From a bacterium HR37 (lineage in GTDB: Bacteria; Desulfobacterota_D; UBA1144; Nemesobacterales; CSP1-2), in assembly GCA_002898375.1 (NCBI GenBank), contig BEIN01000019.1, forward strand, positions 1 through 49,659: a stretch of 49,659 nt of DNA. Reading direction: 5' to 3'. The notes under the pieces were generated by a model. It was not told the DNA's origin, made no database searches, and worked only from the letters and a program-made list of their open reading frames with translations. Below, in pieces: positions 1 through 49,659 of the stretch. Every line of letters begins with the position of its first letter. Positions within the stretch are counted from its first letter, which is position 1. Made by a program: the position numbers and the translations under genes.

Positions 1-1
1 C

Positions 2-217
2 CTTGATAGGGACTACTACGGTAGCAGGTACCTTGCTATGGGTGTTCTCTTCTGCCTTATGGGAGATATGAAAAGGGGGATAAGGTGTCTTCTTAGGGCG
101 CTCATTCTGAACCCGTATAACGTAAGGACCTACTTCTATCTTGCTCTTTCTTTTGGAGGGGTAAATCTTTTTAAAAAGATAAGGAAGCTTATCGAGATTA
201 GAAAGCTTAGATCCTAG
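2..217 (+). CDS. GT2 glycosyltransferase, C-terminal fragment (5' end outside window)
   Basis: An open frame enters from the left edge and stops with TAG at 215-217, giving about 71 residues. There is no catalytic motif in this piece. It resembles the C-terminal tail of the GT2 enzyme at 34884-35822: both have a 'Y-R-Y-x-x-x-G-V-L-x-C-L' stretch, then a basic helix, 'A-x-x-L-x-P', a 'YF-x-L-x-L-S' stretch and a closing 'F-K-K-I-[RK]-[KE]-L'. The pattern of a helix, a short turn and a second helix containing 'Pro-Tyr/Phe' looks TPR-like. It lies 5 bases before the ABC permease, so it probably belongs to the same operon. The function is inferred only from the resemblance to the intact GT2. Confidence 0.6.
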   Translation, partial: LDRDYYGSRYLAMGVLFCLMGDMKRGIRCLLRALILNPYNVRTYFYLALSFGGVNLFKKIRKLIEIRKLRS

Positions 218-222
218 ATTTA

Positions 223-1071
223 ATGGCTATCAAAGCAGACGGGTTAGCTGGCGTTGGGAAGACAGGGTATCTGTCCCTTATCTTTAGGGGTTTTAGATAC
301 TACAGGGGATTTCTCTCCCATCAGCTGGATTTGCTATGGCATCTTGTAAAGCGTGATTTTACCCTGCGTTATAAGGGATCTGTGTTAGGGATTCTCTGGT
401 CGCTTCTTCTTCCTCTGGCTCAACTCCTTGTCTTGGTTTTTCTCTTTCAACGTGTTATTCCTCTGGGTATAGACGCTTATCCTGCCTTTGTTTTTACCGC
501 TCTGCTGCCCTGGACCTGGTTTAGTAGCTGTTTAAACTCAGCAGGTAGCCTTTTTCTCAGCAATAGAGACCTTATAAAGAAACCTGGTTTTCCACCTTGC
601 ATACTCGTTGGGGTAAATACACTCTCAAACCTCCTTCTTTTTCTTGTGGTTCTACCTGTACTTGTTATTATGATTGTTGCATTCTATGGTAAACCTCTTA
701 CCCCCTACTTTCTGCTTTTGCCCTTGCTTCTTGTTGTAAACGTGGTGCTTATATGGGGGGTGAGCCTTTTTGTTGCCACCCTTAATGTTTTTTATCGTGA
801 TATACAGTATATAGTGAGCGTTTTTGTTATGCTTTTATTTTATCTAACCCCTGTCTTCTACAGCACGAGTGCAATTACCGAGGGTTACCGCTTTTTGTAT
901 AATCTGAATCCGGTAGCGGTTTTAATTCAGAGCTACAGGGCAGTTATCTTTTTTGGTAGGGCTCCTGAGTGGGGATTCCTCTTTATTGCTTCTGTGCTCT
1001 CTTTGCTTAGCTGTGTGGTTGGTTATGTGTTTTACAGAAAGAAACTACACGAAATCGTTGACTATATCTGA
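223..1071 (+). CDS. wzm: ABC-2 type polysaccharide export permease (Wzm/TagG family)
   Basis: Membrane subunit of an ABC exporter that moves a finished lipid-linked glycan across the inner membrane. The 282-residue protein has a soluble N-terminus of about 45 residues, a conserved 'RDF-x-LRYKGS-x-LG-x-LWSLL-x-P' entry into the first membrane helix (about residues 44-66), roughly six hydrophobic segments, and a 'NP-x-A-x-LIQSYR' motif near residue 227, all typical of O-antigen and teichoic-acid exporters. Length is normal for the family. The ATP-binding partner starts 2 bases after its stop. No clear ribosome-binding site precedes the ATG, which fits translation coupled to the gene just upstream. 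Family assignment is firm; the exact substrate is unknown. Confidence 0.9.
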   Translation: MAIKADGLAGVGKTGYLSLIFRGFRYYRGFLSHQLDLLWHLVKRDFTLRYKGSVLGILWSLLLPLAQLLVLVFLFQRVIPLGIDAYPAFVFTALLPWTWFSSCLNSAGSLFLSNRDLIKKPGFPPCILVGVNTLSNLLLFLVVLPVLVIMIVAFYGKPLTPYFLLLPLLLVVNVVLIWGVSLFVATLNVFYRDIQYIVSVFVMLLFYLTPVFYSTSAITEGYRFLYNLNPVAVLIQSYRAVIFFGRAPEWGFLFIASVLSLLSCVVGYVFYRKKLHEIVDYI

Positions 1072-1073
1072 AA

Positions 1074-2342
1074 ATGTCAAAGGTTCTGATTTTAGAGTCC
1101 GTATCTAAAAGCTTTTCTGTGCAGCGCAATCGTCCACTCACGATTAGGGAGCTTCTGGTGCAGTCCCTTCTTGGGAGAGAAAGCAAAAAGCACACCGTCT
1201 GGGCTCTACGGGATATCAGTTTTTCCGTTAGACAGGGTGAGGTTCTTGGTATCATCGGACATAATGGGGCTGGTAAAAGTACCCTTCTTCGGTTGATAAG
1301 CGGGGTCAGTTACCCTACCAGAGGATGCATTAAACGGTTTGGTCGTATTGGAAGCCTTCTTGAGCTTGGCACAGGTTTTCATCCCGATATGACGGGTCGG
1401 GAAAACCTGCTTACAGCGGGTATTCTAAACGGTCTTACCAGCCGTCAGGTTAAGATGCTTGAGGAAGAAATTGTGGAGTTTTCCGAGTTAAGAGAGTTTA
1501 TTGACCAGCCGGTTAGAACATACTCAAGTGGTATGTACTTGAGGCTTGCCTTTTCTGTTGCCATTCACTTTGATCCGGATATCCTCGTTGTTGATGAGGT
1601 TCTGGCAGTTGGTGACCTTAGGTTTCAGCAAAAGTGTCTTGAGAGGTTCAGGGCTTTTAAAAACGCAGGTAAGACCCTGGTTTTTACATCCCATAGCATT
1701 GATCAGGTTAAAAACCTCTGTGATGAGGTGGTGGTTCTTGAAGAGGGCAGGATGGTTATGAAAGGTGATCCCCAAAACGCTATAGATTGCTACAACGAGC
1801 TTATGCGTGAGCGAACGGAGAGACAGAAGGCAAGGGTTTTTGGAAAGGTGGAAGAGCAAGCTGTATTGGCAGGTAAACGGGGTAAGCGCCTTGGGACACA
1901 TGAGGCTGTTATCACCGATGTTTGCTTCTACGATACACGGGGAAGAGCTATAAGTGGTTTAGGTAGTGGAGAAGGATTAACGGTTGAGCTTAAATACAGG
2001 ATCGTAAAACCGGTTGGTGATCTCGCTCTTATTCTGGGTATATACGATGAGGGAAACACAAAGTGCTTTGAAACACATATCCCATCCTTTAGAGAAACCT
2101 TTGGTTTCCTTGGTAAGCAGGGAAGCATCTTCTGCTCTATTCCGGAGCTTCCGCTGCTTCCTGGGCGCTACTACCTGAATTTAGGTCTCTATCCCCCTGA
2201 TTGGAACTATGTCTACGATTACCACTGGCAGATGCACGGGATTGATGTGGTTGGTAAAAGGCTCCCTCATGCATCGGGTATAGTTTCACTGAACCTCGTC
2301 TGGTCTGCATGTAATGGGAATGAAGATGTTGCAGGAAGGTAG
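1074..2342 (+). CDS. wzt: ABC transporter ATP-binding protein with Wzt-type C-terminal glycan-binding domain
   Basis: Energises glycan export with the permease just upstream. The N-terminal ATPase has Walker A GHNGAGKST at residues 62-70, the signature YSSGM at 150-154 and Walker B DILVVDE at 169-175. After about residue 240 a second domain of roughly 170 residues follows, rich in beta strands and ending in a region with 'LPLLPGRYYLNLGLY'. This matches the Wzt C-terminal domain, which in the E. coli O8/O9a systems recognises the modified end of the O-antigen. The presence of that domain suggests that export here depends on a terminal modification, for which methyltransferases in the locus are candidates. 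The reading is firm for the ATPase and good for the C-terminal domain. Confidence 0.92.
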   Translation: MSKVLILESVSKSFSVQRNRPLTIRELLVQSLLGRESKKHTVWALRDISFSVRQGEVLGIIGHNGAGKSTLLRLISGVSYPTRGCIKRFGRIGSLLELGTGFHPDMTGRENLLTAGILNGLTSRQVKMLEEEIVEFSELREFIDQPVRTYSSGMYLRLAFSVAIHFDPDILVVDEVLAVGDLRFQQKCLERFRAFKNAGKTLVFTSHSIDQVKNLCDEVVVLEEGRMVMKGDPQNAIDCYNELMRERTERQKARVFGKVEEQAVLAGKRGKRLGTHEAVITDVCFYDTRGRAISGLGSGEGLTVELKYRIVKPVGDLALILGIYDEGNTKCFETHIPSFRETFGFLGKQGSIFCSIPELPLLPGRYYLNLGLYPPDWNYVYDYHWQMHGIDVVGKRLPHASGIVSLNLVWSACNGNEDVAGR

Positions 2343-2344
2343 GT

Positions 2345-3550
2345 ATGGCAACTGCAGTTTTGGATATAGAGTTTGAAAACCCCCCGGATAAGATTACAGG
2401 GCTTGAGCGCTATAGTCGTGCACTTGTTCTTATCAGGCTAAACGGAAGGCCTGTTGGAAAGGTGTTTGTACCTGTTACAGATGGGTGTGTGTGGCGTAGT
2501 GAAATACATGAGGCTCTTATGAGCTCTGTTGACTGGCCTTTCTGGGAAAGTTTGCTTCACAGTTACCTGAAATGGGATGAGATGCGCAGAAAAAACTTTC
2601 CCCTGCCAAGGGCAACGGTTGCTGTATGTACCAGGGATAGAACCGAAGACCTAAAACGCTGTATAGAGGCTCTGATAGATATAGTTGATGAGGGACATGA
2701 GCTTGTTGTGGTTGATAACTGTCCCTCAACCGATGCAACTTATAGGCTTATACAGGGCTACAGAAAGATTCGCTATATACGTGAGGATAGAGCCGGTTTA
2801 AACGTTGCCCGTAATAGGGCACTACGTGAGACAAGATATGAGATAGTTGCGTTTTGTGATGATGATGCTGTTGCAGACCGCGGGTGGCTCCAGGCCCTTC
2901 TTCTTAACTTTGATGACCCAAGAGTTATGTGTGTTACGGGTTTAACCATGCCACTTGAATTGGAAACTGAGGCACAGGAGTGGTTTGAGCAGTATAGCTC
3001 CTTTGGGAAGGGTTTTAGACGAATGGTCTTTGATAGCTCTAATATCAATCCGCTGGCAGCGGGAAGCAGGGTAGGAGCAGGTGTTAATATGGCCCTTCGC
3101 CGCAGCGTGCTTAAATGTGTTGGCCCTTTTGATGAGGCCCTTGATGCCGGAACCCCTACCTTCTCGGGCGGGGATACCGAGATGTTCTCAAGGATTCTTG
3201 CCTACGGATACCGTATTGTATATGAGCCAGCAGCCCTAAGCTGGCACAGACACAGACGCACATTGGAGGAGCTAGTAAAAACCATGTACGGTTACGGTGT
3301 CGGTGTGTATGCCTTCTGGACACGCAGTGCGCTGGTTGAGGGTGAGTTTGTAAACGTTATCAGGGCTGCCTGGAACTGGTTCTTTCGTTATCAACTGCGC
3401 CATCTTGTGCGCTCGTTTCTAAGACGACCTGGAAGTGTTCCTCCAGAAGTTGTTCTGGCTGAGCTTAAAGGCTGTGCTATGGGACCGTGGGCATATCTGC
3501 GCTCCCGTAGGGCTCTAAACTCAAGAAACGGGAAAAAGAGGGTTTTATGA
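2345..3550 (+). CDS. GT2 glycosyltransferase with N-terminal accessory domain
   Basis: 401-residue inverting glycosyltransferase, cytoplasmic, likely adding one sugar to a lipid-linked glycan. The GT-A domain begins near residue 90 ('ATVAVCTRDR') and carries the metal-binding acidic cluster CDDDA at 171-175 and a later 'GGDTEMFSR' motif typical of the acceptor side. Residues 5-75 form an extra domain with 'NGRPVGKV' at 33-40 and 'WPF' at 64-66. A similar domain occurs at the C-terminus of the next gene, with the same spacing between these motifs. The gene starts 2 bases after the ABC ATPase and overlaps the next gene by 4 bases, so these genes are one transcription unit. Donor and acceptor sugars cannot be read from the sequence. 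Confidence 0.88.
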   Translation: MATAVLDIEFENPPDKITGLERYSRALVLIRLNGRPVGKVFVPVTDGCVWRSEIHEALMSSVDWPFWESLLHSYLKWDEMRRKNFPLPRATVAVCTRDRTEDLKRCIEALIDIVDEGHELVVVDNCPSTDATYRLIQGYRKIRYIREDRAGLNVARNRALRETRYEIVAFCDDDAVADRGWLQALLLNFDDPRVMCVTGLTMPLELETEAQEWFEQYSSFGKGFRRMVFDSSNINPLAAGSRVGAGVNMALRRSVLKCVGPFDEALDAGTPTFSGGDTEMFSRILAYGYRIVYEPAALSWHRHRRTLEELVKTMYGYGVGVYAFWTRSALVEGEFVNVIRAAWNWFFRYQLRHLVRSFLRRPGSVPPEVVLAELKGCAMGPWAYLRSRRALNSRNGKKRVL

Positions 3551-4794
3551 AAGTCACTGTGGTCATCCCGACACACAACAGAAGTGCGTTAGTGGTTAAA
3601 AACGTTTCTTCACTCTGCAATCAGAGCTATTCTTCTGCAGACTTTGAGGTTATCGTTGTAGCTGATGGCTGCATGGATGATACGGTGGATGCGTTAAGAA
3701 AACTCTCTACCCCTTTTTCCCTTACTGTAGTTGAGCAACCATGGGGTGGTCCAGCTGTTGCGCGTAACCGTGGTGCGGCCTTGGCAAAAGGGGATCTCCT
3801 GATATTTCTTGATGACGATATTGAGCCAACACAAACCCTTGTTGAGGCACATGTGCGCGCTCACAGGCTTAAACCTGGACATGTGGTAATAGGTTACTGC
3901 CCACCTGTATTTAGGGGGAAGAAGGGTTTTTTTAGCATCTGTATGCTGGTTAGCTGGGAGAACACGTTTTCTGCCATGCATCGAATTGGTTACCGCTACA
4001 CGTATAGGGATTTACTTAGCGGAAACTTCTCCATTGAATCCGCTCTTTTCTCACGGATTGGGGGTTTTGACCCGGCTTTCTGGTGTCAGGAGGACGGTGA
4101 GCTTGGTTTAAGGCTGATTAAATCGGGTATCCCTTTTTTCTTTGCTTCTGATGCCGTAGGTTACCATCATGAGACTTCGGACCTTAACCGTTCTCTTAAG
4201 AGAAAGTATGAGGAGGGAAGGGCTGATGTTTTAATGGGCTATCGTCACCCGGATGTTATCTCTGTACTGCCACTATGTAGGCTTAGGCTATGGCTTCTGG
4301 GTTATATAGCTTATGTGCTCGTTTTTAGGTGGCCAAAAACTGGCAAGGTGGTCTCTTTTCTTTTAAAACACATGCTCTATTTTATGGAGAAGCTAGGGCT
4401 TAGGTACCGGTGGCAAAGGATTTTAGGCTTTCTAAACACCTACTGGTACTGGTGTGGGGTGGCAGAGGAGCTTGGAACAGAACAGGCACTTGAGGGTTTC
4501 TTAAAGAGCGGACTCTCTAAAACCGGAAGTGGGTCTGAGGTTGAGATTGACCTTGTTGAGGGATTGGATGTTGTTGGGGAAAAACTTGATATGGTAAGGC
4601 CTGAAGCGGTAAGTATCTACTACCGTGGGAGGTTTGTTGGTCGTATTCCCCATGAGCCTGGTGCTGAGCGATTGGGCTCTATTCACCTCCGTTCCGTGTT
4701 AGCAGGAGAACTTGCCTGGCCTTTTTTAAGGGCCATAATGGTTGATGGTGTCCTTGGAGGGCTTGGATACGGTGGAAAGAAGCCATTTGAATAA
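3547..4794 (+). CDS. GT2 glycosyltransferase with C-terminal accessory domain
   Basis: 415-residue GT-A glycosyltransferase. It opens directly with the fold ('VTVVIPTHNR'), has 'VIVVADGCMDDT' near 36-46 and the DDD metal motif at residues 89-91, and an acceptor-side 'CQEDGELGLR' motif. A hydrophobic stretch near residues 245-275 may touch the membrane. Residues about 330-400 repeat the accessory domain found at the N-terminus of the previous protein: 'RGRFVGR' at 360-366 and 'WPF' at 391-393. The ATG overlaps the previous stop (ATGA). This is the last gene of the first operon; a 243-base non-coding stretch follows. The enzyme class is certain, the sugar is not. Confidence 0.88.
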   Translation: MKVTVVIPTHNRSALVVKNVSSLCNQSYSSADFEVIVVADGCMDDTVDALRKLSTPFSLTVVEQPWGGPAVARNRGAALAKGDLLIFLDDDIEPTQTLVEAHVRAHRLKPGHVVIGYCPPVFRGKKGFFSICMLVSWENTFSAMHRIGYRYTYRDLLSGNFSIESALFSRIGGFDPAFWCQEDGELGLRLIKSGIPFFFASDAVGYHHETSDLNRSLKRKYEEGRADVLMGYRHPDVISVLPLCRLRLWLLGYIAYVLVFRWPKTGKVVSFLLKHMLYFMEKLGLRYRWQRILGFLNTYWYWCGVAEELGTEQALEGFLKSGLSKTGSGSEVEIDLVEGLDVVGEKLDMVRPEAVSIYYRGRFVGRIPHEPGAERLGSIHLRSVLAGELAWPFLRAIMVDGVLGGLGYGGKKPFE

Positions 4795-4915
4795 TCCCTG
4801 CTTGGATAGTGAGTCTGCCTTTGGTAGCGGGGTTTTAGGGTCTGCCTAATACGAAAGTAAGAATACGTATATGTTTAAATCTTTTTTTGCCATTCAAACT
4901 ATTACCAAAGTCTGC

Positions 4916-4943
4916 TTGAATTTAAATCTCGGTAAAATACAAT
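4916..4943 (+). promoter_or_regulatory. Candidate sigma-70-type promoter
   Basis: TTGAAT at 4916-4921 and TACAAT at 4938-4943 are separated by 16 bases, close to the -35/-10 consensus (4 of 6 and 5 of 6 matches). This would start transcription near 4950, ahead of the operon that begins at 5038. The intergenic stretch 4795-5037 shows nothing else clear except the JUMPstart-like motif listed next. Motif matching in A+T-rich DNA is prone to chance hits. Confidence 0.35.
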
Positions 4944-4970
4944 CTAAGGTAGCCATTATAGGGAGTTTCC

Positions 4971-4992
4971 TGTAGCTGAGTGGCGGAAGCAT
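4971..4992 (+). promoter_or_regulatory. JUMPstart/ops-like element in leader
   Basis: The leader contains GTAGCTG (4972-4978) followed by GGCGGAAGCAT (4982-4992). In enterobacteria, JUMPstart elements upstream of O-antigen and capsule operons have a GGTAGCTG block followed by the ops sequence GGCGGTAGCGT, which recruits the antiterminator RfaH to paused RNA polymerase. The match to ops here is 9 of 11 bases, with a shorter gap between the blocks. It would lie about 20 bases downstream of the candidate transcription start, as expected for an RNA/DNA element of this kind. A related string occurs in the second long leader at 23738-23758. Whether this organism has an RfaH-like protein cannot be seen from the window. 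Confidence 0.35.
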
Positions 4993-5037
4993 ATCTTTTA
5001 TCTGATTAGAACATTAATAGCCTTTCTTTCTTTAATT

Positions 5038-6273
5038 ATGGAGAGTTTAAAAACCACAAAGTTATTTGTTTGCTATATACCCGGGATGGATCTTAGGAGG
5101 ATAAGTCCCGATAATTTCCCTTATGTTGCCAACCTTTTTGGTTCCTATCCCTGGGCAAAGATAAAAACCCTTCCAAGTGTGGAGCTGGTTCCGAGTTTGA
5201 TCACCGGTGTTTATCCGCATGAGCACGGTATATGGCAGGTTAAACTAAAACCCAGATTAAATACCTCTTTACTGGATAGTCTTCTGGACAGAGTACCCGA
5301 TATTGTAACAACCACCTTTCAGTGTGTTGTTCATTTCTTTAATCAGTCTTTTGATCTGGCTGCGATTCCCTATAGAAGGCGAAGGGCATTTGATTTAAAG
5401 AGGTTTAAATACACAAGACGTGAGAAATCAAAAGAGATCCTGTTTAGGATCGGTGGTGTGGAGTCCATATTCAGCGTACTTGGTAGAGAGGAGAGCATTT
5501 ACGTATTTAACAAGAAGATTAAAGATCTGGATAGTTTGCTCTATAGAGTGTGTTCGGGAAGCTATAGGCTGGAGTTTCTGGAATTATATGCACTTGATAT
5601 ACTGCAACACTGGAATCTGGATAATCCCGGCAGGATGAAGGGCTTCTACAGAAAGGTAGATAACTTTGTCGAGAGACTCTACAAAAAATGCAAGACCAAA
5701 GGTGTTACCCTGGTCCTGTTATCAGACCACGGACAGGAATACGTAAAGGGGGTAATAGATATAAGGAAGAAGCTAGGGGATCTGGATCTGTCTGAGGATG
5801 AATACGATTTCTATATAGAGGTTCCCATGGCTAGGTTCTGGTTTCACACCGATAGGGCACGTAATAAGATTACTGATATGCTCCACGGTATGGAAAGTGG
5901 AACCGTTCTATCCTACAGGGATATGCACAGATACAATGTAAAATTTGAGGATAAGGCATATGGTGAGATCTACTTTATAGCAAAACCCGGCTATATATTT
6001 TTCCCTCACGATTACTATCAGCCTCTTGCAAACCTTTTCCTTGGTATTTCGGATTGGCAGCAGAGGAGCCGTATTTTTAATCCCGTACACAGGGGAAGTC
6101 ACGGTTATCTTCCCTGCTCTGAATCAGAAAAAGGCTTTATCATGATTTTAGATAACACCTACAGGGTTAATAGAAGAGAAGTTGATATAATAGATATTGC
6201 TCCGTCTTTACTGGAACTGGTGGGTTATAAGAGAACGCCGTTTATGAGGGGAAGCTCTATATTTATTCAGTAG
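5038..6273 (+). CDS. Type I phosphodiesterase / alkaline-phosphatase-superfamily protein
   Basis: 411-residue metal-dependent phosphohydrolase or phosphotransferase of the nucleotide pyrophosphatase/phosphodiesterase clan. The expected two-metal site is visible: Asp18 ('IPGMD'), the nucleophile region 'VPSLITGVYPHEHG' at 51-64, Asp187 and His191 ('LDILQH'), 'SDHG' at 229-232 and His355 ('RGSHGYLP'). A closing 'DIIDIAPSLLELVG' is typical of the family. There is no signal peptide, so it is probably cytoplasmic. Relatives in sugar clusters release or transfer phosphate-containing groups, but the substrate here is unknown. It is the first gene of the second operon; the start has no strong ribosome-binding site. 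Confidence 0.8.
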   Translation: MESLKTTKLFVCYIPGMDLRRISPDNFPYVANLFGSYPWAKIKTLPSVELVPSLITGVYPHEHGIWQVKLKPRLNTSLLDSLLDRVPDIVTTTFQCVVHFFNQSFDLAAIPYRRRRAFDLKRFKYTRREKSKEILFRIGGVESIFSVLGREESIYVFNKKIKDLDSLLYRVCSGSYRLEFLELYALDILQHWNLDNPGRMKGFYRKVDNFVERLYKKCKTKGVTLVLLSDHGQEYVKGVIDIRKKLGDLDLSEDEYDFYIEVPMARFWFHTDRARNKITDMLHGMESGTVLSYRDMHRYNVKFEDKAYGEIYFIAKPGYIFFPHDYYQPLANLFLGISDWQQRSRIFNPVHRGSHGYLPCSESEKGFIMILDNTYRVNRREVDIIDIAPSLLELVGYKRTPFMRGSSIFIQ

Positions 6274-6295
6274 TCTCTTGCTTATTGGGAGTTTA

Positions 6296-7245
6296 ATGGG
6301 TGTAAAAGGGGTTTTGTTTTTTCTGTTAAGAGTGGCTGTTGCTTTAGGGATTCTTTTTTATCTTTTAAAAAAGATACCCATATCAAGGGTTATTGATTCG
6401 CTTCTCTCCGTTAACTTGGGTTTTGTATTTTCTGCTTTCTTGGCATCCATTCTCCTACAGCTTGTTCTGGCATACAGGTTAAGGCTTTTAACCGAAAAAC
6501 AGAAAATAAACATCTCCACTTTTGATCTTCTTTGCATCAATTTATCTGCAGTTTTCTATGGGCTTTTCCTCCCGGGGGGTAATTTAACAGGTGGGGTGGT
6601 CCGTTTCTATAAGCTCTCTGGTTTAAGTGATAGTAGGGGAGGGGTTCTTGTATCTATGGTATTTGATAGGGTGGTTGCTACAGTTACCCTGTGTGTAATT
6701 GGAGGGTTTTTCTGGTTGCTTGATTTTTCAAATCTAATGACGGTATCCATAATTGCGCTTATGGAGGACTTTTTCTTGTATGTGCTGGGTTTTTCTCTAG
6801 AGGAGTCATTTCCTTTAATAAGAGGTGGGAGAAGGTATCTCTAGTTCCCAAGAGATTTGGAAGTTTGTACTTATCGTTAAGCCGGTATCGACATGCTTCC
6901 CCTGGCTTTATCTTGCTAGTTGTCTTTATCTCCTTGTTTGCCCAGTTGTTTGGTGTTCTTATCTACTATGTACTGGCGGCATCTCTTAAGCTGGAACTCT
7001 CTTTTGTTACGATTGGATGGATTAGGTCTGCTGTGGTCCTTGCAACCATGTTTCCTGTATCCTTTTCCGGTTTGGGAATCAGGGAGGGGGTTTTGCTTGT
7101 ACTGCTAAAGCCCTTTGAGGTTTCAGAGAAGGAGGCACTGGCTTTATCGTTTCTTGTGTTCTGTACCACGCTGCTTTTAATAGGAATAATTGGAGGGATA
7201 CTGGAGGGTAAGAGGTTTTTGGTTAACCGAACCGATTACATCTGA
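6296..7245 (+). pseudogene. Flippase-like membrane protein (UPF0104/LPG-synthase TM family), frameshifted
   Basis: Two open frames together make one full-length family member of about 316 residues. The first frame (ATG 6296, preceded by GGGAG) encodes 'LFFLLRVAVALGILFYLLKKI' style helices and 'LSAVFYGLFLPGGNLTGGVVRFYKL'. It loses family character after about 6750 and stops at 6844. The next frame already reads like family sequence from about 6760 and carries the C-terminal motif 'PVSFSGLGIREG', which aligns with 'PISVGGLGIQEG' of the intact relative at 18268-19242. The shift corresponds to one lost base (or two gained) around 6745-6775. It could be a true mutation, a sequencing error or, less likely, recoding. 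An upstream TTG at 6278 is possible, but 6296 has the better ribosome-binding site. Confidence 0.75.
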
Positions 7246-7259
7246 TAGAGGGTTTTACG

Positions 7260-8009
7260 ATGCAATTGTCTGCACATTCACATTATCCTGAAACAGCTGA
7301 CATAGAAACTTCCTCCGAGGATTATGCAAGGCGTTTCTCCGGAGAGGTTGGTGCTTGGTTTTTAAAGGTTCAGGAGGAGGCAGTTCTAAATATGCTAGTT
7401 CAATATCCGTTTGCACGTGTTCTCGATGTTGGTGGAGGGCATGGACAGCTGACCGGTCCCTTAATTCAAAAGGGTTATAGGGTTTGTGTTCTCGGAAGTG
7501 CCGAGGTATGTAAGGCCAGAATTAAAGGTTTTTTGGATAGGGATCAGTGTGAGTTTGTAACCGGAAATATATTAGATATTCCCTTTCCTGATAGAGCATT
7601 TGATGTGGTTATAAGCCTCAGGCTTCTACCTCACGTAAGAAGCTGGAGGCTCCTTATAAAGGAGTTGACAAGGGTTTCAAAGCAGGCCGTTATCGTTGAC
7701 TATCCCTCTAAACAAAGCCTGAATCTTATTGCTCCTTTTCTTTTCAGGATCAAAAAGAGCTTGGAAGGAAACACCCGTCAATATACTTTATTCCGTGAAA
7801 GGGAATTGCTGGAGGTCTTTAAACTCTACGGCTTTACCCTTGCTGAGCGATACCCTGAGTTCTTTCTACCCATGGTCCTTCACCGTATTGTAAACTCAAA
7901 AGGGTTTTCCCTTCTCTCCGAGAGCGTTTGTCGTTTTATCGGGTTAACAAGGTTTTTAGGCTCTCCTGTTATTCTAAAGCTGGTTAGAAAAGGGGAAGGA
8001 CATAAATGA
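7260..8009 (+). CDS. SAM-dependent methyltransferase, class I
   Basis: 249 residues with a Rossmann-type methyltransferase core: motif I 'VLDVGGGHGQ' at 54-63 binds S-adenosylmethionine, followed by 'FPDRAFDVVISLRLLPHV' around the post-motif II/III region. The C-terminal third ('RERELLEVFKLYGF') is typical of small-molecule or sugar methyltransferases. The gene follows the broken flippase by 14 bases and overlaps the next glycosyltransferase by 4 bases, so it is embedded in the glycan operon and probably methylates a sugar or lipid intermediate. The acceptor cannot be deduced. Confidence 0.82.
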   Translation: MQLSAHSHYPETADIETSSEDYARRFSGEVGAWFLKVQEEAVLNMLVQYPFARVLDVGGGHGQLTGPLIQKGYRVCVLGSAEVCKARIKGFLDRDQCEFVTGNILDIPFPDRAFDVVISLRLLPHVRSWRLLIKELTRVSKQAVIVDYPSKQSLNLIAPFLFRIKKSLEGNTRQYTLFRERELLEVFKLYGFTLAERYPEFFLPMVLHRIVNSKGFSLLSESVCRFIGLTRFLGSPVILKLVRKGEGHK

Positions 8010-9202
8010 GGGTTTTATTCCTGGCTCCCCATCCATTTTATCAAGATAGGGGAACCCCTATTGCCGTTGATTTGCTTTTAAGAAGCCTCTCCAAGCGAGG
8101 TTATTCTATTGACCTTGTTACCTATCATGAGGGGAAAACACCTCTGGCACCTGAGTACGAAAGCATAGAACTACATCGCATTTTCAGTCCTCCATTTATT
8201 CGAAATATTCGCCCGGGCTTTTCCTGGAAAAAACTGATTTGTGATTTCTTTGTTTTTTTAAAAGCCTTTTCGCTTGTTTTAAGAAAACGATATGACGTGG
8301 TTCATGCCGTAGAGGAGTCGGTTTTTATGGCTCTTGTTCTAAAGTTCCTCTTTGGCATCCCTTACGTTTATGATATGGACTCTTCGCTTTCCCAACAGCT
8401 TATTGAAAAGTACCCTCTATTTTCCTTTATTAGCCCGTTTTTAGAGCTTTTTGAAAAGATTGCCGTAAGAAATGCAGAGGCAGTTATTCCGGTGTGTGAT
8501 TTTCTTGCTGGGGTTGTTGAGAAATACGATCCTAGGAAAGTTACCGTTCTGCGTGATGTCTCTCTTCTTAACGGTGAGGAGAGTAGCGCTCATCTGGATT
8601 TAAAAAAGGAGCTTGGAATAGGTGGCCTTGTTGTTATGTATGTTGGGAATCTGGAGGTTTACCAGGGTATTGACCTACTGCTTGAGAGCTTTGCACTGGT
8701 TCTTAAAAAAACGGATAAGGCAGACCTTGTTGTAATTGGAGGCAATCCTTCGGATATAAAGAAGTATAAGGAGAAGAGTCTTTTCCTTGGTATAGAGAAG
8801 AGGGTTCATTTTATCGGTCCAAAGCCACTAGAGATCCTTGGCAGATATCTATCTCAAGCCGATATCCTGGTATCGCCCCGTATTAAGGGTGGAAATACCC
8901 CTATGAAGATATATTCTTACCTTCACTCTGGAAAAGCCATTTTGGCAACAAAGCTTCCAACCCATACCCAGGTGCTGAATGAAGAGGTTGCTCTACTTGC
9001 TGGTCCCTCTCCAGAGGGGTTTTCAAGCGGCATGTTAAGGTTAATTCAGAACGAGGGTTTAAGGGTGAAGCTTGGAGAGGCAGGGAAAAAGCTTATAGAG
9101 GAGAAATACAATTATGAGTGCTTTAAGAAAGAGCTTTACGGTCTTTATGATTGGCTTGAAAAAAACCTTGCCTCAAAAAGGATAGTTGGCAGGCAAACAT
9201 GA
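8006..9202 (+). CDS. GT4 family glycosyltransferase
   Basis: 398-residue GT-B fold enzyme. The N-terminal half opens 'RVLFLAPHPFYQDRGTPIA', with the glycine-containing loop typical of GT4 enzymes ('DRGTPIA'), and has 'YDVVHAVEES'. The C-terminal nucleotide-sugar domain has 'VVMYVGNLEVYQGIDLLLESF' and a 'VSPRIKGGNTPMKIYSYLHSGKAILAT' segment where the family usually has the E-x7-E motif. In this protein the first glutamate position appears replaced, as in some PIG-A/WcaL-like relatives. Overlaps both neighbours by 4 bases (ATGA). Sugar specificity is unknown. Confidence 0.85.
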   Translation: MRVLFLAPHPFYQDRGTPIAVDLLLRSLSKRGYSIDLVTYHEGKTPLAPEYESIELHRIFSPPFIRNIRPGFSWKKLICDFFVFLKAFSLVLRKRYDVVHAVEESVFMALVLKFLFGIPYVYDMDSSLSQQLIEKYPLFSFISPFLELFEKIAVRNAEAVIPVCDFLAGVVEKYDPRKVTVLRDVSLLNGEESSAHLDLKKELGIGGLVVMYVGNLEVYQGIDLLLESFALVLKKTDKADLVVIGGNPSDIKKYKEKSLFLGIEKRVHFIGPKPLEILGRYLSQADILVSPRIKGGNTPMKIYSYLHSGKAILATKLPTHTQVLNEEVALLAGPSPEGFSSGMLRLIQNEGLRVKLGEAGKKLIEEKYNYECFKKELYGLYDWLEKNLASKRIVGRQT

Positions 9203-10872
9203 AAAGGGATTTAGTTGGGCTATCGGAAAATGAGTACGATGTCCTTGTTATAGGAGCAGGGATACACGGGGCCTGGATTGCTCTTGATGCTTCCTTAAGA
9301 GGGCTCTCAGTTGCTATAGTGGATAAGGGAGATTTTGGTTCTGCAACATCTTCCAATACCATGAAGATTATTCATGGAGGACTTAGGTACTTACAGCAGG
9401 CTGACTTCTACCGTATGCGTCAGTCAATACGGGAAAGATCCATTCTGATGGGTGTTGCTCCACATCTTGTGCACCCCCTTCCTTTTCTCATCCCCACCTA
9501 CGGTCACTCTGTTTATGGTAGGGAGGTTATGTCCCTGGCACTTGCTCTAAATGATCTTATTGGATTTGATAGAAACCGTATGATTAAAGACCCTAAAAAA
9601 CAGATTCCAAGGGGAAGGGTTATTTCAAGAGAAGAGTGTCTTAGGCTTTTTCCCGGTGTGGATGAAAGGGGGCTTACAGGGGGTGCAATCTGGTATGATT
9701 GCCAGATGTATAATTCAGAGCGTCTTCTCATCTCTATTCTCAGATCAGCTGAGGAGAAAGGGGCCCAGGTAGCCAACTATGTGGAGGTAGTTGGGTTTCT
9801 AAGTTATGGGAATCGGATACAGGGGGTAAGGGCTATAGATAGGCTGGGAGGTGAAAGACTGGATATACGTGCAAGGGTTGTTGTAAATACATCCGGTCCA
9901 TGGGTGGGGTGTGTTTTAAATCTTCTGGGTTGCAAGGCTAAAAAACCAAAGGTTTTTCTTTCAAAGGCTATAAACCTGGTTTTAAATCGTCAGATAATTC
10001 CAGACTATGGGGTTGGTCTTAGATCAAGGTTTAAAAACAGTAACTCCCTTATAAACCGGAAAGCACGTTTGCTCTTTATCACCCCATGGCGTAACCGCTC
10101 TCTAATTGGCACCGTTTACTCTCCCTATGAGGGCAGCCCAGATGGCTTAAATATAAGCGAAGAGGATGTTAAGGGTTTTGTAAATGAGATAAACGAGGTT
10201 TACCCTTATGCTTCCGTTAGTCTAAAAGACATCTCGTTCATTCACCGTGGTCTTGTTCCGGTGGATGACAGAAGTGGGAGTGGTGATATAAGGCTAGCTG
10301 AAAGGTACAGGATCTGGGATCATGCCAGGGGTGAGGGTATTGAGGGGTTGGTATCCGTTGTTGGTGTAAAATACACAACTGCAAGGGCTGTTGCCAAAGA
10401 GGTTACAGACCTTGTATTTAGAAAACTCGGAAAGACCCCACCCGGATGCCTCACTGCCTTAACCCCCATTTACGGAGGATGTATTGAGGATCTTGGTGAG
10501 TTTCTTTCCCGGGAGACTGGTAAAAAAGTAGGTTTCTTAAGCCAAGAGATCATGCGTCATCTGATATATAACTATGGCTCAAAGTACGATCAGGTTTTAA
10601 AGTACATAAATGACAACCCCGATATGGCAAACACCGTTGAGGGGGCTTTAGATACAATTAAAGCTGAGGTTGTTTACGGCATACGTGAGGAGATGGCCCA
10701 AAAGCTCTCGGATGTGGTTTTTAGACGCACCGGGATTGGCTCAGTTGGTAATCCAGGAGATAAAGCGCTTGAGAGTTGTGCCCTTATTATGGCCAGGGAG
10801 TTAAACTGGGGTAAGGAGAGAATTTGCAGAGAGATTGAGGAAACAAAGAAATGTTTCTCTATAGGGTGTTAG
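9199..10872 (+). CDS. glpD: FAD-dependent glycerol-3-phosphate dehydrogenase (GlpD-like)
   Basis: 557-residue flavoprotein expected to oxidise sn-glycerol 3-phosphate to dihydroxyacetone phosphate, passing electrons to quinone at the inner membrane. It has the FAD-binding 'GAGIHG' at 19-24, the family block containing 'GSATSSNT' and 'IHGGLRYLQ' at 47-66, and a C-terminal helical DAO_C-type domain (about residues 440-550). Length sits between E. coli GlpD (about 500) and GlpO-type proteins. It is unusual to find it inside a glycan operon, between a GT4 and a methyltransferase with 4-base and 1-base spacings and without glpF or glpK. It may act on a glycerol-phosphate-like group of the glycan or its lipid rather than in glycerol catabolism. 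Confidence 0.85.
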   Translation: MKRDLVGLSENEYDVLVIGAGIHGAWIALDASLRGLSVAIVDKGDFGSATSSNTMKIIHGGLRYLQQADFYRMRQSIRERSILMGVAPHLVHPLPFLIPTYGHSVYGREVMSLALALNDLIGFDRNRMIKDPKKQIPRGRVISREECLRLFPGVDERGLTGGAIWYDCQMYNSERLLISILRSAEEKGAQVANYVEVVGFLSYGNRIQGVRAIDRLGGERLDIRARVVVNTSGPWVGCVLNLLGCKAKKPKVFLSKAINLVLNRQIIPDYGVGLRSRFKNSNSLINRKARLLFITPWRNRSLIGTVYSPYEGSPDGLNISEEDVKGFVNEINEVYPYASVSLKDISFIHRGLVPVDDRSGSGDIRLAERYRIWDHARGEGIEGLVSVVGVKYTTARAVAKEVTDLVFRKLGKTPPGCLTALTPIYGGCIEDLGEFLSRETGKKVGFLSQEIMRHLIYNYGSKYDQVLKYINDNPDMANTVEGALDTIKAEVVYGIREEMAQKLSDVVFRRTGIGSVGNPGDKALESCALIMARELNWGKERICREIEETKKCFSIGC

Positions 10873-10873
10873 T

Positions 10874-11662
10874 ATGGATACGTTTGCTAAGAACTGGCCG
10901 ATTGCTCTATTTAACAGATCCGTACTCAAGCAGCAGAAGCTAAGGGAGATAGTATCTCTACTTGGAGATACGGACTCTTTGGTTTGCTTGGATATAGGCT
11001 CTGACAACGGGGTTATAAGCTACTTTCTGAGACAGAAAGGTGGGTTCTGGAAAAGTGCCGATTTGGAAGAAAAGGCGGTTTCTTCGATAAGAGAGCTGGT
11101 AAAAACGGATGTGTTTCAGATAGATGGTCGTTATACACCTTTTAAAGATAATGAATTTGACAGGGTGGTTATTGTTGATTTCCTTGAGCATATCACCACA
11201 GACAGGGAGTTTGTGGATGAGCTATTTAGGATAATGAAACCCGGAGCAGAGCTTATAATTAATGTCCCCCATATTAAAGACGGTTTGCTAAGACGCTTTC
11301 GTCTCCTTATAGGGCAAACCGATGAGAAGCACGGTCATGTGCGCCCAGGGTATACTGTTGAAGGTATCAAAACGCTTTTGGGTAATAGGTTTACGGTTAT
11401 TTTCCATAAAACCTATTCCAAGTTTTTTTCTGAGTTTATTGATACCTTAATTACCTTTGCCTATGGGGTATTAAAGGATTCAAGAGGGGAGGAATCTAAA
11501 AAAGGTGTTCTTGTTACTGGAAACGATTTAAAAAAGTATAAAACTCTATTTAGAATCTATTCCCTCCTCTACCCGGTAGTTCTTTTCTTCTCAAAGCTTG
11601 ACTCACTTCTCTTCTTTGAGAGTGGATACATGCTTATTTTAAAGGCCAGGATTAATAAATAA
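10874..11662 (+). CDS. SAM-dependent methyltransferase, class I
   Basis: 262 residues. Motif I 'CLDIGSDNG' lies at 38-46 and 'FDRVVIVDFLEHI' gives the motif III/IV region with the Asp-Phe-Leu-Glu-His pattern of Methyltransf_11 proteins. 'IMKPGAELIINVPHI' follows. The C-terminal part has a hydrophobic stretch ('LFRIYSLLYPVVLFFSKL', about 222-239) that may associate with the membrane. It starts 1 base after the GlpD-like gene, so translation is coupled. This is the second of four methyltransferases in the window. The target is unknown, but a lipid-linked sugar or lipid is plausible given the hydrophobic tail. Confidence 0.8.
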   Translation: MDTFAKNWPIALFNRSVLKQQKLREIVSLLGDTDSLVCLDIGSDNGVISYFLRQKGGFWKSADLEEKAVSSIRELVKTDVFQIDGRYTPFKDNEFDRVVIVDFLEHITTDREFVDELFRIMKPGAELIINVPHIKDGLLRRFRLLIGQTDEKHGHVRPGYTVEGIKTLLGNRFTVIFHKTYSKFFSEFIDTLITFAYGVLKDSRGEESKKGVLVTGNDLKKYKTLFRIYSLLYPVVLFFSKLDSLLFFESGYMLILKARINK

Positions 11663-11680
11663 CAGCATCAGGAGAGGTAA

Positions 11681-12700
11681 ATGATAGAGTATAAATTCCC
11701 TCCCGGAACCCGTGTTCTGGTAACGGGGGCAAGTGGTTTTACAGGCTCGGTTCTGGTTAGAAAGCTTATAGCTCTCGGTCTGGATGTGGTTGCTATTGCG
11801 CGCCCAAGCTCCAATCTGGAGCAGTTCAGAGACCTGCCCATAAAGTGGGTTATCGGGGATGTATTTAACGATGAGGTGGTAAAAGAGTCGGTCAAGGGGG
11901 TCAGCTACGTTTTTCATATGGCAGCGGCTTACCGGGAGGCAAAGCTTTCGGATGAGGGTTATTATAGGGTTCATGTTCTTGGAACACAGCTTCTTGCAAA
12001 GGCTGCTCTGGGGGAGGAATCTCTAAAGCGTTTTATCCACGTCTCTACGGTTGGGGTTCACGGTCATATAGAGAATCCCCCTGCTGATGAAAGCTATCCC
12101 TTTAAGCCAGGGGATACGTATCAGAAGACAAAGGCTGATGCAGAACTTTGGATAAGGGATTTCTCGGAAAAACATGGTCTACCGTTAACCGTTGTTAGAC
12201 CATGTGCTATCTATGGTCCTGGGGACAAAAGGCTTCTTAAGCTTTTTAAGCTTGTCTCTAAGGGATGGGTTCCATCTATAGGAAGTGGTAACCATCTCTA
12301 TCATCTTGTGCATGTTGATGACCTGACCGATTTTCTGGTTCTAGCTGCTATGCATCCAAAGGCACTTGGGGAGGTTTTTATATGCGGTAGCAAAGAGGCT
12401 ATTACATTTAGGAAAATGGTCTCTGTTATTGCTGATTTCTACAATGTTAAGGTTAGATTCGTAAGAATACCGATACTGCCTCTGTTTGCAGCAGGTGCTC
12501 TCTGTGAGATTATCTGTCGTCCCCTTGGTATAGACCCCCCAATTTACAGGAGACGGGTTGCATTCTTTACAAAGGACCGTTCGTTTAACACCGAAAAGAT
12601 GAGAACACTCCTTGGCTTTACCCCCAAGTACTCGGATGAAGAGGGTCTAAGAGAGACAGCCAGATGGTATTTGGAGCAGGGGTTGGTAACCCTTAAATAG
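11681..12700 (+). CDS. NAD-dependent epimerase/dehydratase (extended SDR)
   Basis: 339 residues. The nucleotide-binding motif TGASGFTG is at 15-22, the catalytic pair is Tyr147 and Lys151 ('YQKTK') with Ser122 ('HVSTVG'), and 'VRPCAIYGPGD' follows, all typical of extended short-chain dehydrogenases acting on nucleotide sugars or on 3-beta-hydroxysteroid-like substrates. 'YHLVHVDDLTDFLVLA' and a C-terminal 'DRSFNTEKMRTLLGFTP' match this family. A good ribosome-binding site (AGGAGAGG) precedes the ATG. Placement before a carbamoyltransferase suggests it makes or modifies a sugar that is then carbamoylated. The exact reaction (epimerase, dehydratase or reductase) is not readable from the sequence. 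Confidence 0.82.
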   Translation: MIEYKFPPGTRVLVTGASGFTGSVLVRKLIALGLDVVAIARPSSNLEQFRDLPIKWVIGDVFNDEVVKESVKGVSYVFHMAAAYREAKLSDEGYYRVHVLGTQLLAKAALGEESLKRFIHVSTVGVHGHIENPPADESYPFKPGDTYQKTKADAELWIRDFSEKHGLPLTVVRPCAIYGPGDKRLLKLFKLVSKGWVPSIGSGNHLYHLVHVDDLTDFLVLAAMHPKALGEVFICGSKEAITFRKMVSVIADFYNVKVRFVRIPILPLFAAGALCEIICRPLGIDPPIYRRRVAFFTKDRSFNTEKMRTLLGFTPKYSDEEGLRETARWYLEQGLVTLK

Positions 12701-12704
12701 GCTG

Positions 12705-12719
12705 GCCCAGTTGTTGGGC
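12705..12719 (+). other. Short perfect hairpin between genes
   Basis: GCCCA and TGGGC form a perfect 5-base-pair stem with a 5-base loop just after the epimerase stop. A T-rich run only appears about 15 bases later, so it is not a textbook intrinsic terminator. It may stabilise the upstream mRNA end or weakly attenuate expression of the carbamoyltransferase, which has its own strong ribosome-binding site (GGAGG, near 12752). Confidence 0.3.
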
Positions 12720-12766
12720 AGTATATGGAGAAGGTTTTATTTTAACAAATTTGGAGGTAGTACAAT

Positions 12767-14515
12767 ATGGTTATTTTGGGAATCGCAGATAGCATGACAA
12801 GTGGGGCAGCACTGATTAAGGACGGTATAGTGGTTAGTGCTGTTAGTGAAGAACGACTAAATCGGCAGAAAATGGCATGGGGATTTCCCTGGGAATCTAT
12901 TAGGTGTGTTCTGGATGTTGCTGGGGTGGGGCCAGAAGAGGTGGATGCTGTGGCGGTAGCCACAGAGAATCTTTTTTTCAGACCCAGGGCCCTTCCCTAT
13001 GATGGCTGGTTTAAAAAGGATGAGGGGTTCTTAAAGGAGACCCTGCTTTCGGTGTCCTCAGTGGTTCCTCTGGTTCTGGGGGCAAAACCCGTATTGAGGA
13101 AATCTTACTATACCATTAAGTCCCTGTTGACAAGAAACAGAAGGGGTTTGATAACCGGGATACTGAGAAAGAATTTTGGACTTACCTGTCCGGTTAAGTT
13201 TGTTGACCACCACTTTGCCCACGCATGCTCTGCTTACTTTACAAGCGGTATGGATGAGTGTACCGTCATAACAATGGATGGTGCCGGTGATAACTCTTCA
13301 TCTCATGTCTATAAGGTAAAGGATGGGAGGTTTGAGAAGCTCTGTGATATAGATAGCTTTGATTCAATCGGTAACTACTATGCTTATATAACCCACATCT
13401 GTGGCTTTAAAGCGCATAAACATGAGGGAAAGATTACAGGCCTTGCCGCATACGGAAAACCCATATATGTGGATCTGCTAAAACGGTTTATCTCCTATGA
13501 GGAGGGCAGGATAGTAAATAAGGGCAGGCTCTTTTACTGGTCCGCAATTAGGGGTATAAGAAACGCCCTTCCCGCATCCTTTAACATAGAAGACCTTGCT
13601 GCCAGTATGCAGGTGGTACTTGAGGAGATATGCTGTCAGTATGTTAGGTACTGGGTAAACAGAACGGGTTACAGAAACGTTGCTTTAGCGGGTGGTGTGT
13701 TTGCAAATGTCAAGCTAAATCAAAAGATACACGAGCTTGAGGAAATTGAGTCTGTCTTTATTCATCCGGGTATGGGGGATGAAGGGCTCGCTGTGGGGGC
13801 AGCCTTTGGTTTGGCCAATGAGTTAGGGGCAACCAATGGAAAGGGGGTTGTTTCCTACCGGTTAAGGGATGTATATCTGGGTCCGGAGTACAGTGATGAG
13901 GATATAAAAAGGGAGATAGATAGGGAAGGGTTAAGTGCTGAGTACGTTAGAGACATTGAGCCAAGGATTGCACAGCTCCTGTCCGACGGCTATGTTGTTG
14001 CAAGGTTTGCAGGCAGAATGGAGTACGGACCAAGGGCTCTTGGAAACAGATCAATACTCTACCAGCCCACTGACCCGAGTGTAAACGACTGGCTAAATAA
14101 GAAACTAAGGAGAACAGAGTTTATGCCTTTTGCCCCCGTAACCTTAAAGGAGTATGTAGAGCAGTGTTACAAGAATGTAGAGGGTGCTGAATACACCGCA
14201 AAGTTTATGACCATTACTTTTAACTGCACCGAGTGGATGAAAAAGCACTGCCCTGCTGTTGTGCATGTTGATAACACTGCAAGGCCCCAGATTATAGATA
14301 TGGAAACCAATCCAAGCTACTACAGGATTCTTGAGGAGTACAGAAAGATAACAGGGCTTCCAAGCATCATAAATACAAGCTTTAATATGCACGAAGAACC
14401 AATCGTTTGCACTCCTGGGGATGCAATAAGGGCTTTTAAACAGGGGCACCTGGATTACCTTGCAATCGGGAATTTCCTTATAAAAAACACAAACGGTATG
14501 TCCAGAAGGTATTAG
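12767..14515 (+). CDS. Carbamoyltransferase (NodU/CmcH family)
   Basis: 582 residues, matching the two-domain O-carbamoyltransferases that use carbamoyl phosphate and ATP to place a carbamoyl group on a sugar hydroxyl. The N-terminal Kae1/HSP70-like domain shows 'ILGIADSMTSGAALIKDG', the metal-binding HHFAHA at 148-153 and 'DGAGD' at 171-175. The second domain has 'GRMEYGPRALGNRSIL', 'FMPFAP' and 'NTSFNMHEEPIVCTP', family hallmarks near the active site. A strong ribosome-binding site (GGAGG) precedes the ATG. In this context the acceptor is probably a sugar of the surface glycan, as with nodulation factors and some O-antigens. The acceptor sugar is not known. Confidence 0.93.
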   Translation: MVILGIADSMTSGAALIKDGIVVSAVSEERLNRQKMAWGFPWESIRCVLDVAGVGPEEVDAVAVATENLFFRPRALPYDGWFKKDEGFLKETLLSVSSVVPLVLGAKPVLRKSYYTIKSLLTRNRRGLITGILRKNFGLTCPVKFVDHHFAHACSAYFTSGMDECTVITMDGAGDNSSSHVYKVKDGRFEKLCDIDSFDSIGNYYAYITHICGFKAHKHEGKITGLAAYGKPIYVDLLKRFISYEEGRIVNKGRLFYWSAIRGIRNALPASFNIEDLAASMQVVLEEICCQYVRYWVNRTGYRNVALAGGVFANVKLNQKIHELEEIESVFIHPGMGDEGLAVGAAFGLANELGATNGKGVVSYRLRDVYLGPEYSDEDIKREIDREGLSAEYVRDIEPRIAQLLSDGYVVARFAGRMEYGPRALGNRSILYQPTDPSVNDWLNKKLRRTEFMPFAPVTLKEYVEQCYKNVEGAEYTAKFMTITFNCTEWMKKHCPAVVHVDNTARPQIIDMETNPSYYRILEEYRKITGLPSIINTSFNMHEEPIVCTPGDAIRAFKQGHLDYLAIGNFLIKNTNGMSRRY

Positions 14516-14534
14516 TTAGAGGTTATAACTTTAG

Positions 14535-15680
14535 ATGTCAAGGATTAACGTGTTGTTGGCAAACGACCATCTTGGGTTTGGCAATACCCTGCACGGGGTG
14601 GGACGATTGTTTTCCCTTTGGGTTCCACGTTTTAATAGGGACAGGGTAAATGTGGTTGTCTGTATATTGCGAGGGGAAGATGAGATAGGAAGGAAATTTA
14701 AAAAGGAGTTTGAGAGACTTGGCGTTAAAATAAGGTTTCTGGGAAGGGGAAAGTTTAACCCGTTTACCCTTTTGGATCTTGTAAATATCGTCAGGGAAGA
14801 AAGGATTGATGTAATGCACCTACAGGCTTATGGGGCATCAACGTTTGGAAGGATTGCAGGGCTTTTAACCGGTGTTCCAGTAATTGTGCATGCACACGAT
14901 AATCATACAAACTATCCCTGGTATCAGAGGATAGCCGATATGCTTCTTGGCAGGTTTACCGATAGGGCAATTGCGGTGTCAGAGTCCGTTAGAGCCTCCT
15001 GTATTAAAAAGAGGAAAATCCCAAAGGACCGTGTAATTGTTATGCACAATGGTATTTCCTTCGAGCAGTTTAGGGTGCCTTCAAATCGGGAAATAGAGGA
15101 AGAAAAAAAACGCCTGGGTATAGAGCTGGAATTTAAGGTTGTTGGAACCCTATCTAAGCTGAGAAAGGAAAAGGGAGTAGAGTACCTTATTAAGGCCATA
15201 CCCGCTGTGCTTGAGGATTTTCCAGGAGTTGTTTTCCTTATAGTTGGTGATGGTCCCCTTAGAGGGGAGCTTGAGGCCCTTACCCGTGCCTTAAGGGTGG
15301 AAAAGAGTGTGATATTTACGGGTTATAGGGAGGATGTAGCAAGGGTTCTTTCTGTCTTTGATATAAAGGTTCTGCCTTCTGTAACCGAGGGATTTGGCAT
15401 CGCAATACTTGAGGCAATGGCGATGGGAAAGCCTGTTATTGCAACCGGGGTTGGAGGGGTTAAAGAGATCCTTAAAGATGGGGAGACTGGTTTTCTTGTT
15501 CCACCAGAAGACCCAAAGGCCCTTTCCGAGAGAATCATATACCTGCTTAGAAATGAGGATGAGGCCAGGCAACTGGGAATAAGGGCGAGGGAAGAAAGCA
15601 AAAAGTACGATATTGACCTCTGCGTTAGAAGACTTGAAGAGCTCTACTTTGAGCTGGGGTCATACAGGAGGGGAAAATGA
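14535..15680 (+). CDS. GT4 family glycosyltransferase
   Basis: 381-residue retaining GT-B glycosyltransferase. The N-terminal domain opens with 'INVLLANDHLGFGNTLHGVGR' like sequence and 'VIVHAHDNHTNYP'. The C-terminal domain has 'VGTLSKLRKEKGVEYLI', 'VFLIVGDGPLRGELE' and the donor-binding motif 'SVTEGFGIAILEAMAMGKP', in which the two glutamates sit seven residues apart as in active GT4 enzymes. It lies 19 bases after the carbamoyltransferase and overlaps the next gene by 4 bases. The sugar transferred is unknown. Confidence 0.9.
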   Translation: MSRINVLLANDHLGFGNTLHGVGRLFSLWVPRFNRDRVNVVVCILRGEDEIGRKFKKEFERLGVKIRFLGRGKFNPFTLLDLVNIVREERIDVMHLQAYGASTFGRIAGLLTGVPVIVHAHDNHTNYPWYQRIADMLLGRFTDRAIAVSESVRASCIKKRKIPKDRVIVMHNGISFEQFRVPSNREIEEEKKRLGIELEFKVVGTLSKLRKEKGVEYLIKAIPAVLEDFPGVVFLIVGDGPLRGELEALTRALRVEKSVIFTGYREDVARVLSVFDIKVLPSVTEGFGIAILEAMAMGKPVIATGVGGVKEILKDGETGFLVPPEDPKALSERIIYLLRNEDEARQLGIRAREESKKYDIDLCVRRLEELYFELGSYRRGK

Positions 15681-17047
15681 AAAGGAGACTTTTACTGGCC
15701 TTCCTTATAGCCGGAGGAGGCTTTCTTATCGTAGTTGGGGTTGTTTTTAGCCCGGATTTTGTTGCCAGATACATAAAACGGGTTGAGGTACTCCATCCTA
15801 TTACTGAAGCCAAGGTCCTGTCTTATCAACTCTACACCATAACCGCTGGTTTCCTTCTGGTTCTTCTTTCGGTTTTTCTCTACAGTAGAAAATATGTAAA
15901 GATTCTTTTCCTTCCTTTAATTATCGCCTATGTTGTTCTTGTTTATACCTTTTATATTGATAAGAGGTATCCGGAGAACACGTTTTTAAAACCAGATGAG
16001 TTTAAAAAGTTCTGGTATGTTCTCCTCGGAAAGGAGCTTTTCCTTAGTGATTACAAACCGAGATCCACGCTTGTTTTGGCAAATCACGAGGTTAACAGGG
16101 CAAGGTACCCTGTTATAAACGTACACACCCATCAGACCTACTGGATAGAGAAGCTAAGTCCGGAAGAGGTCTCAAGGATTATGGATAACTGCGGGGTCGA
16201 AGCAGTGGTTGATCTTGACGGTGGTCCCAACGATTTTAGACCCAAAATGGAGAGCTATAAGAAGGGGTATTCAGACAGATTCATTCTCTTCTATCAGGTG
16301 GTGTTTCCCGATGGAACCATTAAGGATTCCTTTTTCCCAAAGGCGGTCAATGACCTTGAAGAAGCTGTAAAGATGGGAGCCGGTGGGCTTAAGATATGGA
16401 AAAGGCTTGGCCTTATGACAAGGGATAGCTCTGGAAAGGTAATTCCGGTAGATGACCCGCGCCTTGACCCTCTCTGGGCTAAGGCTGGAGAGCTTGGGAT
16501 CCCAGTTTTAATTCATGTAGCGGACCCGGATGCGTTTTTCTTTCCGATAGACAGGTTTAACGAACGCTTTGAACAGCTACAGCTTGGGGATTTTACAGGT
16601 TTTTATAAACCGATTTTTCCCCGTAAGGAGGAGATAATTAAGCAATTTGAGAATGTCCTAAGGAAGCATCCAGACACTGTGTTTATCGGTGCTCACATGT
16701 TGATGCTGGCTGAGAACCTTGGCTATCTGGGGTCCCTTCTGGATAAGTATCCTAATCTCTATGTGGATCTTTCAGCGCAGGTTCCAGAGCTTGGAAGACA
16801 ACCCTATACGGCAAGGGAGTTCTTCATAAGGTATCAGGATAGGATCCTTTTTGGAACGGATGGCAACCCACGCGAAGGTGACTACAGGGATCATTTCAGG
16901 TTCTTAGAGACCTCTGATGAGTATTTTGACTACCCTTTCTCAAAGATTCATAGCTTTGGCAGGTGGAAAATATACGGGCTTTATCTTCCCGATGAGGTAT
17001 TGGAGAAAATATACTATAAGAATGCAAAGAAGTTATTGCATTACTAA
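15677..17047 (+). CDS. Membrane-anchored amidohydrolase (Amidohydro_2-type)
   Basis: 456 residues. The N-terminal about 95 residues hold three hydrophobic segments (about 5-25, 52-70, 75-94), followed by a TIM-barrel amidohydrolase. Metal and catalytic residues are visible: HTH at 150-152, the lysine in 'GLKIWKRLG' near 240, His280 ('VLIHVADPD'), His340 ('FIGAHML') and Asp395 ('FGTDGNP'). This matches metal-dependent hydrolases and decarboxylases of the COG2159 type. Three membrane segments place the catalytic domain at the membrane, on a side that is not certain. It overlaps the preceding GT4 by 4 bases and precedes a polysaccharide deacetylase, so a role in editing a lipid-linked sugar is possible. 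The fusion of this fold to such an anchor is uncommon. Confidence 0.8.
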   Translation: MKRRLLLAFLIAGGGFLIVVGVVFSPDFVARYIKRVEVLHPITEAKVLSYQLYTITAGFLLVLLSVFLYSRKYVKILFLPLIIAYVVLVYTFYIDKRYPENTFLKPDEFKKFWYVLLGKELFLSDYKPRSTLVLANHEVNRARYPVINVHTHQTYWIEKLSPEEVSRIMDNCGVEAVVDLDGGPNDFRPKMESYKKGYSDRFILFYQVVFPDGTIKDSFFPKAVNDLEEAVKMGAGGLKIWKRLGLMTRDSSGKVIPVDDPRLDPLWAKAGELGIPVLIHVADPDAFFFPIDRFNERFEQLQLGDFTGFYKPIFPRKEEIIKQFENVLRKHPDTVFIGAHMLMLAENLGYLGSLLDKYPNLYVDLSAQVPELGRQPYTAREFFIRYQDRILFGTDGNPREGDYRDHFRFLETSDEYFDYPFSKIHSFGRWKIYGLYLPDEVLEKIYYKNAKKLLHY

Positions 17048-17067
17048 AGGTAAAGGCAGAACCTTTA

Positions 17068-18264
17068 ATGTCCGGTATCTACAGAAAACTAAAAAGGAGC
17101 TATTTAAAGAATTTCCCGGAGCTTTTTGCTCTTATTAGGGGGTTTTATCCAGAGTTTGTTCTTGAACGAAATCCAAAAACGTTAAGAGATCAGGTTCCGG
17201 TATTTACCTTGCATTCAGTGGAGCAGGACAGATTTGAAGAGCAACTTGAGTTTCTATACAGGAATGGCTACCAGACGCTTGTGGCAGATGAACTCTATGA
17301 ATGCGTTATCGGAGAGAGGGCAATACCCGAGAGGTCCGTTGTTCTTACGTTTGATGATGGCTGGAGAAGCCTTAGAACCGTTGCCTATCCGCTTTTAAGA
17401 AAATACGGGTTTCGTGCAGTTTGTTTTTTGATTCCCGGTTTGGTACGTGATGGTGGGGAGAATAACGGTGTGGTAGTGGACAGTAACATCAAGGAGGATA
17501 AAGAGGAGCTCTGCAGTTGGTGTGAGGTTAGGGAAATGCATGAAAGCGGGATAGTGGACTTTCAATCTCACTCCATGTATCACGGTCTTGTTTTTGTTTC
17601 CTCCAAGGTAGAGGATTTCTTCCATCCCTTTTTTGATTCATTCGCAATGAATCTAAACGTACCCATCTTTAAAAAGGATGGGGTTGAAAACGTTTTTAGA
17701 CACATTCAGCTTGGAACCCCAATTTACGGTTGTGCTTCAAGGTTTTCGGGAAAGAGAAGGTACCTTGATGATGAGGAACTTCGTAACAGGTGTATTGAGT
17801 ATGTGAGCTCAAACGGTGGAAGGGAATTTTTCAGGTATAGTGGCTGGCGGGGAAAATTAAGAAAAATAATGTATGAATACAGGCAAAATTATGGGGATCG
17901 TGGTTGTTTTGAGGGTGAGGATGAGCTTAGAGAGGGTATATACACTGAGCTGGTTCAATCCAAGCGTGCGATTGAGAGCAGGCTTGGTAAGACCGTAAAT
18001 CACTTCTGCTATCCATGGTGGGAGGGAAGTAAGATTGCAGTTGAGGAGTCAAAAAGAGCGGGTTATCTAACAAACTTCTGGGGTATACTTCCCGGGAAAA
18101 GGACAAACAGATATGGTGACGATCCCTTTAGGATTGTGCGCATCCTTTCAGATGATCTTATATTCAGGCTACCTGGAGAAGGTAGAAAGTCTCTTTTTAG
18201 GATATTTAGGGATAGGTTTTTGCTAAACTACATAAGGTTTGGACGCAGTTTGTTACAGGGGTAG
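17068..18264 (+). CDS. Polysaccharide deacetylase (CE4/NodB-type)
   Basis: 398 residues. The catalytic 'TFDDGWRSL' puts the acidic pair at about residues 96-97, and the metal histidines appear as 'SHSMYH' (His168, His172). 'FCYPWW' near the C-terminus takes the place of the usual motif 4. The domain is larger than a plain NodB fold (about 200 residues), with an insertion of roughly 130 residues between the histidine motif and the C-terminal motif. No signal peptide is present, so it likely deacetylates a cytoplasmic lipid-linked sugar. It is preceded by the amidohydrolase and followed 3 bases later by a flippase-like protein. Activity on N-acetyl groups is inferred from the family. Confidence 0.85.
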   Translation: MSGIYRKLKRSYLKNFPELFALIRGFYPEFVLERNPKTLRDQVPVFTLHSVEQDRFEEQLEFLYRNGYQTLVADELYECVIGERAIPERSVVLTFDDGWRSLRTVAYPLLRKYGFRAVCFLIPGLVRDGGENNGVVVDSNIKEDKEELCSWCEVREMHESGIVDFQSHSMYHGLVFVSSKVEDFFHPFFDSFAMNLNVPIFKKDGVENVFRHIQLGTPIYGCASRFSGKRRYLDDEELRNRCIEYVSSNGGREFFRYSGWRGKLRKIMYEYRQNYGDRGCFEGEDELREGIYTELVQSKRAIESRLGKTVNHFCYPWWEGSKIAVEESKRAGYLTNFWGILPGKRTNRYGDDPFRIVRILSDDLIFRLPGEGRKSLFRIFRDRFLLNYIRFGRSLLQG

Positions 18265-18267
18265 TTT

Positions 18268-19242
18268 ATGATAAACAAAAAAAAGCTCTTTTTTCTGCTT
18301 AGGCTATCCGTAAGTGCATTGCTTATCTTTTTTATCGTGGTCAAAGTGGATTTCCAAAAGGTTCTGGCTCTGGTACCCAGTATAAAACTCGGATATGTGC
18401 TTCTTGCCCTCCTTTGGCTGCTTCTTGACAGATTGGTTATGTCCTACAGGTGGGCTATTCTCCTTAAAGCAAAGGATATAAAGATTTCCCTGTTTGAAAT
18501 AGTAAAGATATACTTTCTAAGCAGCTTCTGGAGCACCTTCCTTCCATCCAGTGTTGCTCCCGATATTATCAAGGTCTATGTTGCCTCAAAACACAATTCA
18601 AACACACCCGATGTTATGTCTTCTGTCGTTGTTGACAGAATAATCGGGCTTTTTTCCCTTTCTCTGGTAGCCCTTACTTCCCTTTTGATTCTTATGTACT
18701 ATCCTCAGGTTCAGTCGGTTGAGGGGTATAGGGGTGCTCTCTGGGTTATACTGGCTGTGCTTTTGCTTACCCTGTTCTTGCCTTTTTTTGACAGGGTACC
18801 TGTAGGAAGGGCAAAGGGTATCCTGACCCTTTTTAGGTTAAATTTCTTGTGGAACTTTCTGGTGAGGTTCTACGATTCCATGGTGGGATACAAGGCCAAA
18901 AGGGCTTCTCTGTTTAAGGCCTTCTCTGTAGCGCTTGTTAATCATGTGCTTGCCATATTTATGATTTATGTCCTCTCTTTATCTTTAGGTGTTGGTGTAT
19001 CCGTACTTCATCTGTTTATACTGGTTCCCCTTATCAACTTTCTCATAATGGTTCCTATATCCGTGGGTGGTCTGGGTATTCAGGAAGGAGCCTACGTTTA
19101 TTTCCTCTCCCAGCTTGGCATGTCTGTACAGGAGGCTTTAACGGTTGCGATTGTTTTTCGTGTTTTGATGGTTGTAGCCTCCCTACCTGGTGGTGTTGTC
19201 TATATATCGGAAGGTTTCGGGGTCAAAAAGGCTTTAACCTAG
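18268..19242 (+). CDS. Flippase-like membrane protein (UPF0104/LPG-synthase TM family)
   Basis: 324-residue integral membrane protein with about eight hydrophobic helices, starting 'LFFLLRLSVSALLIFFIVVKV'. Family marks include 'LSSFWSTFLPSSVAPDIIKVYVAS' near residues 90-112 and the C-terminal 'PISVGGLGIQEGAYVYF'. Proteins of this family (related to the membrane half of MprF and to AglD) are thought to move or modify lipid-linked groups in the membrane. It is the intact counterpart of the frameshifted gene at 6296-7245, so its presence may make the loss of that copy tolerable. It starts 3 bases after the deacetylase. Exact substrate unknown. Confidence 0.85.
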   Translation: MINKKKLFFLLRLSVSALLIFFIVVKVDFQKVLALVPSIKLGYVLLALLWLLLDRLVMSYRWAILLKAKDIKISLFEIVKIYFLSSFWSTFLPSSVAPDIIKVYVASKHNSNTPDVMSSVVVDRIIGLFSLSLVALTSLLILMYYPQVQSVEGYRGALWVILAVLLLTLFLPFFDRVPVGRAKGILTLFRLNFLWNFLVRFYDSMVGYKAKRASLFKAFSVALVNHVLAIFMIYVLSLSLGVGVSVLHLFILVPLINFLIMVPISVGGLGIQEGAYVYFLSQLGMSVQEALTVAIVFRVLMVVASLPGGVVYISEGFGVKKALT

Positions 19243-19299
19243 TTTTACCGTACCCTGTAGCGTTAAGTGCTTATAAATGCAGTATCTGGAGGGTTTTGT

Positions 19300-21000
19300 A
19301 TGGTATACGGTAAAAGGCATTTAATTACCGCTTTTTTTCTTGTTCTGGTAGTGGCTGTTTTTCTGATAGTGGGTTTGGACTTTCTTAATAAGGCCAGAGA
19401 TCCCGCTTTTGAGGATACGGGCTCTTACCTGGAGGGAGCACTTTTTATAAAGGAAAATGGAGGAGTTAGCGGGTTTCTTCCCATGTGCCTTACCGGTAAG
19501 TTCAGGATAGCAGAACAGCATCCTCTTCCATTGCTTTTGCTTTCTACCTTTGCATCAAGGGATCTCTCCTTTTTTACGGAGGCAAAGCTCTTATCACTTT
19601 TTATAGGGCTTTTGTTTGTTGTTGTTCTGTTCTTTGTAACGAAAAACCTCTTTGGGCAAAGCGTTGCCTTCTTATCATCGTTTCTTATGATTTTTAACAT
19701 TGCTTTTCTTGTGCGTTCATCCAATGTTACCGTTGAGCCTTTGCTTATGCTTTTTTTGCTTCTTAGCTGGTTCTTCATGGTTAAGGGATTGGACAGCAAC
19801 AGGCTCTGGATACTTGCTGGGATCTCAACCGGACTTGCCTATATGACAAAGGGACCTGCAATCTCAATGATTCCCGTATTTGTAATCTCAAACCTCATCA
19901 TATTTAGGTTAAGGATTTTAAAGAACTTATACTTCTGGCTGTTTCTCCTTTTCTTCCTGCTTTCTGCTTCTCCCCTGATCCTGAGAAACGTTATAGTTTA
20001 CGGTAGCCCATTCTATGAGGGAATAAACCCTCATGTTTTCTGGTTGGACAGTTTTGGTGAGTTCTCAAAGTACCTGCTTTCGGTAAACTGGAGTGAGCAT
20101 ACCTACAATACGGTTAGCAATATGCCCACACTGCATTCGTATCTTCAAACCCATTCCTTTGAGGAGATTGTAAGAAGGATAGTAGGTGGGGCAATAGGTG
20201 AGTTTAGGCTGCTTATAAACGGTCTGAACTTATTAATAATCCCTAAGGGAAGGATGTATTTTAGCCTTATCCTGTTCTTTTTCTTTCTGGTAGGGCTTAT
20301 ATCCGAGATAAGAAAGAAAAGAACGGTCTATACGGTTGCAGTGGTGCTTGTATTCTTTATACCCTTTGCCTGGATATATCAGGTTCTTCCGGTGGTTAGG
20401 TATGTTACCCCCATAATACCCTTTATGGTTATATATTCCTCTTTGGGGGTTATAGAGACAATAAGATACCTTGACAGCAGGTTAAGCAGGAGCTCAATAA
20501 GGCTTCTTCCAAAGGTTCCATACGTTTTGATGGCCGTTTTGGTATCCTTTGCCGGATACTATATGGCAACAAAAGAGGTAAGCTCTCTCCTTCATTCTGC
20601 AAATAATATAGTGCTTTCAGATGATCAGGTGGAGCTATTTAACTGGTTAAGGGAAAACGTAGGGGAAGAGGATTTTGTTCTCCTTGGTCCTACAAATCAC
20701 TACTGGGGGTATCTGTGGTATGCTGGCTTTAAAGGTAAACTTGTTCCCACATCGGGAAATGTTTTGCCTTTAGATGAGGAGAATATGGAGGTCTTTAGCG
20801 CGTTTCTTAAGGAAAGAAATGTAAATGTGATTGTATTGCATAGGGAAAACTACAATAACCCGGCAGCCCTTAAAGAGTTTTTCGAGTACCATGAAGACAT
20901 GGGGATGGTAGAGAAAAAACCGGTTAAAAACTGGGAGCTTATCTACAGTTACTCAAAAAGACCAACCGAGTTTCTAATATACCGTATAAAAGGGTACTGA
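19300..21000 (+). CDS. GT39-like (ArnT/PMT-type) membrane glycosyltransferase
   Basis: 566 residues with about ten or more membrane helices in the N-terminal three quarters and a soluble C-terminal part ('LSDDQVELFNWLRENVGEEDFV'). The first periplasmic loop has the acidic 'FEDTGSYLEGALFIKENGG' segment, where ArnT/PMT enzymes carry catalytic acidic residues, and 'EQHPLPLLLL' follows. Such enzymes transfer a sugar from a polyprenyl-phosphate donor on the outer face of the inner membrane. I chose ATG 19300 because GGAGGG lies just before it; a longer frame from GTG 19267 is less likely. The next gene encodes a GT2 of the type that makes polyprenyl-phosphate sugars, so the pair could work in sequence. 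Confidence 0.82.
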   Translation: MVYGKRHLITAFFLVLVVAVFLIVGLDFLNKARDPAFEDTGSYLEGALFIKENGGVSGFLPMCLTGKFRIAEQHPLPLLLLSTFASRDLSFFTEAKLLSLFIGLLFVVVLFFVTKNLFGQSVAFLSSFLMIFNIAFLVRSSNVTVEPLLMLFLLLSWFFMVKGLDSNRLWILAGISTGLAYMTKGPAISMIPVFVISNLIIFRLRILKNLYFWLFLLFFLLSASPLILRNVIVYGSPFYEGINPHVFWLDSFGEFSKYLLSVNWSEHTYNTVSNMPTLHSYLQTHSFEEIVRRIVGGAIGEFRLLINGLNLLIIPKGRMYFSLILFFFFLVGLISEIRKKRTVYTVAVVLVFFIPFAWIYQVLPVVRYVTPIIPFMVIYSSLGVIETIRYLDSRLSRSSIRLLPKVPYVLMAVLVSFAGYYMATKEVSSLLHSANNIVLSDDQVELFNWLRENVGEEDFVLLGPTNHYWGYLWYAGFKGKLVPTSGNVLPLDEENMEVFSAFLKERNVNVIVLHRENYNNPAALKEFFEYHEDMGMVEKKPVKNWELIYSYSKRPTEFLIYRIKGY

Positions 21001-21025
21001 GGGTTATGATATAGGGAGAAACAAG

Positions 21026-21994
21026 ATGGCAAAGATATCGCTTGTGGTTCCCATGTATAACGAAGCGGAGAATGTTTCTCCATTTTATGAGAGTGTATCA
21101 AGGGTTCTTAACGACATTGGGCTTCCGTGGGAGATGATCTGCGTTAATGATGGGAGCCGGGATAACACCCTTACTTACCTGATTGCATTACACCAGAGGG
21201 ACCCGAGGGTAAAGGTGGTTGATTTCTCCAGGAATTTTGGGAAAGAGGTGGCTTTATCGGCCGGGATAGATTACGCAACTGGGGATGCAGTTGTTACCAT
21301 TGATGCTGACCTTCAACATCCACCCGATGTGATCAAGGAGCTGATTTCAAAATGGTATGACGGTTGCGATATAGTGTTTGCGGTTCGACGGACACGCAAG
21401 GTGGAGGGGTTATTTAAACGCATAACTACCCGTATCTTCTACAGAGTGCTGGGCTGGCTTGCAAACATACCAAACCACGATAAGATAGGGGATTTCTGTT
21501 TACTTGATAAGCGGGTGCTAGAGGTTCTTAGGAAGCTTCCTGAACACAACCGTTTTATGAAGGGGCTTTTTGCCTGGGTTGGTTTTAAGCAGGATTTTGT
21601 TGTATACGATTTAAACACACGTAAGAGGGGAGCCACAAAATGGAGTTACTGGCGTTTGTGGAATTTTGCCCTTGAGGGGATTACCTCTTTTAGTACCATA
21701 CCTCTTCGGATGTGGACTTACATAGGTTTTGCAATAGCTCTTGTTTCGTTTCTCTATGCTGCTTTTATCATAGTTCACACCCTGGTTCTGGGCATTGATG
21801 TTCCCGGGTATGCTTCCCTTATAGTAAGTATTCTGTTTATGGGTGGTATACAGCTTATAAGCCTTGGAATCATAGGTGAGTACATTGGGCGGATATACAA
21901 TGAGGTTAAAGAAAGGCCCCTTTACATCGTAAGGGAAGCCTATGGGTTTGATACACCCAAGGAAATGGGTGTTACTGCTCTGGAAAACAGATAG
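21026..21994 (+). CDS. Polyprenyl-phosphate GT2 glycosyltransferase (GtrB/DPM-like)
   Basis: 322 residues. The GT-A domain has 'LVVPMYNEAEN' at 6-16, 'VNDGSRDNT' at 40-48 and DADLQ at 93-97. Two membrane helices end the protein (about 230-255 and 260-285: 'MWTYIGFAIALVSFLYAAFII', 'LIVSILFMGGIQLISLGIIG'), with the family's C-terminal 'GEYIGRIYNEVKERP-x-YIV' motif. This is the layout of enzymes that attach a sugar from a nucleotide to undecaprenyl phosphate. The product would feed a GT39-type transferase such as the upstream neighbour. The gene ends 2 bases before the minus-strand deacetylase. Confidence 0.9.
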   Translation: MAKISLVVPMYNEAENVSPFYESVSRVLNDIGLPWEMICVNDGSRDNTLTYLIALHQRDPRVKVVDFSRNFGKEVALSAGIDYATGDAVVTIDADLQHPPDVIKELISKWYDGCDIVFAVRRTRKVEGLFKRITTRIFYRVLGWLANIPNHDKIGDFCLLDKRVLEVLRKLPEHNRFMKGLFAWVGFKQDFVVYDLNTRKRGATKWSYWRLWNFALEGITSFSTIPLRMWTYIGFAIALVSFLYAAFIIVHTLVLGIDVPGYASLIVSILFMGGIQLISLGIIGEYIGRIYNEVKERPLYIVREAYGFDTPKEMGVTALENR

Positions 21995-21995
21995 G

Positions 21996-22868
21996 CTAAA
22001 AAAGACCTTCTTTGGCTATTCGTATTAGGGTGTCTCTTTCAACGTCACGGTGGTAAGCCGTATAAAACCTGGCAAGGAAGGCCTGTTTCCCCTTCCAGCG
22101 GTTTGCTTCTAGCGGGGTTGCCCGGCCAGGATGAAATATAAGCTCAAGCCAGTTTAGCTTTGCTTTCTTTGCAGCTTTAACCGCAGCCAGTGTCGTCTCG
22201 TAGGTCATATGTCCACTGTAGAGGATACCTGCTACTGCATCCGGGCTAACCAGGTCTTTGGCTATTTTTCTGGCTGGTCCGGCAAGGACGTTTAAAAGCA
22301 AGTGCTTAAAGTTGTTTAGGACAAAATGAAAACCAAGGCTATCTTTAAAGCTTAAATGGTAGATTTCTCTTGAGATCCGTATTTCGGGTATGTTAAATTC
22401 TCTTGCAAGCTCTACCGCAACCGGAAAAAGAAAAGGTAGCATGTGTATATGTATATGCCCATCTACCCTAGTAACCGGGCGTGGAAAGAATAAATCAATT
22501 ACCCTTCTGATCTGCTCACGCCATTCAGCTTTAACCTGTTCCAGTAGCTCTTGTCTTTGGAGCTTGGAACAGGAGTGCCATAAGGTCCAGATCCCCAAAA
22601 AGCTGTGGAGAAAGTAACCGTCTTTATCCACAAGCAGTTTTACAAGCTGGGTGTCAACAAGCGGGCGTCCCTCGCTTAGGTTCAGGTGAACTGCTAGCCT
22701 AAGAGGGCGGTTAATATCGGTTTTTATTTCCTTTGCTGCTTCGTATATTCCCTCACCGTTTGCAATTACGCTTACTCCATCTAGGGCGCCTGCATACCAT
22801 GCAGATAGTATGTTTTTGTTTACACTAGGGGTTGCTCCGAAGTCATCTGCGTGTAACTCTATATACAA
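21996..22868 (-). CDS. YdjC/ChbG/HpnK-family carbohydrate deacetylase
   Basis: 290 residues, apart from the beta-helix fragment at the right edge the only minus-strand gene in the window. The metal-binding motif 'HADDFG' is at 6-11, His61 lies in 'HLNLSEG', and 'DGHIHIHMLP' at 136-145 supplies more ligands. 'GHMTYE' and 'ELIFHPG' near the C-terminus complete the family pattern. Members remove acetyl groups from N-acetylated sugars (ChbG) or from hopanoid-linked GlcNAc (HpnK). Either activity would fit a glycan locus that already has a CE4 deacetylase. It converges on the GT2 upstream (gap of 1 base) and diverges from the methyltransferase at 22909 with only 40 bases between starts. Confidence 0.88.
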   Translation of the reverse strand: MYIELHADDFGATPSVNKNILSAWYAGALDGVSVIANGEGIYEAAKEIKTDINRPLRLAVHLNLSEGRPLVDTQLVKLLVDKDGYFLHSFLGIWTLWHSCSKLQRQELLEQVKAEWREQIRRVIDLFFPRPVTRVDGHIHIHMLPFLFPVAVELAREFNIPEIRISREIYHLSFKDSLGFHFVLNNFKHLLLNVLAGPARKIAKDLVSPDAVAGILYSGHMTYETTLAAVKAAKKAKLNWLELIFHPGRATPLEANRWKGKQAFLARFYTAYHRDVERDTLIRIAKEGLF

Positions 22869-22908
22869 AATGCCCTCACAGGGTATGGTTTTGGCTAATT
22901 AAAATAAT

Positions 22909-23631
22909 ATGGACTACAGAGATTATCAAGCTGGAGCTACAAACGATTTCTTCTGGTTTAAGGCAAAAAGGGACCTTATATCTGTCCTGCTTGAGAAGGT
23001 TAAAGGGGCTAGGGGCTTCAGAAGAATATTAAACCTGGGAGCGGGCATAGGGGATGATCTCTCGGTGATAAGCGGGTTTGGGAAGGTCTACGTAGTAGAT
23101 ATAGACCCAAACGCTTTAGCCCTGATACCAGATGGGCTGGTTGTTGAAAAAAAGCTGGCAAGTGCATGTAAGTTACCCTATCCCGATGGTTTTTTTGATC
23201 TGGTTGTAGCTTTTGATGTGTTGGAGCATATAGAGGATGATATCTCAGCTATAAACGAGATCTACCGTGTACTTAAGCACGGAGGGGCTTTCGTATTTAC
23301 CGTGCCTGCTTTTAATTTCCTCTACAGTTCCCATGACAGAGCCCTAAACCACTTCAGGCGTTACGATAAGGGGATGCTAAGGGAAAGGCTTTCAGATTTT
23401 TCGTGTATGGAGACAGGGTTCTGGGTATTTTCCCTGTTTCTGCCGGTTGCAGTACAGAGACTACTAAATCGGGGGGAATCCGAGCCAGAGGTTCACTATG
23501 TCCCATTGCCACGGTTCTTAAATGAAACCTTCTATAACCTGCTTAGAGCTGAGAACTGGTTGATAAAACGGGGAATCCCTTTGCCTGTTGGAACCACAAT
23601 CTATGGAATATACAAAAAAAACCGTGTCTGA
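22909..23631 (+). CDS. SAM-dependent methyltransferase, class I
   Basis: 240 residues. Motif I 'LNLGAGIGDD' at 41-50, 'YVVDIDPNAL' after it, and 'FDLVVAFDVLEHIEDD' at about 101-116 follow the Methyltransf_11 pattern; 'HFRRYDK' is commonly seen in methyltransferases located next to polyprenyl-phosphate GT2 enzymes in polysaccharide clusters. Transcription must start within the 40-base divergent gap or upstream on the + strand. It is separated from the next GT2 by a 171-base leader. The acceptor is unknown. Confidence 0.82.
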   Translation: MDYRDYQAGATNDFFWFKAKRDLISVLLEKVKGARGFRRILNLGAGIGDDLSVISGFGKVYVVDIDPNALALIPDGLVVEKKLASACKLPYPDGFFDLVVAFDVLEHIEDDISAINEIYRVLKHGGAFVFTVPAFNFLYSSHDRALNHFRRYDKGMLRERLSDFSCMETGFWVFSLFLPVAVQRLLNRGESEPEVHYVPLPRFLNETFYNLLRAENWLIKRGIPLPVGTTIYGIYKKNRV

Positions 23632-23737
23632 TACAATGCTATTTAATCAAATGTCTTATTTTTTGATTCTGGTAAAACTTTTTTCCTTTCTAAATTACAA
23701 CAATAGTCTAATTTACTTTTTCCCTCGCAGGTGTAGT

Positions 23738-23758
23738 CTGTAAGTGAGAAGGCGGAGC
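23738..23758 (+). promoter_or_regulatory. Second JUMPstart/ops-like string in leader
   Basis: The 171-base gap 23632-23802 holds CTGTAAGTGAG followed by GGCGGAGC. It can be aligned with the element at 4971-4992: both read CTGTA, then TGAG one to two bases further on, then GGCGGA. The match to the ops consensus is weaker than at the first site. No convincing promoter was found in this gap (TTGATT at 23663 has no well-spaced partner). If real, the shared string points to common control of the two operons. Chance similarity is possible. Confidence 0.25.
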
Positions 23759-23802
23759 TCTGGGGAGAGATTTACAGACAATCTAAACTATTTAAGGATA
23801 AA

Positions 23803-24768
23803 ATGCAGGTATATCAAAAGCTTAAAAGTAAAGATATTTCAATTGTGATTCCTCTTTACAATGAGGAGAAAAACGTAGAGAGGTTGCATTCTTTTTTGAG
23901 CGAGGCTCTGGGCGGTATAAACAGGGAGGCTGAGATCATATTTGTTGACGACGGAAGCACCGATAGAACCTTTGAGGTTCTCTCCAGGCTTAAAATGTCG
24001 GATAACAGGATAAAGATTATACGTTTTACAAGAAATTTTGGACAGACTGCTGCTATATCCGCAGGTTTTGATTACGCCATTGGAGACGTTGTTATAACCA
24101 TGGATGGTGACCTGCAGAATGATCCAAAGGATATTCCTCTACTCCTTGAGAAGATAGAGGAAGGATACGACATAGTAAGCGGGTGGAGAGCTAGCAGACA
24201 GGATAACTTTCTCTCAAGGAAGATTCCCTCACGGATAGCCAACTGGCTTATTGGCCTTATAACGGGGGTTAGATTGCATGATTCGGGTTGTTCCCTTAAA
24301 GCCTATAGAGCGGATGTGGTTAAAAACCTGAAGTTGTATGGTGATATGCACAGGTTTATACCTGCCCTTGCAAGTGCTAGGGGAGCAAGAATTACGGAGG
24401 TTAAGGTTAATCATCATCCAAGGAAGTACGGAAACTCAAAGTACGGTCTGTCAAGGACCATAAAGGTTATACTTGACCTTATAACGATTAAGTTTTTACT
24501 GTCCTTCCTTACACGCCCCATTCAGGTGTTTGGGCTTTTAGGGCTTGGTTCTTTCAGCCTTGGTTTTGTTGTGTGCTTCTATCTCTCTATGGTTAAGTTT
24601 CTCTACGGACAACCGCTTGCAGATAGGCCCCTTCTTTTGCTGGGTGTTTTGCTCTTGATACTGGGGGTTCAGTTTATAGGTTTTGGGCTAATTGCCGAGA
24701 TGCAAACGAGAATGTACTACGAAATTCAGGGTAAACCAATCTACGTAATTCGTGATTTTATAGAGTAG
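23803..24768 (+). CDS. Polyprenyl-phosphate GT2 glycosyltransferase (ArnC/GtrB-like)
   Basis: 321 residues. 'ISIVIPLYNEEKN' opens the GT-A fold at 12-24, 'VDDGSTDRT' is at 48-56 and the catalytic 'DGDLQNDP' at 101-108. 'HDSGCSLKAYRADV' and 'NHHPRKYGNSKYGLSR' are typical of the ArnC/GtrB branch. Two membrane helices follow (about 238-265 and 275-300), then 'MQTRMYYEIQGKPIYVIRD'. It should transfer a sugar from a nucleotide donor to undecaprenyl phosphate on the cytoplasmic face. A ribosome-binding AAGGAT precedes the ATG. This is the second enzyme of its kind in the window, matching the two GT39-like transferases. Confidence 0.9.
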   Translation: MQVYQKLKSKDISIVIPLYNEEKNVERLHSFLSEALGGINREAEIIFVDDGSTDRTFEVLSRLKMSDNRIKIIRFTRNFGQTAAISAGFDYAIGDVVITMDGDLQNDPKDIPLLLEKIEEGYDIVSGWRASRQDNFLSRKIPSRIANWLIGLITGVRLHDSGCSLKAYRADVVKNLKLYGDMHRFIPALASARGARITEVKVNHHPRKYGNSKYGLSRTIKVILDLITIKFLLSFLTRPIQVFGLLGLGSFSLGFVVCFYLSMVKFLYGQPLADRPLLLLGVLLLILGVQFIGFGLIAEMQTRMYYEIQGKPIYVIRDFIE

Positions 24769-24774
24769 GCCATT

Positions 24775-25323
24775 ATGCCTTCTCCAGTTGCCCACACACT
24801 TGGTGGTTACATCATATACCGTTTTGCCTCCTCAAGTAACACCACTTCCTGGAAAAAGCTACTTCTGTGCTGTGTCTCCTCGAACTTACCGGATGTTGAT
24901 TTCCTGCCTGGTTTTCTACTAGGTAAGCCAAATTATTTTCATCACGGAATAAGCCATAGTGTTGGCTTCTCCGTTGCGTTTGCTCTGTTAATGGGTTTTG
25001 TCTTCTATCTTAAGGGTGGGAGTTTCCTGAGAAACTCCCTTTTGTTTTTCTCCCTTTACTTCTCCCACATTCTTCTGGATCTGTTAAGTTACGATTCCTC
25101 ATTCCCATATGGGCTTGCCGCTCTCTGGCCGTTTACAAGCGATTACTACATCTCGCCGCTTTCACTCTTTCTGGATATACAAAGGGACTCTGCATCAGCA
25201 ACTTTTATAACCAGTATGTTTAGTATCCATAACCTTATGGCAGTGCTTTTAGAGCTTGCCTTATTTACACCCCTGATTGTGCTTTCTGTTTTGTTAACCA
25301 GGGTAAGAAAAAAGGAGGGATAG
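24775..25323 (+). CDS. YdjM-family membrane protein (predicted metal-dependent hydrolase)
   Basis: 182 residues with four or so hydrophobic segments. It begins 'MPSPVAHTLGGY', has 'SNLPDVDFLPG' near residues 36-46, 'HHGISHS' near 57-63 and 'SHILLDLLSYD' near 97-107. This His/Asp pattern defines the YdjM (DUF457) family of inner-membrane proteins, which are annotated as metal-dependent hydrolases although their activity is mostly unproven. It lies 6 bases after the GT2 and 2 bases before the UDP-sugar dehydrogenase, so it is in the operon, but its role in glycan synthesis is not clear. Confidence 0.78.
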   Translation: MPSPVAHTLGGYIIYRFASSSNTTSWKKLLLCCVSSNLPDVDFLPGFLLGKPNYFHHGISHSVGFSVAFALLMGFVFYLKGGSFLRNSLLFFSLYFSHILLDLLSYDSSFPYGLAALWPFTSDYYISPLSLFLDIQRDSASATFITSMFSIHNLMAVLLELALFTPLIVLSVLLTRVRKKEG

Positions 25324-25325
25324 TT

Positions 25326-26600
25326 ATGCAGGGAAATTCCATAGGTACTGTCTCTATAGTTGGTCTTGGCTATGTTGGGCTTCCCCTTGCCCTTGCCTTT
25401 GCCGAGAAGGGAATAAGGGTTATAGGTATCGATAAAAACCCGGATAAGGTAAAGATGCTTGAGGGTGGAAGGTCGTATATTGAGGATATAACGAACAAGG
25501 AGATTAGGGATGCCCTGGATTGTTTTTACCCCACAACGGATGTTTCCCTCATCTCGGATACGGATAACGTTATAATATGCGTGCCAACGCCCCTTAGCAA
25601 AACAAGGGAGCCCGATATCTCCTACATAATATCTGCTGCAAACGATGTTGCGGGTCATCTCCGGAGGGGAATGCTTGTAGTTCTAGAGAGCACTACCTAT
25701 CCGGGAACAACAGAGGAGGTGCTTAAATCCATATTTGAGGAAACGGGTTTAAGGGTTGGAGAAGATTTCTGTCTTGCATTCTCTCCCGAGAGGATAGATC
25801 CCGGAAACAAGAGCTTTAACGTAAAAAACACCCCAAAGGTTGTAGGTGGCGTAACCAGAAGGTGTACGGAGCGGGCCGTAGAGCTTTACAGCAGGATTGT
25901 GGATAGGGTTGTTCCCGTATCCTCTCCTGCAACGGCTGAGGCGGTAAAGCTGCTTGAAAACACGTTTCGTGCTGTAAACATTGCGCTTGTAAACGAGGTT
26001 GCACAACTCTGCCACAGAATGGGTATAGATGTATGGGAGGTAATAAACGCAGCGGCAACAAAGCCGTTTGGCTTTATGCCCTTTTATCCGGGACCGGGTA
26101 TAGGAGGACACTGTATCCCCGTTGACCCCCTTTACCTCTCGTGGAAGGCAAAGCTTTTTAACTTCCGTACCCGTTTTATAGAGCTTGCCGATGAGATAAA
26201 CAGCAAGATGCCAGAGTATGTGGTATATCGTCTTTTTGAGACCCTAAACGAGGTTGGAAAATCCATTAAGGGGGCAAGGATTCTTATCCTGGGTGTTGCC
26301 TATAAAAAGGATATAGGGGATATACGTGAATCCCCAGTTCTTGAGATAATAAAGCTTATCCTGGAGAAAGGAGGAGAGGTTATATACAATGACCCTTATG
26401 TGCCGGAATTTGATTTTCTCGGGAAAAGATGGTCTTCTCTTGAGATAACGGATGAGGTTCTTGAGGCATCCGATTGTGTGCTTGTCCACACTGATCACAG
26501 CGTGTATAAGTGGGATTACATAGCAAAGAAGGCAAGGCTTGTGCTTGATACAAGAAACGCCGTAAACGGTGCAGGTCTTGGAAACGTTTACAAGCTATAG
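25326..26600 (+). CDS. wbpA: UDP-sugar 6-dehydrogenase (WbpA/WecC-type, probably UDP-GlcNAc)
   Basis: 424 residues. The NAD-binding motif is GLGYVG at 13-18, 'PSPERIDPG'-like 'FSPERIDPG' is at 152-160, and the catalytic cysteine is Cys263 in 'GIGGHCIPVDPLYL'. That last motif fits UDP-N-acetylhexosamine dehydrogenases better than UDP-glucose dehydrogenases. Such an enzyme oxidises C6 twice to give a UDP-N-acetyl-glucosaminuronate. In the WbpA/B/E/D route this is the first step; the later enzymes lie 11-14 kb downstream at 36900-40339. A good ribosome-binding GGAGGG precedes the ATG. The choice between GlcNAc and ManNAc as substrate is an inference. Confidence 0.85.
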   Translation: MQGNSIGTVSIVGLGYVGLPLALAFAEKGIRVIGIDKNPDKVKMLEGGRSYIEDITNKEIRDALDCFYPTTDVSLISDTDNVIICVPTPLSKTREPDISYIISAANDVAGHLRRGMLVVLESTTYPGTTEEVLKSIFEETGLRVGEDFCLAFSPERIDPGNKSFNVKNTPKVVGGVTRRCTERAVELYSRIVDRVVPVSSPATAEAVKLLENTFRAVNIALVNEVAQLCHRMGIDVWEVINAAATKPFGFMPFYPGPGIGGHCIPVDPLYLSWKAKLFNFRTRFIELADEINSKMPEYVVYRLFETLNEVGKSIKGARILILGVAYKKDIGDIRESPVLEIIKLILEKGGEVIYNDPYVPEFDFLGKRWSSLEITDEVLEASDCVLVHTDHSVYKWDYIAKKARLVLDTRNAVNGAGLGNVYKL

Positions 26601-26630
26601 CAAAAGGGCTTTAGAGGAAAATCCAATACG

Positions 26631-28169
26631 ATGCAGAAAAAGATTGGTTTAAAACCGGGGATTCTTATGCTGACAATTTACCTCCTCTACGTTCTCATAC
26701 TTACCATGAGGCCGTTTGATTTCTCTTTTTATCCACAGGGTCACTATGAGTTGCTTGAGAGCTTCTACAGGTTTGCCATTGGAGATTTTACCTTAAACAT
26801 AATGCTTTTTATTCCGTTTGGTTTTTTGTCTTTTTTGCTTCTTGGAAACAGCTCCCTTAGGGATTATAAAAAGGTTTTTTTATGCGTTGTTCTTGGGGCT
26901 TTATTTAGCTTTGCAATAGAGAGCTATCAGTTGTTTTTACCCCGTGATTCAGAGCTTTCCGATGTGTTTATGAACGCAGGTGGTAGTTTCCTTGGGGCTA
27001 TCTTGGCAAGGCAGTACTATGAAAATGTCTTTCGGGTTTTTAGAACAGGCTGGTTCAAGGTGAAGGGATCAGTTACCATTTTGTCTGTTGTTGTGGGAAT
27101 CTATTCTGTGGTTTTCTTAGGTGTTTCCCTTTTTCCCATAAGGTACGTTGACCTAAGAAACTGGGCTCCCGATTTTACCTTTCAGGTAGCAAACGAGGCA
27201 ACTCTTGACCGGCCCTGGATAGGACAAATATATCTTGTAGCCATCTATAACCGTGATCTCTCAGGAGACGAAATCTATACCAACTTCAAAGCAGGCCCTG
27301 CACCTCTTGGGACTGGCTTAAGGGTAAGAGAGGGCCTTGTTGCTTTTTACGATTTTAAGGAGGGAGGGGGTAAAACCGTTTACGATGGCTCAGGCTTTGG
27401 CACTCCACTTGACCTTACAATTCTCGATCCATCTAGGGTAAGATGGCTTATCCCTAATGGTCTAGAGGTGCTTGATAGTACTGTTTTAAAAACAAAGGAG
27501 CCGGCTAAAAAACTCTATGATGCAATCAAGCCAAACAACAGGCTTACGGTTGAGGTCTGGATGGCACCGGATAACACTATCCAAAAGGGTCCGGCTCGCA
27601 TCGTGTCTTTTTCAAAAGATACCGGGAACGGAAACTTTACACTGGGCCAGGAGGAAAGAAACATTCATCTCAGGGTGCGAACTCCCCTTTCAGGATCTAC
27701 GGGCTCTTATGTAAACCTGAGGACAGGGGATGGTTTTTTAAACCCTGGGAATCTCTACCATGTAGTTGCAACCTATAAGGAAGGGATAGAAACCCTCTTT
27801 GTAAACGGTAAGGAGCACACCAGGGTAGCTCTTTATGATAGCATTAAATCTCTTGGTTTCTTTGGGAATAATGTTCTTTCCAGGATAGCTTTTTCCTTCT
27901 TCTTCTTTTTTCCAATGGTGTTTTTCCTCTATCTTCTTTTCCTGAATGTATTCGGAAAGACAATGAAATCCTCTTTCTTTACCGTGTTTCTGGCCTGTGG
28001 ACTTCTTTTCCTTATAGAGCTTATCTTTAATATCCTGTTTCCCAACAAGGGATTTGATTTTAACCTTTTGTTTGCTTCGATCCCTGTTGGACTTCTTACC
28101 TTGCTCTTTGTAAGGTTTCTGGAAACGGAGATCTCAGCTTTCTATCAATTTCCCTTAAGAAAAGCGTAG
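26631..28169 (+). CDS. VanZ-like membrane protein fused to a LamG-like domain
   Basis: 512 residues. Residues about 10-130 form a VanZ-like membrane unit ('MRPFDFSFYP', 'NIMLFIPFGFLSF', 'SFAIESYQLFLPRDSELSDVFMNAGGSFLGA'). A helix near 145-165 leads to a soluble segment of about 230 residues with LamG character: 'IYLVAIYNRDLSGDEI', 'LVAFYDFKEGGGKTVYDGSG', 'LTVEVWMAPDN', 'GPARIVSFS', 'NFTLGQ' and 'ATYKEGIETLFVNGKEH'. Three more hydrophobic helices end the protein. LamG/concanavalin-like domains often bind carbohydrate, so this may be a membrane protein that senses or holds the glycan outside the inner membrane. The precise role is unknown. Confidence 0.78.
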   Translation: MQKKIGLKPGILMLTIYLLYVLILTMRPFDFSFYPQGHYELLESFYRFAIGDFTLNIMLFIPFGFLSFLLLGNSSLRDYKKVFLCVVLGALFSFAIESYQLFLPRDSELSDVFMNAGGSFLGAILARQYYENVFRVFRTGWFKVKGSVTILSVVVGIYSVVFLGVSLFPIRYVDLRNWAPDFTFQVANEATLDRPWIGQIYLVAIYNRDLSGDEIYTNFKAGPAPLGTGLRVREGLVAFYDFKEGGGKTVYDGSGFGTPLDLTILDPSRVRWLIPNGLEVLDSTVLKTKEPAKKLYDAIKPNNRLTVEVWMAPDNTIQKGPARIVSFSKDTGNGNFTLGQEERNIHLRVRTPLSGSTGSYVNLRTGDGFLNPGNLYHVVATYKEGIETLFVNGKEHTRVALYDSIKSLGFFGNNVLSRIAFSFFFFFPMVFFLYLLFLNVFGKTMKSSFFTVFLACGLLFLIELIFNILFPNKGFDFNLLFASIPVGLLTLLFVRFLETEISAFYQFPLRKA

Positions 28170-28172
28170 CCT

Positions 28173-29402
28173 ATGTCAAGAATCTGTTACATTTTAAGCT
28201 CTTTTCCCGTAATCTCTGAGACCTTTATCGTAAACGAGATAAGGGAGCTAAGGAAGCAGGGTGTGGATATAGCTTTGGTCTCGTTTTCCAGGCAGGAAGG
28301 CTTTGCTAACAAAGAAGCCAGAGAATTGGTAAGGGATACAATCTATCTTAGGGATAGAAACAAACTCTTTAGGATCTTTAAGTTGCTCTTTTCACATGCC
28401 TACTTCTTTGTAAGAAACCCTTTCCATTACCTTAGGGTTTTTTATCTGGTTCGTCGTATGGATGAGGAGTCTCTCTCACTATTTCTTCGTATCTCTTATC
28501 TGGCCTTTGTCGTTAAGAAGCTAGGGGTTAGAGGTATCCATACCCACTTTGCAAGCTCTACCGCCGAGTGTGCCATGCTGGTTTCAATGATTACCGGTAT
28601 TCCCTACAGCTTTACGGTTCATGCCTATGATATCTTTATAAAACCAAGGTTGATAAGAGAGAAGGTTGAGCGTGCAAGGTTTGTGATCTCGATCTCTGAA
28701 TTTAACAGGGATTTTATACGAGAAAGGTTCTTTGATGGTGATAACAGGGCGGTAGATAAGATAAGGGTTATCCACTGTGGTGTGGATCTTGATAAGGTAT
28801 CGCCTTACCAGGCATCTGGTTTCAGGCGAAAGGGAAATAGAGGTTTTGTAATCTTTTCTACCGGAAGGCTTCTTGAGAAAAAAGGGCACCGTTATCTTAT
28901 TGAGGCCTGTAGAATCCTTATGGAGAAGGGCTACAGTGATTTTGTCTGTAAGATACTGGGAGATGGTCCTCTCAGGGAAGAGCTTCACTCCCTTACCCTA
29001 AGACTTGGCCTTGGGGAAAACATCCGTTTCCTTGGAGCACTTCCACAGCACAGGGTTTTTGAAAACCTAAGGGAGTGTGATCTTTTTGTACTTCCCTGTG
29101 TTGTTGCCAGAAATGGGGACATGGATGGAATACCTGTTTCCCTTATGGAGGCTATGGCTCTTAAGAAACCGGTTGTATCAACCTCAATCTCAGGAATTCC
29201 GGAGCTGGTTAAAGATGGAGCGGGTATCCTGGTTCCACCAGGGGACAGCAGCTCTCTTGCACAGGCTATACTCCGTATTATGAAACTCGATCCTGAGGAA
29301 AGGGCATTGATGGGGGAAAAGGGATACGAGATAGTGCAAAGAGAATTTAACCTAAGGGAAAATGTGGAGAGGATAAAGGAACTTTTTCTAAATCAATACT
29401 AG
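28173..29402 (+). CDS. GT4 family glycosyltransferase (WcaL/AmsK-like)
   Basis: 409 residues. It opens 'ICYILSSFPVISETFIVNEI', the pattern of colanic-acid WcaL-type GT4 enzymes, with 'HTHFASSTAECAMLVS' and 'FTVHAYDIFI' in the acceptor half. The donor half has 'STGRLLEKKGHRYLIEA', 'ILGDGPLREELH' and 'GIPVSLMEAMALKKPVV' (family E-x7-E-type region), then 'GILVPPGD'. It begins 3 bases after the VanZ-LamG gene. The sugar specificity is unknown. Confidence 0.88.
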   Translation: MSRICYILSSFPVISETFIVNEIRELRKQGVDIALVSFSRQEGFANKEARELVRDTIYLRDRNKLFRIFKLLFSHAYFFVRNPFHYLRVFYLVRRMDEESLSLFLRISYLAFVVKKLGVRGIHTHFASSTAECAMLVSMITGIPYSFTVHAYDIFIKPRLIREKVERARFVISISEFNRDFIRERFFDGDNRAVDKIRVIHCGVDLDKVSPYQASGFRRKGNRGFVIFSTGRLLEKKGHRYLIEACRILMEKGYSDFVCKILGDGPLREELHSLTLRLGLGENIRFLGALPQHRVFENLRECDLFVLPCVVARNGDMDGIPVSLMEAMALKKPVVSTSISGIPELVKDGAGILVPPGDSSSLAQAILRIMKLDPEERALMGEKGYEIVQREFNLRENVERIKELFLNQY

Positions 29403-29586
29403 GGGTGCTATCATACAGGAACATGCTTTTTTAGAAAAGGAAATAGATATTCTGGAGGTTATAGGTAACACTGGCTCTGCCGAAAGGGAGGTTTTTAGCT
29501 CGGGTCTCCTAAGGAGGAGTATTTCGGGGAGGGGGCTTGGCTTTTTCAGGGTAAGGGTAATAGAGGATCTCTTTTTAAAGGACAAA

Positions 29587-31377
29587 ATGCGGCTCTACCA
29601 TATCTCCTTCCTTGCGGATAAGGACCTTCGCATCAGGCTTGGTATAGAAGCCGATTCTGTAAACTGTATAGATGCCTCTGGGAAAACTTCTTTATTTTTT
29701 GAAGCTGAAGAGGGGTTTTTCTTGATGCCGGCTCTTCCGGTTCTTAGGTCATGGAACAGGAAAAGACACATACTCCGTGAGAGCCGGGATTATATTACCG
29801 AATATGGGGATAAGGGGATAAACTTTAGGGTTGACCTTAAAGAGAACGAAAGCTTTGATCTTCTGGTGCTCTGCTCTTCTTTTGCTGGGGATCTTTTCCC
29901 CTTTCTTGAGGTCTTTAAAGGGAAAAACAGGGAGTACACACTGACCGGGCCATGGGTTGTTATCTCACCTCTTCTGGATTGCTGGAGGTTTATGGTAAAC
30001 GGCAGTATTTATGAATACAGGGAAGGAATTTATAACTACGCAAGGTTTCCCTCCCAGCAGGCTGCACTTTTCCTATACAAGCTCGTTCATCTTGAGAGAG
30101 CACGCCTTGGGGCAATTGCTGATGCTGTAAAGAGTGAGATTGCACACTCTGTTTTACTGGATCTGCAGCCTGATGGAAGGTGGGTTCATGGATGCTGGTC
30201 AGAGGATATGGAAACCCATACAAGGTTTCATGTAGATGGTATCCACCTCCTTCTTGATTATTTTGAGGAAACGGGAGAATCGGTTTTTCTTGAAAAGGCC
30301 CTTCTTGCTGCAAGCTACCTTCTTTCCCTTACCGATACCCTCAGTGGTGGGACGCTTTGGTTCCTGCACGATACGATGGAACTGGGTGGTGACTATATAT
30401 ACCCGGTTAGGAGGTCAAAGGCCTTTGGTAAATCCGAGACAAACACTCTCTGTTTAAATACGCACCTAAGTGCCCTTTGTGTGCTAATACGCCTTTACCG
30501 TAAGACGGGAAAAGAGGAGTTTGGGGAGGCTATTAAGAAGGGTCTTGGGGCAGCCAGGATGGTTTTAGGGAAAGAGCCGGCAAGTGGTCTTTACAGGTTG
30601 CTCTTCTATATTGCTGACCTTTCTTTTGATAGGGCCCCTTACACGGGGTCCAGAGGATTTCCTACGTTAAGTGAGCTCTTAAAGATTGTACTTGGTAGAT
30701 TTGCAGGTAGGGTGATCCCCCATGTAAAACACCTGTTTCCAAGGTTTTTAATGCCAAACGGTTTTGTAACAAGGCACCTGTCTTTAGGGCATGAATCCTA
30801 TAGCTACCACATAATCAACCTCTACGATATGCTTGTTCTTTATCAGATGCTTGCTCTAAGCGGGTACAAAAGGGAGGAGCTTAAGTGGTTGTGGCAGGCA
30901 ATAGATAGGGCAGTTGGGTACTGTTTTGAGGGTAACCTTGTAGGGTATCTGATTCGGGTAAAGGATAAATTTATACCCCAGCTTGTAGAGGCCCTCTTAA
31001 TTTACAGCTCTTTTAACCGGGATTTCCCCAGGAAAAGGCTTTTAGACATTGTCTTTTCCCTTAAAGACAGGGGGTACAGGTTTCCCAGTGGGGTGTATGG
31101 GTTTGATAATCTAGTAACACCGGAGGAATTTCAGATTTCAGAGCTAGCTTTAAAAAATTACAGCCCTGAGCTGGAGTGTTTAAATGTTTCTCCCAGGGAT
31201 GGGAGGTTTAGGGAGCTACTTGTAGTAAACACGGGTTTAAGGGATGAGGAGGTGGATATAGCTTTTAGGAGTGAGCCCAAAAGGGTAGAGGTTATCTCCT
31301 CTGCTGGCAATAGAATTAACCTTCCCAGGCCTCTAGCTCCCCGTGACTACGTGGCCATTAGGCTCTATGATGTGTGA
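29587..31377 (+). CDS. Predicted (alpha/alpha)-barrel glycan-active protein, function unknown
   Basis: 596 residues from the ATG at 29587, which has AAAGGA six bases upstream. No signal peptide or membrane helix. Residues about 150-470 look like a helical-hairpin (alpha/alpha)n barrel: repeating amphipathic helix pairs with short loops such as 'DGRWVHGCWSEDMETHTRFHVDGIHLLLDYFEETGE', split here as two halves around 'W-x-x-D-x-x-T'. This fold is used by glycosidases, lyases and glucuronyl C5-epimerases. A C-terminal beta-rich tail ('ELLVVNTGLRDEEVDIAF') follows. The reading frame stays open for 195 bases upstream of the ATG (see findings). Placement before Wzx suggests a role on the repeat unit or polymer. 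I do not recognise the exact family. Confidence 0.6.
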   Translation: MRLYHISFLADKDLRIRLGIEADSVNCIDASGKTSLFFEAEEGFFLMPALPVLRSWNRKRHILRESRDYITEYGDKGINFRVDLKENESFDLLVLCSSFAGDLFPFLEVFKGKNREYTLTGPWVVISPLLDCWRFMVNGSIYEYREGIYNYARFPSQQAALFLYKLVHLERARLGAIADAVKSEIAHSVLLDLQPDGRWVHGCWSEDMETHTRFHVDGIHLLLDYFEETGESVFLEKALLAASYLLSLTDTLSGGTLWFLHDTMELGGDYIYPVRRSKAFGKSETNTLCLNTHLSALCVLIRLYRKTGKEEFGEAIKKGLGAARMVLGKEPASGLYRLLFYIADLSFDRAPYTGSRGFPTLSELLKIVLGRFAGRVIPHVKHLFPRFLMPNGFVTRHLSLGHESYSYHIINLYDMLVLYQMLALSGYKREELKWLWQAIDRAVGYCFEGNLVGYLIRVKDKFIPQLVEALLIYSSFNRDFPRKRLLDIVFSLKDRGYRFPSGVYGFDNLVTPEEFQISELALKNYSPELECLNVSPRDGRFRELLVVNTGLRDEEVDIAFRSEPKRVEVISSAGNRINLPRPLAPRDYVAIRLYDV

Positions 31378-31401
31378 GATGGTCTTGGCTGGAGTGGATT
31401 T

Positions 31402-32895
31402 ATGGACAACTTAGGTGCCCAGGCAAGGGTTGGAGCATTCTGGGTAATCTTGCAGCAGGTAACCCTAAGAGGGTTTTCGTTTGTAACAAACGTTATTCTT
31501 GCAAGGCTTCTTTTCCCAGAGGATTTCGGTATAGTTGCCATCGCCATGATAGCCTGGGAGGTGGTCAGACTATTTGGTAACCTGGGGATAGGTGCCAAGC
31601 TTATACACCAGCAGGAAGAGGTTAACGAGTATGCAACTTCAGCTTTCTGGCTAAACGTGATAGTATCGTTTGTTCTGGCTGTTATTGCAGTAGGCATATC
31701 ACCCTATGTAGCCCTCTTTTACAATAACAGCCTTGTTCAGCCAATCCTTATACTTTTTGCCATTGCCTTCTTTGTGCAGTCCTTTGGAAGTACCCACCTT
31801 GCCCTTCTTAATAAGGAGCTTGCTTTTAAGAAGATAGTGCTGGTTGAGGTTGTTTTGAATGTGCTCTCAAAGCTATGTGCTATAGGAATGGCCTTTTCGG
31901 GATTTGGTGTCTGGAGTCTTGTCATCCCCGATGTCTTAACCTCACCCTTTAAAACGGTTGCATTCTGGGTTTTAAACCCCTGGAGACCGGGATTGAGGTT
32001 AAACACAAGGTACTGGAAGAATATATTTAGATTTGGGTTCAATTACCTTGGGGCGGATCTGACCAGGTATTTAAGCATAAACGGTGATTACTTGATTGTG
32101 GGGAGAATGCTTGGTGAGCGTTCTCTGGGTCTTTATACCTTTGCATACAACGTAGCAAACCTTCCCTTTGATAACGTTGTGGGAACTATGGCAAGGGTTG
32201 CTTTTCCAACCTTCTCAAAGCTCCAGGGTGATTTGGACAGATTCAGGGCATTTTTCCTTAAGATAACAAAGGTTACATCCCTTGTATCCTTCCCCCTGCT
32301 GGTTGAGGTTCTGGTTCTGGCGGATTTAATTATCCCTCTGGTTTACGGTGATAAGTGGAGAGAAGCCATATTGCCGCTTAAGATAATAATAGGTTTTGTT
32401 CTCTTTAGGGTTTTTTCCTCTCCCGGGGGTCAGGTGTTATTTGCCCTTGGGAAGCCAGAGGCTTTGTTTAAATTCAACCTGATTCAGGTTCCCTTCTTGC
32501 TTACGGCGGTTTTTATCGGCTCCCACTACGGAATTGTCGGGGTAGCCCTGGGGATGAGTCTGGTTCTTGTTGTAGGGAGTCTTGTGCTTTTGGGTATCTC
32601 AATAAAACCTATAGGTCTTAACTTTAAATCGGTTCTGGACTCTGTGTTTCCTGCAGCGGTATCGTCTGCCTTTTTGGTGCTTGTGCTCGGGTTGTTTAAG
32701 GAGCTTTTGCTTGCTGAGGGGATGGGAAGTGTTTTCTCCCTTGCCGTTCTTATCCCATCGGGACTTGGGGTTTATACTCTCATTCTCTTTCTGTTTTTTA
32801 GAAAGGATTTTTCCTTTTTGTGGAATCTGGTCTGGAACGAGTTTAGGGCTCGTTTCTTTGTCCTTAAAAAGACCTCCTCATCAGGGGTGGTTTGA
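31402..32895 (+). CDS. Wzx-type polysaccharide flippase (WzxC-like)
   Basis: 497-residue membrane protein with about 12 to 14 hydrophobic helices. The N-terminus has 'FWVILQQVTLRGFSFVTNVILARLLFPEDFGIVAIAM'-like sequence, here recognised by the 'G-x-x-x-x-x-x-x-LARLL-x-P-x-DFG' pattern of the polysaccharide flippase family; 'VGRMLGERSLGLYTFAYNVANLPFD' in mid-protein is also typical. The enzyme flips an undecaprenyl-diphosphate-linked repeat unit from the cytoplasmic to the periplasmic face. Length is normal. Its presence with a Wzy-like gene (40549) gives a complete Wzx/Wzy route beside the ABC exporter at 223-2342. Confidence 0.9.
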   Translation: MDNLGAQARVGAFWVILQQVTLRGFSFVTNVILARLLFPEDFGIVAIAMIAWEVVRLFGNLGIGAKLIHQQEEVNEYATSAFWLNVIVSFVLAVIAVGISPYVALFYNNSLVQPILILFAIAFFVQSFGSTHLALLNKELAFKKIVLVEVVLNVLSKLCAIGMAFSGFGVWSLVIPDVLTSPFKTVAFWVLNPWRPGLRLNTRYWKNIFRFGFNYLGADLTRYLSINGDYLIVGRMLGERSLGLYTFAYNVANLPFDNVVGTMARVAFPTFSKLQGDLDRFRAFFLKITKVTSLVSFPLLVEVLVLADLIIPLVYGDKWREAILPLKIIIGFVLFRVFSSPGGQVLFALGKPEALFKFNLIQVPFLLTAVFIGSHYGIVGVALGMSLVLVVGSLVLLGISIKPIGLNFKSVLDSVFPAAVSSAFLVLVLGLFKELLLAEGMGSVFSLAVLIPSGLGVYTLILFLFFRKDFSFLWNLVWNEFRARFFVLKKTSSSGVV

Positions 32896-32928
32896 GAAGT
32901 AAAGAGTGCTTTGGATGGGAAGAATATT

Positions 32929-34881
32929 ATGTACCTACTTAATAGATTAAAGAGAAACGATTACTTATGGCTTGTGCTTATGCTTGCCTCCGGGTTTTTG
33001 CTTCGCCTCTGGCTTATGGAGAGAAGGTGGATAAACCCCGATGAAGGGGCACACCTTATGGATGGAAGACTTGCCCTGGATGGGCTTGTGCCCGGTCTTG
33101 ATTTCGATTCACGTCAGCCTCTCTACGTATACATTATAGCCCTTGTTCTTAGAGTTTTTGGCATAAGCTACGGTGTTGGAAGGTTTATACCCGTAACCGC
33201 AAGCCTTGGGATAGCTCTGTTTGTTTTTCTCATTGCAAGAAAGATGTTTGATAGGAGGGTTGCCTTTCTTGCAACAGCTATATACCTCTTTACTCCCTTC
33301 TCTGTTCTCTGGTCTGTTATAGTGCACACCCAGCCGATCTCCGTTTTGCTAAACTGCGCTGGCATGTACTGTGTGGTCTCTTATGTAAGAAGTGAAAAGA
33401 GCCTTTTTCCCCTGGTTTTAGCTGGGGCCTCCTTCTCACTGGCCTACTATGTAAGGGAATCAGCCCTGGCTATGCTTGTTGCTACCTTCTTATACTTCCT
33501 TATCTACTATAGAAACAGGCTTTTGGACTTTGTAAAGAGCTACGGGGTAGTGCTTTCTGGTTTCCTCATTGTATGTGCTTTTATGTGGCTCTACTATATG
33601 CAGTTTGCAAGTGTATCCTGGATCTGGGATAGCTCGGTAAACCCTCTCTACCTTGTAAAAAAGAGCCTCTCAAACATATTTGCTTCGGTGGGAGCGAGTG
33701 CGCACTCTGCTAGTGAGGAGGGATTCAGGCTAAATGATCAACCCTGGAGTTCTACCCTTTCGGAGGTGTTTGCTACTGTGTTCTTTAATTCATTTCTCTA
33801 TGTTGGGCTTTTTCTCTCTGTTTTTGTTCTGGGATACGTGTTTTTTGTAAAGAAGGAAGAAAACGGGGCCTTTAAAAAGAGTGTATCCTTTACAGGGTTA
33901 CTTTATCTCTGGTTTCTTACCCTTTCTGTTTTTTACCTCTACTGGTTACTCTACAGGGGCTTTTTCATGCAGTACTTTGAGGAGCTTTTGCCCCCTCTTG
34001 TGATTCTTCTTGCCTTTGTTATAGTCTATGGCTTATCTGAGCTTGGTCTATCTGATAAACTCTCTGGCAGGGTCTTTATCGCGGGGTTGGTTCTTGCTTC
34101 TGTATTCCTGGTACATAACAGATTCCTTGGCGGTATCAGGGTTAACTCCATCTTTATGGCTCTCTACGTTTTAGCAACCGTACTTGCCTTATCCGTAATC
34201 TGGTTTTTCCCGAGGCTTTCTTTAAGGAGAAGGCTCTATGCCTTCCTCTTTTATGTGGGTCTCTACGTTTTTTCCTTCTTTGTCCTTAGCCGTACTTACG
34301 GAAAAGTTCCTGATCTTGTTAGAGGGCTGTTTTTTGTTGCTATGCTTTTCATTGCTTACCTGGGGGTTTTTCTTTTCTCTCGGATTGACCTTAAAAAGGG
34401 GGTAAGGGAAGGATTTGGGTTCGTTTTTGTCTCGGTTGTCCTATCCAGCTTTGCCCTCTCATTTGCAATATCTGGCTCTTCCATGCACCTTGGGTATGCA
34501 AGTACCTGGTCTCCAGAGGTGGTAAAAGAGGTTTCAGGGTATATGAGATCAAGCTCTGATAGCGATGCCAGGGTAATGTCTGGAGGTGTGATCTGGGAGT
34601 TTGAATCTGGAAGGAGACCGTTTATGAACCTATCCCACCCAACTGCCTTCAGGCCCGGAATACCCGTTGAGGAGGCACAAAGGATAAAGCACAATTTCCA
34701 GAAAAATCCGCCAAGATTTGTGATACTTGATGGCTATACCGAGCAGACCTATATCAGGCACATAAAAGAACTAGGGGTAATAATAGATAGCAAATACGTG
34801 AATAAAAAGAACATCGAAAACGGTTGCAGGTATCCGGTAAGGGTATACGAGCTTGTAGATGAAACCAGGGTGGGGGAGTAA
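32929..34881 (+). CDS. GT39-like (ArnT/PMT-type) membrane glycosyltransferase
   Basis: 650 residues with about twelve hydrophobic helices. The first periplasmic loop reads 'WINPDEGAHLMDGRLALDG', with the Asp-Glu pair that marks the catalytic site of the family, and 'SRQPLYVYIIALVLRVFG' follows. Another family trait is 'YLFTPFSVLWSV'. A soluble C-terminal segment ('GYMRSSSDSDARVMSGGVIWEF') lies outside. I prefer ATG 32929 over TTG 32911 because it has the more usual start codon and a purine-rich GGGAAGA upstream. It would glycosylate a periplasmic acceptor using a polyprenyl-phosphate sugar. The next GT2 starts 2 bases downstream. Confidence 0.82.
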   Translation: MYLLNRLKRNDYLWLVLMLASGFLLRLWLMERRWINPDEGAHLMDGRLALDGLVPGLDFDSRQPLYVYIIALVLRVFGISYGVGRFIPVTASLGIALFVFLIARKMFDRRVAFLATAIYLFTPFSVLWSVIVHTQPISVLLNCAGMYCVVSYVRSEKSLFPLVLAGASFSLAYYVRESALAMLVATFLYFLIYYRNRLLDFVKSYGVVLSGFLIVCAFMWLYYMQFASVSWIWDSSVNPLYLVKKSLSNIFASVGASAHSASEEGFRLNDQPWSSTLSEVFATVFFNSFLYVGLFLSVFVLGYVFFVKKEENGAFKKSVSFTGLLYLWFLTLSVFYLYWLLYRGFFMQYFEELLPPLVILLAFVIVYGLSELGLSDKLSGRVFIAGLVLASVFLVHNRFLGGIRVNSIFMALYVLATVLALSVIWFFPRLSLRRRLYAFLFYVGLYVFSFFVLSRTYGKVPDLVRGLFFVAMLFIAYLGVFLFSRIDLKKGVREGFGFVFVSVVLSSFALSFAISGSSMHLGYASTWSPEVVKEVSGYMRSSSDSDARVMSGGVIWEFESGRRPFMNLSHPTAFRPGIPVEEAQRIKHNFQKNPPRFVILDGYTEQTYIRHIKELGVIIDSKYVNKKNIENGCRYPVRVYELVDETRVGE

Positions 34882-34883
34882 AT

Positions 34884-35822
34884 ATGCCAGAGGTAAGCGT
34901 GATTATACCAACATATAACAGGGCTGGGTTTCTTCGCTCAGCGATAAGAAGCGTTTTAAATCAAACATTTCAGGATTTTGAAATCATAGTTGTGGATGAT
35001 GGATCTATAGACTGCAGTGCTAAAGAAGTTGTAAATGAATTTAGGGATCCCAGAATAAGATACATCCGCCATGAGGTAAATAGGGGTGGCTCTGCTGCAA
35101 GAAACACGGGGATAAAGGCCTCAAGGGGTAGGTATATTGCTTTTCTCGATGACGATGATGAGTGGTTGCCTGAGAAGCTTCAAAAGCAGATAGAGGTTCT
35201 TTATTCCAGCCCTGAGAGGGTTGGGGGAGTGTATACGGGGTTTCTTATTCTTGATAGAAGTAATGAAAGATTGCTGAGGCGGTGGATACCTTCAAAAAGA
35301 GGATATCTACTTAGTGAATTGGCTAAGGAGAATTGCATTAAGACTACATCAACTTTGCTTTTAAGAAAAGAATGCTTTGATAAAGTAGGTTTGTTTGATG
35401 AGAATTTGGCTAGTAGTCAGGATTATGATATGTGGATTCGAATCTCGAAAAAATTTCATTTCGAATGCGTTGAAGAGCCACTTGTAAAGTATTACATGCA
35501 TGAGAATAAGATAACTACTAATTATGAGAATTTAATTAATGGTATGGAAAGTATGCTGGAAAAACATCACTATTTATTTGCATCAAATAGAAGAAGTTAC
35601 AGTTACCGTTATTTTATTCTTGGAGTACTTTACTGTCTTTGGGAAAAAGACAAAAAAGGTAGAGAACTAATCTTTAAAGCTATAAAATTATATCCTTTTG
35701 ACATAAGGTATTATTTTAATTTAGGACTCTCATTACTAGGTGTAAAAACATTTAAAAAAATTAAGGAATTACGCAGTAGGTTAGGCGTTTCTCTTTTGTT
35801 AAGAAAGTTTGTAACTAAATAA
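34884..35822 (+). CDS. GT2 glycosyltransferase with TPR-like C-terminal tail; composition changes midway
   Basis: 312 residues. The GT-A domain is complete: 'VSVIIPTYNRAGFL' at 4-17, 'VVDDGSIDCS' at 36-45 and DDDDEW at 89-94, 'SQDYDMWIR' near 174-182. Residues about 240-300 form a helical, TPR-like tail closely resembling the fragment at 2-217. The first 350 or so bases have the base composition of the upstream genes. From about 35240 the sequence becomes clearly richer in A+T without loss of frame, and this continues through the next gene. This suggests recombination inside the gene. The enzyme still looks functional. Confidence 0.87.
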   Translation: MPEVSVIIPTYNRAGFLRSAIRSVLNQTFQDFEIIVVDDGSIDCSAKEVVNEFRDPRIRYIRHEVNRGGSAARNTGIKASRGRYIAFLDDDDEWLPEKLQKQIEVLYSSPERVGGVYTGFLILDRSNERLLRRWIPSKRGYLLSELAKENCIKTTSTLLLRKECFDKVGLFDENLASSQDYDMWIRISKKFHFECVEEPLVKYYMHENKITTNYENLINGMESMLEKHHYLFASNRRSYSYRYFILGVLYCLWEKDKKGRELIFKAIKLYPFDIRYYFNLGLSLLGVKTFKKIKELRSRLGVSLLLRKFVTK

Positions 35823-35860
35823 AGGGTGTTATTTCCAATAATTTGTTAAGGGAGTAATTT

Positions 35861-36838
35861 ATGAAGCTTAAGGAAACTATCAAAACTCAATTTCGTAAAT
35901 TTAAAAATATAGTTTCAGTAATTCCTGAGGGTAATGTTGATCAACCAATTGGGAAATATTTTGCCCCAGGTGTACTTGGGGGATATTATAACGATTTAAG
36001 TGCAAAGTGTGAACAACAATTTGATAAGCTTCAAAATATGATTAGCTCTAAATGGTATTCCCCTGTTATATTATCCCAATTAGCATTAGGTTGTTACGAG
36101 AAGTGGTTATCAGACAAATCTTTAAAGCATAAAGATGGGTTTATCTATATAGCTGGTTTATTGGTGGAGGATCAAAAATTTAGAAGAGTTGGTAATACTG
36201 AAATAGGTGTTTGGGAGTATAACTTTCCTTTTTCATATAATGTAAAACCACCGTGGATTTCTGGGATGGCACAGGGACAGGCAATCTCTGTTCTTATGCG
36301 TGCACATCAAATAACAAAAGATAAACGATATCTTATATCATCTCAGTATGCATTGAGATCATTTGAGCATACAATCGAAGAGGGAGGCGTAAAAACAGTT
36401 GAGAAAGATGGGTGTGTTTTTTATGAGGAGTTTCCTTCGGTTCCTTATAGTCACGTATTAAATGGATTTATTTTTGCCCTTTGGGGTCTTTATGATTACT
36501 ATATCTACTTAAATGACCCGAGAGCAAAGCGATTATTTGAAGCTGGAATCTTTACTCTCAAAAGGTATCTTTCTAAATATGATGTTGGTTATTGGTCAAA
36601 ATACGACCTGTATCCTTATCCGTATAATATGGCCCATCCTGCTAGTCTTTTTTACCACAATCTACATATTAATCAGTTAAAAGCACTTTATCTTATCACA
36701 GAAGAGCCGGTTTTTCTTGCTATGGCAAGTCGTTGGGATAATTACATAAAAAGTAATATCTGTAAACTAATGGCAATATCTCACCGTATAAGCTTTCTCT
36801 TGCTGAATCGAAAGTGTTTTGTTACACGTTCTGCTTAA
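35861..36838 (+). CDS. D-glucuronyl C5-epimerase-like protein
   Basis: 325 residues. Strong family marks: 'PPWISGMAQGQAISVLMRA' at 130-148, 'EEFPSVPYSHVLNGFIFALWGLYDYY' region at 189-214 (each half well conserved), 'YWSKYD' at 244-249 and 'YHNLHINQL' at 265-273. The family includes heparosan-N-sulfate-glucuronate 5-epimerase, which inverts C5 of glucuronate units within a polymer to give iduronate. No signal peptide is visible, so it may act on cytoplasmic or lipid-linked sugars. The gene is A+T-rich, sits between two sections of backbone composition and has a ribosome-binding AAGGGAG. The last 30 residues look poorly conserved, and a slightly shortened C-terminus is possible. Confidence 0.8.
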   Translation: MKLKETIKTQFRKFKNIVSVIPEGNVDQPIGKYFAPGVLGGYYNDLSAKCEQQFDKLQNMISSKWYSPVILSQLALGCYEKWLSDKSLKHKDGFIYIAGLLVEDQKFRRVGNTEIGVWEYNFPFSYNVKPPWISGMAQGQAISVLMRAHQITKDKRYLISSQYALRSFEHTIEEGGVKTVEKDGCVFYEEFPSVPYSHVLNGFIFALWGLYDYYIYLNDPRAKRLFEAGIFTLKRYLSKYDVGYWSKYDLYPYPYNMAHPASLFYHNLHINQLKALYLITEEPVFLAMASRWDNYIKSNICKLMAISHRISFLLLNRKCFVTRSA

Positions 36839-36899
36839 TTACAGTGAAAGGAAATAAGAGTGACTGACTTTTGAAACTTTGGATATAAGGAGAAAAACC

Positions 36900-37928
36900 A
36901 TGAATATAGGACTTGTTGGAATTGGGCACTGGGGGAAAAACCATCTTCGGATTCTCTCCGGTCTTAGAGGGGTAAAACTGAGTTGTGTTTGCGACTCTGA
37001 TAGAAATAGGCTTTTAGCATTTGAATCCCAGTATACGAATACAAGGTTTACAGAAGACTTTGGGGAGCTTCTCTCCTGTGTGGATGCTCTGGTTATTGCA
37101 AGTTCTGCTATAACCCATTATAACTTTGCCAAAAGGGCTCTTTTAGCGGGAAAGCATGTCTTTGTTGAAAAACCCCTTGCCCTGGATCCCCGGGAAGGGG
37201 AAGAACTTGTAGAGATTGCCGAGTCCAGAGGACTCGTTCTCATGGTGGGTCATCTCCTTCTTTTCCATCCTGCTATTGAGATGCTAAGGGTCCTTATAAA
37301 GGAGGGAAGCCTTGGAGAGGTGTACTATCTTTACTCTCAGAGATCAAACCTGGGTATAGTCCGTCAGGATGAAAATGTCCTCTGGAGTCTTGCCCCTCAT
37401 GACATATATATCCCGATTTTTCTTCTGGATGATATTCCTGAAAGTGTCTCTGTCAGGGGTAAGGATTACCTCCAAAACGGTATAGAGGATGTGGTTTTTG
37501 GAAACCTTTTCTTCCCCGATGGAAAGATGGCAAACTTCCACACAAGCTGGCTTGACCCAAGAAAGGTAAGAAGGTTTACCGTTGTTGGCTCCAAAAAAAT
37601 GGCGGTTTTTGACGATATGGAGGCTGAGGAGAAGCTTAAAATCTACGATAAGGGAATAGATATAAAGAGAGCAGGAAAAGAAGAGCTTCCTCCTGCTACC
37701 ATAAGCGTGCGTTACGGGGACGTTATATCTCCAAATCTTCCTTTTAAGGAACCGCTGGCTGAGGAGCTTGGGCATTTTATAAGGTGTGTTTTGGAGGGGA
37801 AAACACCCAGAGCAGATGGAAGGCACGGCCTTTTAACGCTTTATCTGCTTGATGCATGCCAGAGATCCCTAAACAACAGGGGTATTCCTGTAGAGATTCC
37901 CGAAAAGGCAAGGAGGTTGCTTCGATGA
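36900..37928 (+). CDS. wbpB: Gfo/Idh/MocA oxidoreductase (WbpB/WlbA-type)
   Basis: 342 residues from ATG 36900, chosen because AAGGAG lies 7 bases upstream; a TTG at 36879 is less likely. The Rossmann motif is 'GIGHWGKNH' at 7-15 and the family 'EKP' is at 90-92. 'ENVLWSLAPHDIYIP' supplies the catalytic-site region. In the WbpB/WlbA role, it oxidises C3 of UDP-GlcNAcA to a 3-keto sugar, the substrate of the next enzymes. It overlaps the acetyltransferase by 4 bases and is 0.8 kb from the matching aminotransferase, which supports this pathway. The specific substrate is inferred from the neighbours. Confidence 0.82.
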   Translation: MNIGLVGIGHWGKNHLRILSGLRGVKLSCVCDSDRNRLLAFESQYTNTRFTEDFGELLSCVDALVIASSAITHYNFAKRALLAGKHVFVEKPLALDPREGEELVEIAESRGLVLMVGHLLLFHPAIEMLRVLIKEGSLGEVYYLYSQRSNLGIVRQDENVLWSLAPHDIYIPIFLLDDIPESVSVRGKDYLQNGIEDVVFGNLFFPDGKMANFHTSWLDPRKVRRFTVVGSKKMAVFDDMEAEEKLKIYDKGIDIKRAGKEELPPATISVRYGDVISPNLPFKEPLAEELGHFIRCVLEGKTPRADGRHGLLTLYLLDACQRSLNNRGIPVEIPEKARRLLR

Positions 37929-38674
37929 TTCACGCCACAGCAGTTCTAGGAAAAGGGGTTAAGCTTGGTGAAAACGTGGTTATAGAGGAAGATGTCAGGA
38001 TAGGGGATGGGTGTTTTATAGGGCACAATGTCGTTATACATGCCGATACGGAAATAGGAAACGGGGTTAGAATAGGGGACAACACTGTAATAGGTAGGCT
38101 ACCTATGAGGGCTAAGATGAGTGCTGTTACGGAAGAGGGAAGGCTTACCCATACGGTAATCGGTGATAATGCCCTTATAGGCTCTCAGGTGGTAATCTAC
38201 CGTGGTTGCAGTATAGGAAGCCAGGTTCTTGTTGCTGACCTTGCTTCAGTCAGGGAAAATGTGGAGATAGGGGATCTTACTATAATTGGAAGGGGGGTTG
38301 CAATTGAAAACAGGGTAAAGATAGGCAGGAAATGTAAAGTTGAGACAAATGCCTACATATGTGCCCTTTCTGTGGTAGAGGATTTCTGCTTTATAGCGCC
38401 CATGGTTACGTTTACCAACGATAACTTTCTTGGAAGAACGGAGGAAAGGTTTAGATACCATAGAGGCCCCTGGCTTAAGCTTGGAGCCCGTATAGGGGCA
38501 AACGCTACCCTGTTACCCGGAATTACGGTGGGAGAAGATGCCCTTGTGGCAGCAGGCTCAGTTGTTACAAGGGATGTTCCCCCAGGAAAGGTGGTTATGG
38601 GTGTTCCGGCCCGTATCGTGCGTGACGTTCCCGAGGGGCAGTTAATAGAGAACCAGGTTTTTTTCAAAAAATAA
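37925..38674 (+). CDS. wbpD: Left-handed beta-helix N-acetyltransferase (WbpD/WlbB-type)
   Basis: 249 residues built almost entirely from hexapeptide repeats ('IGDGCFIGHNVVI', 'IGNGVRIGDNTVIG', 'IGDNALIGSQVVI'), ending in 'AAGSVVTRDVPPGKVVMGVPARI'. This is the LbH acetyltransferase fold that uses acetyl-CoA. In the WbpD role it N-acetylates the 3-amino group of UDP-GlcNAc(3N)A to make the 2,3-diacetamido sugar. I chose the ATG at 37925 because it overlaps the preceding stop (ATGA) and starts with the family-typical 'MIHATAVLGKGV'. The next gene has its own AAGGAG. Confidence 0.87.
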   Translation: MIHATAVLGKGVKLGENVVIEEDVRIGDGCFIGHNVVIHADTEIGNGVRIGDNTVIGRLPMRAKMSAVTEEGRLTHTVIGDNALIGSQVVIYRGCSIGSQVLVADLASVRENVEIGDLTIIGRGVAIENRVKIGRKCKVETNAYICALSVVEDFCFIAPMVTFTNDNFLGRTEERFRYHRGPWLKLGARIGANATLLPGITVGEDALVAAGSVVTRDVPPGKVVMGVPARIVRDVPEGQLIENQVFFKK

Positions 38675-38692
38675 AATTTAAAAGGAGATGTA

Positions 38693-40339
38693 ATGAGTTC
38701 TATTCTAATAGATAAAGATATACTTTTAGATTGTTTAGGTATTACCCAAGAAAACACATCTAATTCCCTTAAATTAATTGAGTTTTGTAAAAGGGAAGAT
38801 ATAAAGGCCTGGGTTTCAGAGCACAGTGTGTCAGAGGTCTGCAGGGTTATTGCTGGTAGCAAAAATATAAAGGAATTTTTTAATAAACTTAAAGATTTAC
38901 TTGAGATATTTGGTGTTTTATCCCTTAATAAAGATAATATCTTTTCTGCTATATCGCGTTTGGATACGGACTACTGGGTATCCATTCAGTATGAGGTTGC
39001 AAAGCAAGCGGGTATTAAATACATCGTTACAAACAGTCCTCACTCCTATGGTGGTGATTCCCAAAACCCTGAGGTTCTAACCCCAGAGGCCTTTATGGAA
39101 AGGGTTAAGGAAGAGGAGGCTGGTAGTATCCCACCACTTGATTTAAAGCCTGAGCTTCATCAGTTTTGGGATGAGGCTCAGAAGGGGCTTGGGAGGGTTA
39201 TCTTTTCTACCAGTTTTATCCTTGGTGATACCGTAAAGAGGTTTGAGGAGGAGTTTGCAAAGTACTGTGGGGTGGAGCACTGTATAGGGGTAGCTTCGGG
39301 AAGTGATGCCCTTTTAATATCCCTTATGGCAATAGATGTAGGTCCTGAGGATGCTGTAATAACCACTCCGTATACCTTTTTTGCCACAGCCGGTTCAATT
39401 GCAAGGCTTTTTGCCCTACCTGTTTTTGTTGATATAGATTCCGCTACCTATAACATTGATCCTAACGGGATTGAGAAGCTTATAAAAGAGAGCTGCTACT
39501 GGGATGGTGAGGCTCTCTGGATAGAGTCCCCGGATGTTAGAACCTCCCCTTTAAACCCCCGATACTTTCCGAAACGGCGTCGTGTAAAGGCTATAATCCC
39601 TGTTCACCTCTTTGGTCAGACCGCTGATATGGAAAGGATAATGGAGATAGCAAAAAGGTATAACCTCTACGTTATTGAGGATGCAGCCCAGGCTCATGGA
39701 GCCGAGTGCTGGATGGTGGGTTCCGGGCCGAAAAGGGTAGGTTCAATAGGGCATCTTGGATGTTTTTCCTTCTTTCCCACAAAAAACCTGGGAGGATGGG
39801 GTGATGGAGGAGCTGTTACAACAAATGATCCAGAGCTTGCTGAGAAAATAAGGATCTTAAGGGTTCATGGAAGCAGCCCCAAGTACTATCACAGGTTTGT
39901 AGGGATTAACAGCAGGCTGGATGCAATTCAGGCCTCGGTTTTACTGGCAAAGCTTCCCCATCTTGATACGTGGATAGATAAAAGACAAAGGGTTGCAAGA
40001 AGGTATATGGATTTACTCTCTTTAAATGGAAGGGTTCAGTTGCCTGAGGTAGCCGGTTATGTGGCAAGGCATGTCTGGAACCAGTTTGTTATAAGAATAA
40101 AAGGGGATGGAAAGAGGGATCAGGTTCAAAAGAGGTTAAAGGAGAGGGGAATCGGTACCGGTATCTATTACCCGCTACCCCTTCATCTGCAGGAGTGTTT
40201 CTCATACCTTGGTTACAAAGAGGGGGATTTTCCTAACTCAGAGAGGGCTTCAAGGGAAACGCTTGCTCTGCCTATGTTTCCTGAGCTGAGGGAATGGGAG
40301 CAGGAGAAGATTTCCAGAGAACTTGGGGAGGTGCTATGA
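38693..40339 (+). CDS. wbpE: PIN-like domain fused to DegT/WbpE-type aminotransferase
   Basis: 548 residues; the usual DegT family length is about 370-400. Residues 1-140 resemble a PIN nuclease domain: Asp7 in 'LIDKDILLD', Glu48 in 'VSEHSVSEV', Asp91/Asp93 before 'AKQAGIKYIVTN' (103-114), and 'VLTPEAFMERV' at 128-138, the usual closing motif. The last acidic block is altered ('TNSPHSY' instead of TRN/D-x-DF). Residues 150-548 form a PLP aminotransferase with 'GSGSDAL', 'EDAAQAHGA' (Asp330) and the PLP lysine Lys364 in 'FPTKNLGG'. It likely makes the 3-amino sugar between WbpB and WbpD. AAGGAG precedes the ATG. The PIN half is more A+T-rich than the rest. Confidence 0.85.
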   Translation: MSSILIDKDILLDCLGITQENTSNSLKLIEFCKREDIKAWVSEHSVSEVCRVIAGSKNIKEFFNKLKDLLEIFGVLSLNKDNIFSAISRLDTDYWVSIQYEVAKQAGIKYIVTNSPHSYGGDSQNPEVLTPEAFMERVKEEEAGSIPPLDLKPELHQFWDEAQKGLGRVIFSTSFILGDTVKRFEEEFAKYCGVEHCIGVASGSDALLISLMAIDVGPEDAVITTPYTFFATAGSIARLFALPVFVDIDSATYNIDPNGIEKLIKESCYWDGEALWIESPDVRTSPLNPRYFPKRRRVKAIIPVHLFGQTADMERIMEIAKRYNLYVIEDAAQAHGAECWMVGSGPKRVGSIGHLGCFSFFPTKNLGGWGDGGAVTTNDPELAEKIRILRVHGSSPKYYHRFVGINSRLDAIQASVLLAKLPHLDTWIDKRQRVARRYMDLLSLNGRVQLPEVAGYVARHVWNQFVIRIKGDGKRDQVQKRLKERGIGTGIYYPLPLHLQECFSYLGYKEGDFPNSERASRETLALPMFPELREWEQEKISRELGEVL

Positions 40340-40515
40340 AGGTACTAACTGTAGTTGGTGCTCGTCCGCAGTTTATAAAGGCTTCTGCTGTATCTAAGGC
40401 TATTGAGGAGTTTAACCGGTGTGAGGGCATGGAACATATAAAAGAGGTTTTGGTTCACACCGGACAGCACTACGATTACGAGATGTCTATAGTAAGTAAA
40501 TCTAGTTCGTTTTGA
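40336..40515 (+). pseudogene. UDP-GlcNAc 2-epimerase (WecB/WbpI-type), 5' remnant
   Basis: Only 59 codons of a protein that is normally about 360-380 residues. It starts at an ATG overlapping the aminotransferase stop, with GGGGAGG upstream, and has the unmistakable N-terminus 'LTVVGARPQFIKASAV' and 'VHTGQHYDYEMS'. After 'EMS' (about 40495) family similarity ends and the frame runs into a stop at 40513-40515. The following DNA is A+T-rich and belongs to another gene. The 3' part of the gene was therefore lost at a recombination junction near 40494. If no other copy exists, the sugar pathway would stop at the gluco form. Confidence 0.85.
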
Positions 40516-40548
40516 AATTGAAGAAGCAGTAAGGAAAGTGTATTAGTT

Positions 40549-41934
40549 ATGCATAGCAATATAGCTTTGATTTTTAAAAAGATGATTAATCCCAGGGTGG
40601 GTTTTTTGTTCCTTGGTATATTTGCCATAGTGTCACTTGCCTGGGTTATAGGAGGGATGATAGGTGTAGAAGACTATGGTGTCTTGCCACTTGCCCTGGT
40701 CGTTGGTCTATTGGGGGCCTTACTTATTTTTAGATTCCCCTTAATAGGTATGGCCACAATGTGCTTTCTTGTTCCTTTGGGTCCAACTACCCGTTTAATA
40801 GGTGGGGAAAGGGCTTTAACCCTGGCTGTGGGGGGTCTCTTATTTGGAATATTTGTTTCCAGAGTCTTAGTATTTCGTGAGAAAATAAAGCTTGATTACA
40901 TATCTAAGATTGTATTTGCCTATATTCTCTGGGGATTTCTCTCAGCTTTATGGGCTTATGATCCAGCAAGGTCTTTTAATTATGGAATAAGATTGCTTCA
41001 AATGCTTGCTATATATGTTTTGTTCTTAAACTACTGTCAGGACAAAAGACAACTGGATATTCTTACTTTAAGTTTTATAGGAGGAGCTTTAGTTTCATCA
41101 GCTGTAGCCTTCTTTGGAGGTATGACTTACAGAACCACCCAGAGGATTACGCTTTCTGAGTTTGATCCGAATAACTTTGCTCTTATCCTTTGTTTAGCCT
41201 TTATATTGATATCCTATTATTTTTACAGGACTAGGGTTGCGGTTTTTAAATTGATATTTTTTTTAGGGGCTATGATTATTGGATATACAATAATACAAGC
41301 ACAAAGCAGGGGTATGTGGGTGGCTATTTCGCTTTCTTTAATTTTATCTCTCATTTTGGTGTTTAAAAATTCTCAGGTAATAAAAAGGGCTTTTATTGCA
41401 ACCATAATCTTAGCCGGTGTTATTATCTCTGGTTACTACTTGGGAGTTATCAATGAAACTGTGGTTAGCAGATTTCAAACCCTTTTCTCTGATGATGTTT
41501 CTACCATGACTGCAAGGCGTAGCGATATATGGAAAGTGGGATTGGAAATGATTAAAAGCAATTTTCTTTTGGGAGTTGGGCTTAAAAATTTTGAAGTTGT
41601 GTATAATTATTATGCTCTTTCTACAAACATACTCACCGCTGGATTTTCTAGGGATCCTCATAATACATTTCTTGGAGTAATTGCTGAAACTGGAATAGTT
41701 GGTTTTTTTATATTTGCCTGTATGTTTATTTATATTTATAGGAATATACACCGTATAGCAAACCCTTTAGCGTACTTTGTATACACCTGGCTATTCTTAT
41801 GCTTTGTATTAGGGAATTTTTCAATAACTAATCACTTTAAATTTTATTTTTGGATTGTTCTCGTACTTATATCCTTAAAGCTGCGATTGGAAAATCAGGC
41901 TAGTTTAACTGTTTATAAGGACAAACTTTTATGA
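40549..41934 (+). CDS. O-antigen polymerase/ligase family protein (Wzy/WaaL-like)
   Basis: 461 residues, about eleven hydrophobic helices. The central 'IQAQSRGMWVAISLSLI' and the late 'DPHNTFLGVIAETGIVGFFIFACMFI' are the hallmark segments of the Wzy_C superfamily; a large periplasmic loop lies between them ('FQTLFSDDVSTMTARRSDIWKVG'). Such proteins polymerise lipid-linked repeat units or ligate the polymer to a lipid. With Wzx at 31402 and no chain-length regulator in view, polymerase is my preferred reading, but ligase cannot be excluded. First gene of the A+T-rich block, overlapping the next gene by 4 bases. Confidence 0.85.
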   Translation: MHSNIALIFKKMINPRVGFLFLGIFAIVSLAWVIGGMIGVEDYGVLPLALVVGLLGALLIFRFPLIGMATMCFLVPLGPTTRLIGGERALTLAVGGLLFGIFVSRVLVFREKIKLDYISKIVFAYILWGFLSALWAYDPARSFNYGIRLLQMLAIYVLFLNYCQDKRQLDILTLSFIGGALVSSAVAFFGGMTYRTTQRITLSEFDPNNFALILCLAFILISYYFYRTRVAVFKLIFFLGAMIIGYTIIQAQSRGMWVAISLSLILSLILVFKNSQVIKRAFIATIILAGVIISGYYLGVINETVVSRFQTLFSDDVSTMTARRSDIWKVGLEMIKSNFLLGVGLKNFEVVYNYYALSTNILTAGFSRDPHNTFLGVIAETGIVGFFIFACMFIYIYRNIHRIANPLAYFVYTWLFLCFVLGNFSITNHFKFYFWIVLVLISLKLRLENQASLTVYKDKLL

Positions 41935-43163
41935 AGGTATTGCTAGTTTCTTCAATGTATCCAAATCCTGTAAATGAGAATGCAGGTATTTTTGTTGAGG
42001 AACAAGTTAAGGCATTGGTTAAGAAGGGTTGTGACATAAAGGTAGTAAAACCTGTTCCCTATTCCCCTTCTATTTTAAGAAGAGTAAATCAAAGATGGAA
42101 GGAATACATAAATGTTCCGTTATCTGAAATCAGAAATGAAATCGAAATATTTTATCCAAGGTATTTGCAGATTCCACACTCTTTGCTTGGTGATTTGATA
42201 GGTTATTCATTGCTGTATTTTCAGGGTGAGTTGCTTTATTTGGGTATAAAGCAGAAAATAAATGAAATTATTGTAAATTTTAGACCTCATATTGTGCATG
42301 TTCATGGAGCTTTTCCAACGGGATATGTGGTTTCATTGCTGAAAAGATCGCTTTTACGGAATGTTAAAACGGTACTTACACTTCATGGTGGGGATATTAA
42401 CGTTATTCCTTTTAGGAGCAGATTAATTAAGAGAAAAGTAAAAGAGAGTTTAAATAATCAGGATGCTATTATAGCTGTTAGTCAAAATTTAAAGGATATA
42501 GCTATTTCTATTTCAGGGTGTGACCGAATTTATGTGATTCCTAACGGAGTGGATATACATAAATTTACTTTATCTACAGAGGACTTAGAATTAGTTAAGA
42601 AAAAAAGGGAAATCTTTAAAGAAAACAAAGTTATTCTGTTTGTAGGTAATATTAGCAGGGAAAAAGGAATAATAGAGCTATTGGAAGCTTTTACACGACT
42701 TATATCGTATAGGGATAATCTTATATTGATACTTGTTGGTAGGGTTAAGATAGTGGACATTTTAAATCGTTATTTAAGTTCTTTAAGTGGGAAGGTTAAA
42801 GTTATTGGTCCTGTTAAACACGAAGAAATAAAGATATGGATGAATTTATGTGATATTTTTGTTCTCCCAAGTTACACCGAAGGTTTACCTGTATCAATGT
42901 TAGAAGCTATGTCTTGTGGAAAGCCAGTAGTTGTTTCTAAAGTAGGTGGTGTTAGTGAAGTCGTTAAAGATAAAAAAAATGGTTTGTTGGTAAGACCTAA
43001 GGATATAGATGGGTTAGTTCAATGTATAGAGTTTTTGCTTGATAATCCGCATAAAGCAAAAAGCTTGGGCGAAGAAGGAAGAAAGACAATTCTTGAGAAT
43101 TATACTTGGAGCAAAAACGCTGAAAGAACTATTGAAGTTTATAAAAACATTGTTTCTAATTAA
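41931..43163 (+). CDS. GT4 family glycosyltransferase
   Basis: 410 residues. 'VLLVSSMYPNPVNENAGIFVEEQ' style N-terminus (start of many GT4 enzymes), 'VHVHGAFPTGYVVSLL' in the first half, 'VIPNGVDIHKF', 'VLFVGNISREKGIIELLEAF' and the donor motif 'SYTEGLPVSMLEAMSCGKP' (with glutamates spaced seven apart) in the second. It overlaps the polymerase by 4 bases. It is noticeably A+T-rich, like its neighbours. Sugar unknown. Confidence 0.9.
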   Translation: MKVLLVSSMYPNPVNENAGIFVEEQVKALVKKGCDIKVVKPVPYSPSILRRVNQRWKEYINVPLSEIRNEIEIFYPRYLQIPHSLLGDLIGYSLLYFQGELLYLGIKQKINEIIVNFRPHIVHVHGAFPTGYVVSLLKRSLLRNVKTVLTLHGGDINVIPFRSRLIKRKVKESLNNQDAIIAVSQNLKDIAISISGCDRIYVIPNGVDIHKFTLSTEDLELVKKKREIFKENKVILFVGNISREKGIIELLEAFTRLISYRDNLILILVGRVKIVDILNRYLSSLSGKVKVIGPVKHEEIKIWMNLCDIFVLPSYTEGLPVSMLEAMSCGKPVVVSKVGGVSEVVKDKKNGLLVRPKDIDGLVQCIEFLLDNPHKAKSLGEEGRKTILENYTWSKNAERTIEVYKNIVSN

Positions 43164-43171
43164 AAATCCTT

Positions 43172-44260
43172 ATGAAACATTGTTGTATTATTACCACTGT
43201 ACATTCTCCATTTGATGTTCGTATATTTCATAAACAGGCTAGGTCTTTAGTAAAAGCCGGGTATAGGGTTACCCTTATTGCTCCACATGATAGATGTGAG
43301 GTGGTTGAGGGTATTAAAATTATTTCTTTACCTAGATCACGCAACAGAATAGCCCGGATGTTAACTATATTTGTTGCATGCAAGTTAGCTCTTTACCAAA
43401 GGGCAGATACATATCACTTTCATGACCCGGAACTTATTTTTACAGGTTTAATCTTAAAACTCTTGGGTAAGAAGGTCATTTATGATGTCCATGAGGATTA
43501 TCCGCGCCAGGTTATTATGAAAGACTGGATACCTGCTCTTCTACGCAGACCTGTATCAATATTTATAAGTATCATTGAATATATTGTTGGGAGAATATTT
43601 GATGGAGTTGTGGTTGCTACTGACTTTATAGCAGAAAGGTTCCCTGCTAGTAAGACTGTTATTGTCAGGAATTTCCCATCTATTGAATATTTTAAGGAAC
43701 CTATGGATTGTAGTAGAAAATATTTAGAACGACCAATTGCTATTTATGCAGGTGGTTTAACAAGACTTAGAGGTATTAGGCAAATAGTAGAGGCATTCTC
43801 GCTACTTAAGGAAATTGAGTTATGGCTTGTTGGGAAGTTTGAGGATCATGCATTTCGGAATGAAATAGTACTTAAGGCTACTCCCAATGTAAAAATTCTT
43901 GGATTTAAACCTTTTGAGGAAGTTGTTCAGCTATATAAAAAGTCTAGTATTGGACTTGTTTGTCTACTTCCTACTGCTAATTATTTAGAGTCACTACCAA
44001 TTAAGCTCTTTGAATACATGGCTGCTGGACTTCCGGTTGTAGCTTCAAATTTTCCCTTATGGGCAGAATTTGTGGAGGGATGTGGGGTATTGGTTAATCC
44101 GGAGGATCCCCAGGATATTGCTAACGGCGTTAGAAAAATATTAAGTAATCCTGAGACTCTTCAAAAGATGGGAGAAACAGGACGAAGAAAGTTCTTGGAA
44201 ACTTATAATTGGGAACAAGAATTTCCAAAACTTTTAGAGCTTTATGCAAGGTTACTATAA
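43172..44260 (+). CDS. GT4 family glycosyltransferase
   Basis: 362 residues. 'SPFDVRIFHKQARSLVKAGY' at the start and 'YHFHDPELIFTGLILKLLGK' followed by 'YDVHEDYPRQ' are typical of a GT4 subfamily found in capsule loci. The C-terminal domain has 'AIYAGGLTRLRGIRQIVEA' and 'SLPIKLFEYMAAGLPVVAS', with Phe-Glu at the usual glutamate position. A-rich start region 'TAAAAATCCTT' precedes the ATG without a strong ribosome-binding site. The next gene begins 47 bases later. Sugar unknown. Confidence 0.88.
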   Translation: MKHCCIITTVHSPFDVRIFHKQARSLVKAGYRVTLIAPHDRCEVVEGIKIISLPRSRNRIARMLTIFVACKLALYQRADTYHFHDPELIFTGLILKLLGKKVIYDVHEDYPRQVIMKDWIPALLRRPVSIFISIIEYIVGRIFDGVVVATDFIAERFPASKTVIVRNFPSIEYFKEPMDCSRKYLERPIAIYAGGLTRLRGIRQIVEAFSLLKEIELWLVGKFEDHAFRNEIVLKATPNVKILGFKPFEEVVQLYKKSSIGLVCLLPTANYLESLPIKLFEYMAAGLPVVASNFPLWAEFVEGCGVLVNPEDPQDIANGVRKILSNPETLQKMGETGRRKFLETYNWEQEFPKLLELYARLL

Positions 44261-44307
44261 GACCTTTAGAGAAAGTTTTATATTCTTTTTATAGGGAATG
44301 CAAGATA

Positions 44308-45555
44308 ATGAAGAAAATTTGGTTTTTAAATCATTACGCTATTTATTCTAATCATCCTGGAATAACGCGCCATTTTGATTTTGGCAAAGAGTTAGTTAAA
44401 AGAAGATACGAAGTTACAATTTTTGCTTCTAACTTTAATCATGTTAATAAAACTTATATAAATGATTTCCAAGGTCTTTACAAAGAAGAATTTGTGGAAG
44501 GAGTGAGGTTTTTATGGATTAAAACTTATCCTTCATACAAGGATAATGATTGGAGAAGATTTCTGAACATGTTAAGTTATGCTTACGAGGTTATAAAAGT
44601 TGGGTTAAAGCTTGAAGAGAGACCCGACATAATATTGGGATCATCCTTACATTTATTCGCAGCTTTATCTGCTTATATCCTCTCTAAGAGAAAAAAGGCA
44701 AAATTTGTATTTGAGGTTAGAGATTTATGGCCTCAAAGTATGGTTGAATTGGGTTCCTATACAAGATACCATCCAATTGTATGGCTTATGTATAAACTAG
44801 AGAAGTTTCTTTATAAAAGAGCAAGTAAAATAATAGCTGTATTACCTAAGATAGAGAACTATATAGAAGATTTAGGTATAGAGAAAAGCAAAGTAATATA
44901 CATACCAAATGGGGTGGATCTTGAACCAAATGATTCAAAATCAGGTGTTTTATTACCTGATGGGTTAGAGGATTCTATAAATTCTCTTAAAAGAAGTGGA
45001 AAACTTATAGTAGCTTATGTTGGTTCGTTTGGAGTTGCAAATAATGTAGAAATTATTTTAGAAGCAGCTCAGATTATACATAAAAGTGAATTTCAAAATA
45101 TTCATTTCTTATTAGTTGGAGATGGGAATAGGAAAGAAAAACTTGTTGAGTATGTAGAGAAGAATAATTTGCAAAACGTTAGCTTTTTTAGCGCCATACC
45201 TAAAAAGGCTGTTTCATATCTGCTATCTAAGGTTGATATAACAGTTATTGCATGGAAAAATCGAAAAAATCTTTACAAATATGGAATCAGTGCAAACAAG
45301 ATTTTTGACTATATGGCAGCTGCAAAACCAGTTGTAATCTCTATAAATGCAGCCAACAATCCGGTGGAGGAAGCAAATTGTGGAATTTCAATTCCTCCAG
45401 AAAATGCAATCGAATTGGCAAAAGCTCTTGTTTATTTATCTAATATGCCAATGGAGGATAGAATAGCTATGGGCAATAGAGGAAGAGAGTATGTAAGAAA
45501 ACATCACTCCATACCAATTCTTGTTGATAAATTAGTGAATGCATTCAACAGTTAG
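44308..45555 (+). CDS. GT4 family glycosyltransferase (WbuB-like)
   Basis: 415 residues from ATG 44308, where AGGGA lies upstream and the protein opens 'MKKIWFLNHYAIYSNHPGITRH', the common start of WbuB/WcaI-type enzymes. An in-frame upstream start at 44209 would overlap the previous gene by 52 bases and is rejected. 'FEVRDLWPQSMVELG' near 137-151 is the subfamily hallmark. 'YIPNGVDLEPN', 'VAYVGSFGVANNVEIILEAA' and 'ANKIFDYMAAAKPVV' follow. WbuB transfers L-FucNAc in E. coli O26, but the donor here is not certain. The end is followed by a 75-base A+T-rich spacer. Confidence 0.88.
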   Translation: MKKIWFLNHYAIYSNHPGITRHFDFGKELVKRRYEVTIFASNFNHVNKTYINDFQGLYKEEFVEGVRFLWIKTYPSYKDNDWRRFLNMLSYAYEVIKVGLKLEERPDIILGSSLHLFAALSAYILSKRKKAKFVFEVRDLWPQSMVELGSYTRYHPIVWLMYKLEKFLYKRASKIIAVLPKIENYIEDLGIEKSKVIYIPNGVDLEPNDSKSGVLLPDGLEDSINSLKRSGKLIVAYVGSFGVANNVEIILEAAQIIHKSEFQNIHFLLVGDGNRKEKLVEYVEKNNLQNVSFFSAIPKKAVSYLLSKVDITVIAWKNRKNLYKYGISANKIFDYMAAAKPVVISINAANNPVEEANCGISIPPENAIELAKALVYLSNMPMEDRIAMGNRGREYVRKHHSIPILVDKLVNAFNS

Positions 45556-45630
45556 TAGGTTTGGTTTATTCTGTTTTTATAACTCCATATTGCAATTAAT
45601 TAATATTAATATAGTAAGGTGTAATGTGTG

Positions 45631-46404
45631 ATGAAGAATAGGCATACAATCTACCAACAAGAGGAACAATTCCACGATAGTGAGTGTATTCAAAGAAAAA
45701 GACTATCTTTCTTCTATAAGGATATTACAAGTATAGCAAAGGATTATTTCTTTAAGCTCATGGGAGATATTAAAGATAAAAAAATACTTGAGTTAGGGTG
45801 TGGATATGGGTCGAATATCGTTATTATGGCAAAAAAGGGAGCAAGTGTTACAGGAATCGATATTTCTTCTAGGAGAGTTAATGAGGCTAATTCGCTTATA
45901 GAAAGAGAAAATCTTAAAGGAAATGCCACAATTATAAAGATGAATGCAGAGAATCTGGAGTTTCCAGATGAATCTTTTGATTTAGTTGTTGGTATGGCTA
46001 TACTCCATCATCTTGATTTAGAATTAGTGCTTCCTGAAATAAGCCGGGTTTTAAAGGAAAATGGAGAAGCTATATTTTTGGAACCTCTTGGTGGAAATCC
46101 TATAATAAATTATTATAGAAAAAGAACACCGGATTTGAGAACTCCTGATGAGCATCCTCTTGTTGAGAAAGACTTTGAAATAATTTATACATACTTTGAT
46201 TGTCTAGAAAGGAAAAATTTTTTTCTATTAACTTTTCTTGCTTATATGTTTAAGCTAGTTACAGAAAATGAGAAGATAATTAAGAAATGTAGCAGTATAT
46301 TAAATGCAGTAGACCAGCTGGTTATGGCTGTTTTTCCTTTTTTTGGTAGATTTTGTTGGCAAACAGTAATCCACTTAAGAAAAAAAGATCGTTTATTCCT
46401 TTAA
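45631..46404 (+). CDS. SAM-dependent methyltransferase, class I
   Basis: 257 residues from ATG 45631 (a GTG one codon earlier is possible), preceded by AAGGTG. Motif I 'ILELGCGYGSN' is at 52-62, 'FDLVVGMAILHHLD' gives the catalytic-loop region and 'FLEPLGGNP' follows, typical of Methyltransf_11 and UbiE-like enzymes. A hydrophobic stretch occurs near the C-terminus ('LVMAVFPFFGRFCW'). It may cap the glycan, giving the end group that the Wzt C-terminal domain could recognise, but this is inference. Separated from the next gene by about 150 bases of A+T-rich DNA in which no clear signal was seen. Confidence 0.82.
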   Translation: MKNRHTIYQQEEQFHDSECIQRKRLSFFYKDITSIAKDYFFKLMGDIKDKKILELGCGYGSNIVIMAKKGASVTGIDISSRRVNEANSLIERENLKGNATIIKMNAENLEFPDESFDLVVGMAILHHLDLELVLPEISRVLKENGEAIFLEPLGGNPIINYYRKRTPDLRTPDEHPLVEKDFEIIYTYFDCLERKNFFLLTFLAYMFKLVTENEKIIKKCSSILNAVDQLVMAVFPFFGRFCWQTVIHLRKKDRLFL

Positions 46405-46554
46405 GTTATGATTTATTTTTCAACCTAAGTTTTATTGTTACGCTGACTTTAGCAATCTATATTAAGTTGTAACCCAACCAAAGTCTAATTGAATGTGTTT
46501 TTAAAACTGGTAAAAAATAAGGGAAAAAATAACAAGCTAATTAAGGAGAAAGAT

Positions 46555-47469
46555 TTGCCTATACTAGCTAAACATACAGAGCAAGACCGGTATATTGTCA
46601 AAGGATTAGATTTTACTGTTAAGGAATATGCCTTTAAAAGGATTTTTGATTTTTCTCTCGCTTTAATAGGACTTATTTTTTCAATTCCAATATGGATTCT
46701 TGTGGCAATAGCAATATGGTTAGAGGATGGAAGGCCAATACTGTATAAACAAAGGAGATTGGGAAAGCATGAAAGGCCTTTTTGGCTATTTAAGTTTCGT
46801 TCAATGGTGAAAAATGCAGAAGATAGTACAGGTCCCGTATGGGCTATGGAAAATGATCCCAGGGTAACGAAGGTGGGGAGGTTTATTAGAGCCACTGCTA
46901 TAGATGAGCTACCACAGCTTATAAATATCTTGAAAGGGGATATAAGTTTTGTAGGACCGAGGGCTGAGAGGCCAGAGCTAGCGGCAAAGTTTAAAAGAAA
47001 CATTCCTGCATTTGCCCTTCGAACCATTGTCAAACCTGGATTGACTGGCATAGCTCAGGTGTATGGAAGGTATGATACTCCACCACAACATAAACTAAGA
47101 TATGATTTGATCTATATTAAGAATCAGAGTTTTATTTTAGATTTAAAGCTTATCTTGCTTTCTTTCTGGATTACGTTTACCGGAAAATGGCAGAGTAGAG
47201 AGGATAAATTAGGTGTGCTGGTCAGGAAGAAAACTGCAAAAACAATGCAACCTTCTATATCATTGGTAAAACCGTTAGGTCAGCTACTTATTGAAGCCAA
47301 CGTTATAACCCAGGAGCAACTTAAAGAGGCTCTGGCTTATCAGAGGGGTTTAGGAATAAAAATTGGGGAAGCTTTGGTTAAAAAAGGTTTTTTATCAAAC
47401 CAGGTTCTTAACCAATTTCTACAATTACAATTGATTATGAGAGAACAAGAGTATAGAACTGGAGCATAA
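46555..47469 (+). CDS. Initiating sugar-phosphate transferase with C-terminal MshEN-like domain
   Basis: Bacterial sugar transferase (WbaP/WcaJ superfamily) that links the first sugar-1-phosphate to undecaprenyl phosphate. I start it at TTG 46555, which has a perfect AAGGAG six bases upstream, giving 304 residues; a longer frame from TTG 46489 is possible. One membrane helix (about 31-54) precedes the core: 'YKQRRLGKHERPFWLFKFRSM', 'IRATAIDELPQLINILKGD' and 'SFVGPRAERPE' contain the catalytic Asp-Glu and basic residues. After a short linker, residues 240-292 hold two 24-residue motifs separated by 5 residues (47272-47430) that match the cyclic-di-GMP-binding MshEN pattern. The predicted domain is absent from ordinary family members. 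Regulation by c-di-GMP is a prediction. Confidence 0.85.
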   Translation: MPILAKHTEQDRYIVKGLDFTVKEYAFKRIFDFSLALIGLIFSIPIWILVAIAIWLEDGRPILYKQRRLGKHERPFWLFKFRSMVKNAEDSTGPVWAMENDPRVTKVGRFIRATAIDELPQLINILKGDISFVGPRAERPELAAKFKRNIPAFALRTIVKPGLTGIAQVYGRYDTPPQHKLRYDLIYIKNQSFILDLKLILLSFWITFTGKWQSREDKLGVLVRKKTAKTMQPSISLVKPLGQLLIEANVITQEQLKEALAYQRGLGIKIGEALVKKGFLSNQVLNQFLQLQLIMREQEYRTGA

Positions 47470-47599
47470 TTGCAGGTGCAAGTAATGGGGTCTGTACAAA
47501 GATAAAGGAAAAGCTTTCAATTGATTTGGTGTGTTTTGTCTTAACCAGAAAAGAGTACTAATGGATAGAATTAATTGATTCCGTAAAGTAAGAAGAAAT

Positions 47600-47650
47600 A
47601 GTTAGTTTCTACTCATGACTTAACTTAATCCCAAAGTAGAATAACTAACT
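47600..47650 (+). repeat. Inverted repeat / hairpin in the 47470-47687 gap
   Basis: AGTTAGTTTCTACT at 47600-47613 pairs perfectly with 47635-47650 apart from a 2-base bulge (TA, 47642-47643), giving a 14-base-pair stem and a 21-base loop. It sits between the sugar transferase and the asparagine-synthetase-like gene. No T-run follows directly, so it is not a standard terminator. It could be a protein-binding site or an mRNA leader structure. The rest of the 218-base gap shows no clear motif; AAGGAG at about 47669 is too far from the ATG at 47688 to be ideal. Confidence 0.5.
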
Positions 47651-47687
47651 GCTTTATCTTTACTAGATAAGGAGTAAAATTAACTTT

Positions 47688-49310
47688 ATGTTGGTTACAA
47701 AAGATAGTATTTCTTCTTTTGGACATCTAGATCATTGCTGGGAGGATTCGGATTACTTATTCTGTTGGAAAGGCATGGTATTTATTGAGGGAATACCTTG
47801 TGGGGTTGATTCCATAAAAGAATTCTCAAAAGAAGTGAGAAGATTAGGTCTTCAAAAAGCCTGTTGTATTTTAAAGGGCTGTTATTTTATAGTTATTAAG
47901 GATAAAAGAAGAAATGCTTTCTATTCGTTTATTGATAATAGCGGTCTTTTTCAAGCATTTCATTCAGATAAAGCTATTTGTACATCCTTTTTAAAGTTAG
48001 TTAAATGGGAAGGTTTGTCGAAAGTAAATCTAAATAAAGAAGCAGTTGTAGAGTTTATCCATTTTGGAAATATTTTCTTTAATAAAACCTTTTTTGATTT
48101 AATAAAGAAGATCCCGAGACAAAGTATACTATCGTTTTCTGAAGAGGGGAAAATATGTTTCTCTGAAAAATTAATCCCAGATTTGGACGAAAAAAATGAT
48201 AAATTTTCGTTTCTTGATTTCTTTGAAGGATTTGTTTCTTCTATAAAAGATGAGAAGGTGAGTATAGACTTAACGGGTGGAATTGATTCAAGGTTGCTAG
48301 CTGTTCTTTTAGATTATTTTGGATTAGAGTTTGAAACAGCAGTAGTAGGGATAAGAGGAAATCAGGATATTGAGATTGCTAAAGAGGTTGCAAGTATATT
48401 AAAGCATGATATTCATATAACCTACCATTCAATAGACAACTTGGAAAAAGATCTATACGAGCTATTTGCTATGTGTGACGGCTTATGTAATATCTTAAAA
48501 TGCCACACTCAGTTACAAGATAACAGAGGTAGGTTGCATAGGGGTGTTAGCTTAAAGCTCTCTGGAGCGGGAGGCGAGCTTTATAAGGATTTCTGGTGGC
48601 TTCAAGATTTTCCTTTTTATAAAAAGAAAAGAGCCAATTTAGAGAGACTATTTGATCTTAGAATAGCCCCGATACCATTTAAACATTTTTATCTTTCTGA
48701 CGATTACATAGAGACTAGTATAAATATAAGACAAAAAGTATTAAAAGAGTTGTCAAAATATATAAGGGACACAAACACTAAAACCTATGACAATATATAC
48801 TTCAGTTACAAGATGTCAGAAGTAGGAGGAAGGTCTCTTACCAATAATTTTTATAGCGCGTTAAAAGGTTATGCACCACTATTAGAGCTAGATTTAGTTA
48901 GGTATGGCTTTAATCTCCCAAGAAGGGAAAGATTTTTCAACAATTTTCATAGGAAAATTATAACAAGTGTTAACCCAGATATCGCAAGGATTCAAACAAC
49001 AGGGAGTGGAATGTCAGTATCTTCAAAGAGTCTGGATATAATACAAGATATAGGTAAATACCTGGTTAACATAAGTATTCGTTTAACCAAGAAAGTTGCA
49101 CAAAAGTATTTGAGAAGAACTTATTTTCAGGAAAGTCCAATTCATCCAGATTTTTATAGTAAGCTTAGAAAGCTTTCAATTACTAAAGATTCTATTGATT
49201 TATTAAAGGATGAGGGGATAATAAATAAGAAGATTGATATAGATGACATTGATAACAACTATATTGGAAATTTTATTTCATTAGCTTTTCTTATGAAATA
49301 TATGCCTTAA
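47688..49310 (+). CDS. Asparagine-synthetase-like protein lacking the glutaminase cysteine
   Basis: 540 residues. The ATP-pyrophosphatase domain is recognised by 'DLTGGIDSRLLAVLL' at 194-208 (PP-motif TGGIDS at 196-201) and 'LSGAGGELY' at 291-299. The N-terminal half resembles a worn class II glutaminase domain, but residue 2 is Leu, not the catalytic Cys, so it cannot use glutamine in the normal way. Similar proteins in surface-glycan clusters are thought to form amide bonds, for example on uronic acids, which fits the uronate-forming enzymes here, but the acceptor is unknown. Strongly A+T-rich, and the last + strand gene of the window. Confidence 0.75.
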   Translation: MLVTKDSISSFGHLDHCWEDSDYLFCWKGMVFIEGIPCGVDSIKEFSKEVRRLGLQKACCILKGCYFIVIKDKRRNAFYSFIDNSGLFQAFHSDKAICTSFLKLVKWEGLSKVNLNKEAVVEFIHFGNIFFNKTFFDLIKKIPRQSILSFSEEGKICFSEKLIPDLDEKNDKFSFLDFFEGFVSSIKDEKVSIDLTGGIDSRLLAVLLDYFGLEFETAVVGIRGNQDIEIAKEVASILKHDIHITYHSIDNLEKDLYELFAMCDGLCNILKCHTQLQDNRGRLHRGVSLKLSGAGGELYKDFWWLQDFPFYKKKRANLERLFDLRIAPIPFKHFYLSDDYIETSINIRQKVLKELSKYIRDTNTKTYDNIYFSYKMSEVGGRSLTNNFYSALKGYAPLLELDLVRYGFNLPRRERFFNNFHRKIITSVNPDIARIQTTGSGMSVSSKSLDIIQDIGKYLVNISIRLTKKVAQKYLRRTYFQESPIHPDFYSKLRKLSITKDSIDLLKDEGIINKKIDIDDIDNNYIGNFISLAFLMKYMP

Positions 49311-49424
49311 AAAGAAAAGTAGATACAATCTCGTGTAAGCCATATTGTATTTATAGAGAAGTTTCCATTTTATAGTACAAGAATGGGTAGGCAAAGAAAC
49401 CCTCTTAAACAATGGATACATATA

Positions 49425-49659
49425 TTAATATTCAAATGCTCCAATATCTGGCTTGGTATCGCGCAACTTGCCATCAAAGTCTTTTACAGGAAAGTCTAGA
49501 GGAGTTCCTTTGTTAATAGCTGGGGAAGATAATCGTAAATGGTAGTTTCCTTTTATGGGATCCACAAACATTGGGTCAGATGGTACAGGGGGTCCGTTTT
49601 TATCCCAGCCTGTTGTTTGTTTGTATTGTGAGTTGAAATCGGTTTTTAAGGAATCTTTC
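49425..49659 (-). CDS. Parallel beta-helix protein, C-terminal fragment (choice-of-anchor Q type)
   Basis: A minus-strand frame enters from the right edge and ends at 49425 with TAA, giving 77 residues. The tail reads 'DPIKGNYHLRLSSPAINKG' followed by 'VKDFDGKLRDTKPDIGAFEY', the standard closing motif of right-handed parallel beta-helix proteins with a choice-of-anchor Q domain, which are often secreted polysaccharide lyases or surface proteins. It faces the asparagine-synthetase-like gene, with 114 bases between the stops holding only a weak 7-base-pair inverted repeat (49323-49350). The catalytic part lies outside the window, so no activity can be stated. Confidence 0.8.
   Translation of the reverse strand, partial: KDSLKTDFNSQYKQTTGWDKNGPPVPSDPMFVDPIKGNYHLRLSSPAINKGTPLDFPVKDFDGKLRDTKPDIGAFEY

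Follow-up and report, generated by a model that had tools for sequence, protein, structure and literature searches.

A Candidate c-di-GMP Receptor Module on an Initiating Sugar Transferase of the Bacterium HR37 and Its Relatives

Introduction

Can the enzyme that commits the first sugar of a lipid-linked polysaccharide itself be a receptor of cyclic di-GMP (c-di-GMP)? The post-translational control of undecaprenyl-phosphate-dependent (Wzx/Wzy) pathways is incompletely understood, and it is the synthase pathways whose control by c-di-GMP is well known (PMC12802240, PMC10942596). The question is raised by a gene of the bacterium HR37 located on contig BEIN01000019.1, where an earlier note had recognized, at the C-terminus of an initiating sugar transferase, two motifs of the kind found in the N-terminal domain of MshE. 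The window analyzed here, 49,659 nt long, is the whole of this contig of the assembly.

The Fusion Gene and Its Neighbors

The fusion protein, a small monotopic phosphoglycosyl transferase (PGT) followed by a C-terminal MshEN_N-type module, is encoded on the forward strand, as are all features of the window given with coordinates as part of this locus, by the open frame 46489..47469, which yields 326 amino acids when read from TTG 46489. The true start is probably TTG 46555, giving a protein of 304 amino acids, because this codon is preceded by AAGGAG (46543-46548) six bases upstream; the numbering from 46555 adopted in the earlier note is thus probably right. Residue numbers below refer to the longer frame. 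An assembly artefact or a readthrough joining two genes is unlikely, the fusion frames being intact in four other genomes.

The Bac_transf catalytic domain (46636..47178, residues 50-230; PF02397, E 1.3e-63) contains the re-entrant helix region 44-80, a PR motif at 157-158 and an invariant Asp139-Glu140 pair, unchanged in every aligned homologue, which corresponds to the catalytic pair of monotopic PGTs such as PglC. The predicted structure of the catalytic part matches PglC (5e-14) and WbaP (5e-11) in Foldseek. About 49 residues, predicted with low confidence, precede the domain; the protein contains no N-terminal four-helix (four-TM) bundle or DUF, and for this reason the enzyme is assigned to the small type of PGT. 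By family membership, it would transfer a sugar-1-phosphate to undecaprenyl phosphate. The catalytic domain is followed by a linker (47179..47271, residues 231-261), also modelled with low confidence and about 18 residues longer than the linkers of the four relatives described below.

The fusion gene closes a run of same-strand polysaccharide genes. Upstream of it lie genes for a Wzx-like flippase (31402), a Wzy_C/O-antigen polymerase or ligase-like protein (40549..41934; PF04932, 1.1e-21), three glycosyltransferases of the GT1/GT4 type (41931..45555) and a methyltransferase. The Wzy_C gene and the glycosyltransferase gene at 43172-44260 are 42% and 61% identical, respectively, to genes located near the fusion in one of the relatives (G001, L103). 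Two oddities were seen elsewhere on the contig. In the product of the gene at 38693-40339, an N-terminal PIN_3 domain (residues 4-113, E 1e-6) precedes a DegT/DnrJ/EryC1 aminotransferase (163-542), an odd pairing of a ribonuclease-like domain with a sugar aminotransferase. The successive frames 6278-6844 and 6865-7245 match positions 2-149 and 202-302 of LPG_synthase_TM (PF03706) and probably represent a single gene that a frameshift or a stop has interrupted.

The C-Terminal Module

The positions given in the earlier note for the tandem motif, 47272-47430, are exact and correspond to residues 262-314. Half-motif 1 (47272..47343, residues 262-285, PLGQLLIEANVITQEQLKEALAYQ) is separated by the five-residue spacer RGLGI (47344..47358, residues 286-290) from half-motif 2 (47359..47430, residues 291-314, KIGEALVKKGFLSNQVLNQFLQLQ), and the pattern proposed in that note matches the fusion protein at these two places only. 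When the protein was shuffled 200,000 times, the spaced pair never occurred and a single motif occurred in 3 shuffles. Both halves are covered by NF053729, an NCBIfam profile of 53 residues for the MshE-related c-di-GMP motif, which matches residues 262-314 across all of its 53 positions (E 1.9e-16; 59.6 bits at a cut-off of 38). The tail also aligns without gaps over about 60 residues to the c-di-GMP-bound MshE, 5htl_A (phmmer, E 4.1e-8). Together with the conservation of ligand-contact positions in the fusions of four other genomes, the curated profile and the 5htl match bear out the assignment of the tail, on a Bac_transf initiating transferase, to the MshE-type 53-residue family.

The Pfam profile T2SSE_N/MshEN (PF05157), which the earlier note had named as a check, gives no match to the fusion protein, and we therefore do not file the protein under PF05157. 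In an ATPase encoded by the same genome (contig C12), the motif at 1688-1846 is directly followed by the PF05157 match at 1847-2107. Judging from this arrangement, PF05157 appears to model the C-terminal subdomain that comes after the motif pair and is absent from the fusion protein, so that the missing match does not refute the assignment to MshEN. Nor does the lack of the following subdomain argue against binding, since isolated MshEN_N without it binds c-di-GMP at 0.35 uM (PMC5013675). A structure model of the tail, used for helix placement only because of its low confidence (pLDDT about 65), has four helices where they are expected; its best receptor match in Foldseek is 5htl, which at E 0.31 and a probability of 0.89 is not significant.

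When compared with MshE, whose residue roles were taken from PMC5013675, half-motif 1 has canonical Leu263, Gly264, Leu278, Leu282 and Gln285, and half-motif 2 contains Lys291, Ile292, Gly293, Gly300, Leu307, Leu311 and Gln314. Both leucine triads (L263-L307-L311 and L278-L282-I292, with Ile replacing one Leu), both Gly-3 residues (264 and 293), both end glutamines (285 and 314) and the second turn glycine (300) are thus kept. The two deviations that had been claimed for the first motif are real: Pro262 stands at the place of Arg9 of MshE and Asn271 at that of Gly18. There is a third one, Lys291 in place of Arg38. The relaxed pattern of PMC5013675, with [GAS] at position 10, is passed by half-motif 2 and failed by half-motif 1 owing to Asn271.

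The remark that replacement of the first Arg could change affinity has been overtaken by work on Thermus PilF, where Arg-free and Pro-containing domains bind: GSPII-B, with Lys and Leu at the Arg places, binds c-di-GMP at 6 nM, GSPII-C, in which Pro starts one motif, binds it at about 500 nM, and the consensus at the Arg places was extended to R/K/L (PMC11731258). Whether such a domain binds was reported to depend on its end glutamines, on Gly-3 and on the residue that opens the motif (PMC12002112), and all of these positions in the fusion tail are canonical or have binding precedents. Asn271 is the sole position of the tail with no documented precedent for binding; in MshE, Leu or Ile in place of this turn glycine lowered binding (PMC5013675). 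Taken together, Pro262 and Asn271 probably do not abolish c-di-GMP binding.

Related Fusions

Across 61 genomes (the genome of HR37 and 60 others), four further proteins match over both domains, in the related genomes G001, G019, G041 and G043. Each relative has the sugar-transferase domain and two NF053729 units, totalling 105-123 bits, whereas the protein from HR37 has one unit. The five catalytic domains form one clade (support 96/89) in which the HR37 protein branches first and is the most diverged, and the closest other Bac_transf homologues of the same order (e.g., L038 and L039) stop straight after the catalytic domain.

Over 11 motif units, columns 3, 12, 17, 21, 24, 28, 32, 35, 39, 50 and 53 are invariant, and eight of these 11 columns coincide with one of the 12 positions that serve as contacts or turns in MshE (7e-5 in a simple hypergeometric test, which ignores relatedness). 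None of the units has Arg at position 1 (Leu in eight, Ile, Phe or Pro in the others), and Lys takes the second Arg place in 10. The motifs start with Leu/Phe and Lys in the relatives and with Pro and Lys in the HR37 protein; Leu and Lys fit the extended R/K/L consensus. In three relatives, the second unit has Asn, Glu or Lys at position 10. The single unit of HR37 is identical to either unit of the relatives at 18 to 27 of 53 residues, which does not clearly make it an orthologue of one or the other. A frameshifted remnant of a lost second unit was sought in the three frames of 47467-47690, downstream of the fusion gene, and none was found there.

Exchange of the Catalytic Domain

In three relatives (G019, G041 and G043), the fusion gene is convergent with a Wzy_C-type gene, and in G019 and G043 a Wzm/Wzt-like transporter is encoded on its other side. 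The exopolysaccharide locus of G019 also contains genes for a Wzc-like chain-length protein and a polysaccharide export (SLBB) protein. A further genome, G008, has a locus syntenic to that of G019, most shared genes being 55-79% identical, and in it the place of the fusion gene is occupied, in the same orientation, by a gene for a 491-residue protein (L102:8706-10181, forward strand, G008:C6). In this protein, a polytopic undecaprenyl-phosphate transferase of the WecA type, two MshEN_N units form the C-terminus. The catalytic part, of WecA type by PF00953 (2.4e-35) and TIGR02380 (212 bits), is unrelated to Bac_transf, while the tail shares 55.6% identity with the tandem tail of G019 over 135 residues.

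The initiating enzyme has thus been replaced by one of another superfamily without loss of the putative receptor tail, and because the WecA-type enzyme of G008 retains the tandem tail, both classes of initiating transferase carry the same candidate receptor. This exchange, which is absent from the earlier note, is in our view the strongest argument that the tail has been selected for a function at the initiating step.

Next to the fusion gene of G019 lie a gene for a histidine kinase and another one of unknown kind (L104:11641-13874).

Possible Mechanism and Alternatives

We consider it likely that a c-di-GMP receptor controls the fusion PGT, activation making up the larger part of this expectation; the binding of c-di-GMP, the allostery and its direction are inferred. 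The PGT would put the first sugar-1-phosphate onto undecaprenyl phosphate, and one MshEN_N four-helix receptor, joined to it by a flexible linker, would lie on the cytoplasmic side. The GGDEF enzymes of the cell would supply c-di-GMP, which would bind across both 24-residue motifs; its predicted contacts are both leucine triads, the backbone at Gly-3 and the glutamine that ends each motif. The bound module may become ordered alongside the catalytic domain or the dimer interface of that domain and so change the activity, most likely upward by analogy with NfrB, which is reported to be activated by c-di-GMP (PMC8669469). The commitment of undecaprenyl phosphate to polysaccharide would then follow the second messenger, and the tandem units of the relatives may allow tighter or graded control.

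It appears unlikely to us that c-di-GMP binds but inhibits the transferase, or relocates it, e.g., to the cell poles or a chain-length regulator, instead of activating it. The sequence gives no direction of control, and the loci of the relatives hold possible partners in the form of a Wzc-like chain-length/kinase protein and, in G019, also a histidine kinase; the characterized MshEN glycosyltransferase, however, is NfrB, for which activation was reported (PMC8669469).

Points that speak against the favored reading are Asn271 at a turn glycine, the low confidence of the tail models with their non-significant Foldseek match to MshE, and the lack of a GGDEF gene in the window. With its single unit and as the most diverged member of the group, the HR37 protein could also have a tail that is a weakened copy. 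In the extreme case, the tail would be a receptor by descent that has decayed and now serves only as a helical module for dimerization or partner docking. Half-motif 1 does fail the relaxed pattern through Asn271, Pro262 also deviates, one unit stands against two in the relatives, and degenerate GSPII domains that do not bind are known, such as PilF GSPII-A and that of XpsE. Yet the fusion tail has canonical residues, or residues with binding precedents, at all positions where changes cost PilF GSPII-A its binding (Gln285, Gln314, Lys291, Gly264 and Gly293); position 10 also departs from Gly in three of the relatives, in their second unit, and Thermus GSPII-C binds c-di-GMP although Pro opens one of its motifs (PMC11731258). 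We hold such decay to be distinctly unlikely. That a short tail rich in Leu and Gln, with no Pfam MshEN match, is an amphipathic helix resembling the motif by chance or through low complexity has a practically negligible probability and is rejected in view of the shuffles, the NF053729 score 21 bits above the cut-off and the conservation of the tail, which recurs in four further genomes and also behind a catalytic domain of unrelated origin.

Comparison with Known Systems

The candidate receptor of the fusion PGT is comparable to MshEN_N of Vibrio cholerae MshE (5HTL), with which it shares the two 24-residue motifs, the five-residue spacer, a predicted four-helix layout, both leucine triads, Gly-3 and the end Gln. 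Unlike in MshE, there is no MshEN_C subdomain or ATPase, the module sits on a lipid-linked sugar transferase, and Pro, Asn and Lys replace Arg9, Gly18 and Arg38. The Thermus PilF domains GSPII-B and GSPII-C, where the motif-start Arg is replaced by Lys/Leu or Pro, are comparable in this respect (PMC11731258) but belong to an ATPase context. NfrB of E. coli, a GT2 glycosyltransferase with a C-terminal MshEN, is a processive synthase, whereas the fusion is, by its family, an initiating PGT of an undecaprenyl-phosphate pathway. PglC (a small PGT) and WbaP (a large one) share the catalytic fold and the Asp-Glu pair with the fusion, but neither has a c-di-GMP module; WbaP instead has a UMP-sensing N-terminal DUF (PMC10942596). 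In the EpsZ/EpsW system of Myxococcus xanthus, a signalling module controls an initiating PGT post-translationally, but the receiver is a protein of its own that works in trans (PMC12802240), while in the fusion the candidate nucleotide receptor is built in.

On balance, we lean towards the view that the committed step of lipid-linked polysaccharide synthesis is under built-in c-di-GMP control by a tail that moved between two unrelated superfamilies and stayed at the same position in the operon. In this group of bacteria, control of polysaccharide synthesis is probably exerted right at the initiating reaction. If true, the fusion would be a first case in which c-di-GMP directly controls a PGT. 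In the literature searched, no paper joining MshEN to a sugar transferase was found, and none on a c-di-GMP receptor on an initiating PGT, although an earlier mention in a table is possible, e.g., among the fusions listed in the supplement of PMC5013675 or in the PGT network paper (PNAS 2021). A receptor within the initiating enzyme would join the fields of synthase control and Wzx/Wzy control and would suggest how the shared and scarce lipid carrier is rationed. The module is small and cytoplasmic, with 53 residues per unit, and has already been used by nature on two unrelated catalytic domains.

Distribution and c-di-GMP Signalling Genes

The MshE-type motif itself is common, being present in 280 of 387 genomes. 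The Bac_transf fusion was seen only in a single order of a small phylum, where 5 of the 44 genomes have it; there was none in the rest of the 387-genome set at 1e-14 (profile A2), none among 195 genomes of a second phylum at 1e-16 and none in 13 named genomes, negatives whose sensitivity is limited and depends on profile A2 and its thresholds. A plasmid collection gave no match to the fusion tail. Motif-bearing frames of 150-420 amino acids in other genomes comprised ATPase pieces, MshEN proteins lacking any recognized enzyme part and a single BY-kinase-like protein (identified by eye), and no sugar transferase was seen among them.

The window contains no GGDEF gene. Four GGDEF proteins, all with an intact GG[DE]EF, are encoded by the genome of HR37, and one of them also carries an EAL-type domain with EVLLR. 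Five other motif sites are present in the genome: an ATPase, an MshEN-GT2 protein, two stand-alone MshEN proteins and a weak match below the cut-off. Because of these GGDEF proteins and motif sites, c-di-GMP signalling in HR37 is plausible.

Several of the other motif-bearing proteins deserve mention in their own right. The stand-alone MshEN proteins of HR37 (L098:1278-1733 and L099:1252-1710) and of G001 (L101 and L108) have about 150-200 residues and no recognized effector domain. L010 of HR37 (G000:C13, reverse strand), read by eye, has an N-terminal MshEN followed by a GT2-type glycosyltransferase, which makes it the second sugar enzyme with such a motif in this genome. The search for the tandem tail elsewhere returned just one unrelated protein with a triple motif. 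It is encoded at L115:1252-2349 (G195), appears by eye to hold three MshE-like motif pairs ahead of a C-terminal region of unknown kind, and lies between spore-coat-U-like and fimbrial-chaperone-like genes, where control of a chaperone-usher system by c-di-GMP is possible.
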